Source of the DNA: an uncultured SAR116 cluster alpha proteobacterium | GTDB lineage: Bacteria; Pseudomonadota; Alphaproteobacteria; Puniceispirillales; Marisalimonadaceae | DNA length: 64,000 nucleotides | Assembly (NCBI GenBank): GCA_902623995.1 | Contig: CACNWE010000010.1 | Location: 1-64,000, forward strand | Direction of reading: 5' to 3' | Position numbers and translations under genes: made by a program | In this document: piece by piece, positions 1 to 64,000 of the stretch | How positions within the stretch are numbered: the stretch's first letter is position 1 | How the letters are laid out: each line of letters begins with the position of its first letter | Notes under the pieces: model-generated | What the model was told of the DNA's origin: nothing | The model's database searches: none | The model's input: only the letters and a program-made list of their open reading frames with translations

Positions 1-123
1 CTTGAGATTACTATTATTGGATAATTAGCAATAATTGTTCCAAGCGATAATTAACAAAAAAATAATCTTATTATGCTTAATTTTAGATAAATTTTATAAA
101 ATTTACTTTTCTTCTATTATTAT

Positions 124-149
124 TAAACCTTTTTCAATTATGTCGTATT
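124..149 (+). promoter_or_regulatory. Sigma-28-like promoter of flagellin 1
   Basis: TAAA at 124-127 is followed after 14 bases by GTCGTATT at 142-149. The enterobacterial FliA consensus is TAAA, 15 bases, then GCCGATAA. Flagellin 3 carries the same arrangement (TAAA, 15 bases, GTCGTAAA) at 7515-7541, so the two late flagellin genes share a motif. The -10 box is a partial match and the spacing is one base short. The assignment rests on the shared motif and on flagellins usually being FliA-dependent. The rest of 1-202 holds nothing else I recognise. Confidence 0.5.
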
Positions 150-202
150 TAACTACAAGCCCTTTGGCAATAAGCGTTTAATAAAACTTAAATGGAGTTA
201 TT

Positions 203-3200
203 ATGAATAGTATAAATACAAATATGAGTGCTCTTGTCGCTCAGGAAAATATCCAAAAACAAAATCGTGAAATGAATGACGCAATGGCTCGTTTATCTTC
301 TGGTTTAAGAATAAATTCAGCTGCAGATGATGCTGCTGGAACTGCAATTGCATCAAAAATGGAAGCTCAAGTCAGAAGTTTAGATATGGCTGTTAGAAAT
401 TCTTACGATGCTATTTCAATGACACAAACAGCCGAGGGTGCTCTTGGTGAAATGGAAAACGTTTTACAAAGAATTCGTGAAATATCTGTACAAGCTGGGA
501 ATAGTACTCTTTCAGCAGCTGATAGATCTAGCATCCAAAAGGAAGTTGATGCCTTAATAAGTGAGTTAGATAGTATAGCTTCTAAAACAAATTTTAATGG
601 AGTTAAACTTCTAGATGGTTCTCGTGATAGCGTAACATTCCAAACTGGGATTGATGCTTCTGATGCATTAAATGTTGCTCTGGAAAAATCAGATACTACT
701 GCATTAGGTTTAAAAGGTGGTTCATTTGTTAACACTTTTACAAGTGGAAGAGTAAGTGCGACAGACTACAGTGCTGCCGGAGCATCTTTGGCGACTGGTG
801 CTATTAAAATCAATGGTGAAAACATGATTGCTGGCTCAACTGCTTTTAACACGAATTTAAGTGCCTCTAATGCTGATGCCGCTAGAATTTTAGCAGCTCA
901 AATCAACACAAACACTTCTGTTCATGGTGCAGTTGCTACAGCTTTTAATGAATTAACATCTACTCAAAAGGCCACATTCTCTCAATCAGCTGCTTTTTCT
1001 ATTAATGGTGACGAGGTTGCTATTGCTAGTGATGCTGCTGACTTAGTTAGACTAATTAACAGAGATGTATCAGAACTTACAGCTGTTCTTAATGCTAATG
1101 GAACTATTACTTTATCAAATGATAATGGTGACGATATTGTATTTTCAGGTGCAGGTATCCAAGGTGCTGTTGATGTAGGTTTAATTGCAACAACTGCTGA
1201 TACTGATTACAGAGGTTACATCAAACTTGAAAACAAAGATGGATCTAAAGTTAAAATTGAAGCTGCAAACATACAAAATGGTTACAGTACTGATGTTGGT
1301 ACTATAGCAGATCTACAAGCACTTGGTTTTAACGAAGTTAATGACGATAACTCTATTTCAACTGGTGCAGTTACTACAAACGCAATAACAACTGCTCATG
1401 ATATTAAAGTCAATGACGTAGCAATAGGTGTATCAGCTACAGGTTCAGCGGCTTCAAAAGCTATAGCAATTAATGCAAAATCTAGTGAACACGGTGTTAC
1501 TGCATCAGCCAATAACCGAGTTGAAATGACACTTGACTTTGATAACGTTCCAACTGCAGCAACTAAGACATTTGACTTTAGTGCTGCTACCGGAACAGGT
1601 GTACAGGTTTTCAAAGATGGTACAAACACTTATGAAGAGGCTTTTGCTACTGATGCTTCAACTACAGTTGCTAATTTAGTTGCAACTATTAACGGTGGTT
1701 CAAATTCATATACAGCAAGTGCAAGTGGAACTAATCTTGTTATTACTGCTGGTTCAAGTGGAAACAACCAACCTGATTTTGACTCTGGCTTAACATTTCA
1801 AGCAAGAGTTGGAAATACTGCACAAAAACAATTAACGACTTTGGATGACACAACAACTGTCGCTATTTACTCTGCTGTTGAGGTTAGTGATGGTACAACC
1901 ACTAAAACAGTTATTCAAGAAAGTGCTGATAGTGCTAATGAATTTGATCAATTAAAGACTAAAATTGCTGCTTTAACTGACTTTTCTTCTGATGTTAAGA
2001 TTACAGACAATTCTACTTTTGCTACTGACGGTGGAATTATGTTTACTGCTGCTGAAGCTGGTCGTGCAATAAGAGGTACTTACACTCTAACTCAAATGAC
2101 TGCTGCTGCTGTTACAGTTAGTACTACTTTGTCTGACTACGAAGTTCAGACAGTAACTGGTAGTTCTTCTCAAAAGGATGTGTATACATTAAAGTTACAC
2201 ACAGGTAGTCTTGATGGAACAAATGAAATAGAAAATGCTGCCATAATTGGTACTAATGGAGGTGTTGTTCAGTTAACATTTACAAGTGCTGAGGGTACTG
2301 GTACTGTTTTTCAAGAATCAGAAGCTGGTACTGGATCATCTGCCAAAGTAACTACTTTAATACAGGGCTTAGTTAATAAGATAAACGCAAGATCTGATTT
2401 TGCTTTTACAGCTGGTGTCAATGCAGATGGTGATATTCAATTAACTGCCAATGCAAATGGTGCTGGAATACTAACAACAGATACTGTTGCCCTTGCTATC
2501 TATAAGTGGGAAACAGACGATGCTACTACAAGCGCGTCTACAGCAAACGTTACTGGTGCTACAAAAAGTGCGACTGATACAACTTCATCAACTTCATCCA
2601 CATTAACAGTCAATGGAAATGCCGTTACTATTAATGCTTCACATGAAATGACAGATGTTGTAAGTTCCATTAACAATGCTAACATTGGTGACGTTAGAGC
2701 GACTGTTGAAGAAACAACTGGTAACTTAGTGTTAACAAGTGTTTCTGGAGCTGATATCGTAATTAAAGATAGTCAAGCTCAATCAATTGTAACTTCAATG
2801 GAGGATGTTACAAGCACTGCTCAAACATTAACAGTAGCTGCATTAACTGCTGGTGTTACAAACAGGGGTCAAATTCACTTAGCCAACCAAGATGGTTCTC
2901 TTATAAAGCTGTCTGGCGACAACATAAGTGAAATTGGTGCAAAAGCTCAAAGTTCAACAACTGATGTTAAATCTGCAAATTTAAGTGTGTCTTCTATCGC
3001 AGAAGCTAATGCAGCTCTTGAAAGCATAGATGCCGCTATTGCAAAAGTAACTTCTTTTAGGTCTTCTTTTGGAGCAGTTGAAAATAGACTTGATGCTTCA
3101 ATTAACAACCTAACAACTCTAAAGCTTAACACTGAAGCTGCTAAATCTAGAATAGAAGATGCTGATTTTGCCGCTGAGACATCAAAAATGACAAAAAGTC

Positions 3201-3283
3201 AGATTTTATCTCAAGCTGCAACTTCAATGTTAGCTCAAGCTAACGCTTCTAAGCAAAATTTACTAGCTCTTCTTCAAGGATAA
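203..3283 (+). CDS. fliC: Flagellin 1 (giant, 1026 aa)
   Basis: Structural subunit of the flagellar filament, exported by the flagellar type III system. Residues 1 to about 170 form the conserved D0/D1 helices, with the hallmark stretch LSSGLRINSAADDAAG near residue 31. The last 90 residues form the C-terminal D1/D0, including RIEDADFAAETSKMTKSQIL. Between them lie about 760 residues of surface domain rich in Thr, Ser, Ala and Asp, including Flagellin_IN-like units (for example LTVNGNAVTINASHEM). Ordinary flagellins have roughly 280-500 residues, so this is a giant form. Residues 170-448 and about 782-900 align with flagellin 3. A block of about 330 residues between them (roughly 1547-2546) is absent from flagellin 3. 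GGAG sits 9 bases before the ATG. A sigma-28-like promoter lies upstream and a strong hairpin terminator follows. Confidence 0.95.
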   Translation: MNSINTNMSALVAQENIQKQNREMNDAMARLSSGLRINSAADDAAGTAIASKMEAQVRSLDMAVRNSYDAISMTQTAEGALGEMENVLQRIREISVQAGNSTLSAADRSSIQKEVDALISELDSIASKTNFNGVKLLDGSRDSVTFQTGIDASDALNVALEKSDTTALGLKGGSFVNTFTSGRVSATDYSAAGASLATGAIKINGENMIAGSTAFNTNLSASNADAARILAAQINTNTSVHGAVATAFNELTSTQKATFSQSAAFSINGDEVAIASDAADLVRLINRDVSELTAVLNANGTITLSNDNGDDIVFSGAGIQGAVDVGLIATTADTDYRGYIKLENKDGSKVKIEAANIQNGYSTDVGTIADLQALGFNEVNDDNSISTGAVTTNAITTAHDIKVNDVAIGVSATGSAASKAIAINAKSSEHGVTASANNRVEMTLDFDNVPTAATKTFDFSAATGTGVQVFKDGTNTYEEAFATDASTTVANLVATINGGSNSYTASASGTNLVITAGSSGNNQPDFDSGLTFQARVGNTAQKQLTTLDDTTTVAIYSAVEVSDGTTTKTVIQESADSANEFDQLKTKIAALTDFSSDVKITDNSTFATDGGIMFTAAEAGRAIRGTYTLTQMTAAAVTVSTTLSDYEVQTVTGSSSQKDVYTLKLHTGSLDGTNEIENAAIIGTNGGVVQLTFTSAEGTGTVFQESEAGTGSSAKVTTLIQGLVNKINARSDFAFTAGVNADGDIQLTANANGAGILTTDTVALAIYKWETDDATTSASTANVTGATKSATDTTSSTSSTLTVNGNAVTINASHEMTDVVSSINNANIGDVRATVEETTGNLVLTSVSGADIVIKDSQAQSIVTSMEDVTSTAQTLTVAALTAGVTNRGQIHLANQDGSLIKLSGDNISEIGAKAQSSTTDVKSANLSVSSIAEANAALESIDAAIAKVTSFRSSFGAVENRLDASINNLTTLKLNTEAAKSRIEDADFAAETSKMTKSQILSQAATSMLAQANASKQNLLALLQG

Positions 3284-3301
3284 TTTGGAGATGATAAGAA
3301 G

Positions 3302-3331
3302 AAAGGCCACCTTTTGGTGGCCTTTTTTTTT
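3302..3331 (+). terminator. Rho-independent terminator after flagellin 1
   Basis: A perfect 10-base-pair stem (AAAGGCCACC at 3302-3311 with GGTGGCCTTT at 3316-3325), a TTTT loop and a run of T to 3331 follow the flagellin 1 stop by 18 bases. On the other strand the hairpin is also 3' of flagellin 2, where the T tract is interrupted (TTTCTTCTT). It may therefore stop both convergent transcripts. It is the only strong intrinsic terminator I found in the window. Confidence 0.93.
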
Positions 3332-3343
3332 GGAGGAAATTTT

Positions 3344-6235
3344 TTAATTTTGTAATAATTGAAGTACGTTTTGTTGAGCTTTTCCAGCTTGTGCAATCAT
3401 TGCCATAGCTGATTGCTGAAGAATTTGAGCTTTAGTTAATCTCGCAGACTCTTTTGCAAAATCAGCATCTTGAATTCTTCCTCTTGAGGCATTTGTGTTT
3501 AATGCAACATTTGATAAATTATCAATTGCTTTTTCCATTCTACTCATTAAAGCGCCAAGTTTTGCTCTTTCTTTATGTATTCTATCTAATGATCTATCTA
3601 ATACCCTTAATGCATCTACAGATGCTTGTCTTGTTTTAACATTTACACCTGACAATTTATCTAGTGAAGCAGCTCCAGGTGATGTTTCAAATAATCCTTT
3701 TCCATCTTCACCAACAACAGTAAAACTATTACTTGAAGACATCTCAAGTTGACCAGTTACTATGACAGAGTCAGCGCCTTTAACTCCAATTTTTATTGCA
3801 CCTGTAGTTGTATCAGATGGTGTAATTGTATGAATTGTTCTAAAGATACGTCTGCCAGTTACAGTTTTATTGGCTTCAGGTCCTGTTATTACTTCTGTAA
3901 GGGAAGTACCATCCATTCCAGTTCCTACAACTGTAAATGTCTTAGTTGACTCATCACTAGCTGAACTTGTAATTGTTACCAATATAGATTCATTAGCTAT
4001 TGTGTTTTTAACGCCAACTCTAATTTTTGCATCACTATCTGTTGCTGAAGGTTTCACACTAGTAACTGTTCCATAAATTTTTGCTGAGGTTAATGTTTTT
4101 GGATATGTACTACCTGTGTGGCCATTTATTGTTTCAGATTGTTCATTTCCATATACATCAGTTCCGGTTATAACAAAATTTGCACTTGATGCGGCTGTTG
4201 ATGTAATTGTTATAAAAGAATTAAGAGTAGCAGTTGCATCTACCATAGCTAGACTTTGAGTACCAGTAAAACCCGATGAAATAGCTTGTTCTCCGCATAC
4301 CTTATTATCGTCAGTAGCAAGTGAAACAGGTCCATTTAATGTAAATCTTGAGGACATATCTTTGATTGATTTACCATTTGCATGACTTGCAGCAGTTGAA
4401 GTAACTGTATCAAGTGTTACTCCTCTGGTTACACCTGTAAAAGATGTTGCTGTTACACCAGTATAAGTCACAAATTCAGAACCAATTAATAATGTACCAG
4501 CTTCAGGAAAACCAGTTGTACTTGCGACATTAAAGGTTGTAGCCGTTGGGTCTGTTGCTTGAGAAATGCCATCATTTCTATCATGTTTTGCAGCTGTTGT
4601 ACCGCTTGTTGCTCTTGTTACCCCAGTAAAAGTTGTTCCTGTTTTACCTGTGTATGTAAAAAGCTCGTCACCAATTTTAATAGCACCAACAGAATCGAAT
4701 GCTGAAGTGCTTTCTACAGTTATTGTTCCTGAACCAGAAATGGTGTCCCCACTTCCAATAACTAAAAATACAGAAGCGCCATGTGCATGATTTGCAGCAG
4801 TACTACTTTCTTGAGCCCTAGTTACACCTGTAAGATTATTTCCACTTACACCTGTATATGTGAAATATTCAGAACCAATTTTAATTGTTCCTCCTGCGGT
4901 AGGAAAACCTGTGGTAGACGCCAGCGGTATTTGAGTAACAGTGCTAGTACCCAATGTTCCACCAGAGTTGTTGTAAGTTGATTCTGCACCTCTAAGAGTG
5001 GTTGATCCTGTAACAGTTAAAGAGGTTTCAGTAGGAGTTGAGCCAATTACTGTATTGGTTGTTGTTATTGTTCCTGAAAATAAACCATCATCGTCTGTTG
5101 CAGTAACATGAGTATCACCTAAACTTACGGCATTCCCAGCTGCTGCTTCGTCATTATCAAGACTTGTTACTAGTAAAGTTCTTCGTGCTCCCGTTGCATC
5201 CGTATCACCATCAAAGTTAACGTCACCAAGTTTAATATCATAACCTTCATTTTGAACCATAATAATTGAAGATTTATCAGTAGACAAAGTAGCTGTAACA
5301 CCAGTTGTAGTCGTGTAGTTATTGATGGAATCTCTTAATTCTGACAATACAGAGCTGCCCTTATTGTCATTTAAGGTGATATTTGCTGCAATAGTTGTTG
5401 CTACAGTATTTTTACCTTGTATGCTAAATGACACACTAGTTTGACCATTATATGCGTCATCAAGGGATTTTGCCTCAAGTTTTAATTGCGTTGATGCAAT
5501 GGCTGTAACACCAGTTGCGTCAAAAACTGCATTAACTGAAGTTGCAATGTCTCTTACGGTAGAACCAGCTGCAGCTGTAACAGAGGAACTTCCTAAAATA
5601 CCATGTATTGTAAAAGATTCTGATTGAACAAGATTAGTCTCAGATGTTGTGTCAACTGCATATGCATTTAGAGCTAAATTGTCGTTTTTTCCGTCTGTAT
5701 CAGTAGTATCTGATTTAGCTTTATAAGCACCTAGACTGTCTAATCTCATAGATGAAATTGAAAGCTGAGCAAATTCTCGCTCATGTGTACCAATCTGAAA
5801 ACGTCTATCTGCGAATGATCCATCTAAAACTGCTATTTCATTAAAGGTAGTATCTCTTGTTACACGATCTAATTCTGCCAACATTTGAACAACTTCTGCA
5901 TCAAGATAAGAACGTTCTTCAGCATTCATTACATCTGATGCTGATTGTATTGCTAATTCACGAATTCGTTGAATAATTGCTGAAGATTCATCTAGTGCAC
6001 CCTCAGTGACTTGTGCCATAGAGATCACATCAGCTGCATTTCTTACTGATTGTTCTAAACCTTTAATTTGAGCAGTCATTCTATCAGCGATAGCTGCACC
6101 GGCAGCATCATCTCCAGCATGATTTATACGCTTACCAGATGACAGACGTTCCATTGCAGTCGTCATTTCTCGCTCAGTAGCAGTCATTTTATTAAGTGCA
6201 AACTGTGCTGCAGTATTAGAATTTACTGTTGGCAT
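3344..6235 (-). CDS. fliC: Flagellin 2 (963 aa) with virion-like repeat insert
   Basis: Filament subunit. Residues 1-170 are D0/D1 (LSSGKRINHAGDDAAGAAIA near residue 31). The last 90 residues are the C-terminal D1/D0 (RIQDADFAKESARLTKAQIL), closer to gammaproteobacterial flagellins than flagellins 1 and 3 are. The middle is unlike the other two. Residues about 431-625 hold three diverged units around IKIGSEYFTYTGV..G.NLTGVTRA. Residues about 669-820 hold two units around ITSTAxxSxxFxITGTDxxGNxxSExI. Both families resemble repeats I know from phage tail and other virion proteins. A cysteine at residue 647 is unusual, because flagellins seldom contain Cys. The start is set at 6235: GGAG is 8 bases upstream, and the longer frame (to 6268) would begin inside the sigma-54 promoter, before the expected transcript start. 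Confidence 0.93.
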   Translation of the reverse strand: MPTVNSNTAAQFALNKMTATEREMTTAMERLSSGKRINHAGDDAAGAAIADRMTAQIKGLEQSVRNAADVISMAQVTEGALDESSAIIQRIRELAIQSASDVMNAEERSYLDAEVVQMLAELDRVTRDTTFNEIAVLDGSFADRRFQIGTHEREFAQLSISSMRLDSLGAYKAKSDTTDTDGKNDNLALNAYAVDTTSETNLVQSESFTIHGILGSSSVTAAAGSTVRDIATSVNAVFDATGVTAIASTQLKLEAKSLDDAYNGQTSVSFSIQGKNTVATTIAANITLNDNKGSSVLSELRDSINNYTTTTGVTATLSTDKSSIIMVQNEGYDIKLGDVNFDGDTDATGARRTLLVTSLDNDEAAAGNAVSLGDTHVTATDDDGLFSGTITTTNTVIGSTPTETSLTVTGSTTLRGAESTYNNSGGTLGTSTVTQIPLASTTGFPTAGGTIKIGSEYFTYTGVSGNNLTGVTRAQESSTAANHAHGASVFLVIGSGDTISGSGTITVESTSAFDSVGAIKIGDELFTYTGKTGTTFTGVTRATSGTTAAKHDRNDGISQATDPTATTFNVASTTGFPEAGTLLIGSEFVTYTGVTATSFTGVTRGVTLDTVTSTAASHANGKSIKDMSSRFTLNGPVSLATDDNKVCGEQAISSGFTGTQSLAMVDATATLNSFITITSTAASSANFVITGTDVYGNEQSETINGHTGSTYPKTLTSAKIYGTVTSVKPSATDSDAKIRVGVKNTIANESILVTITSSASDESTKTFTVVGTGMDGTSLTEVITGPEANKTVTGRRIFRTIHTITPSDTTTGAIKIGVKGADSVIVTGQLEMSSSNSFTVVGEDGKGLFETSPGAASLDKLSGVNVKTRQASVDALRVLDRSLDRIHKERAKLGALMSRMEKAIDNLSNVALNTNASRGRIQDADFAKESARLTKAQILQQSAMAMIAQAGKAQQNVLQLLQN
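3776..4231 (-). repeat. Two type-B virion-like repeats in flagellin 2
   Basis: Two protein repeats of about 75 residues (flagellin 2 residues 669-744 and 748-820) share the order: ITSTA or ITSSA, a strand ending in ITGTD or VVGTG, a DxxG turn, then S or T, E and TING or VITG, a Lys/Thr/Ala strand, xxSVKPS or xxTITPS, and a final IRVGVK or IKIGVK. I recognise this pattern from phage structural proteins (an Ig-like fold is likely). That link is from memory and was not searched. Confidence 0.6.
4361..4945 (-). repeat. Three type-A virion-like repeats in flagellin 2
   Basis: Three diverged protein repeats of 55-60 residues (residues 431-489, 502-557 and 566-625). Each runs: a Thr/Val strand, STTGFP or STSAFD, a Gly turn, IKIG-E, FTYTG, six residues, FTGVTR, then a Thr/Ala/His-rich tail (AANHAHGA, AAKHDRND, AASHANGK). 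Similar units are familiar from phage tail fibre-like and large secreted proteins. The DNA copies have diverged, so this is an old duplication. Confidence 0.65.
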
Positions 6236-6267
6236 ACTAATCTCCAAATTATTTTCGTAGGGAAACA

Positions 6268-6285
6268 TTGCAATTGTTATGCCAA
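6268..6285 (-). promoter_or_regulatory. Sigma-54 promoter of flagellin 2
   Basis: Read on the minus strand, TTGGCATAACAATTGCAA has the -24 GG at 6283-6282 and the -12 GC at 6271-6270, exactly ten bases apart (consensus TGGCAC-N5-TTGCW). Transcription should start near 6258, 23 bases before the chosen ATG at 6235. This excludes the in-frame ATG at 6268. No FleQ-box-like site was seen nearby. Confidence 0.85.
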
Positions 6286-6303
6286 AATTTTAGTTGTTTC
6301 TAT

Positions 6304-6660
6304 CTATGCGTATTTTTCAACTGATTTTTTTAATTGAGTAAGATTATTTGGAATTGAACTTATCATGTTATAGCGAGTTACAATTTCATTGTGAAAATAT
6401 GATGGCGACAATGAAGCTCTTGATCTTATATAGCTCTCAGTCAGTGATCCGTTACTAGCAGTTTGATTGTTTACATAAACATGTCTGATAAAATTAGGGG
6501 GTGTATTATTTAAGGGTCTTTTTGTAACGCTAGTTTCAGAAACCATCCTATCATTAGTTGGCATACTGTTTGCATATAGACTAGAGCTTTCATTCCTTAA
6601 TGGTTTAGAAGCATAAATTTCATTTATAGCATATGGGTTTTGTAAATTATTAACAATCAT
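6304..6660 (-). CDS. Hypothetical protein (118 aa) between flagellin 2 and fliS
   Basis: I do not recognise this family. The protein is hydrophilic, rich in Asn, Ser and Tyr, and has no transmembrane segment, signal peptide or obvious motif. Its last 25 residues (NLTQLKKSVEKYA at the end) may form a helix. It lies directly upstream of flagellin 2 on the same strand but ends before that gene's sigma-54 promoter, and it is divergent from fliS. No good ribosome binding site precedes the ATG at 6660, so a later start is possible. The position suggests a filament-related or regulatory role, but this is inference only. Confidence 0.5.
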   Translation of the reverse strand: MIVNNLQNPYAINEIYASKPLRNESSSLYANSMPTNDRMVSETSVTKRPLNNTPPNFIRHVYVNNQTASNGSLTESYIRSRASLSPSYFHNEIVTRYNMISSIPNNLTQLKKSVEKYA

Positions 6661-6734
6661 GGTGTCAATAGAACATAAAATTTATTAAAAAGCAAATTTT
6701 TGAGACTTACATAATATATAGCTAAATTATAAAT

Positions 6735-7172
6735 ATGGTAAATAACGAACAAATAAACGCATATAAAAAGACACAACAATCATCTACTGCTGTTACATCT
6801 TCGCATGAAATAGTCAGAACTTTGATGAAAGAGTTGGTTAATTCAATGCAAAAAATTGTCTTAGACATTCAAGATGAAAGAAAAAGAAAACAAGATCAAC
6901 TATATGTTGATAAAGCTTTTGAGGAAAAAAATGCTCGTCATAAATCAAAAAATTTTAGTAAATCATTATCCATCATTTATGGACTTCAAACCAGCTTAGA
7001 TTTTGATAAGGCACTTGAAATATCCAATAATTTATTTCAATTATATGAATTTTGTAGGCAACAAATAATCAAAGGATTTACACTCAAAATAGAAGACGGA
7101 ATTTTAAAAGCAATCGATGTTGTGAGTCAAATTATGGAGGGATGGGAAGAAATTCCATCTGATGTGAAATAA
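6735..7172 (+). CDS. fliS: Flagellin export chaperone FliS
   Basis: Cytosolic chaperone that binds the C-terminal helix of flagellin and keeps it from polymerising before export. The family pattern is visible: an N-terminal AYKKTQQSS with the conserved Tyr, a helical bundle, the segment GLQTSLDFDKALEISNNLFQLYEF (compare LxxSLDFExGGEIAxNLxxLYxY), and a closing W-containing helix (MEGWEEI). At 145 residues it is slightly longer than usual, with extra charged residues around 50-75 (DERKRKQD). It is followed two bases later by a FliT-like gene, the usual fliS-fliT pairing. Most alphaproteobacterial flagellar systems use FlaF/FlbT instead, so FliS supports a gammaproteobacterial-type system here. 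Confidence 0.85.
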   Translation: MVNNEQINAYKKTQQSSTAVTSSHEIVRTLMKELVNSMQKIVLDIQDERKRKQDQLYVDKAFEEKNARHKSKNFSKSLSIIYGLQTSLDFDKALEISNNLFQLYEFCRQQIIKGFTLKIEDGILKAIDVVSQIMEGWEEIPSDVK

Positions 7173-7174
7173 TT

Positions 7175-7468
7175 ATGAATGATTTTGAGTCAGATTTAAC
7201 ATTATTAGAAAATCTATCAAAGAAAATTTCTGATTTGATATACAATAATCAATTTAATCAAATTTCAGAAATTGATAAGCAAAGACGAGCGATAATTGAA
7301 AAAATTAAACAATCTGAAACAAGTCATTTGCAAATAAAATCAAGAATAAGTGATCTGGTTATTAACAATAATGAAATGTTAAAAAATACATCAAACAAGT
7401 TAAAACAGTTAACAAAAAATCGTGAAAAATTTAGCAAAAGATTAGAAGCATACTCACTCATAAAATGA
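7175..7468 (+). CDS. FliT-like small helical protein downstream of fliS
   Basis: A 97-residue protein, almost all charged helix, starting two bases after the fliS stop and therefore probably translated with it. It has the size, helical nature and position of FliT, the chaperone for the filament cap FliD. The heptad-like spacing of Leu and Ile through residues 8-60 fits the FliT antiparallel helix fold. No residue motif proves the assignment, since FliT sequences diverge strongly. A general fliS-linked coiled-coil protein is the alternative. Confidence 0.5.
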   Translation: MNDFESDLTLLENLSKKISDLIYNNQFNQISEIDKQRRAIIEKIKQSETSHLQIKSRISDLVINNNEMLKNTSNKLKQLTKNREKFSKRLEAYSLIK

Positions 7469-7514
7469 AAAAAATTAATTATTAAATTAATTTTCAATTT
7501 TTTTTTAAAAAAAT

Positions 7515-7541
7515 TAAACAAATTTAAATTTTCGTCGTAAA
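7515..7541 (+). promoter_or_regulatory. Sigma-28-like promoter of flagellin 3
   Basis: TAAA at 7515-7518, exactly 15 bases, then GTCGTAAA at 7534-7541, against the FliA consensus TAAA-N15-GCCGATAA (5 of 8 in the -10 box). The GTCGTA core also precedes flagellin 1. Transcription from here would give a leader of roughly 35-40 bases. It ends in a strong GGAGGA ribosome binding site before the ATG at 7583. Confidence 0.55.
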
Positions 7542-7582
7542 TAAGCTCGGTATTCTAATTTAATTCGTGGAGGAATTTAATA

Positions 7583-9574
7583 ATGCTTAATATCACTAAT
7601 ATAACTGCGCCTCAAATTATTCAAAGCAACATTTCAAATCAGATAAAACAAATTACTGAAAGTACTGAAAGATTATCTTCTGGAAAAAGAATTAATAATG
7701 CATCTGATAGTCCAGGTTCTATTGGTCCAATTTCTAGGCTTAATTCTCAAATTTTGTCAATTGGTCAAGCTATATCAAACGGAGCTGAAGGAAAATTATT
7801 AGCACAAACAGCTGATAATGGACTAAATGAAATTAGTAATTTATTAGCAAGAATTAGAGAGTTGACCGTTCAAGGAAGTAATTCAACTTTGACAACTGCT
7901 GATAGAAATGTACTTCAAGTAGAGATTGACAGTTACATTACAGAGATTGACTCAATTACTAATTTGGTAAAATTTAACACAATTAAACTCTTGGATGGGT
8001 CAACAGATAAAGTTAGTTTTTTAGTAGGTGAAACAAAAGACGATAATATTATAATTGATTTAATTAAATCTAACAGCACAGCTTTAGGATTATCAGGATC
8101 TTCAGGAGTTAAAGAATTTACAAGTGGACGAGTAACAAGCTTTAATTACAGTTCAAACTTAGCTACAAGCGACATTAAAATAAATGGTCAAAACGCACTA
8201 GCTAGTACTTTGACGTCCAATTTAACTGCAGGAAACAATACAGCAGCTGCATTAGTTACTGCAATTAATGCTAATTCAAATACACATGGAGCAACTGCGT
8301 CAGGTTTTAATAAATTAACTTCAGCAGCAAAAAGCTCTTTATCTATGAGTAATACATTTACTATAAATAGTGATGTAATTGCAGTTCAAACAAGTTTAGA
8401 AAACTTAACTGCTGAAATCAATCAAGAGGCTTCTGGGATAATTGCAACATTAAATTCAGATAACACAATAACTTTATCAAATGATACAGGTAATGACATT
8501 GTTATAGGAGGAAATGCACCGACGGATGCTGGTTTTACAGCTGGCACATATTTAGGATATATAAAACTTGCTAATATTGATGGTACATTTGTCAAAATTG
8601 AAGCAATGACTAAAGAGAATGGATACGCTTCCAATAGCGGAAATATTGATGATTTAGCTAGATTTGGATTTAACGAAGTCGACTCAAGCACTGTAATCAG
8701 GTCAGACTTAGTTTCAACAAATGCTCTTACAGCGTCTCATGATATTAAAATTAATGATGTAGAAATTGGCGCATCTGACAGTGCTTCTGCAGCAGCAAAA
8801 GCAATAGCTATAAACGCTGTATCTTCATCTACAAATATTACTGCTTCAGGTAGTAATATAGTTACACTTGATTTAAATTTTTCAGAGGCTTCATCTGCAG
8901 CTTCAAATATTAGTATAAATGGAAATGCTATTAATTTTTCTAGTGTATCAAATGCCTCAGAAACTATAACAGCTATTAATAATGCATCAATTGGCGATAT
9001 TATAGCTTCTGCAAATTCAAGTGGTGAAGTGCAATTGAGTAGTGCTAGTGGAGCTGATATTGTCTTAGCACATGCAGGGACACCAGGAGTTTTTTTTGAT
9101 GGACACACAGATGCAACAGGTGCAACTGTTGCAGTAGGTAGCTCAGTCACTTTTAAAGGTCAAATTTTGTTAACTCATAGTGAAGGAGATGTTGTGAAAA
9201 TATCTGGAGATGATGTCGGAGAATTAGGTTTTCAAGCTCAGGCATCAAGTAGTGCATCTACACCAGGCTCTATAATTTCAGTATCTTCAACATCTAACTC
9301 TTCATCTGCACTTACTAAAATTGACACAGCAATAGACACAATTGCTAATACCAGAGCTAAATTTGGAGTTAGTGAAAATAACATTGATCATAGGTTAAAT
9401 TATTTGTTAAACACCAAGACAAATTCAACGTCAAGACTATCTAAGTTAGAAGATGCTGATTTTGCGCTTGAAACAGCAAAACTTACAAAAGCACAGATAA
9501 TGTCAAACGTAGCATCGTCATTATTGGCTCAAGCTAATGCAAATAGTAACATTTTTTTAAAATTAATTAATTAG
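7583..9574 (+). CDS. fliC: Flagellin 3 (663 aa), paralogue of flagellin 1
   Basis: Filament subunit. N-terminal D0/D1 covers residues 1-170, but the usual DDAAG(L/T)AI segment after LSSGKRIN is replaced by NNASDSPGSIGPISRL, so the helix turn that is nearly invariant in flagellins is altered. The C-terminus (LEDADFALETAKLTKAQIM ... LAQANANSN) is intact. The surface domain from TALGL to about residue 430 runs parallel to flagellin 1 (FTSGRV, DIKINGQNALA, the pair ITLSNDTGNDIV and ITLSNDNGDDIV, YIKLANIDGT, GFNEV). It then skips the roughly 330-residue block present there. GGAGGA lies 7-8 bases before the ATG. The stop shares bases with the stop of the convergent fleQ. Confidence 0.92.
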   Translation: MLNITNITAPQIIQSNISNQIKQITESTERLSSGKRINNASDSPGSIGPISRLNSQILSIGQAISNGAEGKLLAQTADNGLNEISNLLARIRELTVQGSNSTLTTADRNVLQVEIDSYITEIDSITNLVKFNTIKLLDGSTDKVSFLVGETKDDNIIIDLIKSNSTALGLSGSSGVKEFTSGRVTSFNYSSNLATSDIKINGQNALASTLTSNLTAGNNTAAALVTAINANSNTHGATASGFNKLTSAAKSSLSMSNTFTINSDVIAVQTSLENLTAEINQEASGIIATLNSDNTITLSNDTGNDIVIGGNAPTDAGFTAGTYLGYIKLANIDGTFVKIEAMTKENGYASNSGNIDDLARFGFNEVDSSTVIRSDLVSTNALTASHDIKINDVEIGASDSASAAAKAIAINAVSSSTNITASGSNIVTLDLNFSEASSAASNISINGNAINFSSVSNASETITAINNASIGDIIASANSSGEVQLSSASGADIVLAHAGTPGVFFDGHTDATGATVAVGSSVTFKGQILLTHSEGDVVKISGDDVGELGFQAQASSSASTPGSIISVSSTSNSSSALTKIDTAIDTIANTRAKFGVSENNIDHRLNYLLNTKTNSTSRLSKLEDADFALETAKLTKAQIMSNVASSLLAQANANSNIFLKLIN

Positions 9575-10716
9575 TCAATAGGTGCTTTTGGAGTATTAAT
9601 AGAGAATTTCTTCATTTTTTCAATTAAGGTAGTTCTTCGAAGTTTTAGTTTATCTGCTGCAAGTGCTACCTTATTATTAGTTTTTTCGAGCGCCTCTTCT
9701 ATTAAAACAATTTCAACATCTTGTAGGTGTCTTCTTAAATCTATTTCATCATAAAAAGAAAACCAGTTTTTATAATTTTTTGGGTGTGGTAAGTAATCCT
9801 CTAGATTGTTGGTATGTTCGTTTTCTTCAATGTTAGTTATTCCACTTAAATTAGATGTCATTTCCCATAAAGCTTCTTGTTCTTCAGCAAATGTTGGTAT
9901 TTTTAATCTTAGTAAATTTTCGTAAACATTAGTGCTAGAAATTTCTTTTCCCGGAAAAATAATACAAGCTCTTTCAATTACATTTTTTAATTCGCGAACA
10001 TTTCCAGGCCAATTATGTTTACAAAGTGCAGTAATTGCGTCTGGTGTAAAAATTGGTTTTTGAGATTTATCTACTTTGAGATTATTTAAAAGTGTTTTTT
10101 GTAAGCTGGGTATATCAGTTCTTCTTTCTGCCAAAGAGGGTACATTTATAGGAAGGACATTAATTCTAAAGAATAAATCTGCTCTGAATTCTCCACTCTC
10201 AACTTTTTTTTCAAGGTCTCTATGCGTAGCACAAATCAATCTTAAATCTATTTTAATGTCTTGTGCACCCCCAACTCTCTGTATTGATCTATTTTCAATA
10301 GCTCTTAAAAGTTTAGCTTGAAGAGGTAAGGGCATGTCCCCAATTTCGTCAAGAAAAAGAGATCCACCACTAGATTGCTCAAATCTTCCTTTTCTTTGTT
10401 TGTCTGCACCTGTAAATGAACCTTTTTCATGTCCAAAAAGTTCTGATTCTAACAACTCGGACGGTATTGCAGCACAATTTACTGTAATGAAAGGTCCTTT
10501 TTTACCCGAACACTTGTGAATAGCTTGAGCAACAATATCTTTACCAGTGCCAGTTTCACCTAAAATTAATGCAGTACTATCTGTTTGAGAAACCATAGCT
10601 ATTAAATTTTTCATTGACTTTGTCTCAGGACTTTCGCCATCAATCATATTATTAAGTATGTCTAATGAAGATCTATTTTGCTCTGGTTTGCTTGTTAATT
10701 TATCGACAACATTCAT
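9571..10716 (-). CDS. fleQ: FleQ-type sigma-54 activator without receiver domain
   Basis: Bacterial enhancer-binding protein that remodels sigma-54 RNA polymerase. Only about 25 residues precede the AAA+ domain, so no REC or FleQ N-terminal domain is present. Walker A is GETGTGKD (53-60). The sigma-54 contact loop reads GSFTGA (99-104) instead of GAFTGA. Walker B is SLFLDEIGD (119-127). The C-terminal helix-turn-helix covers about 335-375, with a FleQ-like RRTTLIEKMKKF. Rhodobacter sphaeroides Fla1 is controlled by a FleQ that works with FleT, and a FleT-like gene lies next door in divergent orientation. A FleQ-box-like palindrome sits 42 bases upstream of this start. It is the likely master activator of the sigma-54 promoters reported here. 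An NtrC-type activator for other targets is less likely. Confidence 0.85.
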   Translation of the reverse strand: MNVVDKLTSKPEQNRSSLDILNNMIDGESPETKSMKNLIAMVSQTDSTALILGETGTGKDIVAQAIHKCSGKKGPFITVNCAAIPSELLESELFGHEKGSFTGADKQRKGRFEQSSGGSLFLDEIGDMPLPLQAKLLRAIENRSIQRVGGAQDIKIDLRLICATHRDLEKKVESGEFRADLFFRINVLPINVPSLAERRTDIPSLQKTLLNNLKVDKSQKPIFTPDAITALCKHNWPGNVRELKNVIERACIIFPGKEISSTNVYENLLRLKIPTFAEEQEALWEMTSNLSGITNIEENEHTNNLEDYLPHPKNYKNWFSFYDEIDLRRHLQDVEIVLIEEALEKTNNKVALAADKLKLRRTTLIEKMKKFSINTPKAPID

Positions 10717-10757
10717 AAAAATAAACCGTCAAATAATTGAAGAATTTTATGTAATTT

Positions 10758-10773
10758 TGTCATAATAATGACA
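10758..10773. promoter_or_regulatory. FleQ-box-like palindrome between fleQ and fleT
   Basis: TGTCATAATAATGACA is an inverted repeat with six-base arms and a four-base centre. Its GTCA-N6-TGAC core (10759-10772) has the half-sites and spacing of the Pseudomonas FleQ box (GTCaNTAAAtTGAC). It is 42 bases upstream of the fleQ start and 87 bases upstream of the fleT -24 element, a normal enhancer distance. It could serve activation of fleT and autoregulation of fleQ. I found no second copy near the other sigma-54 promoters. Confidence 0.55.
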
Positions 10774-10857
10774 TTTTAACTAATAAATCAATATTATAAG
10801 TTAAAAAAATAATTTTATTTTAATTAAATGTTATTAACAAACCCTTTAAACTATACT

Positions 10858-10876
10858 TTGGCAAGCTTCTTGCTTT
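10858..10876 (+). promoter_or_regulatory. Sigma-54 promoter of the fleT-fliEFGHIJ operon
   Basis: TTGGCAAGCTTCTTGCTTT has GG at 10860-10861 and GC at 10872-10873, ten bases apart, with TGGCA and TTGCT boxes close to consensus. The expected transcript start is near 10885, before the AGGAG ribosome binding site (10896-10900) of fleT. Confidence 0.88.
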
Positions 10877-10906
10877 TAAGATTTCTAATAATTTTAGGAG
10901 TATTTT

Positions 10907-12103
10907 ATGAGCCAAGTTATTGTAGTTAATAATAGTTTAAAGATAGCTAATAATTTATGTGATATTTTAGAACAAAGAGATATTACTGTTATAAAAGCTG
11001 GAGTGGGTAGTACTAAACCAGATTTTTTTGGAATTGATCTTGTTGGTTATCAAGCAGATACAATTGTTTGCTCAGATATTTTTGAGAAAGAAATTGGTGG
11101 CTCATCAAAATTGGTTTCAATTGCAAGACAAGCTAAATTAACAAAGATCATTGTTATTTCAGACAATAGTAATTGCAAAGGTATAGAAATAAAAGATGAA
11201 CTAGGCGGAGCTGTAAAAAGAATTAATGTTGCAGATTATACAGATCAATATTCTTTAGAGCTAATTTTTAATACTTGTTGTCCAAATATATCTTTTTCAG
11301 CAGGTGATTCAAATACATATGAATTATTATCATTAGCTAGAAGAGTGGCAAGTACAGATGTAACTGTTTTCATAAACGGTCCAACAGGCTCAGGTAAAGA
11401 GGTTTTAGCAAATTATCTTCATGAAAATTCTATTAGAAAAGATGAACCATTTGTTGCTGTTAATTGTGCAGCAATTCCAGAAAACATGTTAGAGGCTATT
11501 CTTTTTGGTCATGAAAAGGGTGCTTTCACTGGTGCATCAAATGCAAACAAAGGTATCTTCCGAGCTGCAGATAAAGGAACATTACTTTTAGATGAAATTT
11601 CAGAAATGCCTCTATCTTTACAGGCAAAATTACTTAGAGTATTACAAGAAAGAAAAGTTACACCTGTTGGTGGGCAAAGGGATATAGATGTAAATGTAAG
11701 AGTTTTGGCAACATCTAATAGAGATATGGCCTATGAGGTAAATCAGTCAAGATTTAGAGAGGACTTATATTATAGGCTCAATGTTTTTCCACTACAAACG
11801 CGAAATTTATCATCAAGAAAAGATGATATATTACCAATTGCAATAAAAATTTTAGATAAACATAATCAAGAAGGTAAATCATCGCCTTATTTAACAAATG
11901 AAGCAAGAGAATTATTATTAAGTCATAATTGGCCAGGTAATGTAAGAGAATTGGAAAATACTCTTCAAAGAGCTCTTGTATTAAGTAATGAAAATATCAT
12001 TGACGAAAAATCAATAATGATAGACAGATCATTGTCAAAAATTAATGAAAATTCATCAGTTGACTCGTTTGCAGATCAACTGGCATTTGCAAAAGTAACA
12101 TAA
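10907..12103 (+). CDS. fleT: FleT-like sigma-54 activator lacking the DNA-binding domain
   Basis: The first 125 residues form a receiver-like alpha/beta domain (MSQVIVVNNS ...) in which I cannot identify the acidic pocket and phosphoacceptor Asp of true response regulators. The AAA+ domain follows, with Walker A GPTGSGKE (158-165), sigma-54 loop GAFTGA (205-210), Walker B GTLLLDEISEMP and the R-finger region RFREDLYYRLNVF. The protein ends about 40 residues after the AAA+ lid with no Fis-type helix-turn-helix. FleT of Rhodobacter sphaeroides likewise lacks the DNA-binding domain, acts together with FleQ, and lies directly upstream of fliE, as here. It is first in an operon with fliEFGHIJ and has its own sigma-54 promoter. 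Mixed FleQ-FleT assemblies are an inference. Confidence 0.85.
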   Translation: MSQVIVVNNSLKIANNLCDILEQRDITVIKAGVGSTKPDFFGIDLVGYQADTIVCSDIFEKEIGGSSKLVSIARQAKLTKIIVISDNSNCKGIEIKDELGGAVKRINVADYTDQYSLELIFNTCCPNISFSAGDSNTYELLSLARRVASTDVTVFINGPTGSGKEVLANYLHENSIRKDEPFVAVNCAAIPENMLEAILFGHEKGAFTGASNANKGIFRAADKGTLLLDEISEMPLSLQAKLLRVLQERKVTPVGGQRDIDVNVRVLATSNRDMAYEVNQSRFREDLYYRLNVFPLQTRNLSSRKDDILPIAIKILDKHNQEGKSSPYLTNEARELLLSHNWPGNVRELENTLQRALVLSNENIIDEKSIMIDRSLSKINENSSVDSFADQLAFAKVT

Positions 12104-12117
12104 AAGGATAATAAATT

Positions 12118-12429
12118 ATGAAGATTGCAGATCAAAATATAAGTACAGGAATTCTAAGGCAAAATATTTTAGAAAAAGCTAGTGAAGCTTTTGAAGGTAA
12201 TTACAAAGTTGAAGATTTTTCTAAAAAAATGAAAGATGCTATTAATTCTGTAGCTGAAAGTCAGAATAAAGCTTCACAAATTACTAAAGACTATGAACTT
12301 GGAAAAGAAACTGATCTTACAAAGGTTATTATGCAACAACAAATTTCAAATATTGCATTTCAAATGACGTTAAATGTAAGGAATAAAGTTTTGAGTTCTT
12401 ACAAAGATATCATGAATATGCCCGTTTAA
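12118..12429 (+). CDS. fliE: Flagellar hook-basal body protein FliE
   Basis: Periplasmic adaptor between the MS ring/export gate and the rod. It has 103 residues, the family size. The C-terminal signature is clear: tandem amphipathic helices with Ala, Glu and Asp, then VIMQQQISNIAFQMTLNVRNKVLSSYKDIMNMPV (canonical pattern: A..KAs..fq....VRnKvv.aY.eimrM.v). It follows fleT by 14 bases with an AAGGA ribosome binding site and precedes fliF, the standard fliE-fliF order. Confidence 0.93.
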   Translation: MKIADQNISTGILRQNILEKASEAFEGNYKVEDFSKKMKDAINSVAESQNKASQITKDYELGKETDLTKVIMQQQISNIAFQMTLNVRNKVLSSYKDIMNMPV

Positions 12430-12452
12430 TGCAAAGTTAATAGGAAAAGATT

Positions 12453-14165
12453 ATGGCAGATGTAACAACAGGAAATGATTTAGCAGGTGTGAACCAAAAC
12501 ACTGGTATTATTAGTAGGATTTCAACATCAATTTCAAATGTTAGGAAAATGACATCTGATCCAGCAGTACAAAAATCAGTTCCTTTGATATTTGGTGTAA
12601 TCGTTGCTTTTGTAGGACTTATAGTCTTTTTTACTATGCAAAAATCAGATATGACAACACTTTTTGCTTCACTTCCAGAAAGTGAAAAAGCCTTGGTTGT
12701 TCAAACATTGAAGCAAAATGGCGTTAACGCATCACTAAATCCATCTACTGGAGAAGTTGTAGTGCCAGTTAAAGATTATCATGAATCTAGAATGTTACTT
12801 GCTGGTGAAGGTCTGCCATCTTCCGTTCCTGACGGTTATGATAGCTTAGGTGACATGCCAATGGGAACAAGTAGGTCTGTAGAGGCTATTAAAATAAAAC
12901 AATCTCTAGAAGCAGAATTATCAAGGTCAATTAATCATATATCTGGAGTTAATTCTGCAAGAGTCCATTTAGCTATTCCAGAAAAAACAGTGTTTGCAAG
13001 AGAAATTGCCCTTCCTTCAGCATCTGTGTTTGTTAAATTAGCTAATGGAAGGTCTTTAGGAAGGCAACAAGTCCAATCAATAGTTCATCTTGTTGCATCC
13101 TCAGTACCAAATTTACCATCAGAAAACATAACTGTGGTTGATCAATTTGGTGAACTTTTGTCAAAACCATCTAATGATCTGTCTGCATCAATTTCCAGTG
13201 AACAAATGTCACAGACCATGAGACTAGGTGAAATATATAAATCTAGAATTATTTCATTGTTAACACCAATTGTTGGTGCAGGTAATTTAAAAGCTGAAAT
13301 AAATGTTGATATGAATTTTACTCAAAGAGAAATTACCGAAGAATCAGTTGATCCCAAAGGTAATGCGTTAAGAAGTGAACAAAGCTCATTAGATGAGAGT
13401 GCAAATCCTGAGGCTAGAGGTATCCCAGGAGCATTGTCAAATGCGCCTCCATTAGCTCCTGATTTAAATACACAAGTTCCAGAAGGTAAAGACGCTGGTG
13501 GCACTCTTAAACAGAGAAGTCAAACATCTGTCAAAAATTATGAGGTCAGTAGAAAAGTTGAAACTACTAAAGCCCAATATGGTGAAATAAAAAAAATTAA
13601 AGCTGCAGTAATTATCCGTGAAAAGAAAACTGTTACTCCTGAAGGTGTTGTAACATTTGAAAAATTTAGCGATGAAAAATTATTGGAGATAAAATCTCTT
13701 GTTCAAGAAGCTCTTGGCTTCGATGAAGTAAGAGGAGATAGTGTCACAGTAACAAGTAGTCCTTTCGTGGATATTTTAGAGGCAGAAGTAGCTCCTTGGT
13801 ATGAAAATGAATCTATAAAGGAACTTGCTCAACAATTTGCAACAGTATTAATATTGGCAATTGTTATATTTGGAGCATTACATCCTCTGTTAAAAAGAGT
13901 TCTTGTTCCAGCTGGATTTACATCAGCGCCTGGTGCAATGGCTTCTGACGAAATTGAAGATGCAGACGATAAAATTGAAGTTCAAGAAGGAGAATCTCTT
14001 GAAGATATAAAAGCAAAGTTGAAACCTAAGAAGGCCGCCATATCTGCTGAGATGTTGGACACTGCTAATACTTATGATGATAAAGTTGCCGTAATTCGAA
14101 TGATAGTTGGAGATGAGGCGGGTAGAGTTTCCAGCGTCTTTAAAAATATGATGGAAAAAGAATAA
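12453..14165 (+). CDS. fliF: Flagellar MS-ring protein FliF
   Basis: Inner-membrane ring on which the basal body and C ring assemble. The 570 residues match the family length. Features: transmembrane helix about 45-63 (VPLIFGVIVAFVGLIVFF), ring-building motifs (LFASLPESEKALVVQTLKQNG; ARVHLAIPEKTVFAR around 170), a low-complexity Pro/Ser loop about 310-365, a second transmembrane helix about 458-475, and an acidic tail that binds FliG. TAGGAAAAG lies just before the ATG. It sits in the fleT-fliEFGHIJ run. Confidence 0.97.
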   Translation: MADVTTGNDLAGVNQNTGIISRISTSISNVRKMTSDPAVQKSVPLIFGVIVAFVGLIVFFTMQKSDMTTLFASLPESEKALVVQTLKQNGVNASLNPSTGEVVVPVKDYHESRMLLAGEGLPSSVPDGYDSLGDMPMGTSRSVEAIKIKQSLEAELSRSINHISGVNSARVHLAIPEKTVFAREIALPSASVFVKLANGRSLGRQQVQSIVHLVASSVPNLPSENITVVDQFGELLSKPSNDLSASISSEQMSQTMRLGEIYKSRIISLLTPIVGAGNLKAEINVDMNFTQREITEESVDPKGNALRSEQSSLDESANPEARGIPGALSNAPPLAPDLNTQVPEGKDAGGTLKQRSQTSVKNYEVSRKVETTKAQYGEIKKIKAAVIIREKKTVTPEGVVTFEKFSDEKLLEIKSLVQEALGFDEVRGDSVTVTSSPFVDILEAEVAPWYENESIKELAQQFATVLILAIVIFGALHPLLKRVLVPAGFTSAPGAMASDEIEDADDKIEVQEGESLEDIKAKLKPKKAAISAEMLDTANTYDDKVAVIRMIVGDEAGRVSSVFKNMMEKE

Positions 14166-14186
14166 AGTTGGGAGTATGGTAATAAA

Positions 14187-15224
14187 ATGGCAGAAGCAGT
14201 AAAAAAACCAAATGCAGATGAGGTTTACCAAGGTTTAACAGGTACGCAAAAATGTGCGATTTTAATGATGTTAATTGGTGAAGATGAAGCTGCAGAAATA
14301 ATGGGTAATCTTTCTCCTAAGGAAGTTCAAGTGCTTGGCTCAGCTATGTATTCTGTTCAAGGTTTAGGACAAGATACAGTTAACTTAGTTTTAGATGAGT
14401 TTTTAGCAATTATTAAAGCACAAACAAGTCTAGGTATATCTGGTGGTGGCTATATTCAAAACGTTCTAACAAAATCATTAGGTGAAGACAAAGCTCAAAC
14501 TGTTTTGGGAAAAATAACTCCATCAGACAGTAACAAAGCAATCGAAATACTTGATTGGCTTGATGCTAGATCAATCGCTGACTTAATAATTGACGAACAC
14601 CCGCAAATCATAGCGCTAATTATTTCTTATTTAGAGCCCTCTACTGCGTCTGATGTCTTGACATTTATGCCTGAAAAAAGTCAATCAGATATAATTAAAA
14701 GGATAGCAACATTAGAAACAGTCCAGCCTGAAGCATTAAAAGAGTTAGATAGAGTAATGCAAAAAGTTTTTTCCTCTAATGCAAGTTTAAGAGCAAGTAA
14801 AGTAGGTGGTGTCCCTGCTGCTGCTAAAATTATGAACTTTTTAAGCCAAGATGGTGAAGCAAAAATAATGAAAGAGATTTTAAAAGATGATAAGCAGTTA
14901 ATGCAAGATATCCAAGACAGTATGTTTGTCTTCGAAACATTATTATTGTCTGATGATAAATCGCTTCAGACACTTCTACGTGCTGTAGAAGATGATTTAA
15001 TTATACTAGCACTTAAAGGTGCAGATGAAGAACTGAAAACAAAGTTATTTGGATGTATGTCACAACGTGCGGCGGCCAATATACAAGATGAAATGGAAGC
15101 ACTTGGCCCTGTCAGATTAACAGAAGTTCAAGAGGCGCAAAAACAAATAATTGCTGTCGCAAGAAGAATGTCTGATGAAGGATCAATTGTATTGGCAGGT
15201 CGTGGCGGCGATGATTATGTATAA
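14187..15224 (+). CDS. fliG: Flagellar motor switch protein FliG
   Basis: C-ring protein that couples FliF to FliM and receives torque from the stator. Its 345 residues fit the family. Visible: the N-terminal FliF-binding domain (LTGTQKCAILMMLIGEDEAAEIM), the middle ARM domain with its EHPQ motif (IDEHPQIIALIISYLEP, about 130-147), and the C-terminal torque domain (MFVFETLLLSDDKSLQTLLR ... KGADEELKTKLFGCMSQRAA) with the alternating charged residues that face the stator. The ribosome binding site is GGGAG at about 14169. It is fourth in the operon. Confidence 0.97.
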   Translation: MAEAVKKPNADEVYQGLTGTQKCAILMMLIGEDEAAEIMGNLSPKEVQVLGSAMYSVQGLGQDTVNLVLDEFLAIIKAQTSLGISGGGYIQNVLTKSLGEDKAQTVLGKITPSDSNKAIEILDWLDARSIADLIIDEHPQIIALIISYLEPSTASDVLTFMPEKSQSDIIKRIATLETVQPEALKELDRVMQKVFSSNASLRASKVGGVPAAAKIMNFLSQDGEAKIMKEILKDDKQLMQDIQDSMFVFETLLLSDDKSLQTLLRAVEDDLIILALKGADEELKTKLFGCMSQRAAANIQDEMEALGPVRLTEVQEAQKQIIAVARRMSDEGSIVLAGRGGDDYV

Positions 15225-15238
15225 TTTATTCTAGTAAA

Positions 15239-16321
15239 ATGACTTCAGCTATGAAACAAGAACAGGAAAATCACGATACTCATAACATTGTGCCCTTAGG
15301 TAGTGATGAAATTAAATCTATTTTAAAATCTCAATCTGAGACTGTTTTTAAAGATAAAAATATTTCAACTAACTCTAATTTTGTAAAAAAATCATTAATT
15401 GATATTGCCCTTGATTTTGAAGCAAAACAAAATATTACAGAAAATAAAGTAATCAATGACACATCAGAAAATGATAAAAAATTAAATGAAGAAAATAAAG
15501 TAATTAATGACACATCAGAAAATGATAAAAAATTAAATGAAGAAAATGATGTTATCAGTGACCAACAAAAAACTGAGGAGTTAATACCAGATGAAAATAA
15601 TGATAGCGATAATAAAATAGATATGCCAGTTGAGGTAGAGCAATCTAACAACAAAGTAGATATTAACAGCATTGGTGATGGAAACTTAGATGAAATTGAA
15701 AAAGACGTTCAATCAGAAAAATTGATACAAGATGGAAGTTTTACAGATATCGAAAGTGATAATCCAAAACAACAAGATGAAAACATAGCTGATAAAAAGT
15801 CTGATGAAACTGTCAAAGCAGATGATGAAACGCAACAAGCTTTAGATTCTGTTAGAGATGCTGTTTCCCAATCAATGAATAAAAATGATGACGAAACCAT
15901 AAAAAATTCAGAAGAAATTAAAAAACTTAATGACAGTGTGTCTGACAAATTTAATAAAGATTTGGAAGATTTTAAAAATATTTTATCATCGTTACCATCC
16001 TTAGCGGAGGAAGCAATCTATGAAGTCTTCCAAAATAAAATTCTTGAAATTTCATACGAACTTGCAGGCTACCAAATAGATAAAATGCCAGAAAAATATG
16101 AAAAGAAAATTAAGTCATTTATAAAAAATATAAATTGCTATCAAGATAAAATCACAATTGAGGTTAATGATAAAGATTTTGAAGCACTTTCCAAAATAAA
16201 AAAATTTAACATAAATGAAGATAAGAAAATTTTTATTTCGAATAAAGAACTTTCAAGAGGTGATATAATCTTAAATTGTGACGGAATGCGTTATTCAGAA
16301 AAAAGCAATTATTGTACTTAA
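15239..16321 (+). CDS. fliH: FliH-like export ATPase regulator with expanded N-terminus
   Basis: Negative regulator and peripheral stalk of the flagellar export ATPase FliI. The last 140 residues look like FliH (LPSLAEEAIYEVFQNKILEISYELAG; ITIEVNDKDFEAL; ELSRGDIILNCDGMRYSEK, matching the dLxxGgcxIexxxGxID pattern). Residues about 60-240 are an acidic, Asn/Asp/Glu/Lys-rich region without hydrophobic structure. It contains an exact 17-residue tandem duplication (DNA period 51). At 360 residues it is far longer than typical FliH (about 230-250). Placement between fliG and fliI supports the call. The ribosome binding site is weak, and an ATG at 15251 is an alternative start. Confidence 0.8.
   Translation: MTSAMKQEQENHDTHNIVPLGSDEIKSILKSQSETVFKDKNISTNSNFVKKSLIDIALDFEAKQNITENKVINDTSENDKKLNEENKVINDTSENDKKLNEENDVISDQQKTEELIPDENNDSDNKIDMPVEVEQSNNKVDINSIGDGNLDEIEKDVQSEKLIQDGSFTDIESDNPKQQDENIADKKSDETVKADDETQQALDSVRDAVSQSMNKNDDETIKNSEEIKKLNDSVSDKFNKDLEDFKNILSSLPSLAEEAIYEVFQNKILEISYELAGYQIDKMPEKYEKKIKSFIKNINCYQDKITIEVNDKDFEALSKIKKFNINEDKKIFISNKELSRGDIILNCDGMRYSEKSNYCT
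15440..15541 (+). repeat. 51-bp tandem duplication inside fliH
   Basis: Two head-to-tail copies of a 51-base unit (15440-15490 and 15491-15541) differ at one visible base (C versus T, silent). Each encodes the same 17 residues, including VINDTSENDKKLNEE, so the reading frame is kept. A third copy starts and decays after about nine bases. The near identity points to a recent slippage or recombination event in a disordered region. Confidence 0.95.
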
Positions 16322-16339
16322 AAATATTGGAAGTAATTT

Positions 16340-17659
16340 ATGAATTTTGAGACGAAATTAATTGATAACATTTCCAAGATTAAAAGACCTAAATTAATTT
16401 TTAGTTCAGGAAGAGTTAATCACTTTGATGGTAATATTATTTACTGCGATCCGTTTCCAGCTCCTATAGGAAGTATTTGTATTGTAAAAGATCAAATGGG
16501 TAAAGAAATCCTCGCAGAAGTTATTCGTTTTGACGAAAAGCATAACATGTTGGCTATATTAGAACATTCTTCGCATATAGTTTCTGGATGCGAAGTTTCA
16601 TTGAAAGATGATGGAAGATATATAGAAGTAGATAATACTTTATTAGGAAGAGTAACGGATGCCTTTGGGAAACCATTAGATGAAAAACCTTTGGGTAAAA
16701 TAAAAAATAAATGGCCTCTTATGGGTAAAGTTATGAACCCTCTAAAAAGAAGTTTAATCAAAAAGCCATTAGATGTAGGGGTGAGAATAATAAATGCTTT
16801 ATTAACCGTTGGTCAAGGTCAGAGGCTTGGTATTATTGCCGGTTCAGGGGTTGGTAAATCTGTGTTGCTAGGAATGATGAGTAAATATACTGAGGCAGAT
16901 GTGGTTGTGATTGCCTTAATTGGTGAACGAGCAAGAGAAGTCGGAACTATGGTCAATGAATTATTTAATGATGACTCATCTAAAAAAATTACTGTAGTTG
17001 CTGTACCAGCAGATAGATCACCATTAATGAGGATTAGGGGTGCTAATAGAGCCACTGCTATAGCCGAATTTTTCAGAGATCAAGGTAAAAACGTATTATT
17101 AATAATGGATAGTTTAACTAGAATTGCACACGCGAAAAGAGAAATCGGATTATCATTAGGAGAAGCTGCCACTTCTAAAGGATATCCTCCATCCGTAATC
17201 TCTATGATACCTAATTTGGTAGAGAGGACTGGAACAAGTGATAAAGGAGATGGTAGCATTACTTCTTTCTACACAATTTTAGCTGATGGAGATGATAATA
17301 ATGATCCAGTAGTTGATACAGCAAGAGCAATTCTTGATGGTCATATTGTACTTAGTAGATTAAATGCACAGATGGGTATTTATCCAGCAGTTGATATTCC
17401 GAATTCAATTAGTAGAGTTATGAGTGATCTTATTGAAGATAATCACTCTAATGCTTCAAAACTTTTCAGAAAACATGTAAGTGCTTATATAGAAAATAAG
17501 GACTTATTATTAATGGGAGGCTATACTCCAGGACAAGACAAAGATCTTGATGATGCCATAGCTATGTGGCCAAAATTAATTGATTTTATTTCACAAAGTA
17601 GTTCTGAAAAAGCAAGTTTTGAAAATTCAAGACTATCATTACTAAAATTGTATGAATAG
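16340..17659 (+). CDS. fliI: Flagellum-specific ATPase FliI
   Basis: ATPase of the flagellar type III export apparatus, related to the F1 beta subunit. It has 439 residues. Walker A is GSGVGKS (168-174). The family markers VGQGQRLGI, LIGERAREV, LLIMDSLTRIAHAKREIGLSLGE and SFYTILADGDDNNDPV follow in order. The C-terminal helical domain ends with SRLSLLKLYE. It lies between the FliH-like gene and fliJ, its stalk partners, and shares their operon. Confidence 0.97.
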   Translation: MNFETKLIDNISKIKRPKLIFSSGRVNHFDGNIIYCDPFPAPIGSICIVKDQMGKEILAEVIRFDEKHNMLAILEHSSHIVSGCEVSLKDDGRYIEVDNTLLGRVTDAFGKPLDEKPLGKIKNKWPLMGKVMNPLKRSLIKKPLDVGVRIINALLTVGQGQRLGIIAGSGVGKSVLLGMMSKYTEADVVVIALIGERAREVGTMVNELFNDDSSKKITVVAVPADRSPLMRIRGANRATAIAEFFRDQGKNVLLIMDSLTRIAHAKREIGLSLGEAATSKGYPPSVISMIPNLVERTGTSDKGDGSITSFYTILADGDDNNDPVVDTARAILDGHIVLSRLNAQMGIYPAVDIPNSISRVMSDLIEDNHSNASKLFRKHVSAYIENKDLLLMGGYTPGQDKDLDDAIAMWPKLIDFISQSSSEKASFENSRLSLLKLYE

Positions 17660-17668
17660 GTAACGTAG

Positions 17669-18061
17669 TTGCAAAAAAAAATTAAAAGATTTCAGAGACT
17701 TGCTACAGTTAGAAAAAAAGATGTTTCAAAAGAAATTAATAACTCTAACTTAGTTCAAAATGAAATTATTAAAAATGAAAGCCTTATAGATCAAATTAAC
17801 ACTATTATGGAGAGTAGTAAAAATGATTCTTCAAACAAAATAATCCACTCAGGATATTTTAAAAATAATGCTCAACTATTGACCACACTTCAAAGTCAAA
17901 AAAATATTGCATCAAATAGAAATAAATATTTGCGTGAAGAAAAAGAAATAATTAGAAAAAAAATTATTGAAAATAATTTCAAGAAAAATAAAGCTGAAGA
18001 AAAAGTTAAAGATTATAAAAGAAATTATATTAGTGAATTAGAAAACAAAAACTATCAATAA
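17669..18061 (+). CDS. fliJ: FliJ-like export protein
   Basis: A 130-residue coiled-coil protein made of charged helices, starting with QKKIKRFQRLATVRKKDVSKE (Leu and Val spaced as in FliJ N-termini). FliJ forms the central stalk of the FliI hexamer and passes chaperone-cargo to FlhA. The start is TTG at 17669 with AGG nine bases before it. Sequence identity within the family is always poor, so the call rests on the coiled-coil character, the size (about 130-150 expected) and the position right after fliI. Confidence 0.75.
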   Translation: MQKKIKRFQRLATVRKKDVSKEINNSNLVQNEIIKNESLIDQINTIMESSKNDSSNKIIHSGYFKNNAQLLTTLQSQKNIASNRNKYLREEKEIIRKKIIENNFKKNKAEEKVKDYKRNYISELENKNYQ

Positions 18062-18087
18062 AATATTTTAAATTACATATTCCAATA

Positions 18088-18105
18088 ATGGCATTGTATT
18101 TGCAA
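18088..18105 (+). promoter_or_regulatory. Sigma-54 promoter of the fliKLMN operon
   Basis: ATGGCATTGTATTTGCAA has GG at 18090-18091 and GC at 18102-18103, ten bases apart, in the 69-base gap after fliJ. Transcription should start near 18115. The ATG at 18119 would then have a leader of about four bases, so the ATG at 18131 is the better fliK start. Confidence 0.85.
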
Positions 18106-18130
18106 TTAATTTCGAAATATGGAATTTAAA

Positions 18131-19492
18131 ATGAAAATTACAAATGATGTAAATAATAATACTGACTTTTTGTCTTTATCAAATAAAGGAGATGAGGATG
18201 CTTCTTTATTAGGCTCGTTGTTTTCCATCAACTTTAATATTAATGAAGTGAAATCAAGTGATATTTCAGATGATTTTGAATTTATTTTTAGTAAAGAAGA
18301 TTTGGAAATTATTGATTATTTATCAAATATTTTACCTAATTTAAATATCAATAATCTAAATTCACATGATTTTGAAAGAGTTAAAAGTGAAATTAAATTA
18401 GATCAAAATATTAAAACTGAAATTAAAGATAAATTATTAAGTTTATTTAACACATCAAAGCCCTTTAATAAAAATTTCTTAATTAAGTTACCTGAATATC
18501 AAAAACTTAAAGTATCAAACAATAAAAATGTTGTTGATAATATAGGTAATTCTAAAATTAAAAATGAAAGTTCAAAAACTTTATCACCTGTTTTAAAAAG
18601 TATGGAACAAGCTATCAATCAAAGTGAACAAAAATCTATTAAATCAAATATTATAAATAAAAATAGTTTAGGTGTAAATTTTGATCATGACCTAGAAAAT
18701 CAAACAAGATTAAATAAAAATAATACAAAGAATAATTTTGTAAAAAAAATTAACAAAAATGACCATCCAAATAAATTATATCAGATACCAAATTCTAATT
18801 CTTTTAAATATAAAGATAAACTTGATACAGCATCATTATTAGATTCAAAATTATCTAGCAACACAAATTTAAATTATATCAATAATCAATTTGTTGATGA
18901 ATTAAAAAAGAATAAAATGAATGAAATTAAAATTAACGAAAAAGTTATTAACATTCAAAACTCTACTGATTTTAACGGCAAGGGAAATCAATTTTCTCAG
19001 CAAAATAGCACTTCATTTGCAAGTGGTGGAGTGAATTTTATCTTAGAAGGGTTATTAGAAACTCTTGATCTAAGTCAAAAAGGATGGACTTCAAAACTTG
19101 TTTCTAGAATTGAAAATGGTCTAGAAAGTGGTGGTGACGAAATTGAGTTTAATCTAAAACCAAAAAATTTGGGAAGACTAAAAGTCTCTATAAGTTTGAA
19201 AAATGGAACTGGAAACGTAAAAATAATTACAGAAAATACATTTGTTTCTAATGCTTTAAATCAAAATGAAAATCATTTACAAAAACTCTTTAATGACCAA
19301 GGAATAAATTTAGAATTTTCAGCTCATGACGATACAAAATACTTTGGCTCAAAAAATAGTTTTAACAAAAATTCAAGTAATAATGATCAAAATAATTTTC
19401 AAAAGTCTGTTAATGAAAAAGAAAAACAAAATGCAATAGCTGATTTAGATGATAATGTTTCATCTAGACATATTGTAAACGTAATAGCATAA
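18131..19492 (+). CDS. fliK: Flagellar hook-length control protein FliK
   Basis: Secreted molecular ruler that sets hook length and switches FlhB from rod/hook to filament export. Residues 1 to about 300 are a disordered, Asn/Lys/Ser-rich region without similarity to anything I know, as in other FliK proteins. The C-terminal Flg_hook domain (about residues 315-405) is clear: DEIEFNLKPKNLGRLKVSI, then NGTGNVKIITENTFVSNALNQN, then HLQKLFNDQGINLEF (canonical pattern: L.L.Pe.LG.v.v.i ... lr..L...Gi). Start 18131 is preferred over 18119 because the sigma-54 promoter just upstream leaves almost no leader for the earlier ATG. GGA lies ten bases before 18131. Confidence 0.88.
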   Translation: MKITNDVNNNTDFLSLSNKGDEDASLLGSLFSINFNINEVKSSDISDDFEFIFSKEDLEIIDYLSNILPNLNINNLNSHDFERVKSEIKLDQNIKTEIKDKLLSLFNTSKPFNKNFLIKLPEYQKLKVSNNKNVVDNIGNSKIKNESSKTLSPVLKSMEQAINQSEQKSIKSNIINKNSLGVNFDHDLENQTRLNKNNTKNNFVKKINKNDHPNKLYQIPNSNSFKYKDKLDTASLLDSKLSSNTNLNYINNQFVDELKKNKMNEIKINEKVINIQNSTDFNGKGNQFSQQNSTSFASGGVNFILEGLLETLDLSQKGWTSKLVSRIENGLESGGDEIEFNLKPKNLGRLKVSISLKNGTGNVKIITENTFVSNALNQNENHLQKLFNDQGINLEFSAHDDTKYFGSKNSFNKNSSNNDQNNFQKSVNEKEKQNAIADLDDNVSSRHIVNVIA

Positions 19493-19517
19493 TTAATAAC
19501 TGAGTAGTGAGAAAAAA

Positions 19518-20117
19518 ATGGCTGAAGAAGTAGAAGAAGAACCAAAAAAAAGTAATTTGTTAAAAATAATTCTTTTTGTAGTAGGCGGCATTTTGTTAAT
19601 AGCTGTTGGTCTTGGCATTGGTTATTTTTTATTTGGAGGTGAGCCTGAACCGGATCCTTCTGCTGAGGTTAACCAAATAATCGAAGGCAAAGAAGCTGAA
19701 AAGAAAAAAACAGAAGATGTTGAAAAAAAAGAAGGTGAAGAAGAAGGTGAAGATGGCATAATTAAAAAGAATGTTAAAGCTATCCCAGAAGTTGATAGTT
19801 ATGAAACTACTTATTTTGAATTTCCAGGAGATTTTACAACAAATTTAAAAGGTAGTAGGAAATTTTTACAAGTAAGTGTGGGTGTATCTACACAGTACGA
19901 TGAAAAAGTTATGGAGGTAGTTGACTCTCATCAATTAGCGTTACGTTCGGAAATATTATCAACAATAAGTGATTTTACTGAGGAAGATATTTCAGGAAGT
20001 GAGGGTAAGAAAAATTTATCGGAGAGATTAATAGTGGTTCTCAATAAAAAATTAGAATCTCTTGATGAATTTCCAGGTATAGAAGATGTATACTTTACCG
20101 CATTCATTTTACAATAG
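19518..20117 (+). CDS. fliL: Flagellar basal body-associated protein FliL
   Basis: Single-pass inner-membrane protein around the stator that supports motor function. Transmembrane helix about 15-37 (LLKIILFVVGGILLIAVGLG). A Glu/Lys-rich linker covers about 50-85. The periplasmic FliL domain runs from about 95 to 199 (YFEFPGDFTTNLKGSRKFLQ, SVGVSTQYD, RSEILSTISDFTEEDI, LNKKLESLDEFPGIEDVYFTAFILQ). It sits between fliK and fliM, the order of gammaproteobacterial-type and Rhodobacter Fla1 clusters. Confidence 0.94.
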   Translation: MAEEVEEEPKKSNLLKIILFVVGGILLIAVGLGIGYFLFGGEPEPDPSAEVNQIIEGKEAEKKKTEDVEKKEGEEEGEDGIIKKNVKAIPEVDSYETTYFEFPGDFTTNLKGSRKFLQVSVGVSTQYDEKVMEVVDSHQLALRSEILSTISDFTEEDISGSEGKKNLSERLIVVLNKKLESLDEFPGIEDVYFTAFILQ

Positions 20118-20135
20118 ATTAGGATTTATAAATTA

Positions 20136-21104
20136 ATGTCTAATACATCTAGAAAACTATCTTCTGACGAAGTATCAGCTTTAATGGAAGGACTGCAATC
20201 TGGAGAAATAACTGCAAACTCGGGATTAAATAATGATGTTGAAGTGACAGATTTTGCATTTGGATCAGATAACTTAGAACTTCTTGGTGATTACTACGCT
20301 TTAAGGTTAATTAATGAAAGATTTGCTCGATTAGTAAGAAGTATATTTTTGCCTATGATAAGATTGCAGCCAAAAATTAATCCATTTCCTCCAGAAGTAA
20401 AAACATATGATGAATACAGCGCAGGTCTTAATAGTTTTATGAGTTTAAGTACAAGTAGAATTGATGAGCTTAGAGGATCAATGTTACTTGTACTCGAACC
20501 TTCTTTTATAAGTGTTTTAACAAATTGTTATTATGGTGGTAAACTGGCGAACTTTCCTTCAGCAAAGGCAGAGTTTACAGCCACTGAAGATAGAATAATT
20601 GAAATTGTTTCTGATGGAATAACTCAATGCCTTGAAACAGCTTGGAAAGATCTTATGCCAATTACTATAAAGCATCAAAGTAGAGAAATTAATCCACAAT
20701 TTGCAACTTTAGTTGAATCAACAGATTCTGTAATAATTTGTTCTTTTGTGGTTCAATTACCAAACGTTGATTCAGCTTCATTTGATATAATTTATCCTTT
20801 ACAAACATTAAAACCAATTGCTTCTTTATTACGTTCTAGAGTTCAAAGTGATATAATTAATGATGATACAAGCTGGAGAGAACGCTTAGAAAAATCGGTA
20901 TTGAATATTCCACTTCCAGTATCAGCAATTTTGAGTGAACCATCAGTTTCATTATCTAATCTTGTTCAATTTAAAGAGGGAGATATAATGAATTTACCTC
21001 CTGTTGATGGAGTAGATTTTTTTGTAAATGATAAAATTTTATTCAAAGCTGAAATTGGCGAAACAAATGGACAAGTGGCGGTTAGTTTAAAAAATAGATT
21101 ATAA
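20136..21104 (+). CDS. fliM: Flagellar motor switch protein FliM
   Basis: C-ring protein that binds CheY-P and sets rotation direction. It has 322 residues. The N-terminus (LSSDEVSALMEGLQSGE) resembles the LSQxEIDALL CheY-binding segment but reads LSSDEVSALM. The middle domain includes LRLINERFARLVRSIFLPMI and the GGKLANFP segment close to the GG(x)G motif. The C-terminal SpoA domain (about 240-322) includes VSLSNLVQFKEGDIMNLPPVDGVDFFVNDKILFKAEIGETNGQVAV. It is followed directly by fliN. Confidence 0.95.
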   Translation: MSNTSRKLSSDEVSALMEGLQSGEITANSGLNNDVEVTDFAFGSDNLELLGDYYALRLINERFARLVRSIFLPMIRLQPKINPFPPEVKTYDEYSAGLNSFMSLSTSRIDELRGSMLLVLEPSFISVLTNCYYGGKLANFPSAKAEFTATEDRIIEIVSDGITQCLETAWKDLMPITIKHQSREINPQFATLVESTDSVIICSFVVQLPNVDSASFDIIYPLQTLKPIASLLRSRVQSDIINDDTSWRERLEKSVLNIPLPVSAILSEPSVSLSNLVQFKEGDIMNLPPVDGVDFFVNDKILFKAEIGETNGQVAVSLKNRL

Positions 21105-21122
21105 ATATTGAGGAGTAATTTA

Positions 21123-21437
21123 ATGGCAGAAAATGAAGCTGAAGCTCAAGTCGAAGAAAAAGTTACAGATAAAACAGGACTTGATAATCTTAAGGTACTA
21201 GAAAATATTGAAGTAAAACTTACAGTTGAGGTCGGCTCAACCGAGCTTAAAATAAGAGATCTTTTAAGACTTAATGAAGGATCAGTAGTAGAACTAGAAA
21301 GATTAGCGGGAGATCCACTAGATATCTTAGCAAACGGAGTTAAAATTGCTAAAGGAGAGGTGGTCATGGTTGGTGAAAGATTTGGTATAAGATTTACAGA
21401 GGTAACAAATCCAGAAAACCGAGTGCAAAAATTATAA
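21123..21437 (+). CDS. fliN: Flagellar motor switch protein FliN
   Basis: Lower C-ring subunit that also docks FliH. The 104-residue protein has an acidic N-terminus and a SpoA domain from about residue 25 (VLENIEVKLTVEVGSTELKIRDLLRL, GSVVELERLAGDPLDILANGVKIAKGEVVMVGERFGIRFTEV), a near-textbook FliN sequence. The start is set at 21123, because AGGAG lies eight bases upstream. The longer frame would use a TTG at 21108 overlapping that ribosome binding site. It is last in the fliKLMN run; the next gene has its own sigma-54 promoter. Confidence 0.97.
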   Translation: MAENEAEAQVEEKVTDKTGLDNLKVLENIEVKLTVEVGSTELKIRDLLRLNEGSVVELERLAGDPLDILANGVKIAKGEVVMVGERFGIRFTEVTNPENRVQKL

Positions 21438-21501
21438 ATTACAAAAAATTGACACAAAAATAATCAAATAAAAACAATAACTTAATCTTAAAATTTGTTG
21501 A

Positions 21502-21519
21502 TGGCATATTTTTTGCTTT
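21502..21519 (+). promoter_or_regulatory. Sigma-54 promoter of the fliOPQR-flhB operon
   Basis: TGGCATATTTTTTGCTTT has GG at 21503-21504 and GC at 21515-21516, ten bases apart, in the gap after fliN. Transcription should start near 21528. This is after the ATG at 21525, so fliO must begin at the ATG at 21549. Confidence 0.87.
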
Positions 21520-21548
21520 CTTAGATGAAAAAACTAAGGAAAGCTACA

Positions 21549-21965
21549 ATGTCACAATCAGTTCCAGATTTCACTACAGTTATTTTCGTAATATCATTTT
21601 TATTAGTGTTAGGTGCTGTTGCTTTTATTGTTAAGAAAAAAAGTGGACACCTAAAAAAAATTATTAAGAAGGAAAATAGTTTTGAGGTGATAAATCAAAT
21701 GCCTCTTAACAATGGTTTCTTAGCTTATGTTTTTAAAGTTGACGAAGAAAAGTTTTTCTTTGTAGGGCATAAGTCTGGTAGGGGGTCACTTGCACAAATT
21801 GATCAACTTAAATCTAAAATAAGTAATTTAAATAACAAAGATTCAAAAAATTTATCAACTAAAAATATTTCTTTACAAGAGAAACCTAAGATTTCTAAAC
21901 CTCTTCAACATGTAAATATCTCAGATTTATTAACAGCTCATAAAAAAGGTAATAAAAATGCGTAG
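21549..21965 (+). CDS. fliO: Flagellar biosynthesis protein FliO
   Basis: Small membrane protein that helps assemble the FliP ring of the export gate. One transmembrane helix lies at about residues 8-28 (TTVIFVISFLLVLGAVAFIV). A basic cytoplasmic part follows with the FliO-type strand pattern (NSFEVINQMPLNNGFLAYVFKVDEEKFFFVGHKSG). The start is fixed by the sigma-54 promoter and by AAGGAAAG at 21536-21543, which give 138 residues. It overlaps fliP by eight bases. Confidence 0.85.
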   Translation: MSQSVPDFTTVIFVISFLLVLGAVAFIVKKKSGHLKKIIKKENSFEVINQMPLNNGFLAYVFKVDEEKFFFVGHKSGRGSLAQIDQLKSKISNLNNKDSKNLSTKNISLQEKPKISKPLQHVNISDLLTAHKKGNKNA

Positions 21966-22800
21966 AGCAATTTGCCCACAGCCGATAAATAGATTTTATT
22001 TTTCAAATCCAAAAGAACAAATTTATGAAATTATAATGAATTTATTTAAGAAATTATCTTTTTTCATAATTTTAATTTTAATCGGTGGATTTCCTGTACA
22101 GGCTATTGGAGATCCCATTGCGTCTGGGTTTCCTGCATTAAATGTATCCACTAACGGTGATACAACTGAATATTCATTTCCATTACAAATTTTGCTATTA
22201 ATGACTGCTTTAACAGTTTTACCCTCATTAGTTCTAGGTATGACTAGTTTTACAAGAATAATTATTGTTATGTCAATTCTTCGTCAAGCCTTAGGTACGC
22301 AACAAACTCCTCCTAATCAGGTTTTAATAGCCATATCTTTATTTTTAACTTTTTTTATTATGGCTCCAACATTTAACAAAGTTTATGAAAATGCAGCGGT
22401 ACCGTATATGGAAAAAAACTTACCTGCAGAAAAGGCTATTGAAACAGCTAGCTCTGAAATGAAAAAATTTATGGTAAAAAACACAAGAAAAACAGACTTA
22501 ATAATGTTCACTGAATTAGCAGGTCTAGAAAAATATGATAAAGTTTCTGATATTCCCTTTAGAATAGCTCTTCCTGCATTTATGACTAGTGAACTTAAGA
22601 CTGCATTTCAAATAGGATTTCTTTTATTCTTACCTTTCTTGGTAATTGATATGGTGATCTCATCGATTTTAATGTCACTTGGAATGATGATGTTGTCCCC
22701 TATGTTAGTTGCACTTCCATTTAAATTACTATTATTTGTTTTAGTAGATGGTTGGAGTATGACAGTTGGATCTTTAGTAAGCACCTTTTCAGCAGGATAA
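21958..22800 (+). CDS. fliP: Flagellar export gate protein FliP
   Basis: Pentameric core of the export gate. The family signature is nearly complete: MTSFTRIIIVMSILRQALGTQQTPPNQVLI, LTFFIMAPTFNKVYENA, LPAFMTSELKTAFQIGFLLFLPFLVIDMVISSILMSLGMMM and a closing FKLLLFVLVDGWSM. Four hydrophobic segments follow a cleavable signal peptide. With the ATG at 21958 (AAAGGT upstream, overlap with fliO) there are 27 extra residues before the hydrophobic signal region. An ATG at 22039 would give the usual length of about 253 but has no good ribosome binding site. Confidence 0.96.
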   Translation: MRRAICPQPINRFYFSNPKEQIYEIIMNLFKKLSFFIILILIGGFPVQAIGDPIASGFPALNVSTNGDTTEYSFPLQILLLMTALTVLPSLVLGMTSFTRIIIVMSILRQALGTQQTPPNQVLIAISLFLTFFIMAPTFNKVYENAAVPYMEKNLPAEKAIETASSEMKKFMVKNTRKTDLIMFTELAGLEKYDKVSDIPFRIALPAFMTSELKTAFQIGFLLFLPFLVIDMVISSILMSLGMMMLSPMLVALPFKLLLFVLVDGWSMTVGSLVSTFSAG

Positions 22801-22804
22801 AAAT

Positions 22805-23077
22805 ATGAACTTTGATGAAAATATTAGTATGTTAAGTATGGCCTTCTATCAGGTTTTACTTGTTTCTGGTCCTATCTTAGCTTTGGCGCTCGGTATTGGG
22901 CTTTTGATAGGAATTATTCAAGCTGCAACATCAATCAATGAAATGACTCTTAGTTTTGTACCTAAAGTTATTGTTGTAATGTTAGGGATAGGATTATTAG
23001 GTAATTTTTTCATGATAGGACTTGTTGATTACTTTAATTTTATTTTTGATCAGGTTGCTGGTGTAGGGCAAAATTAA
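22805..23077 (+). CDS. fliQ: Flagellar export gate protein FliQ
   Basis: A 90-residue protein with two transmembrane helices that packs around FliP and FliR in the export gate. The pattern FYQVLLVSGPILALALGIGLLIGIIQAATSINEMTLSFVPKVI is characteristic of the family (GLxxGxxQAxTQIxExTLxFxPK), with the usual Q of TQI replaced by S (TSI). It starts four bases after the fliP stop. Confidence 0.96.
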   Translation: MNFDENISMLSMAFYQVLLVSGPILALALGIGLLIGIIQAATSINEMTLSFVPKVIVVMLGIGLLGNFFMIGLVDYFNFIFDQVAGVGQN

Positions 23078-23095
23078 ACACGAAAGAAATTTATT

Positions 23096-23911
23096 ATGAA
23101 TGGAATAGAGTTTGCTTTACCAGGAGTTAATTTATTTAACTTATACCAATATATGGTTATTTTTTTTGTATCATCTCTTCGAATTTCTTCCTTTTTAATT
23201 AGTGCACCATTTTTTTCATTAGGAGGAATACCATTACAAGTAAGAATTGTTGCAAGTGTAAGTTTAACAATATTTTTATTTCCTGTAATTAAAGTGCCAG
23301 AAATTCAAAACATGCAAGGTTTTAATTTATTTATACTTATTTTATCAGAAATAGGTATAGGACTTTCAGTAGGATTAATTTTAAATATAATTTTTTCTGC
23401 AGCAGCAGTTGCAGGTGAGAAGATAGCATCTACAGCAGGGCTATCGATGTCAAGCATGATTGATCCTCAATCTGGAGGACAAACACTTGTTTTAAGTACG
23501 GTATTGACTTTATTTCTTATATCTTGTTTTTTATCGTTAGACGGTCATTTGTATTTACTAAAATTACTTATAGAAAGTTATGTCTACTTACCAATTGGCC
23601 TAATTCTTGATTTTTCTAAGGTTAGCAATGTTGCTGTAAATACCTTTGGAGATATGTTGTATCTAGCTGCATTAATTAGTTTACCAATTGTGGGTGGATT
23701 ATTGTTAATACAATGTTCGATTGGTATAATTACCAGATCTGCTCCATCATTAAATCTATTTTCATTCGGTTTTCCGATTTCTTTGATTAGTGTTTTTATC
23801 TTTTTGTTCTTAGGGGTTGAACCAATTTCAAATGCTTTTTCTGACTTAACGGCTACGACAATTAATTTAATTGACGAAGTTCTTCATTCTTACAAAGTGG
23901 GAAATCAATGA
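23096..23911 (+). CDS. fliR: Flagellar export gate protein FliR
   Basis: Integral membrane protein that completes the FliP5-FliQ4-FliR gate. 271 residues with about six hydrophobic segments. Family markers: RISSFLISAPFFSLGGIPLQVRI, EIGIGLSVGLILNIIFSAAAVAGEKIASTAGLSM, DPQSGGQTLVLSTVLTLF and LNLFSFGFPISL. Its stop (23909-23911) lies one base before the flhB ATG, so translation is probably coupled. Confidence 0.95.
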   Translation: MNGIEFALPGVNLFNLYQYMVIFFVSSLRISSFLISAPFFSLGGIPLQVRIVASVSLTIFLFPVIKVPEIQNMQGFNLFILILSEIGIGLSVGLILNIIFSAAAVAGEKIASTAGLSMSSMIDPQSGGQTLVLSTVLTLFLISCFLSLDGHLYLLKLLIESYVYLPIGLILDFSKVSNVAVNTFGDMLYLAALISLPIVGGLLLIQCSIGIITRSAPSLNLFSFGFPISLISVFIFLFLGVEPISNAFSDLTATTINLIDEVLHSYKVGNQ

Positions 23912-23912
23912 A

Positions 23913-25058
23913 ATGGCTGAAGAAGATAATTCACAAGATAAAACCGAAGAACCGTCCCAAAGAAAATTAGATAAAGCGGCTGAGGATGGTCAGGTATTAT
24001 CATCTAAAGAAATGTTTGTGTTTACATCTCTAATAATGGGTTTAATGGTTTTATCTTCAATACCTTTTTTTGCAAGAGATTTTTTAGCAATTTGGAAGAC
24101 ATTTTTCTTATTCGATCTTGATTATATAACTGATATTTCTCCTGCTTATGGCATGAATAAATTGATTAAATATGTAATAAATATAACACTAATTGTTGGT
24201 GTTCCATTAATATTAATTACTATAATAACTCAAATGGCTGTAGGAGGTATTAATTTTGCTCCAAAAGCTTTTCATTTCAAATCAAATAGGATCAACTTAT
24301 TATCTGGATTAAAAAGGATTTTTTCTTCTAAAGGCTTGTTTGAACTTATAAAGTCTTTATTTAAGGTTGGATTATTAGGTGGAATTACTTTCTTTGTGAT
24401 ATATATCAATATGAAAGATATTATAAATTTATCTGAACGTAATTTATATTCCGCTTTATCAAATTTACTAAACAATTTCCCTCAACTCACAATTGCTCTG
24501 TTAATTGTTTTGGCTTTTATAGCAATCTTTGACTTTATTTGGCAGAAATATCAACATGTAGAAAAATTAAAAATGACAATTAAAGAAGTAAAAGATGAGC
24601 ATAAAGATACAGATGGATCACCTGAGGTTAAGCAAAAAATTAGAAAATTACAAAATGAAATTGCCAATAGAGCTGCTACTCAAACTGCTGCGTTAGATAA
24701 TGTAAAAGATGCATCAGCAGTGATCACTAACCCAACTCATTTTGCAGTTGCAATAAAATACGAGGTGGGTTCAGAAGGTGCCCCAAAAATTTTAGCAATG
24801 GGAAGAGGAATGATAGCAGAAAAAATAATAAAATTGGCTGATGAAAATAAAGTCACAGTTTTTCAAAGCCCCTTACTTGCTAGGGCTCTTTATTTTACTG
24901 GAGAAATAGGAAAGGAAATTTCTGAAAATCTCTATTCAGCTGTTGCATCTGTATTAGCATATATCTTTAAAATTGAAAGAGGAGAGGAAACAGAATATCC
25001 TGAATTTGACATACCTGAAAATATGAATTTTGATGAATATGGAAAAACAATTAAATAA
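23913..25058 (+). CDS. flhB: Flagellar export switch protein FlhB
   Basis: Membrane protein of the export apparatus that autocleaves and changes substrate class when FliK signals. It has 381 residues from the ATG at 23913. The N-terminus is typical (DKTEEPSQRKLDKAAEDGQV), then four transmembrane segments (about 35-55, 88-110, 150-168, 192-210), and the cytoplasmic domain with the autocleavage motif NPTH at 273-276 (ASAVITNPTHFAVAIKY). The frame is open to 23871, but that start would lie deep in fliR. Four small genes follow in the same direction. Confidence 0.96.
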   Translation: MAEEDNSQDKTEEPSQRKLDKAAEDGQVLSSKEMFVFTSLIMGLMVLSSIPFFARDFLAIWKTFFLFDLDYITDISPAYGMNKLIKYVINITLIVGVPLILITIITQMAVGGINFAPKAFHFKSNRINLLSGLKRIFSSKGLFELIKSLFKVGLLGGITFFVIYINMKDIINLSERNLYSALSNLLNNFPQLTIALLIVLAFIAIFDFIWQKYQHVEKLKMTIKEVKDEHKDTDGSPEVKQKIRKLQNEIANRAATQTAALDNVKDASAVITNPTHFAVAIKYEVGSEGAPKILAMGRGMIAEKIIKLADENKVTVFQSPLLARALYFTGEIGKEISENLYSAVASVLAYIFKIERGEETEYPEFDIPENMNFDEYGKTIK

Positions 25059-25073
25059 ACTTATGGTTATAAT

Positions 25074-25298
25074 GTGAAGAAAAGAAAAACATTTGGACAA
25101 ATTATCATTACTGCAATGTTTATTTGGTCTGCTCTTTTATGTCATTTTGAAGCAAGTTCCCTTCGTGAAGTAGGTGATACTACCAATGCTGCTCTATATT
25201 GGTTTTTTGGTTTTACTGCAGTTTTAGGAGCTTTTAGATTTAAAATTGCTGAATTGATATATGGATTAATTGAATTTAAAAATAAAAATAAAAAATAA
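25074..25298 (+). CDS. Small two-helix membrane protein after flhB
   Basis: A 74-residue protein that I do not recognise. It has a basic N-terminus (KKRKTFG), one hydrophobic segment at about 9-24 and a second at about 40-55 (ALYWFFGFTAVLGAFRF), and ends in a Lys/Asn tail. The start is GTG at 25074; the ribosome binding site is weak. It lies 15 bases after flhB and 11 bases before the next gene, so it is probably cotranscribed with the export genes. Confidence 0.6.
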   Translation: MKKRKTFGQIIITAMFIWSALLCHFEASSLREVGDTTNAALYWFFGFTAVLGAFRFKIAELIYGLIEFKNKNKK

Positions 25299-25309
25299 AG
25301 TTTGTAGCC

Positions 25310-25498
25310 ATGTCAAAAAATATAAATAATGATAATAAAAGAGTGACTTGCCATGGATGCAATTATTTCTTCATTACCCACAAAAAACAAAGGCCGTGGG
25401 GATGCAAAAAATTTGGTTTTATCTCTAAATTTATACCATCACTGGAAGTATTTAGTACAACTGGTATGGAATGTGCATATAAAAAAGAGAAGAATTAA
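25310..25498 (+). CDS. Small Cys-rich protein in the flhB operon
   Basis: A 62-residue protein with four cysteines arranged CxxC (14, 17), C (32) and C (54): the core reads TCHGCNYFFITHKKQRPWGC, then KKFGF, then FSTTGMEC. The pattern CxxCxYFxxTxxxxxPWGCxxFGF...PS...SxGxxC matches a group of short Cys-rich proteins that I recall near flagellar genes in other proteobacteria. Their function is unknown to me. Four cysteines suggest metal binding. It is sandwiched between unknown genes after flhB. Confidence 0.65.
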   Translation: MSKNINNDNKRVTCHGCNYFFITHKKQRPWGCKKFGFISKFIPSLEVFSTTGMECAYKKEKN

Positions 25499-25540
25499 GT
25501 ATTTTATATTTGTTTAGTTAAAAACTATAGGAAAAATAAA

Positions 25541-26254
25541 ATGGATACAAAAATGGAAGCTGTTCAAGAAAGCATAAAATTAGCTTTAGACGCAGCAGAT
25601 GCAGCAACTGATGTAACTTCAGAATATAATAAAGTTAAAAAGGCACACGAAAAATTGGAGGCTAAGGTGAAACAAATTCATAAATATACAACGATCGTTT
25701 TTTTATCATCTATTATATCAGGTTTAGTTGTGATAATTGTTAGTGCTTTTTTATTTATGCAATCCTCAGATAAATTGACTAATATGACAGAAACAAGTAG
25801 GGAAGCACTGGTAGTTTTTGCAGAGAACGTCGATGGGGTAAACGCTTCGCTAAAAAATCTAGACATTGCTATTAAAAAACAAGGAGATTTACTAGAGGTT
25901 AACAAGAAATTAGTTGTAACTCTTGATAAAATAGAGAAAAGAGTTCAAACATCTAACGAAAATACAGTTTCAGAATTACAATTAATTACAAACACTCTTG
26001 TAAATGAATTAAATAAAAACTCTCAAGTAAGTATAGATAATAATAATAGACTTACTGCAAATTTAGAAAAGTTAAATAAATCTAATAATAAGTCTATCTC
26101 TAAAGCTATTCAACAGATCAGTAATAAAGCTATCTATAAACAAATCGTAGCTAACCAAGCAATACAAGCACAACAAATTTCAAAACTTTTAAAACAAAAT
26201 AATAATGTTTTAAGTAAGATTGCTGATAAAACTAGTAGAATTAAATATCCATAA
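25541..26254 (+). CDS. Bitopic coiled-coil membrane protein, possible MotF-like
   Basis: The 237 residues comprise a helical cytoplasmic N-terminus (1-48), one transmembrane helix (about 51-72, IVFLSSIISGLVVIIVSAFLFM) and a long periplasmic coiled coil (about 75-230, rich in Asn, Lys and Leu). The topology, size (24.5 kDa class) and flagellar context resemble MotF of Rhodobacter sphaeroides, a bitopic protein needed for Fla1 rotation. That link is from topology and context only; I cannot show sequence homology. A methyl-accepting or scaffold-like coiled-coil protein is the alternative. AGGA lies ten bases before the ATG. Confidence 0.6.
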   Translation: MDTKMEAVQESIKLALDAADAATDVTSEYNKVKKAHEKLEAKVKQIHKYTTIVFLSSIISGLVVIIVSAFLFMQSSDKLTNMTETSREALVVFAENVDGVNASLKNLDIAIKKQGDLLEVNKKLVVTLDKIEKRVQTSNENTVSELQLITNTLVNELNKNSQVSIDNNNRLTANLEKLNKSNNKSISKAIQQISNKAIYKQIVANQAIQAQQISKLLKQNNNVLSKIADKTSRIKYP

Positions 26255-26285
26255 TTTAGGAAGTTTATATAGTGAGTTTAATTAA

Positions 26286-27002
26286 ATGAATCAAGAAATT
26301 GTAACTGATAAATCATTTCTACAGATTAAAACAATAAGAACATCTTCAAATGGATTTCTAATGAAACTTAAAGAGGGAGACGTTATTTTAGCACTTGATG
26401 GTGAAATGGTTAATAAGAGCTATGAAGAACTATCTAAAGAATTATCTGAAATAAAAGAAAAAAATGAAAAAAAAGTAATTACTTTATTTAGAGATGGAGT
26501 TATTTTTAATACTTTTATATATGGTCCTTTGGGAGTAATTTGTGAAAATATAACATATGAAAAAATACCAGAATTAGAAATTGCAAATATCAATGATCAT
26601 TTTCAAAAAAATGAATTTTACTTTTTATTCGAAGTTTTTCAAAAACCTGGAAATGTTGCTATTTTACTTAATACAATGCCGTCGATTTTTGCAAGTATTG
26701 CTCCACCATTGTGGATGTTACAAAATAGGTTGTGGACTTTCTTTTGTATTACAATGGTATTTTACTTTTTGCTTTTTTCGATTTCTCCGTGGTTATTTTT
26801 CATAGGTTGGATATTAAAATCTTGGTATGTAGGAAATAGTCAGATAGATCTTTTAAGATTCTTTTATAGGCTAAACAATTATAGGTTAAGTTTAAGTTTT
26901 TGTGCAAAAAGTGAAAAAGAGGCACAAGAAATTGCTAGAAAATTTGATGATAAAATTGATTTTTATTTCTCTTACTTAGAGCCAGTTATAATAGAAGATT
27001 AA
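26286..27002 (+). CDS. PDZ-like plus DUF2628-like membrane protein
   Basis: Residues about 10-85 look like a PDZ-type fold (GFLMKLKEGDVILALDGEMVN, then ITLFRDGVIFN). Residues about 145-238 resemble DUF2628 proteins: PPLWMLQNRLWTF, two hydrophobic stretches, WLFFIGWILKSWYVGNSQIDLLRFFYRLNN, and a closing Glu/Lys-rich part with SEKEAQEIARKFD. Both domains would lie at the cytoplasmic membrane face. It ends the plus-strand flagellar run, meets the housekeeping block tail to tail, and has only a weak ribosome binding site. Function is unknown. Confidence 0.6.
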   Translation: MNQEIVTDKSFLQIKTIRTSSNGFLMKLKEGDVILALDGEMVNKSYEELSKELSEIKEKNEKKVITLFRDGVIFNTFIYGPLGVICENITYEKIPELEIANINDHFQKNEFYFLFEVFQKPGNVAILLNTMPSIFASIAPPLWMLQNRLWTFFCITMVFYFLLFSISPWLFFIGWILKSWYVGNSQIDLLRFFYRLNNYRLSLSFCAKSEKEAQEIARKFDDKIDFYFSYLEPVIIED

Positions 27003-27004
27003 TC

Positions 27005-27715
27005 TTAGTTAAATCTCATTAAATCAATTATCTCCCCTTTATAAATTTTATTTGAAAAAATAATTCTTTTTATTTTTTCTGCTACATCTTTTGGGTTTTG
27101 AAGATTATTACTATTTTCACCAGGCATTGCCTGTTTCCTCATTTTCGTATTTGTTTTTCCAGGATTTATTATTGAAATAGATAAATTATTATTTTTATTC
27201 TCCATAGACCATATTTTAACCATGTGTTGAAGTGATGCTTTAGATACAGCATAAGCACCCCAGAAAGGTCTTGGTTCATAAGCTACTGTTGACGACAGAA
27301 AAGAAGCTTTAGGTTTATTACTATTTTTTAGAAGTGGCTCAAAAGATCGAATAAGTCTATGATTGCTAATTAAATTGACATTAATTACTTCAATGAACTC
27401 ATCACTACTTTGGTGATGGATAGGACCAAGAGTTCCTAGAATTGCTGCATTTGATATTAAAATATCTAATTTTTTCCATCTTTTAAATATTTCTAAACCT
27501 AATTTATCAATACCAATTAAATCATTCATATCGAGTTTAACTAAAGTACATGAACCACCATTATCGGCTATGACTTTTTCAGTTTTTTCTAGACTAGATA
27601 GAGATTTCCCAGTGATAATTGTATGGTAATTATGTTTCGCAATTGCAATAGCCGTTTCTGCTCCAATACCACTTCCTGCTCCGGTAATAAGAGCAATTTT
27701 ATTTTTATTATTCAT
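27005..27715 (-). CDS. Short-chain dehydrogenase/reductase
   Basis: NAD(P)-dependent oxidoreductase of the SDR family, 236 residues. The nucleotide site GAGSGIG lies near residue 12, an NAA motif is in ILISNAAILG, and the active-site YxxxK is YAVSK. A Ser is available in FLSSTVAYEP before it. The substrate cannot be told. An SDR gene next to purF is a common alphaproteobacterial arrangement. It starts five bases after the purF stop and is the last gene of a long minus-strand run. Confidence 0.85.
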   Translation of the reverse strand: MNNKNKIALITGAGSGIGAETAIAIAKHNYHTIITGKSLSSLEKTEKVIADNGGSCTLVKLDMNDLIGIDKLGLEIFKRWKKLDILISNAAILGTLGPIHHQSSDEFIEVINVNLISNHRLIRSFEPLLKNSNKPKASFLSSTVAYEPRPFWGAYAVSKASLQHMVKIWSMENKNNNLSISIINPGKTNTKMRKQAMPGENSNNLQNPKDVAEKIKRIIFSNKIYKGEIIDLMRFN

Positions 27716-27719
27716 TAGA

Positions 27720-29132
27720 TTATTTATTAAGTTTCAGAATTTCAGTCACATCTATTGGATATTCACCTGTAAAACAGTGATCAGTAAACTGTGGTATTTT
27801 TGAGTTCCTTTCTTCACATCCCATTGCTTTATAAGTGCCATTTAAAGATAGAAAAAATAATGACGTAGCTCCAACTAATTCAGTCATTTCTGTTAAATTA
27901 GATTTAGAAGCAATCAATTGATTATAGCTTGGTGTATCTATACCATAAAAATCTGGGTGTAAAATTGGAGGGCATGAAATTCCTAAATGAACTTCCTTTG
28001 CTCCTGCTTCGTAAACCATTTTAACAATTTTGCTTGAAGTAGTTCCTCTAACTATGGAGTCATCAATTAAAATAACTTTTTTATTTTCTATACATGATTT
28101 ATTTACACTATGTTTAAGTTTTACACCAAATTGTCTAATATTCTGTGAAGGTTCTATAAAAGTACGACCAACATAGTGACTTCTGATTATTCCAAGTTCA
28201 AATGGAATTTTTGACTTTTGTGAAAATCCAATAGCTGCTGAAACACCAGAATCTGGTATTGGGACAACTACATCTGCGTTTATATTATTTTCAATAGCTA
28301 ATTGTTCACCAAGAGCCTTTCTGTATGTGTAAACTGTTTTATTTCCTACTATACTATCAGGGCTAGCGAAATAAATTCTTTCAAATATACAAGGTCGTTC
28401 CGGGATTTTTTTAAATGGTTTAATTGAGTCAATACCTTTTTCAGTTATCACGATTATCTCGCCATTTTCTATATCACGAACATATTTTGCCCCAATCATG
28501 TCTAAAGCACAAGTTTCCGAAGCTAAAACAGGAGAACCATTTTTATCACCTAGAACTAATGGTCTAATCCCATAAGGGTCTCTTACCCCAATAAGTTTTT
28601 TGTTTGTTAGTATTACAAGTGAATATGCTCCTTTTACTTGATGGAGTGTATCAATTAGCTTATCGATTATATTTTTCTTTTTTGAACGTGCAACTAACTG
28701 GAGAATAATTTCAGTGTCAGATGAAGTTTGAAAAATAGATCCACTTTCTACTAAATATTTTTTAATTGAATAAGTGTTTGTTAAATTTCCATTATGTGCG
28801 CATGCGAAGCCGCCAACAGCTAAATTTGCAAAAAGTGGTTGTAGATTTTCAGGTTTAGATGCGCCAGTTGTAGAGTATCGTACGTGACCTATAGCTGTTT
28901 TACCAGGAAGTTGAGACAAAATATTTTTATTGTTAAAGTTATCTCCTACCAAACCTTGTTTTCGTACTGAATGAAAAACTTTTCCATCAAAGCTCACTAT
29001 CCCTGCGCCTTCTTGACCTCTATGTTGAAGAGAATGAAGACCTAGAGTCGTTAGTACAGATGCTTCTTCAGTTCCAAATATACCAAATACTCCACACTCT
29101 TCTTTAAACTTATCATCCATTTTACAATACAT
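27720..29132 (-). CDS. purF: Amidophosphoribosyltransferase PurF
   Basis: First step of de novo purine synthesis: PRPP plus glutamine to phosphoribosylamine. It has 470 residues. The N-terminal class II glutaminase uses Cys13 (EECGVFGIFG) after a short propeptide, with AIGHVRYSTTG and CAHNGNLTN following. The C-terminal phosphoribosyltransferase domain carries the PRPP loop VILIDDSIVRGTTSSKIV. AGGAAA precedes the ATG at 29132. It lies between cvpA and the SDR gene. Confidence 0.96.
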   Translation of the reverse strand: MYCKMDDKFKEECGVFGIFGTEEASVLTTLGLHSLQHRGQEGAGIVSFDGKVFHSVRKQGLVGDNFNNKNILSQLPGKTAIGHVRYSTTGASKPENLQPLFANLAVGGFACAHNGNLTNTYSIKKYLVESGSIFQTSSDTEIILQLVARSKKKNIIDKLIDTLHQVKGAYSLVILTNKKLIGVRDPYGIRPLVLGDKNGSPVLASETCALDMIGAKYVRDIENGEIIVITEKGIDSIKPFKKIPERPCIFERIYFASPDSIVGNKTVYTYRKALGEQLAIENNINADVVVPIPDSGVSAAIGFSQKSKIPFELGIIRSHYVGRTFIEPSQNIRQFGVKLKHSVNKSCIENKKVILIDDSIVRGTTSSKIVKMVYEAGAKEVHLGISCPPILHPDFYGIDTPSYNQLIASKSNLTEMTELVGATSLFFLSLNGTYKAMGCEERNSKIPQFTDHCFTGEYPIDVTEILKLNK

Positions 29133-29155
29133 TATATTTTCCTAGAACTTTTGTT

Positions 29156-29689
29156 TCAGAATTCTTTTTTTTCATTATCAATTTTTAGTGCTTCGTTATT
29201 AAATAATTTTATCAATAATTCAGAAGAAAAATTTACATATCTGAAGGAATATGATTCTAGAAGCGTATCAGGTAATTTTTTATCTTTACCTATTAAATAT
29301 AAGAATCCTAAATAAAATAAAATGATTAATAAAAAACCTCTACAGGCACCAAAAATAAACCCACAAATTTTGTCAAAAATTAAAATTCCATTTAATTCAA
29401 ATTTTGGAGATAACCAACTCGAGATAATACTAGATAAAATCAAAGTTCCTAAAAATGGAAAACCAAAGGCGATTAAATCTACAATCATCTCCTGTGATAT
29501 GTGGTCTAACAATTTAATTTTAAACTTTTCAAAGAAATTTGACGCTATAATCAAAGACAAAATCCAAGAAATAATACTAAATAATTCTTGAACAAAACCT
29601 CTAAAAGTTGCTACTATACATGATGTAAGAATTATTCCAAAAACTATAATATCTATTATATTAAAATATATATTGTAAAAAGATTCCAT
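29156..29689 (-). CDS. cvpA: CvpA family membrane protein
   Basis: Inner-membrane protein of 177 residues with four hydrophobic segments (about 10-28, 35-50, 67-90, 103-130). The family traits FRGFVQELFSIISWILSLIIASNFF and ICGFIFGACRGFLLII are visible. CvpA was named for colicin V production in E. coli; its molecular role is unsettled, with links to envelope stress. The cvpA-purF pair is widely conserved. The start overlaps the radA stop by one base (TGATG). Confidence 0.92.
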   Translation of the reverse strand: MESFYNIYFNIIDIIVFGIILTSCIVATFRGFVQELFSIISWILSLIIASNFFEKFKIKLLDHISQEMIVDLIAFGFPFLGTLILSSIISSWLSPKFELNGILIFDKICGFIFGACRGFLLIILFYLGFLYLIGKDKKLPDTLLESYSFRYVNFSSELLIKLFNNEALKIDNEKKEF

Positions 29690-31056
29690 CAGTATCTATT
29701 ATCTTCACTAATTAATTCTACTAAGTCGCTTAAAACACTTAAATTGTTATAACTCATATCTTCGTGAATTATAACTTTTTGTTTTGAGGGTAAATTAATA
29801 TTAGTAAAACCTAATTTATAAGCTTCTTTAATTCTTAATTCTGGCTGATTAACTTTTCTTATTTCTCCTGAAAGTCCAATTTCTCCAAAAAAAATACTTG
29901 TGAAAGATATTGGGATATTTTTTACAGATGAGATTATAGCAGCAGCTACGGCTAAATCTGCTGCTGGTTCAAATAGTCTTATGCCTCCTGCAATATTCAA
30001 AAATATGTCCATATTGGAAAGATGAATTTTACACCTTGCCTCTAAAACTGCGCATAACATAGAGAGCCTAGAAATGTCCCAACCTACTATTACTCTTCTT
30101 GGAGACGCTAATGTAGATTGAGTAACTAATGCCTGGATTTCAACTAAAATAGGTCTAGTCCCTTCTAATCCAGCAAAAATTGCTGTGCCTGATATATTCT
30201 TTTGTCTGTCAGACAAAAAAATTGCGGAGGGATTTACTATTTCTTTTAATCCATTATTAAGCATCTCAAACACACCGATTTCATTATTTGCACCAAATCT
30301 ATTTTTAAAACTTCTTAAAATTCTATATTGAAAATTATTATCTCCTTCAAAATATAAAACAGTATCAACCATATGTTCCAAAACTTTTGGTCCAGCTATT
30401 GCTCCATCTTTTGTTAGATGACCAATTAAAATTAGTATAGTATTTGTTTTTTTTGCAGCTAATATTAATTCATGTGCGCTAGCTCTCACTTGTGATACAG
30501 TACCAGGCGAACTGTCTAATTGTGGTAAATACATAGTTTGTATAGAATCAATTACTAATACACATCTCTTTTTTTCTGAGTTTATTGTGATGGCAATATC
30601 AGATGCATTTGTGATTGATGCAAATTCTATATCATTATTCTTAATACCTAAACGGTCAGCTCTCATTTTTATTTGAGATAAACTTTCTTCTCCAGAAACA
30701 TAAATACATTTTTCTTTTTGATTAGATAGCCTCCCAACGAGTTGTAGCAATAAAGTAGATTTCCCAATACCAGGATCCCCACCAATCAGAGTAACGGATC
30801 CTGGAACAAATCCACCACCAATTACTCTATCTAGTTCATTGAGATTAGTCTTAATTCTAGAGTATTCGTAATTTACATCATTCAGTTTTTCAAAGTTTAT
30901 CTTTTCACCTATTGATTTAGATAAAATGCCAGAGGGTCTAGAATTATTTTTTTCAACTAATGTGTTCCATTGATTACATTGTTCGCATTTGCCGATCCAT
31001 CTTGAGTAAACACTTCCACAAGATTGACAAACAAATTGTTTCTTGGATTTAATCAT
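29689..31056 (-). CDS. radA: DNA repair protein RadA
   Basis: RecA-like branch migration ATPase that processes recombination intermediates. It has 455 residues. An N-terminal C4 zinc finger (CQSCG, CEQCNQW), Walker A GDPGIGKST (about 93-101), the RadA-specific KNRFG motif (LRSFKNRFGANNEIGVFEM), and a C-terminal Lon-like domain (VIVGWDISRLSMLCAVLEARC, LNIAGGIRLFEPAADLAVAAAIISS, FGEIGLSGEIR) are all present. It overlaps the ABC ATPase gene by four bases at its start and cvpA by one base at its end. Confidence 0.97.
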   Translation of the reverse strand: MIKSKKQFVCQSCGSVYSRWIGKCEQCNQWNTLVEKNNSRPSGILSKSIGEKINFEKLNDVNYEYSRIKTNLNELDRVIGGGFVPGSVTLIGGDPGIGKSTLLLQLVGRLSNQKEKCIYVSGEESLSQIKMRADRLGIKNNDIEFASITNASDIAITINSEKKRCVLVIDSIQTMYLPQLDSSPGTVSQVRASAHELILAAKKTNTILILIGHLTKDGAIAGPKVLEHMVDTVLYFEGDNNFQYRILRSFKNRFGANNEIGVFEMLNNGLKEIVNPSAIFLSDRQKNISGTAIFAGLEGTRPILVEIQALVTQSTLASPRRVIVGWDISRLSMLCAVLEARCKIHLSNMDIFLNIAGGIRLFEPAADLAVAAAIISSVKNIPISFTSIFFGEIGLSGEIRKVNQPELRIKEAYKLGFTNINLPSKQKVIIHEDMSYNNLSVLSDLVELISEDNRY

Positions 31057-31826
31057 TTAAATAATACTTCAGAATTAATTGATTTTATAAATTCTTGTAT
31101 TTTTGAGTTTGCTGAATTGAACATTTCCTCAGGTTTGCCAGACCATGAAATAGTTTGCTTATCAATTAATATGACCTTGTCAGCAATTCTACATACTGAA
31201 GCCATATCATGGGTAATTGTAATAGCACTTCCTCCAACTGATCTTACAGCTGTTTTAATTAACTTATCTATTAGACTTCCTGTTACAGGATCTAATCCAG
31301 AAGTAGGTTCATCAAATAATAAGATTTTTGGGTTTCCACAAATTGCTCTAGCTATGGCAACTCTTTTTTGCATTCCTCCTGAAATTTCAGAAGGATATAG
31401 ATCCAAAATATCAGGTTGAAGTCCTAATTGTTTTATTATTGAAAATGCTAATTGTTTACCTTGTTTTTTATTCAATTTTTCTCTAATAGCTGTTTTAAAA
31501 ATTATATTCTCCCAATTTTTAAGAGAATCAAATAGAGCGCCATGTTGAAAAGTAATTCCAAGATCTAGCAAAACTTTTTCTTTTAAATTTCTTGGTAAGT
31601 TTACCATTTCTGTGTCATTAATTTCAATTGAACCTTTGTCAGGTTGCAATATGCCAATTACATTTTTTAAAAGTACAGATTTTCCTGAACCAGATGCACC
31701 AATAATTGCTAAAGATTCTCCTTCGAGTAATTGAAAATTTATATTTTTGAGGACAATGTTGTTATTAAAGCTTTTTGATAAATCACTCACTTTTATTATG
31801 ATTTTTTTATTTTTTCTTTTTTTCAT
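31053..31826 (-). CDS. mlaF: MlaF-type ABC transporter ATPase
   Basis: ATPase of a lipid-transport ABC system (retrograde phospholipid transport in E. coli Mla). It has 257 residues with Walker A GASGSGKS, signature SGGMQKRVAIARAI, Walker B ILLFDEPTSGLDP and the switch His in ITHDMA. It sits three bases after the MlaE-type permease. No MlaD-type substrate-binding protein is in the neighbourhood, so the rest of the system must lie elsewhere. Confidence 0.88.
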   Translation of the reverse strand: MKKRKNKKIIIKVSDLSKSFNNNIVLKNINFQLLEGESLAIIGASGSGKSVLLKNVIGILQPDKGSIEINDTEMVNLPRNLKEKVLLDLGITFQHGALFDSLKNWENIIFKTAIREKLNKKQGKQLAFSIIKQLGLQPDILDLYPSEISGGMQKRVAIARAICGNPKILLFDEPTSGLDPVTGSLIDKLIKTAVRSVGGSAITITHDMASVCRIADKVILIDKQTISWSGKPEEMFNSANSKIQEFIKSINSEVLFK

Positions 31827-31829
31827 ATT

Positions 31830-32615
31830 TTAACCAAAAAATAGTGCTGTTATTATATATGTACTTGTTAAAATCATTACGGATGAAATAACAACTGATG
31901 ATGTAGTTGCAAATCCAACTCCTTCTGCCCCTTTGCTCGCATTATATCCAAAATAACAACTTACCATTGAGATTATTAAACCAAAAATAGCGGCTTTTAC
32001 AGTGCCTTGTATAATATCAATTAACTGTAAATATTCCATAGTTGCATATAGATATAGACTTGGATTAAAATTAAGTTTGTAAATAGCAATTACATAACCT
32101 CCTAAAATACCAATTGTATTTCCTATTAAAACTAAAAGAGGTATACAAACTAAGGAAGCAATTATTTTTGGTGCTATCAAATATTGCATAGGTCTAGTCC
32201 CTAATGTACCTAATGCGTCTATCTGTTCTGTAACTCTCATTGTTGCTATTTCTGCAGCCATTTTTGCTCCTATACGACCTGCTACCATCAAACCTGTCAA
32301 TACTGGGCCTAATTCTCTAGTGATTGAGGTTAAAACAATTCTTGCAACCGTAGACTCTGAGTTAAATTCAGTAAAGCCATTATAAGTCTGTAGAGCTAAA
32401 ACCATACCTGAAAAAAAAGTAGTTAAACCTACAACAGGTAATGAGAAATATCCAATATCTAGTATTTGTTGAAAAATTTTTTTTAAATACCAAGGTGGTT
32501 TAAATACCCAATAGATAGCGTTACAAAAAAAAATAAAAAAATGTCCAATATTTGCTACAAAATTAACAAATTTTTTTCCAGTTGTTCCAAGAATATCTAA
32601 AAAAAATTCAAGCAA
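31830..32615 (-). CDS. mlaE: MlaE-type ABC transporter permease
   Basis: Permease partner of the adjacent ATPase. 261 residues with an N-terminal amphipathic helix, about five hydrophobic segments and the family stretches FFSGMVLALQTYNGF, TRELGPVLTGLMVAGRIGAKMAAEIATMRVTEQIDAL and YFGYNASKGAEGVG. The EIATMRVTEQIDAL segment is the coupling helix region that contacts the ATPase. It follows alr in the minus-strand run. Confidence 0.92.
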   Translation of the reverse strand: MLEFFLDILGTTGKKFVNFVANIGHFFIFFCNAIYWVFKPPWYLKKIFQQILDIGYFSLPVVGLTTFFSGMVLALQTYNGFTEFNSESTVARIVLTSITRELGPVLTGLMVAGRIGAKMAAEIATMRVTEQIDALGTLGTRPMQYLIAPKIIASLVCIPLLVLIGNTIGILGGYVIAIYKLNFNPSLYLYATMEYLQLIDIIQGTVKAAIFGLIISMVSCYFGYNASKGAEGVGFATTSSVVISSVMILTSTYIITALFFG

Positions 32616-32648
32616 ATTTAATCACCTTTATTAAAAAATTTATAAGAG

Positions 32649-33731
32649 CTAATATTGCCTATATAAACGATCACCCATAAGTGTTAATAGTTCATAGCTA
32701 ATAATGTTATTATTTTTGAGTAAATGTCCAATGTTAGAATTATCTAACAAACAAATGTGATCTCCTTCTTTTAACTTGTTTTTTTTAACATCAGTAATAT
32801 CCAGAATAAAACTATCCATAGTTATATTACCGACAATTTTACACTTTTCATTTTCAATTAAAAAAACACTATTAGATTTTAACAATCTTAGCCAACCATC
32901 AGCATAACCAACTGCAATTGTAGCAAGTATTGAACTTCTTTTTAAAGTATCAATTCCACCATATGACACCTTTTCGCCAGCATTTACTTTTTTTATCTGA
33001 ATAATTGGAGCATATAACTTTAGTGGGAATTTTAATTCTTTAGAACTAAAATTAAAATTTTTACCAAAAGTATCTATTCCATATAATCCAATGCCAGGCC
33101 TTGTCTGGTCAAAACAAAAATTTGATCCAAGTTTTATTCCGTGACTATTTGCAAAGCTAACTTTTATATTTGGAAAATTTTTAGAAAATTTTTTGAGTTC
33201 ATTAAGTTGAAGCAAATTAATTTCATTTTCATTTTCTTGTGCATTTGAAAGGTGAGACATAATGTAATCTATTTTTACATTATTTAATAAATCTTTATTA
33301 TTAATTAAAAAATCTCTCTCTTTCTCACTTAATCCCAATCTATTCATTCCAGTATCAATGTTAATTATAACTTTTTGCTTTAATGCTTCTTTTGAAAAAT
33401 TTTTCAATCTTTTCAGTTGTTCAATATTATTCAATACAGGGATTAAGTTATTTTCAGAATAAATTTTTTCATTACCTGCTAAATAACCTTCAAAAATGGC
33501 AATTGATATTTTATTAGAGTTGAATTTTTTTCTAAGTTTAAGTCCTTCAAAAATATTTGCTACATAAAAATAATTACATCCAGATTCTAATAATGCACTA
33601 GCTACCTCTATCATACCCATACCATATGCATTAGCTTTTACAACTGCCGCGGCTTTCCCATTAGATGAGGTGTTCATTAAGTTCCAATTATATTTAATAT
33701 CATCTAGAGAAATTTTTAGAATAGATTTCAT
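32649..33731 (-). CDS. alr: Alanine racemase
   Basis: PLP enzyme that makes D-alanine for peptidoglycan. It has 360 residues. The PLP lysine lies in AAVVKANAYGMG (about residue 33). The second catalytic Tyr lies in KVSYGGIDTLKR. FDQTRPGIGLYGID and ITMDSFILDITDV are also typical. It lies between dnaB and mlaE, as in many alphaproteobacteria. Confidence 0.95.
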   Translation of the reverse strand: MKSILKISLDDIKYNWNLMNTSSNGKAAAVVKANAYGMGMIEVASALLESGCNYFYVANIFEGLKLRKKFNSNKISIAIFEGYLAGNEKIYSENNLIPVLNNIEQLKRLKNFSKEALKQKVIINIDTGMNRLGLSEKERDFLINNKDLLNNVKIDYIMSHLSNAQENENEINLLQLNELKKFSKNFPNIKVSFANSHGIKLGSNFCFDQTRPGIGLYGIDTFGKNFNFSSKELKFPLKLYAPIIQIKKVNAGEKVSYGGIDTLKRSSILATIAVGYADGWLRLLKSNSVFLIENEKCKIVGNITMDSFILDITDVKKNKLKEGDHICLLDNSNIGHLLKNNNIISYELLTLMGDRLYRQY

Positions 33732-33763
33732 AAAAAGATAATAAACAAATTCAAATAAATTTA

Positions 33764-35257
33764 CTAATAGATTTGGTCTGGTAACCGCTCATTGTGGACT
33801 AAATCCATAAACCTTGTAAGTTTAGCCTCAAACTGTACTTGGATAATACCTGTTGGTCCATGACGTTGTTTAGAGACGATGATTTCTGCTTTTCCCTCTG
33901 CAGCGGTTCTTCTATCCTGCCATTTTGTAAACCGTTCGTTAAAGCTTTCTTGATTTTCATTCTCTTTTTGACTTGGTTCACTCTTATCAAGATAGTATTC
34001 TTCTCTGTATACAAACATTACTACATCTGCATCTTGTTCAATAGATCCAGATTCTCTTAAGTCAGCTAGTATTGGTCTTTTATCTTCTCTTTGTTCAACA
34101 GCTCTACTTAACTGAGATAATGCTAATATTGGGACATTTAATTCTTTTGCTAATGATTTTAAACCTCTAGTAATATTGGATATTTCTTGGACTCTACCCT
34201 GACTTTCACTAGCTTTTGATCCTTGAATTAGTTGTATGTAGTCAATTATAATTAAACCCAACCCATTTGTTCTTTTTAACCTTCTTGCTCTTGATGCAAT
34301 TTGCCCAACGGAAATTGCAGGAGTATCATCAATAAAAAAAGGTAGGTTATGTATATTATTTTGAGTAACAACTAGTTTTGAAAATTCATCATCATCAATA
34401 TCACCACTTCTTAATCTGTGAGAGTCTATAGTAGACTGTTCTGCAAGAATTCGTTGAGCTAATTGTTCAGCAGACATTTCTAAAGAGAATATCAAAATTG
34501 CTTCATTTTTATCTGACTTACTGCTTTGGGCTGCATTAAAGCCAATATTAGTTGCCAGAGCTGTTTTTCCCATAGCAGGTCTGCCAGCTAAAACAATTAG
34601 GTCTGATTTATTCAACCCTCCCAAATGACGATTGATACCAGAAAATCCAGTATCAATTCCTGATAATTTTCCTTTTCTATTATAGGCCGAATTAATTTGT
34701 TTAGTTGTACTGGCAAGAACGGTTTTAAAATCCGATGGCCCTGAATTAATTTGATCTTTTTCAGCTAGATTATATAATTTTTCTTCTGCAATAGATATTT
34801 CTTGATCAGGAGTAATATCAATTTTTGGATGGTTTGCTTTGTGAATTAACTCATCAGCTATAATAATTAAAGATCTTCTAATATAACAATTGCGTATTTC
34901 TTCAGCATAAAATTTAGCTTTACTTAGAGACAAAACTCCATCTCTTAAATCTGTTAGATATTGTTCAATATCTATATCTATATTCTGTTTGTTATCACTT
35001 AGATAGTTTTTTAAGGTAAGTGGGTCTGCTAAACGACCATTATCTATAAATAAAATGCTCGCATCATAAATACTTGAATGCAAAGGATCAAAAAAGTAGT
35101 GAGAATTAAAATTTGTAGGGAGTTCTTCTAAAATCTTATTATCAAAAAGTATTGATCCTATTAGACTTTGTTCGGCCTCAAGGTTTTGGGGCATTACATT
35201 TTTTTTTTTGATTATGTCATTAGAATTAACGTAGTCTTCGACTATACTGTCATCCAT
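33764..35257 (-). CDS. dnaB: Replicative DNA helicase DnaB
   Basis: Hexameric helicase at the replication fork. It has 497 residues. N-terminal primase-interaction domain (about 20-125, PQNLEAEQSLIGSILFDN), linker, and the RecA-like domain with Walker A GRPAMGKTALA (about 218), Walker B GLGLIIIDYIQLI, and the late motifs LSQLSRAVEQREDKRP and DLRESGSIEQDADVV. No intein is present. It follows rplI on the same strand with a gap of 72 bases. Confidence 0.98.
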   Translation of the reverse strand: MDDSIVEDYVNSNDIIKKKNVMPQNLEAEQSLIGSILFDNKILEELPTNFNSHYFFDPLHSSIYDASILFIDNGRLADPLTLKNYLSDNKQNIDIDIEQYLTDLRDGVLSLSKAKFYAEEIRNCYIRRSLIIIADELIHKANHPKIDITPDQEISIAEEKLYNLAEKDQINSGPSDFKTVLASTTKQINSAYNRKGKLSGIDTGFSGINRHLGGLNKSDLIVLAGRPAMGKTALATNIGFNAAQSSKSDKNEAILIFSLEMSAEQLAQRILAEQSTIDSHRLRSGDIDDDEFSKLVVTQNNIHNLPFFIDDTPAISVGQIASRARRLKRTNGLGLIIIDYIQLIQGSKASESQGRVQEISNITRGLKSLAKELNVPILALSQLSRAVEQREDKRPILADLRESGSIEQDADVVMFVYREEYYLDKSEPSQKENENQESFNERFTKWQDRRTAAEGKAEIIVSKQRHGPTGIIQVQFEAKLTRFMDLVHNERLPDQIY

Positions 35258-35329
35258 AATTGCGTCTCCTGAATGGAATGGAGATTTATTTTTAATAATC
35301 TATTAATAAAAAAACAAGACTATAAATTA

Positions 35330-36013
35330 TTATTCTTGTAATGCCTCTTTTTTGATTTTATTTTTATCTAATTCTTCTTTGTCCAAATTTATTGAATTGT
35401 CAGTATTGACTGTTCTTAAAACTTCTGGGATTTTCTCAGTTTTTTTATCACTAATTTTTTTTACAAACCGTTTTGCGTCTTTTTGGGCTCTTTCTGATCG
35501 TATATCCCCTCCAGTTATTTCTGTTGTGATAATAGCTTTTCCAGATTTTGATTGTTCTTTGGCTTCTTCAAAAGATCTAGCAATATTTAATTTTAATTTT
35601 ACATTTACTTCTGGATGAAGTTTGATTAGTACATCTTCAAATGACAAGGTTTTAAGAGTTTTGTTTAAAACAATGTGTGATTTATTAATTGATAAACCTA
35701 AATTAGTAACCTCTTGAGCAATATCTTTGGCTGAAACTGAACCATACAGTTGTCCAGATTCACTTGCAGCTCTTATTACAATAATTTCTTTAAAATTTAT
35801 GTTTTTTGCTAAACTTTGAGCTTCTTTTTTTCTTTGAATATTCTCACCTTCCAATTGTACTTTTTTATCTTCAAAAATTTTAATGTTTTCTTTTGAGGCA
35901 AATACAGCTTTGCCTTGGGGCAATAAGAAGTTTCTTGCATATCCAGACTTAACTGTAACCAAATCGCCTATTTGACCTAATTTTTCAATACGCTCTAATA
36001 AAATAATGTTCAT
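35330..36013 (-). CDS. rplI: 50S ribosomal protein L9 with long C-terminal tail
   Basis: Large-subunit protein that binds 23S rRNA at the base of the L1 stalk. The N-terminal domain is standard (NIILLERIEKLGQIGDLVTVKSGYARNFLLPQGKA), followed by the long helix and the C-terminal domain up to about residue 150. A further tail of about 75 Lys/Glu-rich residues makes it 227 aa, against about 150 in E. coli and 190-200 in many alphaproteobacteria. The start is ATG 36013, with GGAG seven bases upstream; the frame itself is open by one more TTG codon. Confidence 0.95.
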   Translation of the reverse strand: MNIILLERIEKLGQIGDLVTVKSGYARNFLLPQGKAVFASKENIKIFEDKKVQLEGENIQRKKEAQSLAKNINFKEIIVIRAASESGQLYGSVSAKDIAQEVTNLGLSINKSHIVLNKTLKTLSFEDVLIKLHPEVNVKLKLNIARSFEEAKEQSKSGKAIITTEITGGDIRSERAQKDAKRFVKKISDKKTEKIPEVLRTVNTDNSINLDKEELDKNKIKKEALQE

Positions 36014-36027
36014 CAAATTCTCCGTTA

Positions 36028-36282
36028 TTAACCAACAACATAAGGCATTAGCGCTAAAAATCTTGCTCTTTTAATGGCTTTAGAGAGTTCCCTTTGTCTT
36101 TTAGCTGAAACAGCAGATATCCTAGATGGTATAATTTTACCTCTTTCAGATACATATCTTGTTAATACTTTAAGATCCTTATAGTCAATTTCAGGTGTGT
36201 TAGGTGTTGCAAACGGGCAAGATTTTCTTCTTTTTTGATTAGGCTTTCTTATTGCCTCTCTTGTTATGTGTAATTGTGTCAT
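36028..36282 (-). CDS. rpsR: 30S ribosomal protein S18
   Basis: Small-subunit protein that binds 16S rRNA as a dimer with S6. The 84 residues include the typical RRKSCPF segment, [50 protein letters not shown]. It lies 14 bases after rpsF and 14 bases before rplI, the standard order. Confidence 0.98.
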
Positions 36283-36296
36283 TAACTATTCCTTCA

Positions 36297-36680
36297 TTAT
36301 GTAATATTAGTTTCTTGATATTTTTCATCTGTAACCGTTTCGTTATTTAATCTTTCAGATTTGTTTACCATTAAAGGTGAAGGTTTTTCATCTATAGATT
36401 TAATTTTAATTGTAAGAAATCTTACAATGTCCTCGTCTAACCTCATTAAACGTTCATATTCTTGAATAGCTTCTGGAGGCCCATCAATATTTAAGAGCAT
36501 GTAATGCCCCTTTCTATTTTTATTGATTTTGTAAGCAAGGTTTCTAATACCCCAATTTTCTCTTTTTTTAATTTCTCCTTTAAAAGATTCAATAACTGTT
36601 ATAAATTTTTCTAATAATGTTTCAAATTGACCTGGTGTAAGGTCTTGTCTTCCAATTATTACACTTTCGTATAATGCCAT
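36297..36680 (-). CDS. rpsF: 30S ribosomal protein S6
   Basis: Small-subunit protein, partner of S18. 127 residues: ALYESVIIGRQDLTPGQFETLLEKF, WGIRNLAYKINKNRKGHYMLLNIDG and the closing strand DEDIVRFLTIKI are characteristic. The tail after residue 100 is acidic and variable, as is common. It is the first gene of the long minus-strand run. AAGGAGA lies just before the ATG, after a structured leader. Confidence 0.98.
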   Translation of the reverse strand: MALYESVIIGRQDLTPGQFETLLEKFITVIESFKGEIKKRENWGIRNLAYKINKNRKGHYMLLNIDGPPEAIQEYERLMRLDEDIVRFLTIKIKSIDEKPSPLMVNKSERLNNETVTDEKYQETNIT

Positions 36681-36768
36681 AATTTTCTCCTTCTGGCTTT
36701 ATGGGTGTCTAATACCCAGGTTATCCAACAAGACACTTGCTGGAAAGGAGCACATAAACTGATATTAT
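36681..36768 (-). promoter_or_regulatory. rpsF promoter and possible S6:S18-binding leader
   Basis: On the minus strand a TATAAT box (36768-36763) is followed by a leader of about 75 bases. It contains AGTGTCT pairing with AGACAC (GTGTCT at 36705-36710 and AGACAC at 36731-36736, plus-strand reading), with a 20-base loop holding CCTGGGTATT. Many bacteria have an S6:S18-binding motif in the rpsF leader for autoregulation. The position fits, but I cannot confirm the specific motif by eye. No clear -35 box was seen. Confidence 0.4.
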
Positions 36769-36865
36769 ATTTATGTTAGTATTTTATTTATTTCAGGAAC
36801 ATAAATGTTTATAAAAATTATGCAATACATAATTATAAATTTTTAATAATTAATGAGGAATAAAA

Positions 36866-37795
36866 ATGAACTTTATAGTTTTCCCTGGACAAGGTTCTCA
36901 AAAAATTGGGATGGGTAAAAAGCTATCGGAAAATTTTCCTGAAGCAAAAGAAGTTTTTGATGAGGTTAATGATGCTTTGAACATGAATTTAACTAAAATT
37001 ATTTGGGAAGGTTCAGAAAAAGAAATTTCATTGACTACTAACGCACAACCTGCACTTATGGCATGCGGAGTGGCTGCGTATAGAGTTTTAAGCAAATTAG
37101 AAAATAAAAATTTAAAACAGTTAGCAGATTTTACTTGTGGACACTCATTAGGTGAATATACAGCTATGACAGTTGCAAAAGTTTTTTCTCTTAAAGAATG
37201 TGCAATTTTACTTAGATTAAGGGGTGAAGCTATGCAAAAAGCGGTTCCTGTTGGTAAGGGAGCTATGGCAGCTTTGATTGGAATTAGTATTAGTCAAACA
37301 ATTAAAATTATTGAAAAAGTTCAAACTCATGGAATTTGTGATATTGGAAATGATAATGCAGATGGTCAAGTAGTTATAAGTGGAGATATAAAAGCAGTTG
37401 AAAAAGCAATTGAAATTGCCAAAAATAATGGTGCTAAAAGAGCAATCTTACTTCCTGTTAGTGCTCCTTTTCATTGTAGATTGATGGAGCCTGCTCGTGT
37501 GATTATGGAGGAAGCTTTGAATGACTCAAAATTTGATGTGCCTCTAATTCCAGTAGTGTCAAATATTACAGCATTAGCTCATACAGATCCTACAATATTA
37601 AGAAAAAACTTAATCGATCAAGTTACTGGTACTGTCAAATGGCGAGAGACGATGGAGTTTGCAAAAAATCAAGGTGTTAAAAAAATAACTGAATTAGGAA
37701 GTGGAAAAGTTCTTACAGGAATTGCAAAAAGAATGGTAAAAGATATTTCAAGCGAAAGTTATGAAGATCCAAAAGATTTTGATGCTTTCCTATAA
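36866..37795 (+). CDS. fabD: Malonyl-CoA:ACP transacylase
   Basis: Loads malonyl groups onto acyl carrier protein for fatty acid synthesis. It has 309 residues. N-terminal FPGQGSQKIGMG, active-site Ser in GHSLGEYTA (about 93), Arg in LRLRGEAMQ and the catalytic His in VSAPFHCRLM. TGAGGAA precedes the ATG. It heads the fabD-fabG-acpP-fabF-mltG-gmk run and is divergent from rpsF, a common alphaproteobacterial arrangement. Confidence 0.97.
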   Translation: MNFIVFPGQGSQKIGMGKKLSENFPEAKEVFDEVNDALNMNLTKIIWEGSEKEISLTTNAQPALMACGVAAYRVLSKLENKNLKQLADFTCGHSLGEYTAMTVAKVFSLKECAILLRLRGEAMQKAVPVGKGAMAALIGISISQTIKIIEKVQTHGICDIGNDNADGQVVISGDIKAVEKAIEIAKNNGAKRAILLPVSAPFHCRLMEPARVIMEEALNDSKFDVPLIPVVSNITALAHTDPTILRKNLIDQVTGTVKWRETMEFAKNQGVKKITELGSGKVLTGIAKRMVKDISSESYEDPKDFDAFL

Positions 37796-37814
37796 ATTTT
37801 GACGGAGAAGAGAT

Positions 37815-38552
37815 ATGTTTGATCTAACAGATAAGGTTGTTTTATTGACTGGAGCCACAGGAGGTATTGGAAAATCTATAGCAAAAAACATGAAAGAAAA
37901 AGGTGCTAAACTTATTCTATCAGGAACAAGAAAAAATATTCTTGATGAACTTTCTTCTGAGTTAGGAGGTGATACAAAAGCTATAGCTACAGACTTAACC
38001 TCTAAAGAAAGTGTTTTATCTTTGGCAACAGAGGCTGAAAGTACTTTTGGTTATATAGATATTCTTATTAACAATGCTGGCATTACAGCAGATAATCTTT
38101 TTTTAAGGATGAAAGATGAAGAATGGGAAAATGTTATAAATGTTAACCTGTCTGCTAGTATGAGGCTCACAAGGCAAGTTATAAAAGGTATGATAAAAAG
38201 AAAATCTGGAAGAATTATTTTTATTAGTTCAATAGTAGGATTTACTGGAAATCCAGGTCAAGCCAACTATTCAGCTTCTAAATCTGCTTTATCAGGGCTT
38301 ACAAAATCTATTGCATTAGAAGTGGCAGCTCGAGGAATAACTTGTAATTTAATTGCCCCAGGATTTATATCAACACCTATGACAGATAAACTAACAGATG
38401 ATCAAAAAAGTAAAATAATTGTTAATATTCCTGTTAATAGGTTAGGTAACGCTGAAGATATTTCAACTGGGTGCATTTTTTTAGCTAGTAATGAAGCAAG
38501 TTTCATAACTGGAACTACATTACATATTAATGGTGGAATGAGTATGATATAA
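37815..38552 (+). CDS. fabG: 3-oxoacyl-ACP reductase
   Basis: NADPH-dependent reduction of 3-oxoacyl-ACP in the elongation cycle. 245 residues of the SDR family, with GATGGIGKSIA at the N-terminus, NNAG in DILINNAGITADN, the Ser in FISSIVGFTGNPGQ, and YSASK as YxxxK. The C-terminus FITGTTLHINGGMSMI is typical for FabG. A ribosome binding site (GGAGAAG) lies before the ATG. Confidence 0.96.
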   Translation: MFDLTDKVVLLTGATGGIGKSIAKNMKEKGAKLILSGTRKNILDELSSELGGDTKAIATDLTSKESVLSLATEAESTFGYIDILINNAGITADNLFLRMKDEEWENVINVNLSASMRLTRQVIKGMIKRKSGRIIFISSIVGFTGNPGQANYSASKSALSGLTKSIALEVAARGITCNLIAPGFISTPMTDKLTDDQKSKIIVNIPVNRLGNAEDISTGCIFLASNEASFITGTTLHINGGMSMI

Positions 38553-38648
38553 TTTTTTGAGTATGAATACATTATATACTTGGCATCATTACATATTTAT
38601 GTTACTCGAATTCAAAAAAAGTTGTTTTCATATTTTAAGGGGATTTTA

Positions 38649-38882
38649 ATGAGTGATATAGCTGGTAGAGTTACAAAGATTGTAGTTGAGCATCTTGGTG
38701 TAGATGAATCAAAAGTTATTGAAAGTGCTAGTTTTATAGATGATCTGGGTGCTGACAGCTTAGATACTGTAGAATTAGTTATGGCTTTTGAAGAAGAGTT
38801 TGAATGTGAAATCCCAGATGATGCAGCTGAAAAAATTCAAACTGTAAAAGATGCAATAGACTTTATATCTTCAAATAGTTAA
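38649..38882 (+). CDS. acpP: Acyl carrier protein
   Basis: Acidic carrier for growing acyl chains. The 77-residue protein has the phosphopantetheine Ser in [18 protein letters not shown] (DSL motif, about residue 38). The start is ATG 38649 with AAGGGGA six to eleven bases upstream. The frame is open to 38580, but that N-terminus (ASLHIYVTR) is not ACP-like. It lies between fabG and fabF. Confidence 0.98.
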
Positions 38883-38924
38883 TATACCTACTTAATTTTG
38901 CTCGAGTTATAATTAGGAGTTTTT

Positions 38925-40193
38925 ATGCGTCGAGTTGTCGTTACGGGATTAGGATTATTAACACCCTTAGGATTAGGTTTAGACACTAATTGGAAAAGAC
39001 TTATTTCTGGTACAATTGGTATAAATAAAATTGATAATTTTGAAGTTTCAGACTTGCCCTGTAAAATAGCAGGACAAATACCAAAAAAGAGCGATGATCC
39101 TGAAGGTGGTTTAAGTATTGATGATTGGATAGAACCAAGAGAATATAAAAGAATTGATAGGTTCATAGCTTACGGTCTTATTTCAGCTGCTCAAGCAGTT
39201 GAAGATTCAGGCTGGGCTCCAAATAATGAAAATCAAAAGAATAGAACGGGTGTAATACTTGGTTCTGGTATTGGAGGTCTTGAGACTATCTCTAACACAA
39301 CTGAGCTTTTAAATTCGAAAGGTCCAAGGAAAGTTAGTCCTTTTTTTATACCGTCTGCTTTAATAAATTTATTATCAGGTCAAGTAAGTATTAAATATGG
39401 TTTTAAAGGTCCAAACCATTCTGTTGTTACTGCTTGTTCAACTGGAGCTCATGCTATTGGTGATGCATCAAGAATTATCCGTTATGGTGACGCAGATGTA
39501 ATGATTGCAGGTGGAGCTGAAGCAGCTTGCTGTAGAATTGGCATGGCAGGTTTTGCTGCCGCAAGAGCATTAAGCACTAACTTTAATGATAATCCTAAAC
39601 ATAGTTCTAGACCTTGGGATGAAGACAGAGATGGATTTGTTATGGGAGAAGGTGCTGGGGTACTCGTACTTGAAGAAAAAGAACATGCTCTTGCAAGAGG
39701 TGCAAAAATATATGCAGAGATAAAGGGCTATGGTTTGTCTGGAGATGCTCACCATATAACAGCTCCAGCTGAAAATGGAGATGGTGGTTTTAGAGCTATG
39801 TTATCAGCTATTCAAGACGCAGGTATAAGTGCTACAGACCTTGATTACATCAATGCGCATGGTACGTCTACGCCTTTAGGTGATATAATTGAATTGAGGG
39901 CTATTGGTAGACTTCTTGGACAAAAAATAGAAAATACCAGTATTAGTTCAACTAAATCTGCAACAGGACATTTGTTAGGTGCAGCTGGTGCTATTGAAGC
40001 TATTTATTCAATATTATCAATTGTAAATCAAACTGCTCCTCCTACAAATAACTTAGTTAACCCAGATAAAGATTCACTAGGTTTTGATTTGGTGCCGATT
40101 AAATCAAAAAAAAGAAACATAAAAAATGTACTCTCAAATTCTTTTGGTTTTGGAGGTACAAATGCAAGTTTAGTGATTGGAAACTCAGATTGA
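38925..40193 (+). CDS. fabF: 3-oxoacyl-ACP synthase II (FabF)
   Basis: Condensing enzyme of fatty acid elongation. It has 422 residues with the Cys-His-His triad visible: Cys in VTACSTGAHAIG, His in NAHGTSTPLGD, and Lys/His in TKSATGHLLGAAG. The C-terminal SNSFGFGGTNASLV is also diagnostic. AGGAG lies upstream of the ATG. Its stop overlaps the TTG start of mltG. Confidence 0.98.
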   Translation: MRRVVVTGLGLLTPLGLGLDTNWKRLISGTIGINKIDNFEVSDLPCKIAGQIPKKSDDPEGGLSIDDWIEPREYKRIDRFIAYGLISAAQAVEDSGWAPNNENQKNRTGVILGSGIGGLETISNTTELLNSKGPRKVSPFFIPSALINLLSGQVSIKYGFKGPNHSVVTACSTGAHAIGDASRIIRYGDADVMIAGGAEAACCRIGMAGFAAARALSTNFNDNPKHSSRPWDEDRDGFVMGEGAGVLVLEEKEHALARGAKIYAEIKGYGLSGDAHHITAPAENGDGGFRAMLSAIQDAGISATDLDYINAHGTSTPLGDIIELRAIGRLLGQKIENTSISSTKSATGHLLGAAGAIEAIYSILSIVNQTAPPTNNLVNPDKDSLGFDLVPIKSKKRNIKNVLSNSFGFGGTNASLVIGNSD

Positions 40194-41149
40194 GTTTGAA
40201 AAAAAAGTTTGTACTGTCATTTTTATTGTTTTTTTCACTTTTGGCTTCGATCTATATATATATTGATTTAATAATTAATAGAGTTGTTGTTTTTGACGAT
40301 ACTTATTATTTATTGAATAAAAACACTAGCCAAAAACAAATAATATCTGAGCTTAGAACAAAAAATATAAATATTTCTTACATAAACTGGAAATTGGTAT
40401 CATTGTTTCATAGAAGACCTTTTATTCCTAAAGCGGGAGAATATTTAATTCCCAAAAATCTTAAGCTTTTTCAAATACAAAAAATTTTACAAACAGGTAA
40501 AACAATAACTAGAAACTTTACATTAATCGAAGGAACTACAGCTGTTGATCTAAAAAATAATTTAATAAAAAACCCTTATTTGACTGGAGAAATTAAGGAT
40601 TTAGAAGAAGGCATTTACAAACCAGACACATATCTTTTTAAATTAGGTTATCCCAGAAGCAAACTTTTAAATCAAATGAAAAAAGCTCAACAACAATTAT
40701 TAAATTCTGTTTGGAAAGAAAAACCAAAAGATTTTGTCTTAAAGAATAAAAATGAATTATTAATACTTGCTTCAATAATCCAGAAGGAGTCTGGGCATAT
40801 TGACGATAGTAAATTAGTAGCGAGTGTTTTTATCAATAGACTTAATAATAAAATGAAACTTCAATCAGATGTTACACTTGCATATGGTTTTGAAGTTAAC
40901 GGTAAAAACATTACAAGAAAAATGTTGAAATCAACTAATCCATACAATACGTATAAATTCCATGGTTTACCACCAACGCCAATATCCTACCCAGGAGAAA
41001 ATGCTTTAAATGCTCTAAAGTTCATAAAAAAAACTGATTATTTTTATTTTGTAAGCGATGGCAATGGAAGACATAGATTTTCTAGGACTTATAGTTTACA
41101 TAAGAAAAATATCAAGTTATGGAAAGATAGTATGAACAAGGATAAATAA
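40190..41149 (+). CDS. mltG: Endolytic murein transglycosylase MltG
   Basis: Membrane-anchored lytic transglycosylase that cuts nascent peptidoglycan strands. 319 residues with an N-terminal transmembrane helix (about 5-25), then the LysM-like subdomain and the YceG domain. The catalytic Glu lies in ILASIIQKESGHIDD, with LQSDVTLAYG and NPYNTYKFHGLPPTPISYPG following, all typical. The start is a TTG at 40190 overlapping the fabF stop (TTGA); a second TTG at 40196 is possible. The stop shares one base with the gmk ATG. Confidence 0.94.
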   Translation: MSLKKKFVLSFLLFFSLLASIYIYIDLIINRVVVFDDTYYLLNKNTSQKQIISELRTKNINISYINWKLVSLFHRRPFIPKAGEYLIPKNLKLFQIQKILQTGKTITRNFTLIEGTTAVDLKNNLIKNPYLTGEIKDLEEGIYKPDTYLFKLGYPRSKLLNQMKKAQQQLLNSVWKEKPKDFVLKNKNELLILASIIQKESGHIDDSKLVASVFINRLNNKMKLQSDVTLAYGFEVNGKNITRKMLKSTNPYNTYKFHGLPPTPISYPGENALNALKFIKKTDYFYFVSDGNGRHRFSRTYSLHKKNIKLWKDSMNKDK

Positions 41150-41772
41150 TGTCTAATATCGTTAACAAAGGCTTATTACTTATTATTTCATCACCCTCTG
41201 GTGCAGGTAAAACTACTATATGTAGAAAGTTAATCGATGAAGTTGATGATATTGATTTATCAGTTTCGGTAACTACACGAAAAAAAAGAAAAGATGAAAT
41301 TGAGGGTAAACACTATTTTTTCAAAAATGAAGATGAGTTCAGAATATTATTAGAAGAAAATCAATTCCTAGAGCATGCTAATGTTTTTGGGTGTCTATAT
41401 GGAACGTTGAAAAAAGAGGTTGTCTCAAAAATTAATAAGGGTACTGATGTTATTGTAGACATTGATTGGCAAGGGACAAGACAAATTGCAAAACAATTGC
41501 CAAAAGATGTTGTAAAAGTTTTTATTTTACCTCCATCAATGAAAGAACTTGAAAACAGGCTTGGCAAAAGAGCAAGTGAAAATAAAGAAAATTTTAAAAA
41601 AAGAATGTCTGAGGCAAAAAAAGAAATAAGTCACTATTCAGAATATGATTTTGTTATAGTCAATAATGATCTTCAGTTAGCTGTAGATCAAATTAAGCTA
41701 ATTTTACTCTCAGAAAGACTTAGAAGGTATAGACAATTAAATTTAAATAAAACAGTAGAAAAACTAATTTAA
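41149..41772 (+). CDS. gmk: Guanylate kinase
   Basis: Phosphorylates GMP to GDP. The 207 residues include Walker A SSPSGAGKTTI (about 14-24), SVSVTTRKKRKDEIEGKHYFF, VDIDWQGTRQI and FIQPPS-like FILPPSMKELENRL. It starts on the last base of mltG and ends in a four-base overlap with the convergent rsmA. Confidence 0.97.
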   Translation: MSNIVNKGLLLIISSPSGAGKTTICRKLIDEVDDIDLSVSVTTRKKRKDEIEGKHYFFKNEDEFRILLEENQFLEHANVFGCLYGTLKKEVVSKINKGTDVIVDIDWQGTRQIAKQLPKDVVKVFILPPSMKELENRLGKRASENKENFKKRMSEAKKEISHYSEYDFVIVNNDLQLAVDQIKLILLSERLRRYRQLNLNKTVEKLI

Positions 41773-42602
41773 TTTAAAGTTGAGTTAATTTTTTTAGCTA
41801 TTTTACAAAAATCAACAACAGATAAATTTTCGGGTCTTAAATTTGGTGAAATATTTAGATCTTCTAAAATTTTTTCACCGTTAATTTCCTTTAGACTAGT
41901 TTTAAGCATTTTTCTTTTCTGACTAAAAGCAAGATGAGTTATTTTTTCAAGGGATTCAAATGACACCTCATAAAGAGGTTTTGAAAGTGGTTTCAATTGT
42001 ATTACTGAAGATTTAACTTTAGGTTTGGGTATAAAAGCTTCACTTGGAATATCAAATAATTTTGAACTTTCAGTTAACCAATTTGTTAAAATTGATAACC
42101 TTCCGTAGTTTTTCGAACCAGGTTTTGCAACTATTCTTTCAGCAACCTCTTTTTGAAACATCAAAGTAAGCAAATCAAAGTTCTTAATATATTTCAACAA
42201 TGTAATCAACATTTTCGTTCCTACATTGTATGGAAGGTTTGCTATTACTTGTCTTGGTGCTTTACCTAAATTCCAGATAGGATAATGTAAAGCATCGTCA
42301 ATAATTATGTTTAGTCTATCTTTATAAATTATTTTTAGTTCACTTAACATTTTCTCAGATTGAATATCTTTATCTATTGCAAAAACAATTGCAGATTTAT
42401 TTTTCAAAATAGATCTTGTTAAACTTCCTGGTCCAGAACCAATTTCTATAATGGTTGATGCTAATGGCTTTGATTGTTTAACAATTTTATCAGTTAAATT
42501 TAGATCAAATAAAAAGTTTTGACCTAAAGCTCTGTTAATTTTTACTTTATTTTTTTTTAAAGTTTCTTGTATGGTGGGTAAATTTTTAATTTCATTACAC
42601 AT
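41769..42602 (-). CDS. rsmA: 16S rRNA dimethyladenosine transferase RsmA (KsgA)
   Basis: SAM-dependent enzyme that dimethylates two adenosines near the 3' end of 16S rRNA. It has 277 residues. N-terminal RALGQNFLFDLNLTDKIV, the SAM loop IEIGSGPGSLTR, acidic AIDKDIQ, and the target-base motif NLPYNVGTKML are all clear. Start overlaps the end of pdxA. The rsmA-pdxA-surA-lptD order is widespread; here lptF and lptG replace lptD upstream. Confidence 0.97.
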   Translation of the reverse strand: MCNEIKNLPTIQETLKKNKVKINRALGQNFLFDLNLTDKIVKQSKPLASTIIEIGSGPGSLTRSILKNKSAIVFAIDKDIQSEKMLSELKIIYKDRLNIIIDDALHYPIWNLGKAPRQVIANLPYNVGTKMLITLLKYIKNFDLLTLMFQKEVAERIVAKPGSKNYGRLSILTNWLTESSKLFDIPSEAFIPKPKVKSSVIQLKPLSKPLYEVSFESLEKITHLAFSQKRKMLKTSLKEINGEKILEDLNISPNLRPENLSVVDFCKIAKKINSTLN

Positions 42603-43608
42603 TGTTTTTATTAGTACTCATTTCATAAGCAAGATTAATTGCTGAAATTAAACTCTCTGGATTAGCTAAATTTTTACCTGCTATGTCAAATGCGGTACCA
42701 TGATCAGGAGATGTTCTAATAAAATCTAAGCCTAATGTAACGTTAACTCCATTATTAAAATCTAAGGTTTTGATTGGTATAAGTGCTTGATCATGGTACA
42801 TACAAACAGCTAAATCATATTGACATCTTTTGCTAAGTGAGAAAGCATTATCTGCTGATATTGGCCCAGTGACAGATATATTATTAAGTTTTTTTAATTC
42901 ATTTATAGCTGGTTTGATTATCCTTATCTCTTCATCACCTAAATCACCATTTTCACCTGCATGTGGATTCAAACCTGTAACGACAATAGATGGTTTTTTT
43001 ATATTAAAGAAATTTTTTAGATCATCAACCGCAATGTTTATTTTGGTAATAATAAGTTCTTTGGTAATCAATTCAGTTACCTTTTTAAGAGGAACATGAA
43101 TTGTTAATGGTAGAGTTTTTAGTCCATTCGTTGCTAACATCATAACTGGATTTTTCTTTTTAATAGATAGTGATCCTAGAAAATCAGTATGACCCTCAAA
43201 ATCGAAACCAGATTTATACATAATATATTTGTTAATTGGGTTCGTTACAATTGCAGAAGCAACACTATTATTAAGTATTTCTACAGTTTTTATTATTGAA
43301 AATTTTGTAAAAGAAAAATTTTCTATATTTGGTTTTCCATATTCAACTCCATTATTGAGTTTTATAGGGATGATATTAAAGCAATTTTCTTTATAATCAG
43401 AAAATTTGATTTTATCTTTAATTTCATTAATTTTTATACTGCTGTTAATTATTTTTTTACATTCTTCAACTAATTTTGGATCTGTAATAGCTACTAAATT
43501 GATATTTTTACTAATTCTATGAGATTCTTTAGCTTTTATAGTTATCTCAGTGGATATACTAGCTGGATCTCCAGCGGTTATTAATATTACCTCTTTAGTA
43601 GCCTTCAT
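42595..43608 (-). CDS. pdxA: 4-hydroxythreonine-4-phosphate dehydrogenase PdxA
   Basis: Dehydrogenase of pyridoxal phosphate synthesis. 337 residues: ITAGDPASIS at the N-terminus, FEGHTDFLG (metal and substrate His), TGLNPHAGENGDLGDEEI, GPISADNAF and CMYHDQALIPIKTLDF with the metal-binding His, and SPDHGTAFDIAGK near the end. All catalytic motifs are in place. It overlaps surA and rsmA by a few bases. Confidence 0.96.
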   Translation of the reverse strand: MKATKEVILITAGDPASISTEITIKAKESHRISKNINLVAITDPKLVEECKKIINSSIKINEIKDKIKFSDYKENCFNIIPIKLNNGVEYGKPNIENFSFTKFSIIKTVEILNNSVASAIVTNPINKYIMYKSGFDFEGHTDFLGSLSIKKKNPVMMLATNGLKTLPLTIHVPLKKVTELITKELIITKINIAVDDLKNFFNIKKPSIVVTGLNPHAGENGDLGDEEIRIIKPAINELKKLNNISVTGPISADNAFSLSKRCQYDLAVCMYHDQALIPIKTLDFNNGVNVTLGLDFIRTSPDHGTAFDIAGKNLANPESLISAINLAYEMSTNKNNV

Positions 43609-44873
43609 TTTATTTTTTCAATTTGTAAAATGTTTGCATCATTTTTAAGACGTTTAATTAGTTTTTCGCTGTATATTAAGAAGTATTTATTCAGTCTTGT
43701 TTTTTTTAATTTTTTATAATTAATTTTTTCTAATTTAGCTTCTTTTTTATCACATTTAACATAGGTATATCCACTATTGCCAAGAAATATTGGTTCTGAT
43801 AATTCGAAAAAATTTAAGTTTTCAATAATACTCTCTATTTTAGGACTTAAATCTGCAATCCTTGACTTAATGACTTTTAAATCTAAATTTTTACTATTTG
43901 CCTTTTCAAAAACTTTTAATACATCACAAGTGCTCTTGTTTGATAAAAGACTATCTAAATTATTTTTTATTTTTTTGTATGCTATATTTCTCTTTTGAAA
44001 ATTAAGTGGAAATCTTAATTGTGCAAGTAAGATTATATCTTCTTTTTTACTTAATTTTCCCTTTTGACGTTTAGCTAATACTTTTATAATCTTGATTTTG
44101 TCTTTATCATGAAAAGTAAAAATTTCACCCTCATTTATACCTATTCCCTTATTCAAACCTCTAATATTAGCAATATTTTGAATATATTTAGGTAGATTTT
44201 GAAAGTTATACCATCCAATTTTACCATTAAATTTTGAAGAACTACTTATTGAAATTTGCTTAGCAATCTCAAGAAAGTTAGCACCATCTTTTAGAGCAAA
44301 ATTAATCTTTTTTAATAGTATATTATTGTTATTTTTATTGATTACGATCTCAGCTAAGTCATATAAATCAACATTATTTCTGTACTCATTTGATTCAAAT
44401 GTTTTTTCAATATTTTTTTCTATTTTAGAAAACTGCGTATTATATTTATCTCTTAAAACAATTCCCCATATTAATTGAGCTTTGTGTTTTTCCAACAATA
44501 CGGATTTTGAAATAGAATGTTTTTTTAAAAATTGATCTAATTTTAGTTTTGAATTTTCAAATTCAGCCAAAAGCATTCTATTTGCTTGATTTGATACAAT
44601 TGAAGTTAAATTTTTATTTATTTTTTTCCCAGCTGATAAAATGACTTTTTCATTTATTAGAGCTTGAAGAGATTGATTGTAGTAATTTTCTATGTTTTTT
44701 ATTTTTGAGTTTTGATTTATAGATATGGATATTAACTTTGCTCTATTATAAATATCAACTTTTGTAATTGGTATATTATTAACAATAGTAACAATGTAAT
44801 TTTCTTCACTAAATCCATGTTTAAATGTATAAGTAATAAAAAAAATAATTAGAAATAAAAATTTTATAACCAT
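43605..44873 (-). CDS. surA: SurA-like periplasmic peptidyl-prolyl isomerase
   Basis: Periplasmic chaperone for outer-membrane proteins. With ATG 44873 it has 422 residues and a good signal peptide (MVIKFLFLIIFFITYTF, cleavage near GFS-EEN). The N-terminal SurA domain (NNIPITKVDIYNRAKLISI) is followed by a parvulin domain at about 175-280 (YDLAEIVINK, ANFLEIAKQIS, GKIGWYNFQNLPKYI, GEIFTFHDKDKIKIIKV) and a second, degenerate repeat to the end. In-frame ATGs at 44900 and 44912 lie inside lptG and would add 9-13 basic residues. The protein is Lys-rich and diverged, but the neighbours (lptFG, pdxA, rsmA) support SurA. Confidence 0.82.
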   Translation of the reverse strand: MVIKFLFLIIFFITYTFKHGFSEENYIVTIVNNIPITKVDIYNRAKLISISINQNSKIKNIENYYNQSLQALINEKVILSAGKKINKNLTSIVSNQANRMLLAEFENSKLKLDQFLKKHSISKSVLLEKHKAQLIWGIVLRDKYNTQFSKIEKNIEKTFESNEYRNNVDLYDLAEIVINKNNNNILLKKINFALKDGANFLEIAKQISISSSSKFNGKIGWYNFQNLPKYIQNIANIRGLNKGIGINEGEIFTFHDKDKIKIIKVLAKRQKGKLSKKEDIILLAQLRFPLNFQKRNIAYKKIKNNLDSLLSNKSTCDVLKVFEKANSKNLDLKVIKSRIADLSPKIESIIENLNFFELSEPIFLGNSGYTYVKCDKKEAKLEKINYKKLKKTRLNKYFLIYSEKLIKRLKNDANILQIEKIK

Positions 44874-44883
44874 CTCTAATTTA

Positions 44884-46029
44884 TTACCTTTTTTTAACAT
44901 ATTTAATTTCATCTATATCGCTTATTAAATAACAACCTGAAAACAATCCTATTAGCGTTGGCCCAAATCCAGCTAGCAACGGAGGGAGTTTTTCTGAAAA
45001 TCCTAATGCAAAAATAAAATCTCCAATAAAGTATAAACTAAAACCAACAACCAATGATAGTGAAACTATCCCTACTTCAATCTTTCTTTCATTACTCCTT
45101 AACATTAAGGATGCGGAAAGTAAAATCATTGAAATAATTAAGAATGGTTGGCATATCAATTTAAAAAAATGGACTAAATGTTTAGAAATGTTAAGGCCAA
45201 AAGATTTCATTTTTATTAGGTAATATGGAAAATCTAGTAAAAATATTTTGTCAGGTTTTTTTGTGGCTACACTTAGCTGACTAGTATCAAAATTAATTGA
45301 ATAAGAAAATTTTTTTAATCTGGTCACTTTATAGTTTTCATCAATTGATTGTACATTATAAAGTAATAATTTTTGGGAAGTAAATTTACCTTTTTGTGCT
45401 TTAACTTTTTTTTTAAAAATTTTGGCATCATTATATTCAAAAATATTTAGATCAAACAAAGTATTTGTTTTTTCGTCTATTTTATTAGCATTAATTATTA
45501 AATTCCTTTTCCCAGAAATATGCTTTATCCAAAATCCTTTAGTATCAAATGATAATTCTTGGATATTTACTTTCCCAAAAAATAATGCTTCTAAATTTTC
45601 ATACTTTTTGTTCATTAATGTTGAAAAAGGATTTAAAATTATTATTGAAAACAGTCCAACAAAAAAGAAACAAACTAAAATTGGTGAAAGAATTTTCCAT
45701 AATGAAACTCCAGAGGCTTTCGAGATAACATAATAGTTTTTTTTTCGCCATTGGTTAAAACATGCAATAGATCCAATCAGTGCAGCAAATGGTAAAATTT
45801 TTTGAATATTACTTATTATTTTTAAAGAAGCCATCCCAACCAAGTCAATGAAATCTGCCTTTAATAGATGGTTTACTCCTATTTTATTTGAAGATCTTCT
45901 AAATAGTTCAATTAAATCAATAAAAAAGATTAAAATTATTAAAAAAAATAGAGCAAATATAAAAAATTTAAGTAAATCCTTAGTAAAATATTTATACATG
46001 ATTATTGGGTGACTAATAAGTCTTATCAT
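44884..46029 (-). CDS. lptG: LPS export ABC transporter permease LptG
   Basis: Permease of the LptB2FG complex that pulls LPS out of the inner membrane. It has 381 residues, with transmembrane helices near the N-terminus (about 15-40, 60-80, 105-125) and three near the C-terminus (about 295-375), separated by a periplasmic beta-jellyroll domain. QPFLIISMILLSASLMLRSNERKIEVGIVSLSLVVGFSLYFIGDFIFALG is the typical C-terminal half. It overlaps lptF by one base (TAATG). An ATG at 45999 is an alternative start. Confidence 0.93.
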   Translation of the reverse strand: MIRLISHPIIMYKYFTKDLLKFFIFALFFLIILIFFIDLIELFRRSSNKIGVNHLLKADFIDLVGMASLKIISNIQKILPFAALIGSIACFNQWRKKNYYVISKASGVSLWKILSPILVCFFFVGLFSIIILNPFSTLMNKKYENLEALFFGKVNIQELSFDTKGFWIKHISGKRNLIINANKIDEKTNTLFDLNIFEYNDAKIFKKKVKAQKGKFTSQKLLLYNVQSIDENYKVTRLKKFSYSINFDTSQLSVATKKPDKIFLLDFPYYLIKMKSFGLNISKHLVHFFKLICQPFLIISMILLSASLMLRSNERKIEVGIVSLSLVVGFSLYFIGDFIFALGFSEKLPPLLAGFGPTLIGLFSGCYLISDIDEIKYVKKR

Positions 46030-47153
46030 TATTTACTGACCCTTTTAGTAAATGATATAATTCTATGATATTTATTGTTATAATTTAGTAAAAAAACACA
46101 TGTTATTAAAATTAAAAAAGGAAAAACATACATTACAGGTAAAAATATAATATTAGAATGAACAGCGTTTTTAATAATTAAAACAATACTTTGAATAATT
46201 ATAAGAAGACCAATTCCAATTGTTTTTCTATAAATTGAAAAAATCCTTGAAAAATTATCTTTAAGTATTACCACCATCACAATCATGCTAAAAACTAAGG
46301 GCATAAAAACAATTGTGTTTCTGCTGTGCGCTTCTGCTAATAATTTTCCTCTATTTTCTTTTGCATTTTTTGATTTTTTTAATAGCTCAAAAAAATTGTA
46401 TTCATTATATTCTACAACTCTTGAAGATGATTTTTTATTATTTTCCTGTAATATTTCTATATTATAACTCTTAAAACTTAATATAGTTGATCTATCATTT
46501 GTATCAGTTGAAATTCTAGTGCCATCTTGCATGTTTAAAATTATACTGTTTTCAAAATTAAGCTTTCCTTTTTTTGAAAAAAATTCCACAACGAACTTGG
46601 GATCACTTCTATCTTGAATAAAAATCTCTTCTAATTCATTGTTTTCATTTAAACTATTAATAAAAATTGTTTGATATTTGTTTAAATCAATAAATATATT
46701 ATCTCTAATAATTAAACTTTTAGAACTATTTCTTATGTCATTTTGCAAAACTTTAAAATTTTTATAGGTTTTTGGCAAAATGAAGTGTGAAATAATAAAT
46801 AAAGTTATAGAAGCTATTATTGCAACAAACAGAGCAGGATTGCTTAATTTCATTGGATTAATTCCAGCAGATTTCATTACTAAAATTTCTTGATCATTTT
46901 GAAGTTTTAAATATGAAATCATACAACCTGCAAATGTACCAAATGGTATAGCCATTAAAAGCCAACTTGGAAGACTATATGCAGATAAAATAAAGAATTC
47001 TAAAAGACCAGCTCCTTTGTCGATTATTAATTTTATTGTTTTAAATGATTGACTTAACCATATAATCCCTACAAAAACAAAAGTAGATATTATAACATTG
47101 GTTAAAGTTTGCCTAAAAATATATAAAGTCAAAATCATAAAAGCTTTTCTCAA
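46029..47153 (-). CDS. lptF: LPS export ABC transporter permease LptF
   Basis: Second permease of the LPS exporter. 374 residues with the same 3+3 helix layout and a jellyroll domain between. YIFRQTLTNVIISTFVFVGIIWLSQSFK and LPSWLLMAIPFGTFAGCMISYLKLQNDQEILVMKSAGINPMKL are diagnostic of LptF. It heads a minus-strand operon lptF-lptG-surA-pdxA-rsmA and is divergent from pepA, as usual. Confidence 0.95.
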   Translation of the reverse strand: MRKAFMILTLYIFRQTLTNVIISTFVFVGIIWLSQSFKTIKLIIDKGAGLLEFFILSAYSLPSWLLMAIPFGTFAGCMISYLKLQNDQEILVMKSAGINPMKLSNPALFVAIIASITLFIISHFILPKTYKNFKVLQNDIRNSSKSLIIRDNIFIDLNKYQTIFINSLNENNELEEIFIQDRSDPKFVVEFFSKKGKLNFENSIILNMQDGTRISTDTNDRSTILSFKSYNIEILQENNKKSSSRVVEYNEYNFFELLKKSKNAKENRGKLLAEAHSRNTIVFMPLVFSMIVMVVILKDNFSRIFSIYRKTIGIGLLIIIQSIVLIIKNAVHSNIIFLPVMYVFPFLILITCVFLLNYNNKYHRIISFTKRVSK

Positions 47154-47242
47154 AGATTTATATTGAATTTTTTTTAAATATTAATAGTACTATAACTAAT
47201 TTATATTAATACAATAGTTCTATTTGAATTTAAGGAAAAAAT

Positions 47243-48706
47243 ATGTTGAATGATAAGCGTTTTATAAAATTTAAGTTTGAAAAACAAAGTGATAATATTA
47301 AATTTAAAGATAACGACATAAATGTTTTATTTTATTCAGAAAAAAACATTCTACTATCTGAAAATTTCAGTACTCAAAAAGATTTACTAACCTTATTCAA
47401 CAAAATTATCACAAATGAAATATCTAATATAATTTTAGTAAGATCAGAAAAGGGTAATTTTCTTTTAGTTAAAAGAAAAACTCTAGATAAGGATTTAACA
47501 TATAAATATTTAGAAGAATTAGGTGGTAGAATTTATAATAAATTAAAACTCTTAGGTTCTTCTCAAGCAAAAATATATGAAAATAACATTTCTATTAATG
47601 AACGAATGGCTTTGGGGATTATATTAAGCTCATACAAATTTCAGAATTACAAAAAAAATAAAATAAAACAAATAGAAAATCTAAAAAATATTGTTTTTGT
47701 TTGTAAAGAACCCAGTAAAAGTTTAAACAAAATAGCTGAAATACAAAATCTTGCTAAGGGTGTGTTTACCGCTAGGGATTTAGTATGGCAACCACCAAAT
47801 ATATTATATCCGTCCTCATTTGCTAACGAATGTAAGAAGTTGAAGAAAATAGGTGTCAAAGTAAGCATTTATAACGAAAAACAACTTAAAAAAATTGGAA
47901 TGGAAGCACTACTTGCAGTTGGACGAGGATCTAGAAAAGATAGCCAAGTTGTTGTTATGGAATGGTCAGGCGGTAAAAAAGAAAATAAACCCATGGCATT
48001 TATAGGAAAAGGAGTGTGTTTTGACTCTGGTGGACTTTCTTTAAAGCCAGCAAAGTCAATGGAAGATATGAAATGGGATATGGGAGGAGCAGCCACTGTA
48101 ACTGGAATCATTGAAGCCGCTGCACTTTCTAAGTTAAAATATAATTTAATAGGCGTTATAGGTTTGGTAGAAAATATGCCAGATGGCGATGCACAAAGAC
48201 CTGGAGATGTTGTGAAATCCTATTCTGGTCAAACTATAGAAGTTTTAAATACAGATGCTGAAGGAAGGCTTGTACTAGCTGATATACTTTCTTGGACTGA
48301 GAAAAAATATAAACCTAAGTTTATAGTTAATTTTGCCACATTAACTGGGGCGATGATTGTAGCTTTAGGAAATATTAGGGCTGGATTGTTTTCAAATAAT
48401 AAAGAAATTTCCGAAGCTATTTTTAATTCAGGTGAAATTACAGGTGAAAAAGTTTGGATAATGCCCCTAGACGACGATTATGATAAATTGATTGAAACAG
48501 AGATTGCAGATATGAAAAATATTGGAGGACCTAGTGCAGGTTCAATAACAGCAGGATGTTTTTTAAAAAGACACGTAGAAAAAACCCCATGGGCTCATTT
48601 AGATATAGCTGGAGTTACTTGGCAAAATAAATCTACTCCTTCTATACCATCTGGTGGAGTGGGATGGGGAGTTAGAATGTTATATCATTTAATAAAGCAA
48701 AATTAA
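47243..48706 (+). CDS. pepA: Leucyl aminopeptidase (M17)
   Basis: Two-metal cytosolic aminopeptidase. It has 487 residues, with the catalytic C-terminal domain from about 165. FIGKGVCFDSGGLSLKP holds the metal Lys/Asp, DMKWDMGGAATVTG follows, and NTDAEGRLVLADILSW contains the diagnostic NTDAEGR. The N-terminal domain is diverged and Lys-rich. AAGGAAA precedes the ATG. Confidence 0.96.
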   Translation: MLNDKRFIKFKFEKQSDNIKFKDNDINVLFYSEKNILLSENFSTQKDLLTLFNKIITNEISNIILVRSEKGNFLLVKRKTLDKDLTYKYLEELGGRIYNKLKLLGSSQAKIYENNISINERMALGIILSSYKFQNYKKNKIKQIENLKNIVFVCKEPSKSLNKIAEIQNLAKGVFTARDLVWQPPNILYPSSFANECKKLKKIGVKVSIYNEKQLKKIGMEALLAVGRGSRKDSQVVVMEWSGGKKENKPMAFIGKGVCFDSGGLSLKPAKSMEDMKWDMGGAATVTGIIEAAALSKLKYNLIGVIGLVENMPDGDAQRPGDVVKSYSGQTIEVLNTDAEGRLVLADILSWTEKKYKPKFIVNFATLTGAMIVALGNIRAGLFSNNKEISEAIFNSGEITGEKVWIMPLDDDYDKLIETEIADMKNIGGPSAGSITAGCFLKRHVEKTPWAHLDIAGVTWQNKSTPSIPSGGVGWGVRMLYHLIKQN

Positions 48707-48793
48707 ATATTATGTAAATGTCAAAACCCTAAAAATATCTTGATTGTTTCAATCAATTAATGAATATAATCAAACTAAATTGGAGTATGAAAT

Positions 48794-49216
48794 ATGTCTG
48801 TTGAAAAAACATTATCAATAATTAAACCTGATGCTACTAAGAGAAATATAACTGGTTTGATTAATGCTAAATTTGAAAATGCTGGGCTAAAAATAATTGC
48901 ACAAAAGAGATTACAATTAACTAGATCTATTGCTGAAAAATTCTATGAAATTCATAAAGATCGTCCTTTTTACAATGATTTGGTGAATTTTATGATTTCA
49001 GGTCCTGTTGTTGTTCAAGTTCTGGAAGGTAATAATGCAGTAAAATTAAACAGAAATATTATGGGTGCGACTAATCCAGAAGATGCAGAAGAAGGTACTA
49101 TTAGAAAAGAATTTGCAGAGAGCATTGAGGCAAATTCAGTTCATGGTTCTGACAGTTTTGAAAACGCAAAAACTGAGATATCTTTCTTTTTTGCAAAAAT
49201 AGAGTTGATAGTCTAA
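48794..49216 (+). CDS. ndk: Nucleoside diphosphate kinase
   Basis: Balances nucleoside triphosphate pools through a phospho-histidine. The 140 residues include [53 protein letters not shown] and the active-site His in [23 protein letters not shown] lies before the ATG. A 7-base inverted repeat (48740-48756) and a TATAAT box (48765-48770) lie in the 87-base gap upstream. Confidence 0.98.
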
Positions 49217-49222
49217 TTCACT

Positions 49223-49351
49223 TTAAACTAGAAAAATTGCCATTAATGCAACAATAGCTATAACAATAACAGTACTATATGTAGTAAATCTTAAAAAATT
49301 TTCATAAAATTCTTTATGTTCTCGTGTTTCTTTTTCAATTTTATTTTTCAT
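49223..49351 (-). CDS. aa3-type cytochrome c oxidase subunit IV (42 aa)
   Basis: A 42-residue protein too short for ordinary gene finders. It has a charged N-terminus (KNKIEKETREHKEFYENF) and one transmembrane helix (about 22-42, FTTYSTVIVIAIVALMAIFL). This matches the alphaproteobacterial aa3-oxidase subunit IV family (pattern: yegFlrfttwstvavxxxlilmaif). Such proteins sit in the membrane with the haem-copper oxidase. It is convergent with ndk (six bases apart) and has its own start after purM on the same strand. No strong ribosome binding site was seen, so the call rests on the sequence pattern. Confidence 0.82.
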   Translation of the reverse strand: MKNKIEKETREHKEFYENFLRFTTYSTVIVIAIVALMAIFLV

Positions 49352-49408
49352 ACATAATTCCTAAACATTTATTCTAAATTAATATTTATACTATAAAAAT
49401 TTAAGTTT

Positions 49409-50485
49409 TCAAAAATTCCATCCATCAAAAATCACATTTTTTTTAGAATTATTTTCAACCATAGATCCAATTACGAAAGCATTATAGCCAACTTTATTTA
49501 TATCGTTAATTATTTCTTGAGCATCTTTTTTATCTACAAAAATTAAAAAACCAATGCCACAATTAAAGGTTTTGGACAACTCAAACATAGATATATTTGC
49601 TTTGTCTTTTAGCCATTTAAAAAGGGGAGGGAGTTTGAAATTTTTCATATCTAACTTTAAAGTTAGATTTTTACTAAAAGCTCTTGGGGGGTTATCAATC
49701 AAACCTCCACCTGTAATGTGACTTACAGATTTAACCTTATAGTTCTTATTTGCTGCCAGAAAAGCATTTGTGTATAATAGAGTTGGTTTCATCAAAATTT
49801 CTGCAAGAGTTGTGTCGTTATCAAATTCAGGTTTTTTAAATATATCTATAGAATTAATTTCTATTATTTTTCTTACAAGCGAATAACCATTGGAATGAAT
49901 TCCACTACTTGATAATCCTATTACACAATCACCTTTTTTCACGGAACTTTTTTTTAAGACCTTATCTCTCTCTACCGCTCCTACACAAAAACCAGCAACA
50001 TCAAAATCATTTTTTTTGTAATGTCCTGGCATTTCTGCAGTTTCTCCTCCTATCAGAGCACAACCTGAATGTTTGCAACCTTCTGCAATTCCTCTTATTA
50101 CTTCAATAGCCGTAGATTTGTTTAATTTTCCTGTAGCATAGTAATCCATAAAAAATAAAGGCTTTGCTCCTTGTGCTAAAACATCATTGGCACACATAGC
50201 CACTAAATCCACACCAACATTAAAATAAGATTTAGTTTTAATTGCTAATTGTAATTTAGTACCAACACCATCAGTACTGGAGACAAGTATAGGATCTTTG
50301 AAACGATATTTTTTTAAATCAAATAACCCTCCAAACCCACCTAACTTACCAATCGAACCTTTGTTTGAAGTGGTTTCAGTAATTTTAGCAATATCTTTAA
50401 TAAGTTTGTTGCCTTCATCAATATCAACACCAGAATCTTTATAAGTAATATTCAATTTTTGTGTATTTTTTTTGTTTTTTAACAT
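49409..50485 (-). CDS. purM: Phosphoribosylformylglycinamidine cyclo-ligase PurM
   Basis: Fifth step of purine synthesis (FGAM to AIR). It has 358 residues. YKDSGVDIDEGNKLI, GGFGGLFDL, STDGVGTKLQLA, DLVAMCANDVLAQGAKPLFFMDYYATG, GCALIGGETAEMPG and HITGGGLIDNPPR are the expected motifs in order. It is divergent from the DUF2066 gene, a typical alphaproteobacterial arrangement (purM, DUF2066, perM, hda). Confidence 0.97.
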   Translation of the reverse strand: MLKNKKNTQKLNITYKDSGVDIDEGNKLIKDIAKITETTSNKGSIGKLGGFGGLFDLKKYRFKDPILVSSTDGVGTKLQLAIKTKSYFNVGVDLVAMCANDVLAQGAKPLFFMDYYATGKLNKSTAIEVIRGIAEGCKHSGCALIGGETAEMPGHYKKNDFDVAGFCVGAVERDKVLKKSSVKKGDCVIGLSSSGIHSNGYSLVRKIIEINSIDIFKKPEFDNDTTLAEILMKPTLLYTNAFLAANKNYKVKSVSHITGGGLIDNPPRAFSKNLTLKLDMKNFKLPPLFKWLKDKANISMFELSKTFNCGIGFLIFVDKKDAQEIINDINKVGYNAFVIGSMVENNSKKNVIFDGWNF

Positions 50486-50617
50486 ATCAATGTAGTTTCT
50501 GAATTGTGAGATGTTAGCAAGTTAGATTTCTCTATAATATTTATAACAAACAATATATATATATTGATATATCGATCTTGTAAGCACATATCAATTAAAA
50601 AAAGTGAGGAAAATATT

Positions 50618-51958
50618 TTGTATTTTGAACTTTTTAAAATAATTTTTTTAATGATTTTAAAAATCTGTTTTACAAGTTCAACATCATTGGCTTATATAGA
50701 TCAAGATTGTATAAATTCCTCGTTTTATGTCAAAAATATAAACGTTGATTTAACAAAAGAATCAATTAATGAAGCAAGATCTCAAGCGGAACAAAAATCT
50801 AAACTTTTAGGCTTTAAAAGACTTACTGATAGATTAATTATAGAAAATAAGAAATTAAATTTTAACAAAATAGATGTTTCTTATTTAGTTGATTATTTAA
50901 AAATAAATAAAGAAGCTAACAGTGATAAGAGATATTTAGCAAATTTTGATATTTGTTTTAACCGAAATCTAGTTATTAACTTTTTTAGAAAAAATAGACT
51001 ACAATATGCAGAAACATATAGAGAACCAGTGGCAGTTTTACCTGTTTTTAAAGGCCCAAGAGGTTTTGTTATATGGGATGAAAAAGATAATTGGTATTTA
51101 AATTGGAAAGATAATCTAAAAATTATCGATGGATTAGTTAAATTAAAACTAGCTAAAGGTAACTTTAGTTTAAATAGAGTTTTAACAGCTAATGTACTTT
51201 TGAAATCAAATGAAGATCATATTAATAAATTAATAATAAATGAAAAAACTAATGCTCTTATTATAGTTGTTGCGGAGCCAATTTTAATGAGAGATGGAAA
51301 AACTTATTTATCCACGTATGGAAAATTATATAACAAAAGTGGACAATTACAATCAACGATTTATAGGAATTCAATACCTCTAGAGAGAACTTCCTCATTT
51401 TACAATGTTGATAAAACCTTATTAGCAAAAGAAGTGTCCAATATCATAAAATCAATCGAAACAAATTGGAAAAGAAATAATTTAATTGATACTAAAGTTT
51501 ATAATGAAGTTGATCTCATAATTCCAATAACAAATATCAACACCACTACATTAAAAAATAAATTATTGTTTAATGATAAATCAATTAATGTAGATTCAAC
51601 ATTTGGGTTTAAAGATAAAGGTTTTTTGAAAATACAAAATGAAATAATTTTTTATAATAAAAAAACTACAAATACTTTTGAGAATATCAAAAGGAGTTCA
51701 TTTAATTCTTCAAAAAAATTAAAGTATGAGAAGAATGTCAATGTAATTCAAAAGGATTTAAGTGTTTGGCCAAATATTTTAATAATATTAGAAAAATTAC
51801 CCTTTGTAATAGAAGTGAAAATTATTTCTATTACAAACTCACAAGGAAGAATTATAGTAAAGTTCATGGGAAATAAAAAAACATTTTTTCAAGCTATTTC
51901 AGAAAAAAAACTTAATTTTAAAGACTTAAATTCCCAACAATATGTACTTACATACTAA
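50618..51958 (+). CDS. DUF2066 family exported protein
   Basis: A protein of 446 residues with an N-terminal signal segment (YFELFKIIFLMILKICFTSSTSLA) and the DUF2066 features EARSQAEQKSKLLGFKRLTDRLI and AETYREPVAVLPVFKG. Function is unknown. The gene regularly sits between purM and perM in alphaproteobacteria. The start is TTG 50618, with GTGAGGA seven bases upstream. The frame opens at a TTG at 50564, but that one has no ribosome binding site and would spoil the signal peptide. Confidence 0.78.
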   Translation: MYFELFKIIFLMILKICFTSSTSLAYIDQDCINSSFYVKNINVDLTKESINEARSQAEQKSKLLGFKRLTDRLIIENKKLNFNKIDVSYLVDYLKINKEANSDKRYLANFDICFNRNLVINFFRKNRLQYAETYREPVAVLPVFKGPRGFVIWDEKDNWYLNWKDNLKIIDGLVKLKLAKGNFSLNRVLTANVLLKSNEDHINKLIINEKTNALIIVVAEPILMRDGKTYLSTYGKLYNKSGQLQSTIYRNSIPLERTSSFYNVDKTLLAKEVSNIIKSIETNWKRNNLIDTKVYNEVDLIIPITNINTTTLKNKLLFNDKSINVDSTFGFKDKGFLKIQNEIIFYNKKTTNTFENIKRSSFNSSKKLKYEKNVNVIQKDLSVWPNILIILEKLPFVIEVKIISITNSQGRIIVKFMGNKKTFFQAISEKKLNFKDLNSQQYVLTY

Positions 51959-51979
51959 GTACAGATTGAGGTTTAATAA

Positions 51980-53011
51980 ATGTCAACCAAAACAAAAATA
52001 TTTATTGAAAGAAATTTAAATATTATTCTATTTACTGTTGTCATGGTTTTAATTACTTTGGTTTTATTTGAAGTTGTTATTCCTTTTTTTGTTGCATTCA
52101 TAATTACTTATTTAACAAATCCATTAAAAAATTATCTTGATAAATACATTAATAAAACCCTCTCGAGCTTTTTATCAATTATTGCATTTATATTAGGCTT
52201 TTTATCTATTTTGGTTTTAATCCTACCAATTATTATTTACCAAATACAAAATTTAGTTTTATTTCTACCAGCATATTTAACAGAGATTGAAACTTTATTT
52301 AGAGAAATAAATAGTAAATATTTCTTTTTTGAAAAGATTAAAACAATTGAGTATACATCTATAATCAAAACTATCTCTGATAGTTTAATTAGTTCAAGTA
52401 ACAATATAATCAGTAATGGTATCGAATTTGTTAATAGTTTTTTTAATCTTATTCTGATTATTGTTATAAGTTTTTATCTAAGTTTAGAATTTAATAAAAT
52501 CAAAGAATTTGTTTATAATATCGCTAAAAATTCAGACTTTAATGACTTTCATCTATTAATAAAAGAAATAGATCTTGTTTTATCCAAATTTATTCGAGGT
52601 CAAGGTCTTATTTGTTTAGTATTATCCGTAATTTATAGTGTTGGGCTGATTTTGGTTGGTTTGAAATTTGGAATTTTGTTAGGTTTATTTGCTGGCTTAA
52701 TTTCATTTGTACCTTACTTAGGTTCTTTTTTAGGAGGAGGCCTTACTTTATTACTAGGATTAACACAATTTGGTATTTCACCTCACTTGATTTTTATATT
52801 TATTATATTCATTTTTGGTCAGTTATTTGAAAGTTATTTTTTAACGCCAAAATTAGTCGGTGAAGCAATTAAGTTGAATCCAATTTGGATAATATTTGCA
52901 TTAATGACAGGTGCTTATTTATGTGGATTTTTTGGTGTTTTAATCTCTTTGCCTGTTGCAGCTGTTATAGGGGTAGTTGTAAGACATTATTTTATAAAAC
53001 TCTTTGGGTGA
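51980..53011 (+). CDS. perM: AI-2E/PerM family transporter
   Basis: Inner-membrane protein of 343 residues with about eight hydrophobic segments. The C-terminal family motifs are clear: FIRGQGLICLVLSVIYSVGLILVGLKFGILLGLFAGLISFVPYLGSFLGGG and GQLFESYFLTPKLVGEAIKLNPIWIIFALMTGA. Members export varied substrates (AI-2 in TqsA, sodium/proton exchange in others), so the substrate is unknown. It is next to hda, as in other alphaproteobacteria. Confidence 0.9.
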   Translation: MSTKTKIFIERNLNIILFTVVMVLITLVLFEVVIPFFVAFIITYLTNPLKNYLDKYINKTLSSFLSIIAFILGFLSILVLILPIIIYQIQNLVLFLPAYLTEIETLFREINSKYFFFEKIKTIEYTSIIKTISDSLISSSNNIISNGIEFVNSFFNLILIIVISFYLSLEFNKIKEFVYNIAKNSDFNDFHLLIKEIDLVLSKFIRGQGLICLVLSVIYSVGLILVGLKFGILLGLFAGLISFVPYLGSFLGGGLTLLLGLTQFGISPHLIFIFIIFIFGQLFESYFLTPKLVGEAIKLNPIWIIFALMTGAYLCGFFGVLISLPVAAVIGVVVRHYFIKLFG

Positions 53012-53018
53012 TTAATTT

Positions 53019-53744
53019 ATGTCTTCTAAATTAAGAAATATTAATAAGCTAGCTATAAATAAACAAATGGCTCTACCATTAAAATTCAAATCTACAAAAG
53101 ATAGGGAAAATTACCTTGTTTCTGAATGTAATGTAGAAGCAGTTAAATTAATTGAAAATTCTTTATTTTGGCAAAACAAACCAAAAATTAACTCTATTCC
53201 TGGAGCAATTATTTATGGTCCTAAAGGTTCTGGAAAAACTCACTTATGTTCGATTTTTAAACAGAATGTTGATTGTGATTATTTAACTTCTTTATCAAGA
53301 AATAGCCTTGAGAAAGTGACCGAAGGTAAAAATTTTATATTAGATAATTTTGTTCCAGGAAAGATATATCCAGCAGAATTAGTAATGCATTTCATGAACC
53401 AGGTTACTTATAAAGAAGGTTCTATATTGTTTTTATCAAGGCTATCGCCTTTTGAAATGAATTGGGATCTGGATGATTTAAATTCAAGAATAAGAAGTCT
53501 AATATCAAGTGAAATAAAATTGCCTGATGACGTGCTTCTTTATTTATTTATAGTTAAATATTCAAATGAAAAAAATTTATTTATAGGCGATAAAAAACTC
53601 ATTTATATCTTAGAAAGATTAGATAGAAGTTTTGAAAGTGTTATAAAAGTAATTGATAGACTAAATACACATTCTCTAGAAGACAATCAAAAAATAACTT
53701 ACAAAAACATTAAAATAATATTGGATAATTTGAATATAGATTAA
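53019..53744 (+). CDS. hda: Hda/HdaA-like regulator of DnaA
   Basis: AAA+ protein related to DnaA, which with the beta clamp promotes hydrolysis of DnaA-ATP and prevents over-initiation. It has 241 residues. A clamp-binding-like motif QMALPLKF lies at 16-23 and Walker A is GPKGSGKT (67-74). ILFLSRLSPFEMNWDLDDLNSRIRS includes the DnaA-like box and R-finger region (DLxSR). There is no DnaA C-terminal DNA-binding domain. Its stop overlaps the stop of the convergent rnd gene by four bases. Confidence 0.88.
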   Translation: MSSKLRNINKLAINKQMALPLKFKSTKDRENYLVSECNVEAVKLIENSLFWQNKPKINSIPGAIIYGPKGSGKTHLCSIFKQNVDCDYLTSLSRNSLEKVTEGKNFILDNFVPGKIYPAELVMHFMNQVTYKEGSILFLSRLSPFEMNWDLDDLNSRIRSLISSEIKLPDDVLLYLFIVKYSNEKNLFIGDKKLIYILERLDRSFESVIKVIDRLNTHSLEDNQKITYKNIKIILDNLNID

Positions 53745-54892
53745 AATTCTAATTTTTTTATTTCATTGTCTTTAATTGTAAATGCAATTTCTCCTTTTAA
53801 TAATTGTGTAACAAATTTGCCAAAAATTTCGTTTCGCCATCCTCTAAAAACTTCTAAATCATCTATTTGCCCGTCAAGAATTAATCTTAATTCATCTGCG
53901 TTTGTAATTAACTTTTCTGCTAAACCACTTTTTTGTGAGCAATACGATAATAAAAGCTTTAATAAATCAAGACTTATCTTATTTACGTTTAGTTTTTTTG
54001 AATATTTAGGAATTTTAGGCCATTTATCTTGTTCAATTTTTTGAGAGTTTTTAATTATTATTAAAATTTTGTTTAAATCATCATTGCAAAGATATTTAGG
54101 TATTCCTCTTATTTTTTTAATTGAAAAAATGTCACTTGGTTTTAGCTGAGATAAAATTACTAAAACTTCATCTTTAATAAGTCTATTTCTTGGAATGTTT
54201 CTTTTTTTACACTCAATTTCTCTCCATTCAGCAAGATACTTTAATAAGTTCAAAATTTCTCTATTAGGATTTTTAATCTTTATTTTTTTCCAAACTTCGT
54301 TTGGATTTATATCATAAATTTTTTTATTTGTGATGTATTGAAATTCTTTCTCAACCCACTCTACTCTATTAGTTTCTCTAATCATCTTTTTTATTAATGG
54401 GAAAATTTTGATCAAATAATTTACATCTGATAAAGCATACTGTAATTGTTTATTTGTCAGTGGTCTTTGTAACCAGTTTGAAAATTGACTTTCTTTACTT
54501 ATTGTTACCCCTAGAAATTTATCAACTATTCTATCATAACTTACTTGATCTCCTAAACCACAAAACATTGCTGCTATTTGAGTGTCATAAACTGGTCTAG
54601 GAATTTTGCCAGTTAAATTAAAAAAAATCTCTAGATCTTGTCTACCAGCATGAAATACTTTCAAAATTTTTTGATTAGAAAGTATTTCCCAGACTGGTTC
54701 CATATTTATTTCAGACAGTGGATCGATTGCTGCGGAAAAAGTATCGCTAGCAATTTGTACTAGACATAAGATCGGATAATAAGTATTTTCTCTTATAAAT
54801 TCTGTATCAATAGCTAAAACTTTTTCTTTATTACATTTGTTACAAAATTTTTTTAATGTATTATTATCTTTAATAATATTTATTTTATCCAT
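53741..54892 (-). CDS. rnd: Ribonuclease D
   Basis: 3'-5' exoribonuclease that trims tRNA precursors. 383 residues. The DEDDy exonuclease residues are visible: LAIDTEFIRENTYYP (DxE), FHAGRQDLEIF (D), and LQYALSDVNYLIKI (Y and D). An HRDC domain follows at about 210-290 (LKYLAEWREIECKKRNIPRNRLIKDEVL). The start at 54892 matches the usual N-terminus of the family (short residues before the first exonuclease strand). Longer starts at 54937 (ATG) and 54961 (TTG) are possible, and none has a good ribosome binding site. Confidence 0.92.
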   Translation of the reverse strand: MDKINIIKDNNTLKKFCNKCNKEKVLAIDTEFIRENTYYPILCLVQIASDTFSAAIDPLSEINMEPVWEILSNQKILKVFHAGRQDLEIFFNLTGKIPRPVYDTQIAAMFCGLGDQVSYDRIVDKFLGVTISKESQFSNWLQRPLTNKQLQYALSDVNYLIKIFPLIKKMIRETNRVEWVEKEFQYITNKKIYDINPNEVWKKIKIKNPNREILNLLKYLAEWREIECKKRNIPRNRLIKDEVLVILSQLKPSDIFSIKKIRGIPKYLCNDDLNKILIIIKNSQKIEQDKWPKIPKYSKKLNVNKISLDLLKLLLSYCSQKSGLAEKLITNADELRLILDGQIDDLEVFRGWRNEIFGKFVTQLLKGEIAFTIKDNEIKKLEF

Positions 54893-54963
54893 ATTAATAT
54901 CTTGTTTTAAATTTTCAGAAAGTGCTTTCTTAAACATTTTGATTTTAATAGAGAGGTTCAATT

Positions 54964-55761
54964 ATGTCGATTATTAAGTATATATATTTTTTTATTATTT
55001 TTTTTATTTACAACACTAATCTTGCTTTAAGTGCACAACTTTTATCACATAAAGCAACCTATACTCTTAACATTCTAAATATTAAAGATAATAGTTTTTT
55101 AGAAGGAGGGCAGGGACAAACCTTTTTTGAAATTGTAGAAAATTGTAATGGATGGAATATAAAAGAAGACTATGTTCTTATTTATGAATTACCTAATAAA
55201 AAAACATCAAACAGTTTTTCAAGTTATTCTACCTTTGAAAATTTTTTAGGGACAAAGCATAGCTTTGAATTAAATGAAGAAAGTCAATTTAGTGGTAAGA
55301 AGTCATATCAAGGTTTTATTGAAAAAAATAAAAGTGAAATTTCTGGCTCTATAATTAATAGTTCCATTAAAAAATTAACTTTTAATAAAGATGTATTATT
55401 TCCAATTGAACATTTATTAGAGTTAATTAAAACAGCAAAAATGGGATCAAAAATATTAACTAAAAAGGTGTTTTTTGGAAATGAAGATGAAGAATTTATT
55501 AAAATTGTTTCGGCATTTATAGGTCAAAGTAGAAAGTCTACATTAGAAGGTATTGAAGATTTAAAGGGTAAAAAGATTTGGCCAATTAAAGTTGCTTTTT
55601 ACAAAGAAAAATCTAAACAACAAAATCCAGAATATGAAATTTTTTTAGAGATTGATGATTTAGGTGTAGTTCACTCATATAAAGTTGACTACGGAAGCTT
55701 TGAGATAGAAGCTTTGCTAAAAAAATTTGAATTATTACCTAAAACAATGTGTAAAAAATAA
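54964..55761 (+). CDS. eipB: EipB/DUF1849 periplasmic envelope protein
   Basis: Periplasmic beta-spiral protein that supports envelope integrity in Brucella and related bacteria. 265 residues: signal peptide (about 1-24, cleavage after ALSA), then LLSHKATYTLNI, a Gly-rich strand, CNGWNIKEDYVL, LFPIEHLLELIKTAKMG, and FIKIVSAFIGQS. Two cysteines (61 and 263) match the conserved disulfide pair known for EipB. The gene begins just after the divergent rnd region. Confidence 0.88.
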   Translation: MSIIKYIYFFIIFFIYNTNLALSAQLLSHKATYTLNILNIKDNSFLEGGQGQTFFEIVENCNGWNIKEDYVLIYELPNKKTSNSFSSYSTFENFLGTKHSFELNEESQFSGKKSYQGFIEKNKSEISGSIINSSIKKLTFNKDVLFPIEHLLELIKTAKMGSKILTKKVFFGNEDEEFIKIVSAFIGQSRKSTLEGIEDLKGKKIWPIKVAFYKEKSKQQNPEYEIFLEIDDLGVVHSYKVDYGSFEIEALLKKFELLPKTMCKK

Positions 55762-55763
55762 AA

Positions 55764-55931
55764 TTACTTAATTTTAGCTTCTTTAAACAATACATGCTTT
55801 CTAATTTTAGGATCATATTTTTTTAGTTCTAATTTTTCTGGTTTAGTTCTAGGATTTTTTTTAGTAACGTAAAAGAAACCTGTGTCAGCAGTACTTAATA
55901 ATTTAATTTGCAATGTGGCTGGTTTTGCCAT
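55764..55931 (-). CDS. rpmG: 50S ribosomal protein L33
   Basis: A 55-residue ribosomal protein that I found by translating the gap between the EipB-like gene and rnr: [20 protein letters not shown], then [20 protein letters not shown], and it ends in EAKIK. This is the cysteine-free form of L33, which needs no zinc. It lies 49 bases after rnr on the same strand, the common alphaproteobacterial order, and is convergent with the EipB-like gene two bases away. Confidence 0.97.
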
Positions 55932-55980
55932 TATATACTCCTATAAATTTTGTCATAAATTATTCTTTTTTTATATAAAG

Positions 55981-58056
55981 TCAAGTGAATGAAAATTTAT
56001 TTTTTCTTTTATATTTATGTTTTCTACCTCTATTTCTTGAATCCATTGTTGTATTATCATGAAATTTCACTACGATACTTCCAGTTAAAGGTTCAACTTC
56101 TATAATTTTAGCTCTAATTTTCATACCAATTATAAACTTGTAACCACTATCTACACCATTTAGTGTTTGTTTAGTTGAATCATAGTCATACCAATCATAA
56201 GGTAAATTTCTTAAAGGTAGTAAACAGTCAGCTATTCCATTTTCTATAGATACAAAAATTCCAAATTTATGAATTGAAGTAATTGTACAATCAACTAACT
56301 CATTAATTTTTTCTTTAAATAACAGTGATATTAGCCTGTCTAAAGTCTTTCTTTCGGCGGCTACTGATTTTCGTTCGGTGTTTGAGATATGCTCACTAAT
56401 TATTTTGAACTTTTCATTATTATCTTTGAAAGTTGTTAAATTATTTTTTCTTTTATTTTTGTTACTTATTATTTCAATAATTTGCCTATGGATTATCAAA
56501 TCTGAATATCTCCTTATAGGAGAAGTAAAGTGAACATAATTTTTTAATGCCAAACCAAAGTGAGATTTATTTTCATTATGATATTTGGCTTGAGACTGGC
56601 TTCTTAAAATAGACTGATTTATCATATCATAATCTGCTGATTCTTTTGTGTTCTCTAAAATTTTATTCATTAACAATGGATGCGGTAGTTTCCCTATAAG
56701 TATTTTAGAAAGTGGTTTACCTATTATATCAATTAAACTCTTATATTTTTCAGGAGAAGGTGGTTCATGTACACGATATATTCCAGGGTAACCAAATTTA
56801 ATTATTTCTTCTGCAGCAGATACGTTGGCAAGTATCATTAGCTCTTCAATAATTTTATTACTTGTTAATCCGTAAACGTTTTTGATTTGAGTTGGCCATC
56901 CTGAGTCATTGAATAAAATTTTTCTTTCGGATAGTTCTAGATTTAAGGCACCTCTTTTTTTTCTTAAAACTTTTAAGATTAAATATACATCATTTAAGGA
57001 GTTTATAACTTTGATAATTTTATCATCAAGAATCTTATCTGTAGTTTTTTTATTAATAATATCTTCTACTTGTTGATAAGTAAGTCTTTTTTTGGAGTTT
57101 ATTACAGATCTAAAAAAAGAATGTGATTTCTTTTTTCCTTTCTCGTCCAATATAATCTCTACGGTTAAACACAATCTATCTTCATTAGGTCTAAGCGAAC
57201 ATTTATCGTTTGATAACTCTTCTGGGAGCATTGGAATAACAAAATTTGGAAGATATACTGAATTTCCTCTGATTTTAGCTTCTTTATCTAAAGCTGAATT
57301 AGGTGTCACATAATATGAAACGTCAGCTATGGCAACTAAGACACGCCATTCTTTTTTTTTGTTGACATATTCTACATAAACAGCATCGTCAAAATCCTTT
57401 GCATCTTCGCCATCGATTGTAACTAGCGATAAATCTCTTAAGTCAACACGTCCATTCTTCTCAAAATCAATTAGATTAGTAACTTCACTTTTGATTTCTT
57501 GATTGAAGTTATTTTTTAAACTGTATTCTTTTATTGCCAGGTAAGAATATATATTAGGGTCTAGAACATTTCCTACAACTTCTAATATTTCTGCATAATC
57601 TTTATTATTGTTTTTTCTAGATTTCTTGTTCTTATTAATTTTTAAATTTTTTAGAATTTCATAAGAGGCACTCTGTGCCTTTACTACGTCACCTTTATTA
57701 ATTTTTATACCGTCAATTAGAATTGGTTGTACTTTTGTTCTATTTTGGTAACCTCTTTCTAATTCATTAAGGTAGAATTTGCCTTTTGATGTTAATTTTA
57801 CTTCTGCAAAAAAATAGTTTTTCTCAAATTCAATTTTTTTAATAATTTTTTTAAATTTGTATTTTTTTTTCCCAATAAATTCTAATTCTACTAAAAATTG
57901 ATCACTAATTTCGAATTCTATATTTGTTTTATCAAATGGAATTTCAATTTCTTGATCTAATTTATTATTATTTAAAATATGCCCTAATGCAAAACCGTCA
58001 TCATCAATAAAAATTATTTCTAATTTTGAAATTTGTATTTTATTATTATGATGCAC
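55981..58056 (-). CDS. rnr: Ribonuclease R with reduced N-terminus
   Basis: Processive 3'-5' exoribonuclease that can unwind structured RNA. 691 residues. The RNB domain is complete: DLRDLSLVTIDGEDAKDFDDAVYVE (catalytic Asp cluster), ADVSYYVTPNSALDKEAKIRGNSVYLP, and HFTSPIRRYSDLIIHRQI. The S1 domain lies at about 585-660 (CTITSIHKFGIFVSIENG). It has no N-terminal winged-helix region of the kind found in E. coli RNase R; it begins almost at the first cold-shock domain (IIFIDDDGFALG). A Lys/Arg-rich tail closes it. It follows topA by 35 bases. Confidence 0.95.
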   Translation of the reverse strand: MHHNNKIQISKLEIIFIDDDGFALGHILNNNKLDQEIEIPFDKTNIEFEISDQFLVELEFIGKKKYKFKKIIKKIEFEKNYFFAEVKLTSKGKFYLNELERGYQNRTKVQPILIDGIKINKGDVVKAQSASYEILKNLKINKNKKSRKNNNKDYAEILEVVGNVLDPNIYSYLAIKEYSLKNNFNQEIKSEVTNLIDFEKNGRVDLRDLSLVTIDGEDAKDFDDAVYVEYVNKKKEWRVLVAIADVSYYVTPNSALDKEAKIRGNSVYLPNFVIPMLPEELSNDKCSLRPNEDRLCLTVEIILDEKGKKKSHSFFRSVINSKKRLTYQQVEDIINKKTTDKILDDKIIKVINSLNDVYLILKVLRKKRGALNLELSERKILFNDSGWPTQIKNVYGLTSNKIIEELMILANVSAAEEIIKFGYPGIYRVHEPPSPEKYKSLIDIIGKPLSKILIGKLPHPLLMNKILENTKESADYDMINQSILRSQSQAKYHNENKSHFGLALKNYVHFTSPIRRYSDLIIHRQIIEIISNKNKRKNNLTTFKDNNEKFKIISEHISNTERKSVAAERKTLDRLISLLFKEKINELVDCTITSIHKFGIFVSIENGIADCLLPLRNLPYDWYDYDSTKQTLNGVDSGYKFIIGMKIRAKIIEVEPLTGSIVVKFHDNTTMDSRNRGRKHKYKRKNKFSFT

Positions 58057-58091
58057 TTAATTTATTGTTTCAAATATTAATGAAATTAAAT

Positions 58092-60605
58092 TTATTTTTT
58101 CTTGGCTTGTTTCTTTTTAGATCTAGGAGGTTTTGCTAACTTGGCAATAATTAACTCTATAGCTTTATCTAAGTCAATTTCTTCTAAAGACATTGATTTG
58201 GGTAAAGTTGCCCTTATCTTGTTGTATTCAACATATGGACCAAATCTACCAGATTTAGCTAAGACCTTTCCATTTCCATCTGGATGATCTCCTAGTACTT
58301 TACCAAGTTTTTGGCTATTTTCACCTATCAAAACCACAGCATGATTAAGACCAATGTTAATAACAGTTTCATCAGCTGGTATGCTTATAAAATTTATATC
58401 ATATTTTAGATACGGCCCATATCTTCCTATTCCTGCTGAAATATCTTGACCTGTTTCTGGGTGTTTACCTATTAATCTAGGTAATGATAAAAATGAAAGT
58501 GCTTTTTCCAGGTCGATGGTAGATGCCTCTACCAGCTTTGGTATGCTTGTTCGTTTTGGTTTTTTTTCTTCGCCTAACTGAAGATATATACCATATGGAC
58601 CTTTTTTGATTATAACTTTTAGACCTGTTTCTGGATCAACTCCTAAGACACCGTCATTTTCAGGCAAAAAAGTTTCATTGGTATTATTTTCTTCTTTATT
58701 TTCATTTTTTGCGATTTGTTTTGTGAATTTACATTCCGGATAATTAGAACAACCTATAAAAGCACCATATCTTCCAAGTTCTAAACCTAAATTGCCATTG
58801 GAACATGTTGGACATTTCCTATTGGGTTGAGCATTAGTATCATCTTCATTTTTAGGAAAGAATAAATCAGCCAATTCTTTTTCAAGTGCTTCAAGAATTT
58901 TTTCTCTCTCAAGTTCTGACATTTTGTTTAGATGTGGTTTAAAACCATTCCAAAACTCTTCTAAAAGCTTTTTATAATTTAACTTTCCGTCTGAAACTTT
59001 ATCTAATTTTTTTTCCAAGTCAGCCGTAAAATCATATTCAATATACTTTCCAAAAAAATTATTTAAAAATGCTGTCAGAATTCTTCCTCTTTCTTGAGGA
59101 ATATGCTTTCCTCTGTCTTTCTCAACATAATTTCTATTAACAAGCACTTGTAAGATCGAGGCATATGTTGATGGTCTTCCAATACCAAGTTCTTCCATTT
59201 TCTTTATAAGGCTTGCGTCAGTATACCTAGGAGGTGGTTGAGTAAAATGTTGTTCACTTTCAGCTTTTTCTAAGTAAACATTTTCATTTTCAACTAAATT
59301 AGGTAAAATTTTATCATCATTTCTATCTCTATAAATAAAAAATCCAGGAAAGCGTACTTGTGAACCGTTTGCTCTAAAAACAATAGTTTTATCCTTATTT
59401 GAAATATCGGCAGATGTTTCGTCTAATTCAGCTGATTGCATTTGACTTGATATAGTTCTTTTCCAAATAAGTTCGTAAAGTTTAAATTGTTCATCATCTA
59501 AGTAGGAAGACATGCTTTCTGGGTGACGAGATATTGCGGTTGGCCTTATAGCTTCATGTGCCTCTTGCGCATTTGCTGCTTTAGATTTATAAACTCTAGG
59601 TATTTGAGGAATATATTCTTTACCATGAAGCTTTGTAATTTCATTTCTTAATTCATCAACTGCCTGAGTACTTAATTGGACACCATCGGTTCTCATATAT
59701 GTTATCAGGCCCGTAGTCTCGCTACCAATATTTATACCTTCATATAATTTTTGAGCTATCCGCATAGTTCTTGATGCACCAAAACTTAATTTGTTAGAGG
59801 CCTCTTGTTGTAATGTGGAGGTTGTAAAGGGAGGTAATGGATTCCGCTTAACACTCTTAGTTGAAATTTTAGTTATATTAAATGATGAATTTCTTATTTT
59901 TTCTAATGCTGAATTTGCTTCTTTTTCATTTTTTAAATCCATTTTGGCTAATTTTTTATTATCAAGAACAGACAATTTAGCTGTGAATTGTTGTTTATCA
60001 TTTTTTGAAAAAATAGATATTATTGACCAATATTCTTCAATATTGAATTTTTCAATTTCAATTTCTCTTTCACATATGAGTTTAAGTGCAACAGATTGTA
60101 CTCTGCCAGCAGATTTTGAACCTGGAAGCTTTCTCCATAAAATTGGAGAAATGGAGAAGCCAATTAGGTGATCTAAAGCTCTTCTTGCCAAATATGCCTC
60201 AACTAATTCAGAATTAATTTGTCGAGGTGTTTTCATAGCATGTAAAACAGCATTTTTAGTAATTTCGTTAAAAACAACTCTTTCTACTGGTTTATCTTCT
60301 ATCATTTTTTTTGAATTTAATATTTCTTGTAGATGCCAGCTAATTGCTTCACCTTCTCTATCAGGATCAGTAGCTAATATTAATGACTCAGCTGATTTAA
60401 GTTCTCCAATTATTTCTTTAACAATTTTTTCTTTATCTTTGTGCATTTCCCAAGACATTTTAAAATTATCATCAGGAAGCACAGCACCATCCTTAGAAGG
60501 TAAATCTCTTATATGACCTACAGAAGCCATAACTTTATAATCATTACCGAGATATTTATTAATAGTCTGAGCTTTCGCTGGGGATTCAACTATTACTAAC
60601 TTCAT
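58092..60605 (-). CDS. topA: DNA topoisomerase I
   Basis: Type IA topoisomerase that relaxes negative supercoils. It has 837 residues. The Toprim domain opens with KLVIVESPAKAQTINKYLG and has the metal motif ILATDPDREGEAISWHL. The active-site Tyr lies in TTGLITYMRTDG (about residue 300). One C4 zinc finger follows (CPTCSNGNLG ... GCSNYPEC), then three zinc-free C-terminal repeats (LKVIIKKGPYGIYLQLGE, GIGRYGPYLKY, LAKSGRFGPYVEYN). The protein ends in a Lys-rich tail. Confidence 0.98.
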   Translation of the reverse strand: MKLVIVESPAKAQTINKYLGNDYKVMASVGHIRDLPSKDGAVLPDDNFKMSWEMHKDKEKIVKEIIGELKSAESLILATDPDREGEAISWHLQEILNSKKMIEDKPVERVVFNEITKNAVLHAMKTPRQINSELVEAYLARRALDHLIGFSISPILWRKLPGSKSAGRVQSVALKLICEREIEIEKFNIEEYWSIISIFSKNDKQQFTAKLSVLDNKKLAKMDLKNEKEANSALEKIRNSSFNITKISTKSVKRNPLPPFTTSTLQQEASNKLSFGASRTMRIAQKLYEGINIGSETTGLITYMRTDGVQLSTQAVDELRNEITKLHGKEYIPQIPRVYKSKAANAQEAHEAIRPTAISRHPESMSSYLDDEQFKLYELIWKRTISSQMQSAELDETSADISNKDKTIVFRANGSQVRFPGFFIYRDRNDDKILPNLVENENVYLEKAESEQHFTQPPPRYTDASLIKKMEELGIGRPSTYASILQVLVNRNYVEKDRGKHIPQERGRILTAFLNNFFGKYIEYDFTADLEKKLDKVSDGKLNYKKLLEEFWNGFKPHLNKMSELEREKILEALEKELADLFFPKNEDDTNAQPNRKCPTCSNGNLGLELGRYGAFIGCSNYPECKFTKQIAKNENKEENNTNETFLPENDGVLGVDPETGLKVIIKKGPYGIYLQLGEEKKPKRTSIPKLVEASTIDLEKALSFLSLPRLIGKHPETGQDISAGIGRYGPYLKYDINFISIPADETVINIGLNHAVVLIGENSQKLGKVLGDHPDGNGKVLAKSGRFGPYVEYNKIRATLPKSMSLEEIDLDKAIELIIAKLAKPPRSKKKQAKKK

Positions 60606-60698
60606 TTATTTTTAATCCTGAACTTATTTATTAAACTTTAAAAATCATTATTTTAGTGCAGATAACATTACTTTAATGAAATAACAATAATAATGTTT

Positions 60699-61325
60699 TT
60701 ATATTTTAGGCTCAGATCTATTAATTAAGCGTTTTATATTTTCTCGGTGCTGAACAAAGCATATTAATGAAATTATGAAGGAACTTAAAAAATATATGAA
60801 TTCAGTTTCATAATAAAACATGAGAATAGGTATTAAAAAATATGCAATTAGAGCAGACATAGAGCTTATTTTAAATACTTTTGCAATAAGTACCCATGTC
60901 AATAGTGCAACTATACCAATATTTAGATTAAGTGACAAAATAACACCGAACCCAGTTGCAACACCCTTACCACCTTTAAACCTGAGCCAAATTGGGAAAC
61001 AGTGCCCTACAACAGCTGATATTGCAACTGTGCATTGATAAAATTCAACCATATAAAGATTATTATCGAAAACTTTAGGTAAAATTATTGTAATTAGATA
61101 AATTGCTACTGCACCTTTACTACCGTCAAGTAGAAGAGTGAAAAGAGCTATTTTTTTATTTCCAGTTCGTAAAACATTAGTAGCACCAATATTTCCACTG
61201 CCAATTATTCTAATATCTCCTAATCCAGATTTTTTTGTAAGTATTAATCCAAAAGGGATTGATCCTAAAAAATATCCAAAAATAAAGATTGACCCTAAAA
61301 CTAAATAATTTAAATCATAAGTCAT
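60699..61325 (-). CDS. plsY: Acyl-phosphate glycerol-3-phosphate acyltransferase PlsY
   Basis: Integral membrane enzyme that starts phospholipid synthesis from acyl phosphate. It has 208 residues, with five or more hydrophobic segments and the conserved loops LGSIPFGLILTKKSGLGDIRIIGSGNIGATNVLR, LLLDGSKGAVAIYL, VVGHCFPIWLRFKGGKGVATGFGV, and FVQHRENIKRLINRSE. It overlaps pyrC by four bases. In many alphaproteobacteria dprA follows plsY; here the next gene is topA. Confidence 0.97.
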   Translation of the reverse strand: MTYDLNYLVLGSIFIFGYFLGSIPFGLILTKKSGLGDIRIIGSGNIGATNVLRTGNKKIALFTLLLDGSKGAVAIYLITIILPKVFDNNLYMVEFYQCTVAISAVVGHCFPIWLRFKGGKGVATGFGVILSLNLNIGIVALLTWVLIAKVFKISSMSALIAYFLIPILMFYYETEFIYFLSSFIISLICFVQHRENIKRLINRSEPKI

Positions 61326-62647
61326 TTTATTATTTTATTTTTAAAAATCTGATTCATGAAGGCAACCTGACCATTTATGTAAGTTGCTAAGATTTTACCA
61401 TTAATTTTTTTCCCTTCAAAAGGAGTTGGACTAGTCTTTAAATTTTCTTGTTTAATAGTATGAGGCTCATTTTCATCAAACACTATAAAGTCAGCTACTT
61501 TTTCTTCTTCTAAGCTTGGGCAATCAATTCCAAAAATTTTTGCTGGGTTGATAGTTAAAAAAGAGATTGCTTTGTCAATATCAATGATTTTTTTATGCAC
61601 TAAATCTAAGGTAAGTGAGAACAAGGTTTCAATTCCAGACGCGCCAACCGAAGCGGCAGAAAAAGGTTGAGCTTTTGTGTCCTTCGATCTAGCTCTATGA
61701 TCAGATGCTATAGCATCAATGGTTCCATCTTGAATTCCTTCAATAATTGCTAGTCTATCATCTTCACTTCTCAGAGGAGGAGATAATTTGAATGCTGTGT
61801 TGTAAGTTAGTAATTTACTTTCGTTTAATGAAAAATAAGGTGGAGCAGTATCGCATGTAATGCTTAATCCTGATTTTTTAGCTTCTCTAATTACGTTTAC
61901 AGAATCTCTTGTAGACACATGTGCTACGTGATAACGCGCCCCAGTCAACTTAGCTAATCTGATATCTCTTTCAATCATAATAACTTCAGCACAAGCTGGA
62001 ATTCCAATTAATCCTAAACGAGTAGATATTTCTCCCTCGTTCATTTCACCTTTTATAGAGGTTGTTGAAGCTTGATTTAAACCTGATAAATCTTCATCTT
62101 CTGCATGTTGTATTATGGGGCGATTGATCATTGTTGCATAACTCATTAATCGCCTCATAACTAGACTATTTTTAATACTCTTATTTCCGTTAGTGAAACC
62201 TATTGCCCCCATTTCTGACATTAGCCCAATTTCACAAATTTCTAGACCGTTTAGATCTTTTGTTGCGGCTCCACAGACCATTATTTTTGGAAGATTTATA
62301 TCTTCTGATTGTCTTTTAATATGATCAATTATAGATGGATTGTTTAACTTTGGAGTTTGATTAGGTAGAATTGCCATAGACGTAATTCCGCTTTCGGCGG
62401 CAATTATTTGAGTGAATTTTAGATTCTCAGTCTTTCCAATATTTACCCGTATATCAAATATACCTGGTGACATTGTAAGACCCTCACAGTCATAAATTAT
62501 AGTTTGATTATCTTTATTAAATTTTTCTAAATTTAAATCTTTGGATATATTAATAATAGTTTCATTATGAATTTCTACATTTACTTTTTGATTAAAATTT
62601 GTAGCAGGATTTATAAGTTTGATAGATTTAAAAATTGTATGTGTCAT
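61322..62647 (-). CDS. pyrC: Dihydroorotase homologue lacking metal ligands (PyrC/PyrX type)
   Basis: Amidohydrolase of 441 residues next to pyrB. True dihydroorotases begin with PGxxDxHxH, where the two His bind zinc; here the segment is PGIFDIRVNIGKTENL, with Arg and Asn instead of His. Other elements remain: SGITSMAILPNQTPKLNNPS, IIQHAEDEDLSG, YHVAHVSTRDS, AIASDHRARS. Alphaproteobacterial pyrC genes beside pyrB often show a similar DxRVxxGEPG, and such PyrX proteins are known or suspected to be inactive partners that stabilise aspartate transcarbamoylase. A separate active dihydroorotase would then be needed elsewhere. Confidence 0.85.
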   Translation of the reverse strand: MTHTIFKSIKLINPATNFNQKVNVEIHNETIINISKDLNLEKFNKDNQTIIYDCEGLTMSPGIFDIRVNIGKTENLKFTQIIAAESGITSMAILPNQTPKLNNPSIIDHIKRQSEDINLPKIMVCGAATKDLNGLEICEIGLMSEMGAIGFTNGNKSIKNSLVMRRLMSYATMINRPIIQHAEDEDLSGLNQASTTSIKGEMNEGEISTRLGLIGIPACAEVIMIERDIRLAKLTGARYHVAHVSTRDSVNVIREAKKSGLSITCDTAPPYFSLNESKLLTYNTAFKLSPPLRSEDDRLAIIEGIQDGTIDAIASDHRARSKDTKAQPFSAASVGASGIETLFSLTLDLVHKKIIDIDKAISFLTINPAKIFGIDCPSLEEEKVADFIVFDENEPHTIKQENLKTSPTPFEGKKINGKILATYINGQVAFMNQIFKNKIIK

Positions 62648-62655
62648 TGAATTCT

Positions 62656-63630
62656 TTAAGTTTTATTTTTAGAATGATTAAGTGCCTCAATTATTGACAT
62701 TCTTACAGCAACACCCATTTCAACTTGAGTTTTTATTAAACTCCTATTTGTATCATCTGCTAGGGCAGATGCTATTTCTACCCCTCTATTCATTGGTCCA
62801 GGATGCATGATTACTGCATTTGGGCTGGCCATTGAAAGTTTTGTTTCATCAAGTCCAAAAAATTTAAAATATTCTCTTTCTGAAGGATTTTCCGTGCCTG
62901 ACATTCTTTCATTTTGAAGACGTAATAACATTACTACATCAGCATCTTTAATTCCTTCCTTCATATCATTAAAGCATTTTATACCTAATTTTTCTAACTT
63001 CGAAGGCATTAATGTAGATGGAGCAACGCATCTTACTTCAGCACCCATAGTTGTCAGCAAATGTATATTTGATCTCGCTACTCTACTATTAGAAATATCC
63101 CCACATATGCTAATCTTTAAACCCTCTAGATATCCAATTCTTCTTTTGATTGTTAAAGCATCTAATAAAGCTTGTGTAGGGTGCTCGTGTCTACCATCAC
63201 CAGCATTGATAATACTACAACTTAAATATTCTGCGAATAGGAGTGGTGCACCACTATGGGGATGTCTCACTATCAATAAATCAGGTTTCATTGCGTTTAA
63301 AGTACTAGCGGTATCTAATAAGCTTTCCCCTTTCTTTATAGATGAGTTAATTAAAGAAATATTAATTACTTCTGCTCCAAGTCTTCTAGCTGCAAGTTCA
63401 AATGAAACCCTAGTACGAGTTGAATTTTCAAAAAAGACATTTAGTACCACATATCCAGACAGATATTTAGTGTCGGCGTGTTTATCTAAATTTGCAAAAA
63501 AGTCAGCTCTATCAAGTAGTTTCTGAATTTCACTTTTTTGCATACCTTCTATTGCTAAAAGGTGATGTGATGATAATTTTACAGGGGAAAATTTATTAAC
63601 TTCAGAATTATTTTTAAATAATTTGTTCAT
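62656..63630 (-). CDS. pyrB: Aspartate carbamoyltransferase catalytic subunit
   Basis: Condenses carbamoyl phosphate with aspartate in pyrimidine synthesis. It has 324 residues. [25 protein letters not shown] contains the carbamoyl-phosphate STRTR motif. [45 protein letters not shown] and [14 protein letters not shown] follow in order. It starts 14 bases downstream of the RuvX-like gene end and is followed by the pyrC homologue, with which it may form a complex. Confidence 0.97.
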
Positions 63631-63643
63631 TAAAAATATCTTA

Positions 63644-64000
63644 CTACATCTTTTTTTTTAATACGTCTAGTGCAGTTTGCAAAATCCAACAAGCAGCCAG
63701 TTGATCAGTTCTTAAACTTCTTTGTTTTCTTGTCATATCTGCTGTAATCATTGGTTTTTCAATAGCCATTGTGGACATTCTCTCGTCTTGTAATAAAACT
63801 GGAAGATTTCTCTTTTTTAAAATACTATTTGTAAAATCTCTTACTGAGTCGCATCTAGGACCTATACTCCCATCCATATTAAGTGGCCAGCCCATTACTA
63901 ATCCTGTAATATCGTACTCATCAAAAATTGAAATCAATTTACTCAAATCGGATTTGAGTTTGTCTCTTTTTATAGTTTTTATTGGTGAAGCAACTGTCAT
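63644..64000 (-). CDS. ruvX: RuvX/YqgF family protein, cut at the window edge
   Basis: Predicted Holliday junction resolvase/16S pre-rRNA processing nuclease of the RNase H fold. The visible part, 118 residues, covers the end of the first strand region ([11 protein letters not shown]), [31 protein letters not shown] (GxPxxxdGxxgxxxxxv) and the late motif [17 protein letters not shown] (DER). The N-terminal DxGxKRxGxA nuclease motif is missing because the gene runs past 64000. The Met at 64000 is internal, not the start. Confidence 0.88.

Follow-up and report, generated by a model that had tools for sequence, protein, structure and literature searches.

Two virion-type repeat modules in a SAR116 flagellin and their probable shuffling among flagellar axial proteins

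The window analysed here, a stretch of 64,000 nucleotides of SAR116 DNA, carries a flagellin cluster in which fliC2, on the minus strand, lies between fliC1 and fliC3, both on the plus strand. FliC2 holds an insert made of two repeat families, called A and B below. The likely start of fliC2 is M12 (MPTVNSNTAA.., start codon at window position 6235); residues are counted from M1 of the full open reading frame unless stated otherwise. The features are as follows.

203..3283, plus strand: fliC1, neighbouring flagellin gene, 1026 aa, without A or B (ORF, Pfam, profile search)
3344..6268, minus strand: fliC2, flagellin gene, ORF of 974 aa
3353..3604, minus strand: Flagellin_C (D0/D1) region of fliC2 (Pfam)
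3665..3772, minus strand: partial third B unit of fliC2, residues 833-868 (29 bits)
3776..3997, minus strand: B unit 2 of fliC2, residues 758-831 (profile match)
4001..4231, minus strand: B unit 1 of fliC2, residues 680-756 (profile match)
4295..4297, minus strand: codon of Cys658 of fliC2, Cys647 when counted from M12 (ORF translation)
4350..5032, minus strand: 683-bp cassette with three A units, 87.3% DNA identity to flgK of the same genome (blastn)
4364..4555, minus strand: A unit 3 of fliC2, residues 572-635 (profile match)
4565..4744, minus strand: A unit 2 of fliC2, residues 509-568 (profile match)
4769..4951, minus strand: A unit 1 of fliC2, residues 440-500 (profile match)
5813..6226, minus strand: Flagellin_N (D0/D1) region of fliC2 (Pfam)
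7583..9574, plus strand: fliC3, neighbouring flagellin gene, 663 aa, without A or B (ORF, Pfam, profile search)
51563..51745, plus strand: single diverged A unit in a 464-aa exported-protein-like gene at 50564-51958 (profile search)

Elsewhere in the window, two divergent genes that read like sigma-54 activators (9571-10716, minus strand, and 10907-12103, plus strand) separate the flagellin cluster from fliE/fliF-like genes. The A unit of the 464-aa gene lies near the C-terminus of its product, and the flanking genes are purM-like and permease-like, names that were likewise given by reading the sequences. Many genomes of the SAR116 family have ORFs of 447-482 aa with units akin to this diverged A.

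Both ends of FliC2 are those of a bacterial flagellin (FliC), as a preliminary description of this DNA had it: Flagellin_N covers residues 15-152 (E-value 1.1e-37, 129.6 bits against a Pfam cut-off of 26.6) and Flagellin_C residues 889-972 (1.1e-24, 87 bits against 23). Family A has the motif IKIGSE..YTG..FTGVTR and three units of about 60 aa, and family B has the motif ITST..F.I.GTD..G and two and a half units of about 75 aa. Three A and two B units had been described before at residues 431-625 and 669-820, which become 442-636 and 680-831 from M1 and agree nearly exactly with the units found here; the partial third B is an addition. The cysteine reported at residue 647 is also present, as Cys658 of the full ORF, and it is the sole cysteine of FliC2; in the same genome FliC1, FliC3 and FlgL lack cysteine altogether, against one in FlgE and three in FlgK. 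Outside A and B, the only Pfam outer-domain match in FliC2 is a Flagellin_IN motif at residues 218-264. The A and B stretches match no Pfam family and no PDB sequence, and the reading of the insert as ordinary flagellin D2/D3 was rejected, there being no flagellin outer-domain match in Pfam and no PDB sequence or PDB fold match (E <= 1e-3) for A or B. The best PDB sequence match to A, influenza haemagglutinin (E ~0.8), aligns over about 20 residues and was dismissed as chance.

To assess the likeness of the insert to virion proteins we used profiles built from viral units with no bacterial sequence included; these units had first been found with the bacterial motif, so that the viral-only profiles are independent as training data and not as search seed. 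The viral-only A profile matched FlgE at 7e-61, FliC2 at 5e-52 and FlgK at 6e-51, and the viral-only B profile matched FlgK at 2e-105 and FliC2 at 1e-26. Individual FliC2 units scored 64-73 bits (A) and 43-62 bits (B), and 500 shuffled inserts reached a maximum of 4.8 bits. Among PHROGs families, the insert matched the baseplate wedge families phrog_2885 (1.2e-11) and phrog_708 (6.6e-8) and the virion structural family phrog_4406 (2e-9), and tblastn of the insert against named phages returned the 'tail tube B' of Pelagibacter phage Skadi and cyanophage P-TIM40. Searches of named phages by tblastn with the B region, an artificial A consensus and a viral B ORF gave no matches; named phages sample the module poorly. 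Scans of IMG/VR were seeded by DNA patterns of the A and B motifs, and of 200 loci examined from the matches listed (120 for the A pattern, 80 of 120 for the B pattern), at least 121 carry A and at least 81 carry B by profile. In 50 viral ORFs the same A positions (G, E, Y-T-G, F-T-G, T-R and H) are invariant or almost invariant. Judged by sequence, A of FliC2 is a virion module and B probably one as well. The earlier term 'phage-tail-like' stands for A and is too narrow for B, and the proposed search of virus databases did return virion families.

Among the viral A ORFs taken from the matches listed, 49 of 50 match phrog_4406 (virion structural) and 42 of 50 match phrog_2885 (baseplate wedge), a naming that may run through the A unit itself, with tail fibre, tail protein and amidase families also matched. 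In phages, A is located in baseplate, tail and sheath proteins. The viral B ORFs are mostly 200-230 aa long and have few PHROGs family names of their own; since they adjoin major head, portal or terminase genes, with phrog_371 (major head) in 14 of 54 neighbours, the B carriers look head-associated.

The model of the insert is all-beta with flexible linkers (pLDDT ~85-90 for A and ~88-96 for B; pTM of the insert 0.38). An Ig-like fold had been anticipated, yet no solved structure in PDB was matched by Foldseek at E <= 1e-3, pairs with FN3 appearing only at E > 1; nor was a standard flagellin fold found among PDB folds at that threshold. Against viral models (BFVD), Foldseek gave 33 matches at the cut-off of E <= 1e-3; phage structural proteins rank first, and a baseplate wedge initiator and the tail sheath of a cyanophage are among the 33. 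Their TM-scores are low, and this viral signal is thus partly driven by sequence.

The modules also occur in other axial proteins of the same 2.08-Mb genome. There are three A and seven B units in FlgK (2374 aa), four A units in the hook protein FlgE (1554 aa), and two B units in the cap protein FliD (872 aa, with Pfam FliD_N and FliD_C; L389:2542-5157, minus strand, contig C8). Profile search found no A or B unit in FlgL, FliC1 or FliC3 of this genome. The flgK gene lies at L012:6607-13731 (minus strand, contig C8), and each of the three cysteines of its product falls inside a B unit. FliC1 paralogues of other SAR116 genomes (L016-L018, L022-L026, L029, L034) carry two or three B units each.

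The cassette shared by fliC2 and flgK was followed through relatives, which are SAR116 single-cell genomes. In about 20 orthologous SAR116 flagellins the A cassette is absent with clean edges and the B units are kept. The FlgK and FliC2 cassettes of genome G028 share an identical run of 157 nt; between genomes such runs reach at most 65 nt. On a FliC2 backbone tree built with the insert columns omitted, monophyly of the five A-bearing fliC2 genes is rejected (AU p 0.0002), and G039, which has A in FlgK and none in FliC2, is sister to G026 + G028. The cassette and backbone trees conflict, in that the G026 cassette groups with that of G012 and the G026 backbone with that of G028. Given this conflict, the non-monophyly and the 157-nt run in G028, the cassette seems to be mobile, both from gene to gene and from lineage to lineage. 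A midpoint-rooted cassette tree nests the FlgK cassettes inside those of FliC2, but G039 has A in FlgK only, so that either gene may have been the source.

By profile search, A is present in 45 of 58 genomes of the SAR116 family, mostly in FlgE-length ORFs, and B in 47 of 58. In genome samples drawn from Proteobacteria and searched with profiles trained on SAR116 units, A was found in none of 287 other Alphaproteobacteria (E <= 1e-8), and one of these genomes had B, in an ORF of 237 aa whose sequence resembles the viral head-associated proteins and which is likely a prophage gene. At the order level, a single A match among 59 genomes of other families came from G369, a fragmented and partly contaminated assembly. 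A sample of 397 other genomes (Pseudomonadota) contained five with A; judged by reading the sequences, four of the carriers resemble prophage tail proteins, a tail sheath among them, and the fifth is pilin-like. Among the bacteria sampled, flagellar use of the modules is restricted to the one family, and outside it A and B appear to be almost exclusive to phage particles. The pilin-like carrier (G421:C23:12944-13108, L403) is a 553-aa protein with a pilin-like N-terminus and one A unit (E 3.5e-7), and a type IV pilus use of the A module is possible there. In the SAR116 relative G021, a B unit (G021:C4:44456-44665) lies within an open frame of 4228 aa, perhaps a giant adhesin.

The A modules of phages (phrog_2885, phrog_708, phrog_4406, Skadi-4 tail tube B and the insert of HMO-2011-type gp44) are the same unit of ~60 aa with the same invariant residues, and they too are mobile and present or absent, as in flagella. 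Unlike them, the A units of FliC2 and FlgK form tandem triplets in exported axial proteins. Phage HMO-2011 infects a SAR116 bacterium. In relatives of this phage, a single A unit is cleanly inserted (~69 aa) into the tail protein gp44, and the gp44 of HMO-2011 lacks it. HMO-2011 is not supported as the direct donor, since the 32 kb examined of its genome contained neither module. At least 43 A-bearing viral loci have HMO-2011-like structural genes, and phages of this type are a plausible source pool of A; since they also infect Roseobacter and SAR11 (PMC9038755), they are a plausible pool and not a proven donor.

Flagellar axial proteins have a common helical core and differ on the outside. 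As D0/D1 does the assembly, modules can be swapped without loss of the filament, and it has been reported that outer domains can be gained, lost or exchanged in this way (PMC7018530, PMC8931119) and that the same holds for inserted domains (PMC5595980). We consider it likely that one SAR116 family took up the virion modules A and B into its flagella, where shuffling among axial proteins made an outer coat of them. Two small all-beta modules, A of tail/baseplate type and B of head-associated type, would have been captured, then multiplied and moved by recombination among the FlgE, FlgK, FliD and flagellin genes. They may be stacked as outer domains of D2/D3 type on the hook, the junction and the filament; with the same beta modules borne by hook, junction, cap and filament alike, the result would be a single uninterrupted outer coat. 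A tree of the units (59 columns) is compatible with a single flagellar origin (AU p 0.51) and leaves the root unfixed; hence we infer the direction from virus to bacterium from the distribution of the modules.

Several other explanations need to be weighed against capture from virions. Convergence, by which fast-evolving Gly/Thr-rich beta repeats would only resemble phage tail repeats, draws on the extreme diversity of flagellin hypervariable regions (PMC7018530) and on the low Foldseek TM-scores, but it has to contend with viral-only profile matches of 5e-52 and 1e-26 against shuffles of at most 4.8 bits, with identical positions near-invariant in 50 viral A ORFs and with the absence of A from the other alphaproteobacterial genomes sampled. 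We regard it as very improbable overall and as refuted for A. An assembly or binning artefact joining a phage contig to a flagellin deserves mention because the genome is assembled in 48 contigs; the independently assembled SAR116 genomes L014, L015, G026 and G028 have the same junctions in intact ORFs, FlgE carries A family-wide, and the artefact can be considered refuted, with a negligible probability. Phages could instead have acquired the modules from the flagellar genes of SAR116, for instance to mimic their hosts. The near-universal presence of A in the hook protein of the family, the inclusion of a SAR116 phage among HMO-2011-type phages (PMC9038755) and the unfixed root of the unit tree would be in keeping with this direction. 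However, the viral carriers comprise pelagiphages, cyanophages, many IMG/VR contigs and prophage tail genes of other Pseudomonadota, and many different virion proteins carry the modules against cellular flagellar carriers in one family, which makes the reverse transfer improbable. It is also conceivable that phages and SAR116 both drew on a cellular pool of surface proteins such as adhesins or pilins, as the pilin-like G421 protein, the exported-like 464-aa window protein with A and the 4228-aa G021 ORF with B might suggest. Carriers that belong to neither virions nor flagella are few, though, making up one of the five outside-family A matches in the 397 Pseudomonadota genomes, and such a third source seems quite unlikely.

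A last alternative concerns purpose and is compatible with capture from virions: the coat may serve phage evasion, with virion modules that shield the flagellum or hold virions harmlessly as a decoy. Few roles of D2/D3 are known, and the attachment of phages is among them (PMC7018530). In addition, cassettes are exchanged between genomes and come and go among close relatives, as would be expected under diversifying selection. On the other hand, A shows no such variation in FlgE but is fixed throughout the family, pointing to a structural role in that protein, and we know of no flagellum-binding phage of SAR116. A decoy coat is therefore unlikely in our view. Somewhat less so, but still doubtful, is the wider proposal that hook, junction, filament and cap have been re-coated with virion modules that were domesticated and still recombine between phage and flagellar genes, acting as decoy, receptor or shield. 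For the captured modules as such, the least certain part of the explanation is what the coat does; most likely it would be a recombinable, chemically varied layer whose side contacts make the filament stiffer or thicker and which affects the hold that particles, surfaces or phages can get on it. The fixed A units of FlgE suggest a mechanical or side-contact role in the hook, and the variability of the cassette in FliC2 and FlgK points to selection acting on surface identity. Particle adhesion and altered phage contact are possible consequences.

Flagellins of the flagellinolysin type (PMC5595980) resemble FliC2 in having a compact insert between intact D0/D1 that is present or absent in close relatives, and, as for their inserts, that of FliC2 is expected on the filament surface. 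They differ in that flagellinolysin is an enzyme and occurs in flagellin only, whereas the modules here are non-enzymatic, of virion type and found in flagellin, FlgK, FlgE and FliD. Giant flagellins with DE regions (PMC6248924) share with FliC2 the occurrence in marine bacteria, the large size and the tandem surface repeats; DE regions are reported in flagellins only, with no phage relatives described and no sharing with hook or junction proteins, the text of that paper mentions neither phage nor FlgK, and the comparison with FliC2 is one of descriptions. In filaments with dimerised or interlocked D2/D3 (PMC8931119), outer domains coat the filament and tune motility, as may be the case here; no virion homology was reported for them, and side contacts of A and B are only inferred. 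Inserted domains in flagellins are thus already known, and the sharing of virion modules among axial proteins would be the new part; we found no report in the open-access literature of virion modules spread over flagellar axial proteins. Flagellins with DUF3383 may be a virion-like precedent, since we take this family to be phage-associated. The survey of domains inserted in flagellins lists DUF3383 in 24 flagellins (PMC5595980).

It is of interest to see where new surface domains come from. The outer domains of flagellins are among the most variable protein regions, and the source of new ones is rarely traceable. In the present case virion proteins can be seen as the source pool and a narrow lineage, a single SAR116 family, as the recipient. 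Intermediate states survive as well: orthologues that lack the cassette, cassettes common to flgK and fliC2, and a conversion-like tract. Abundant, mostly uncultured ocean bacteria and their phages are in this way connected with the evolution of the flagellar surface, and the result invites tests of whether such coats change phage contact, adhesion or motility.
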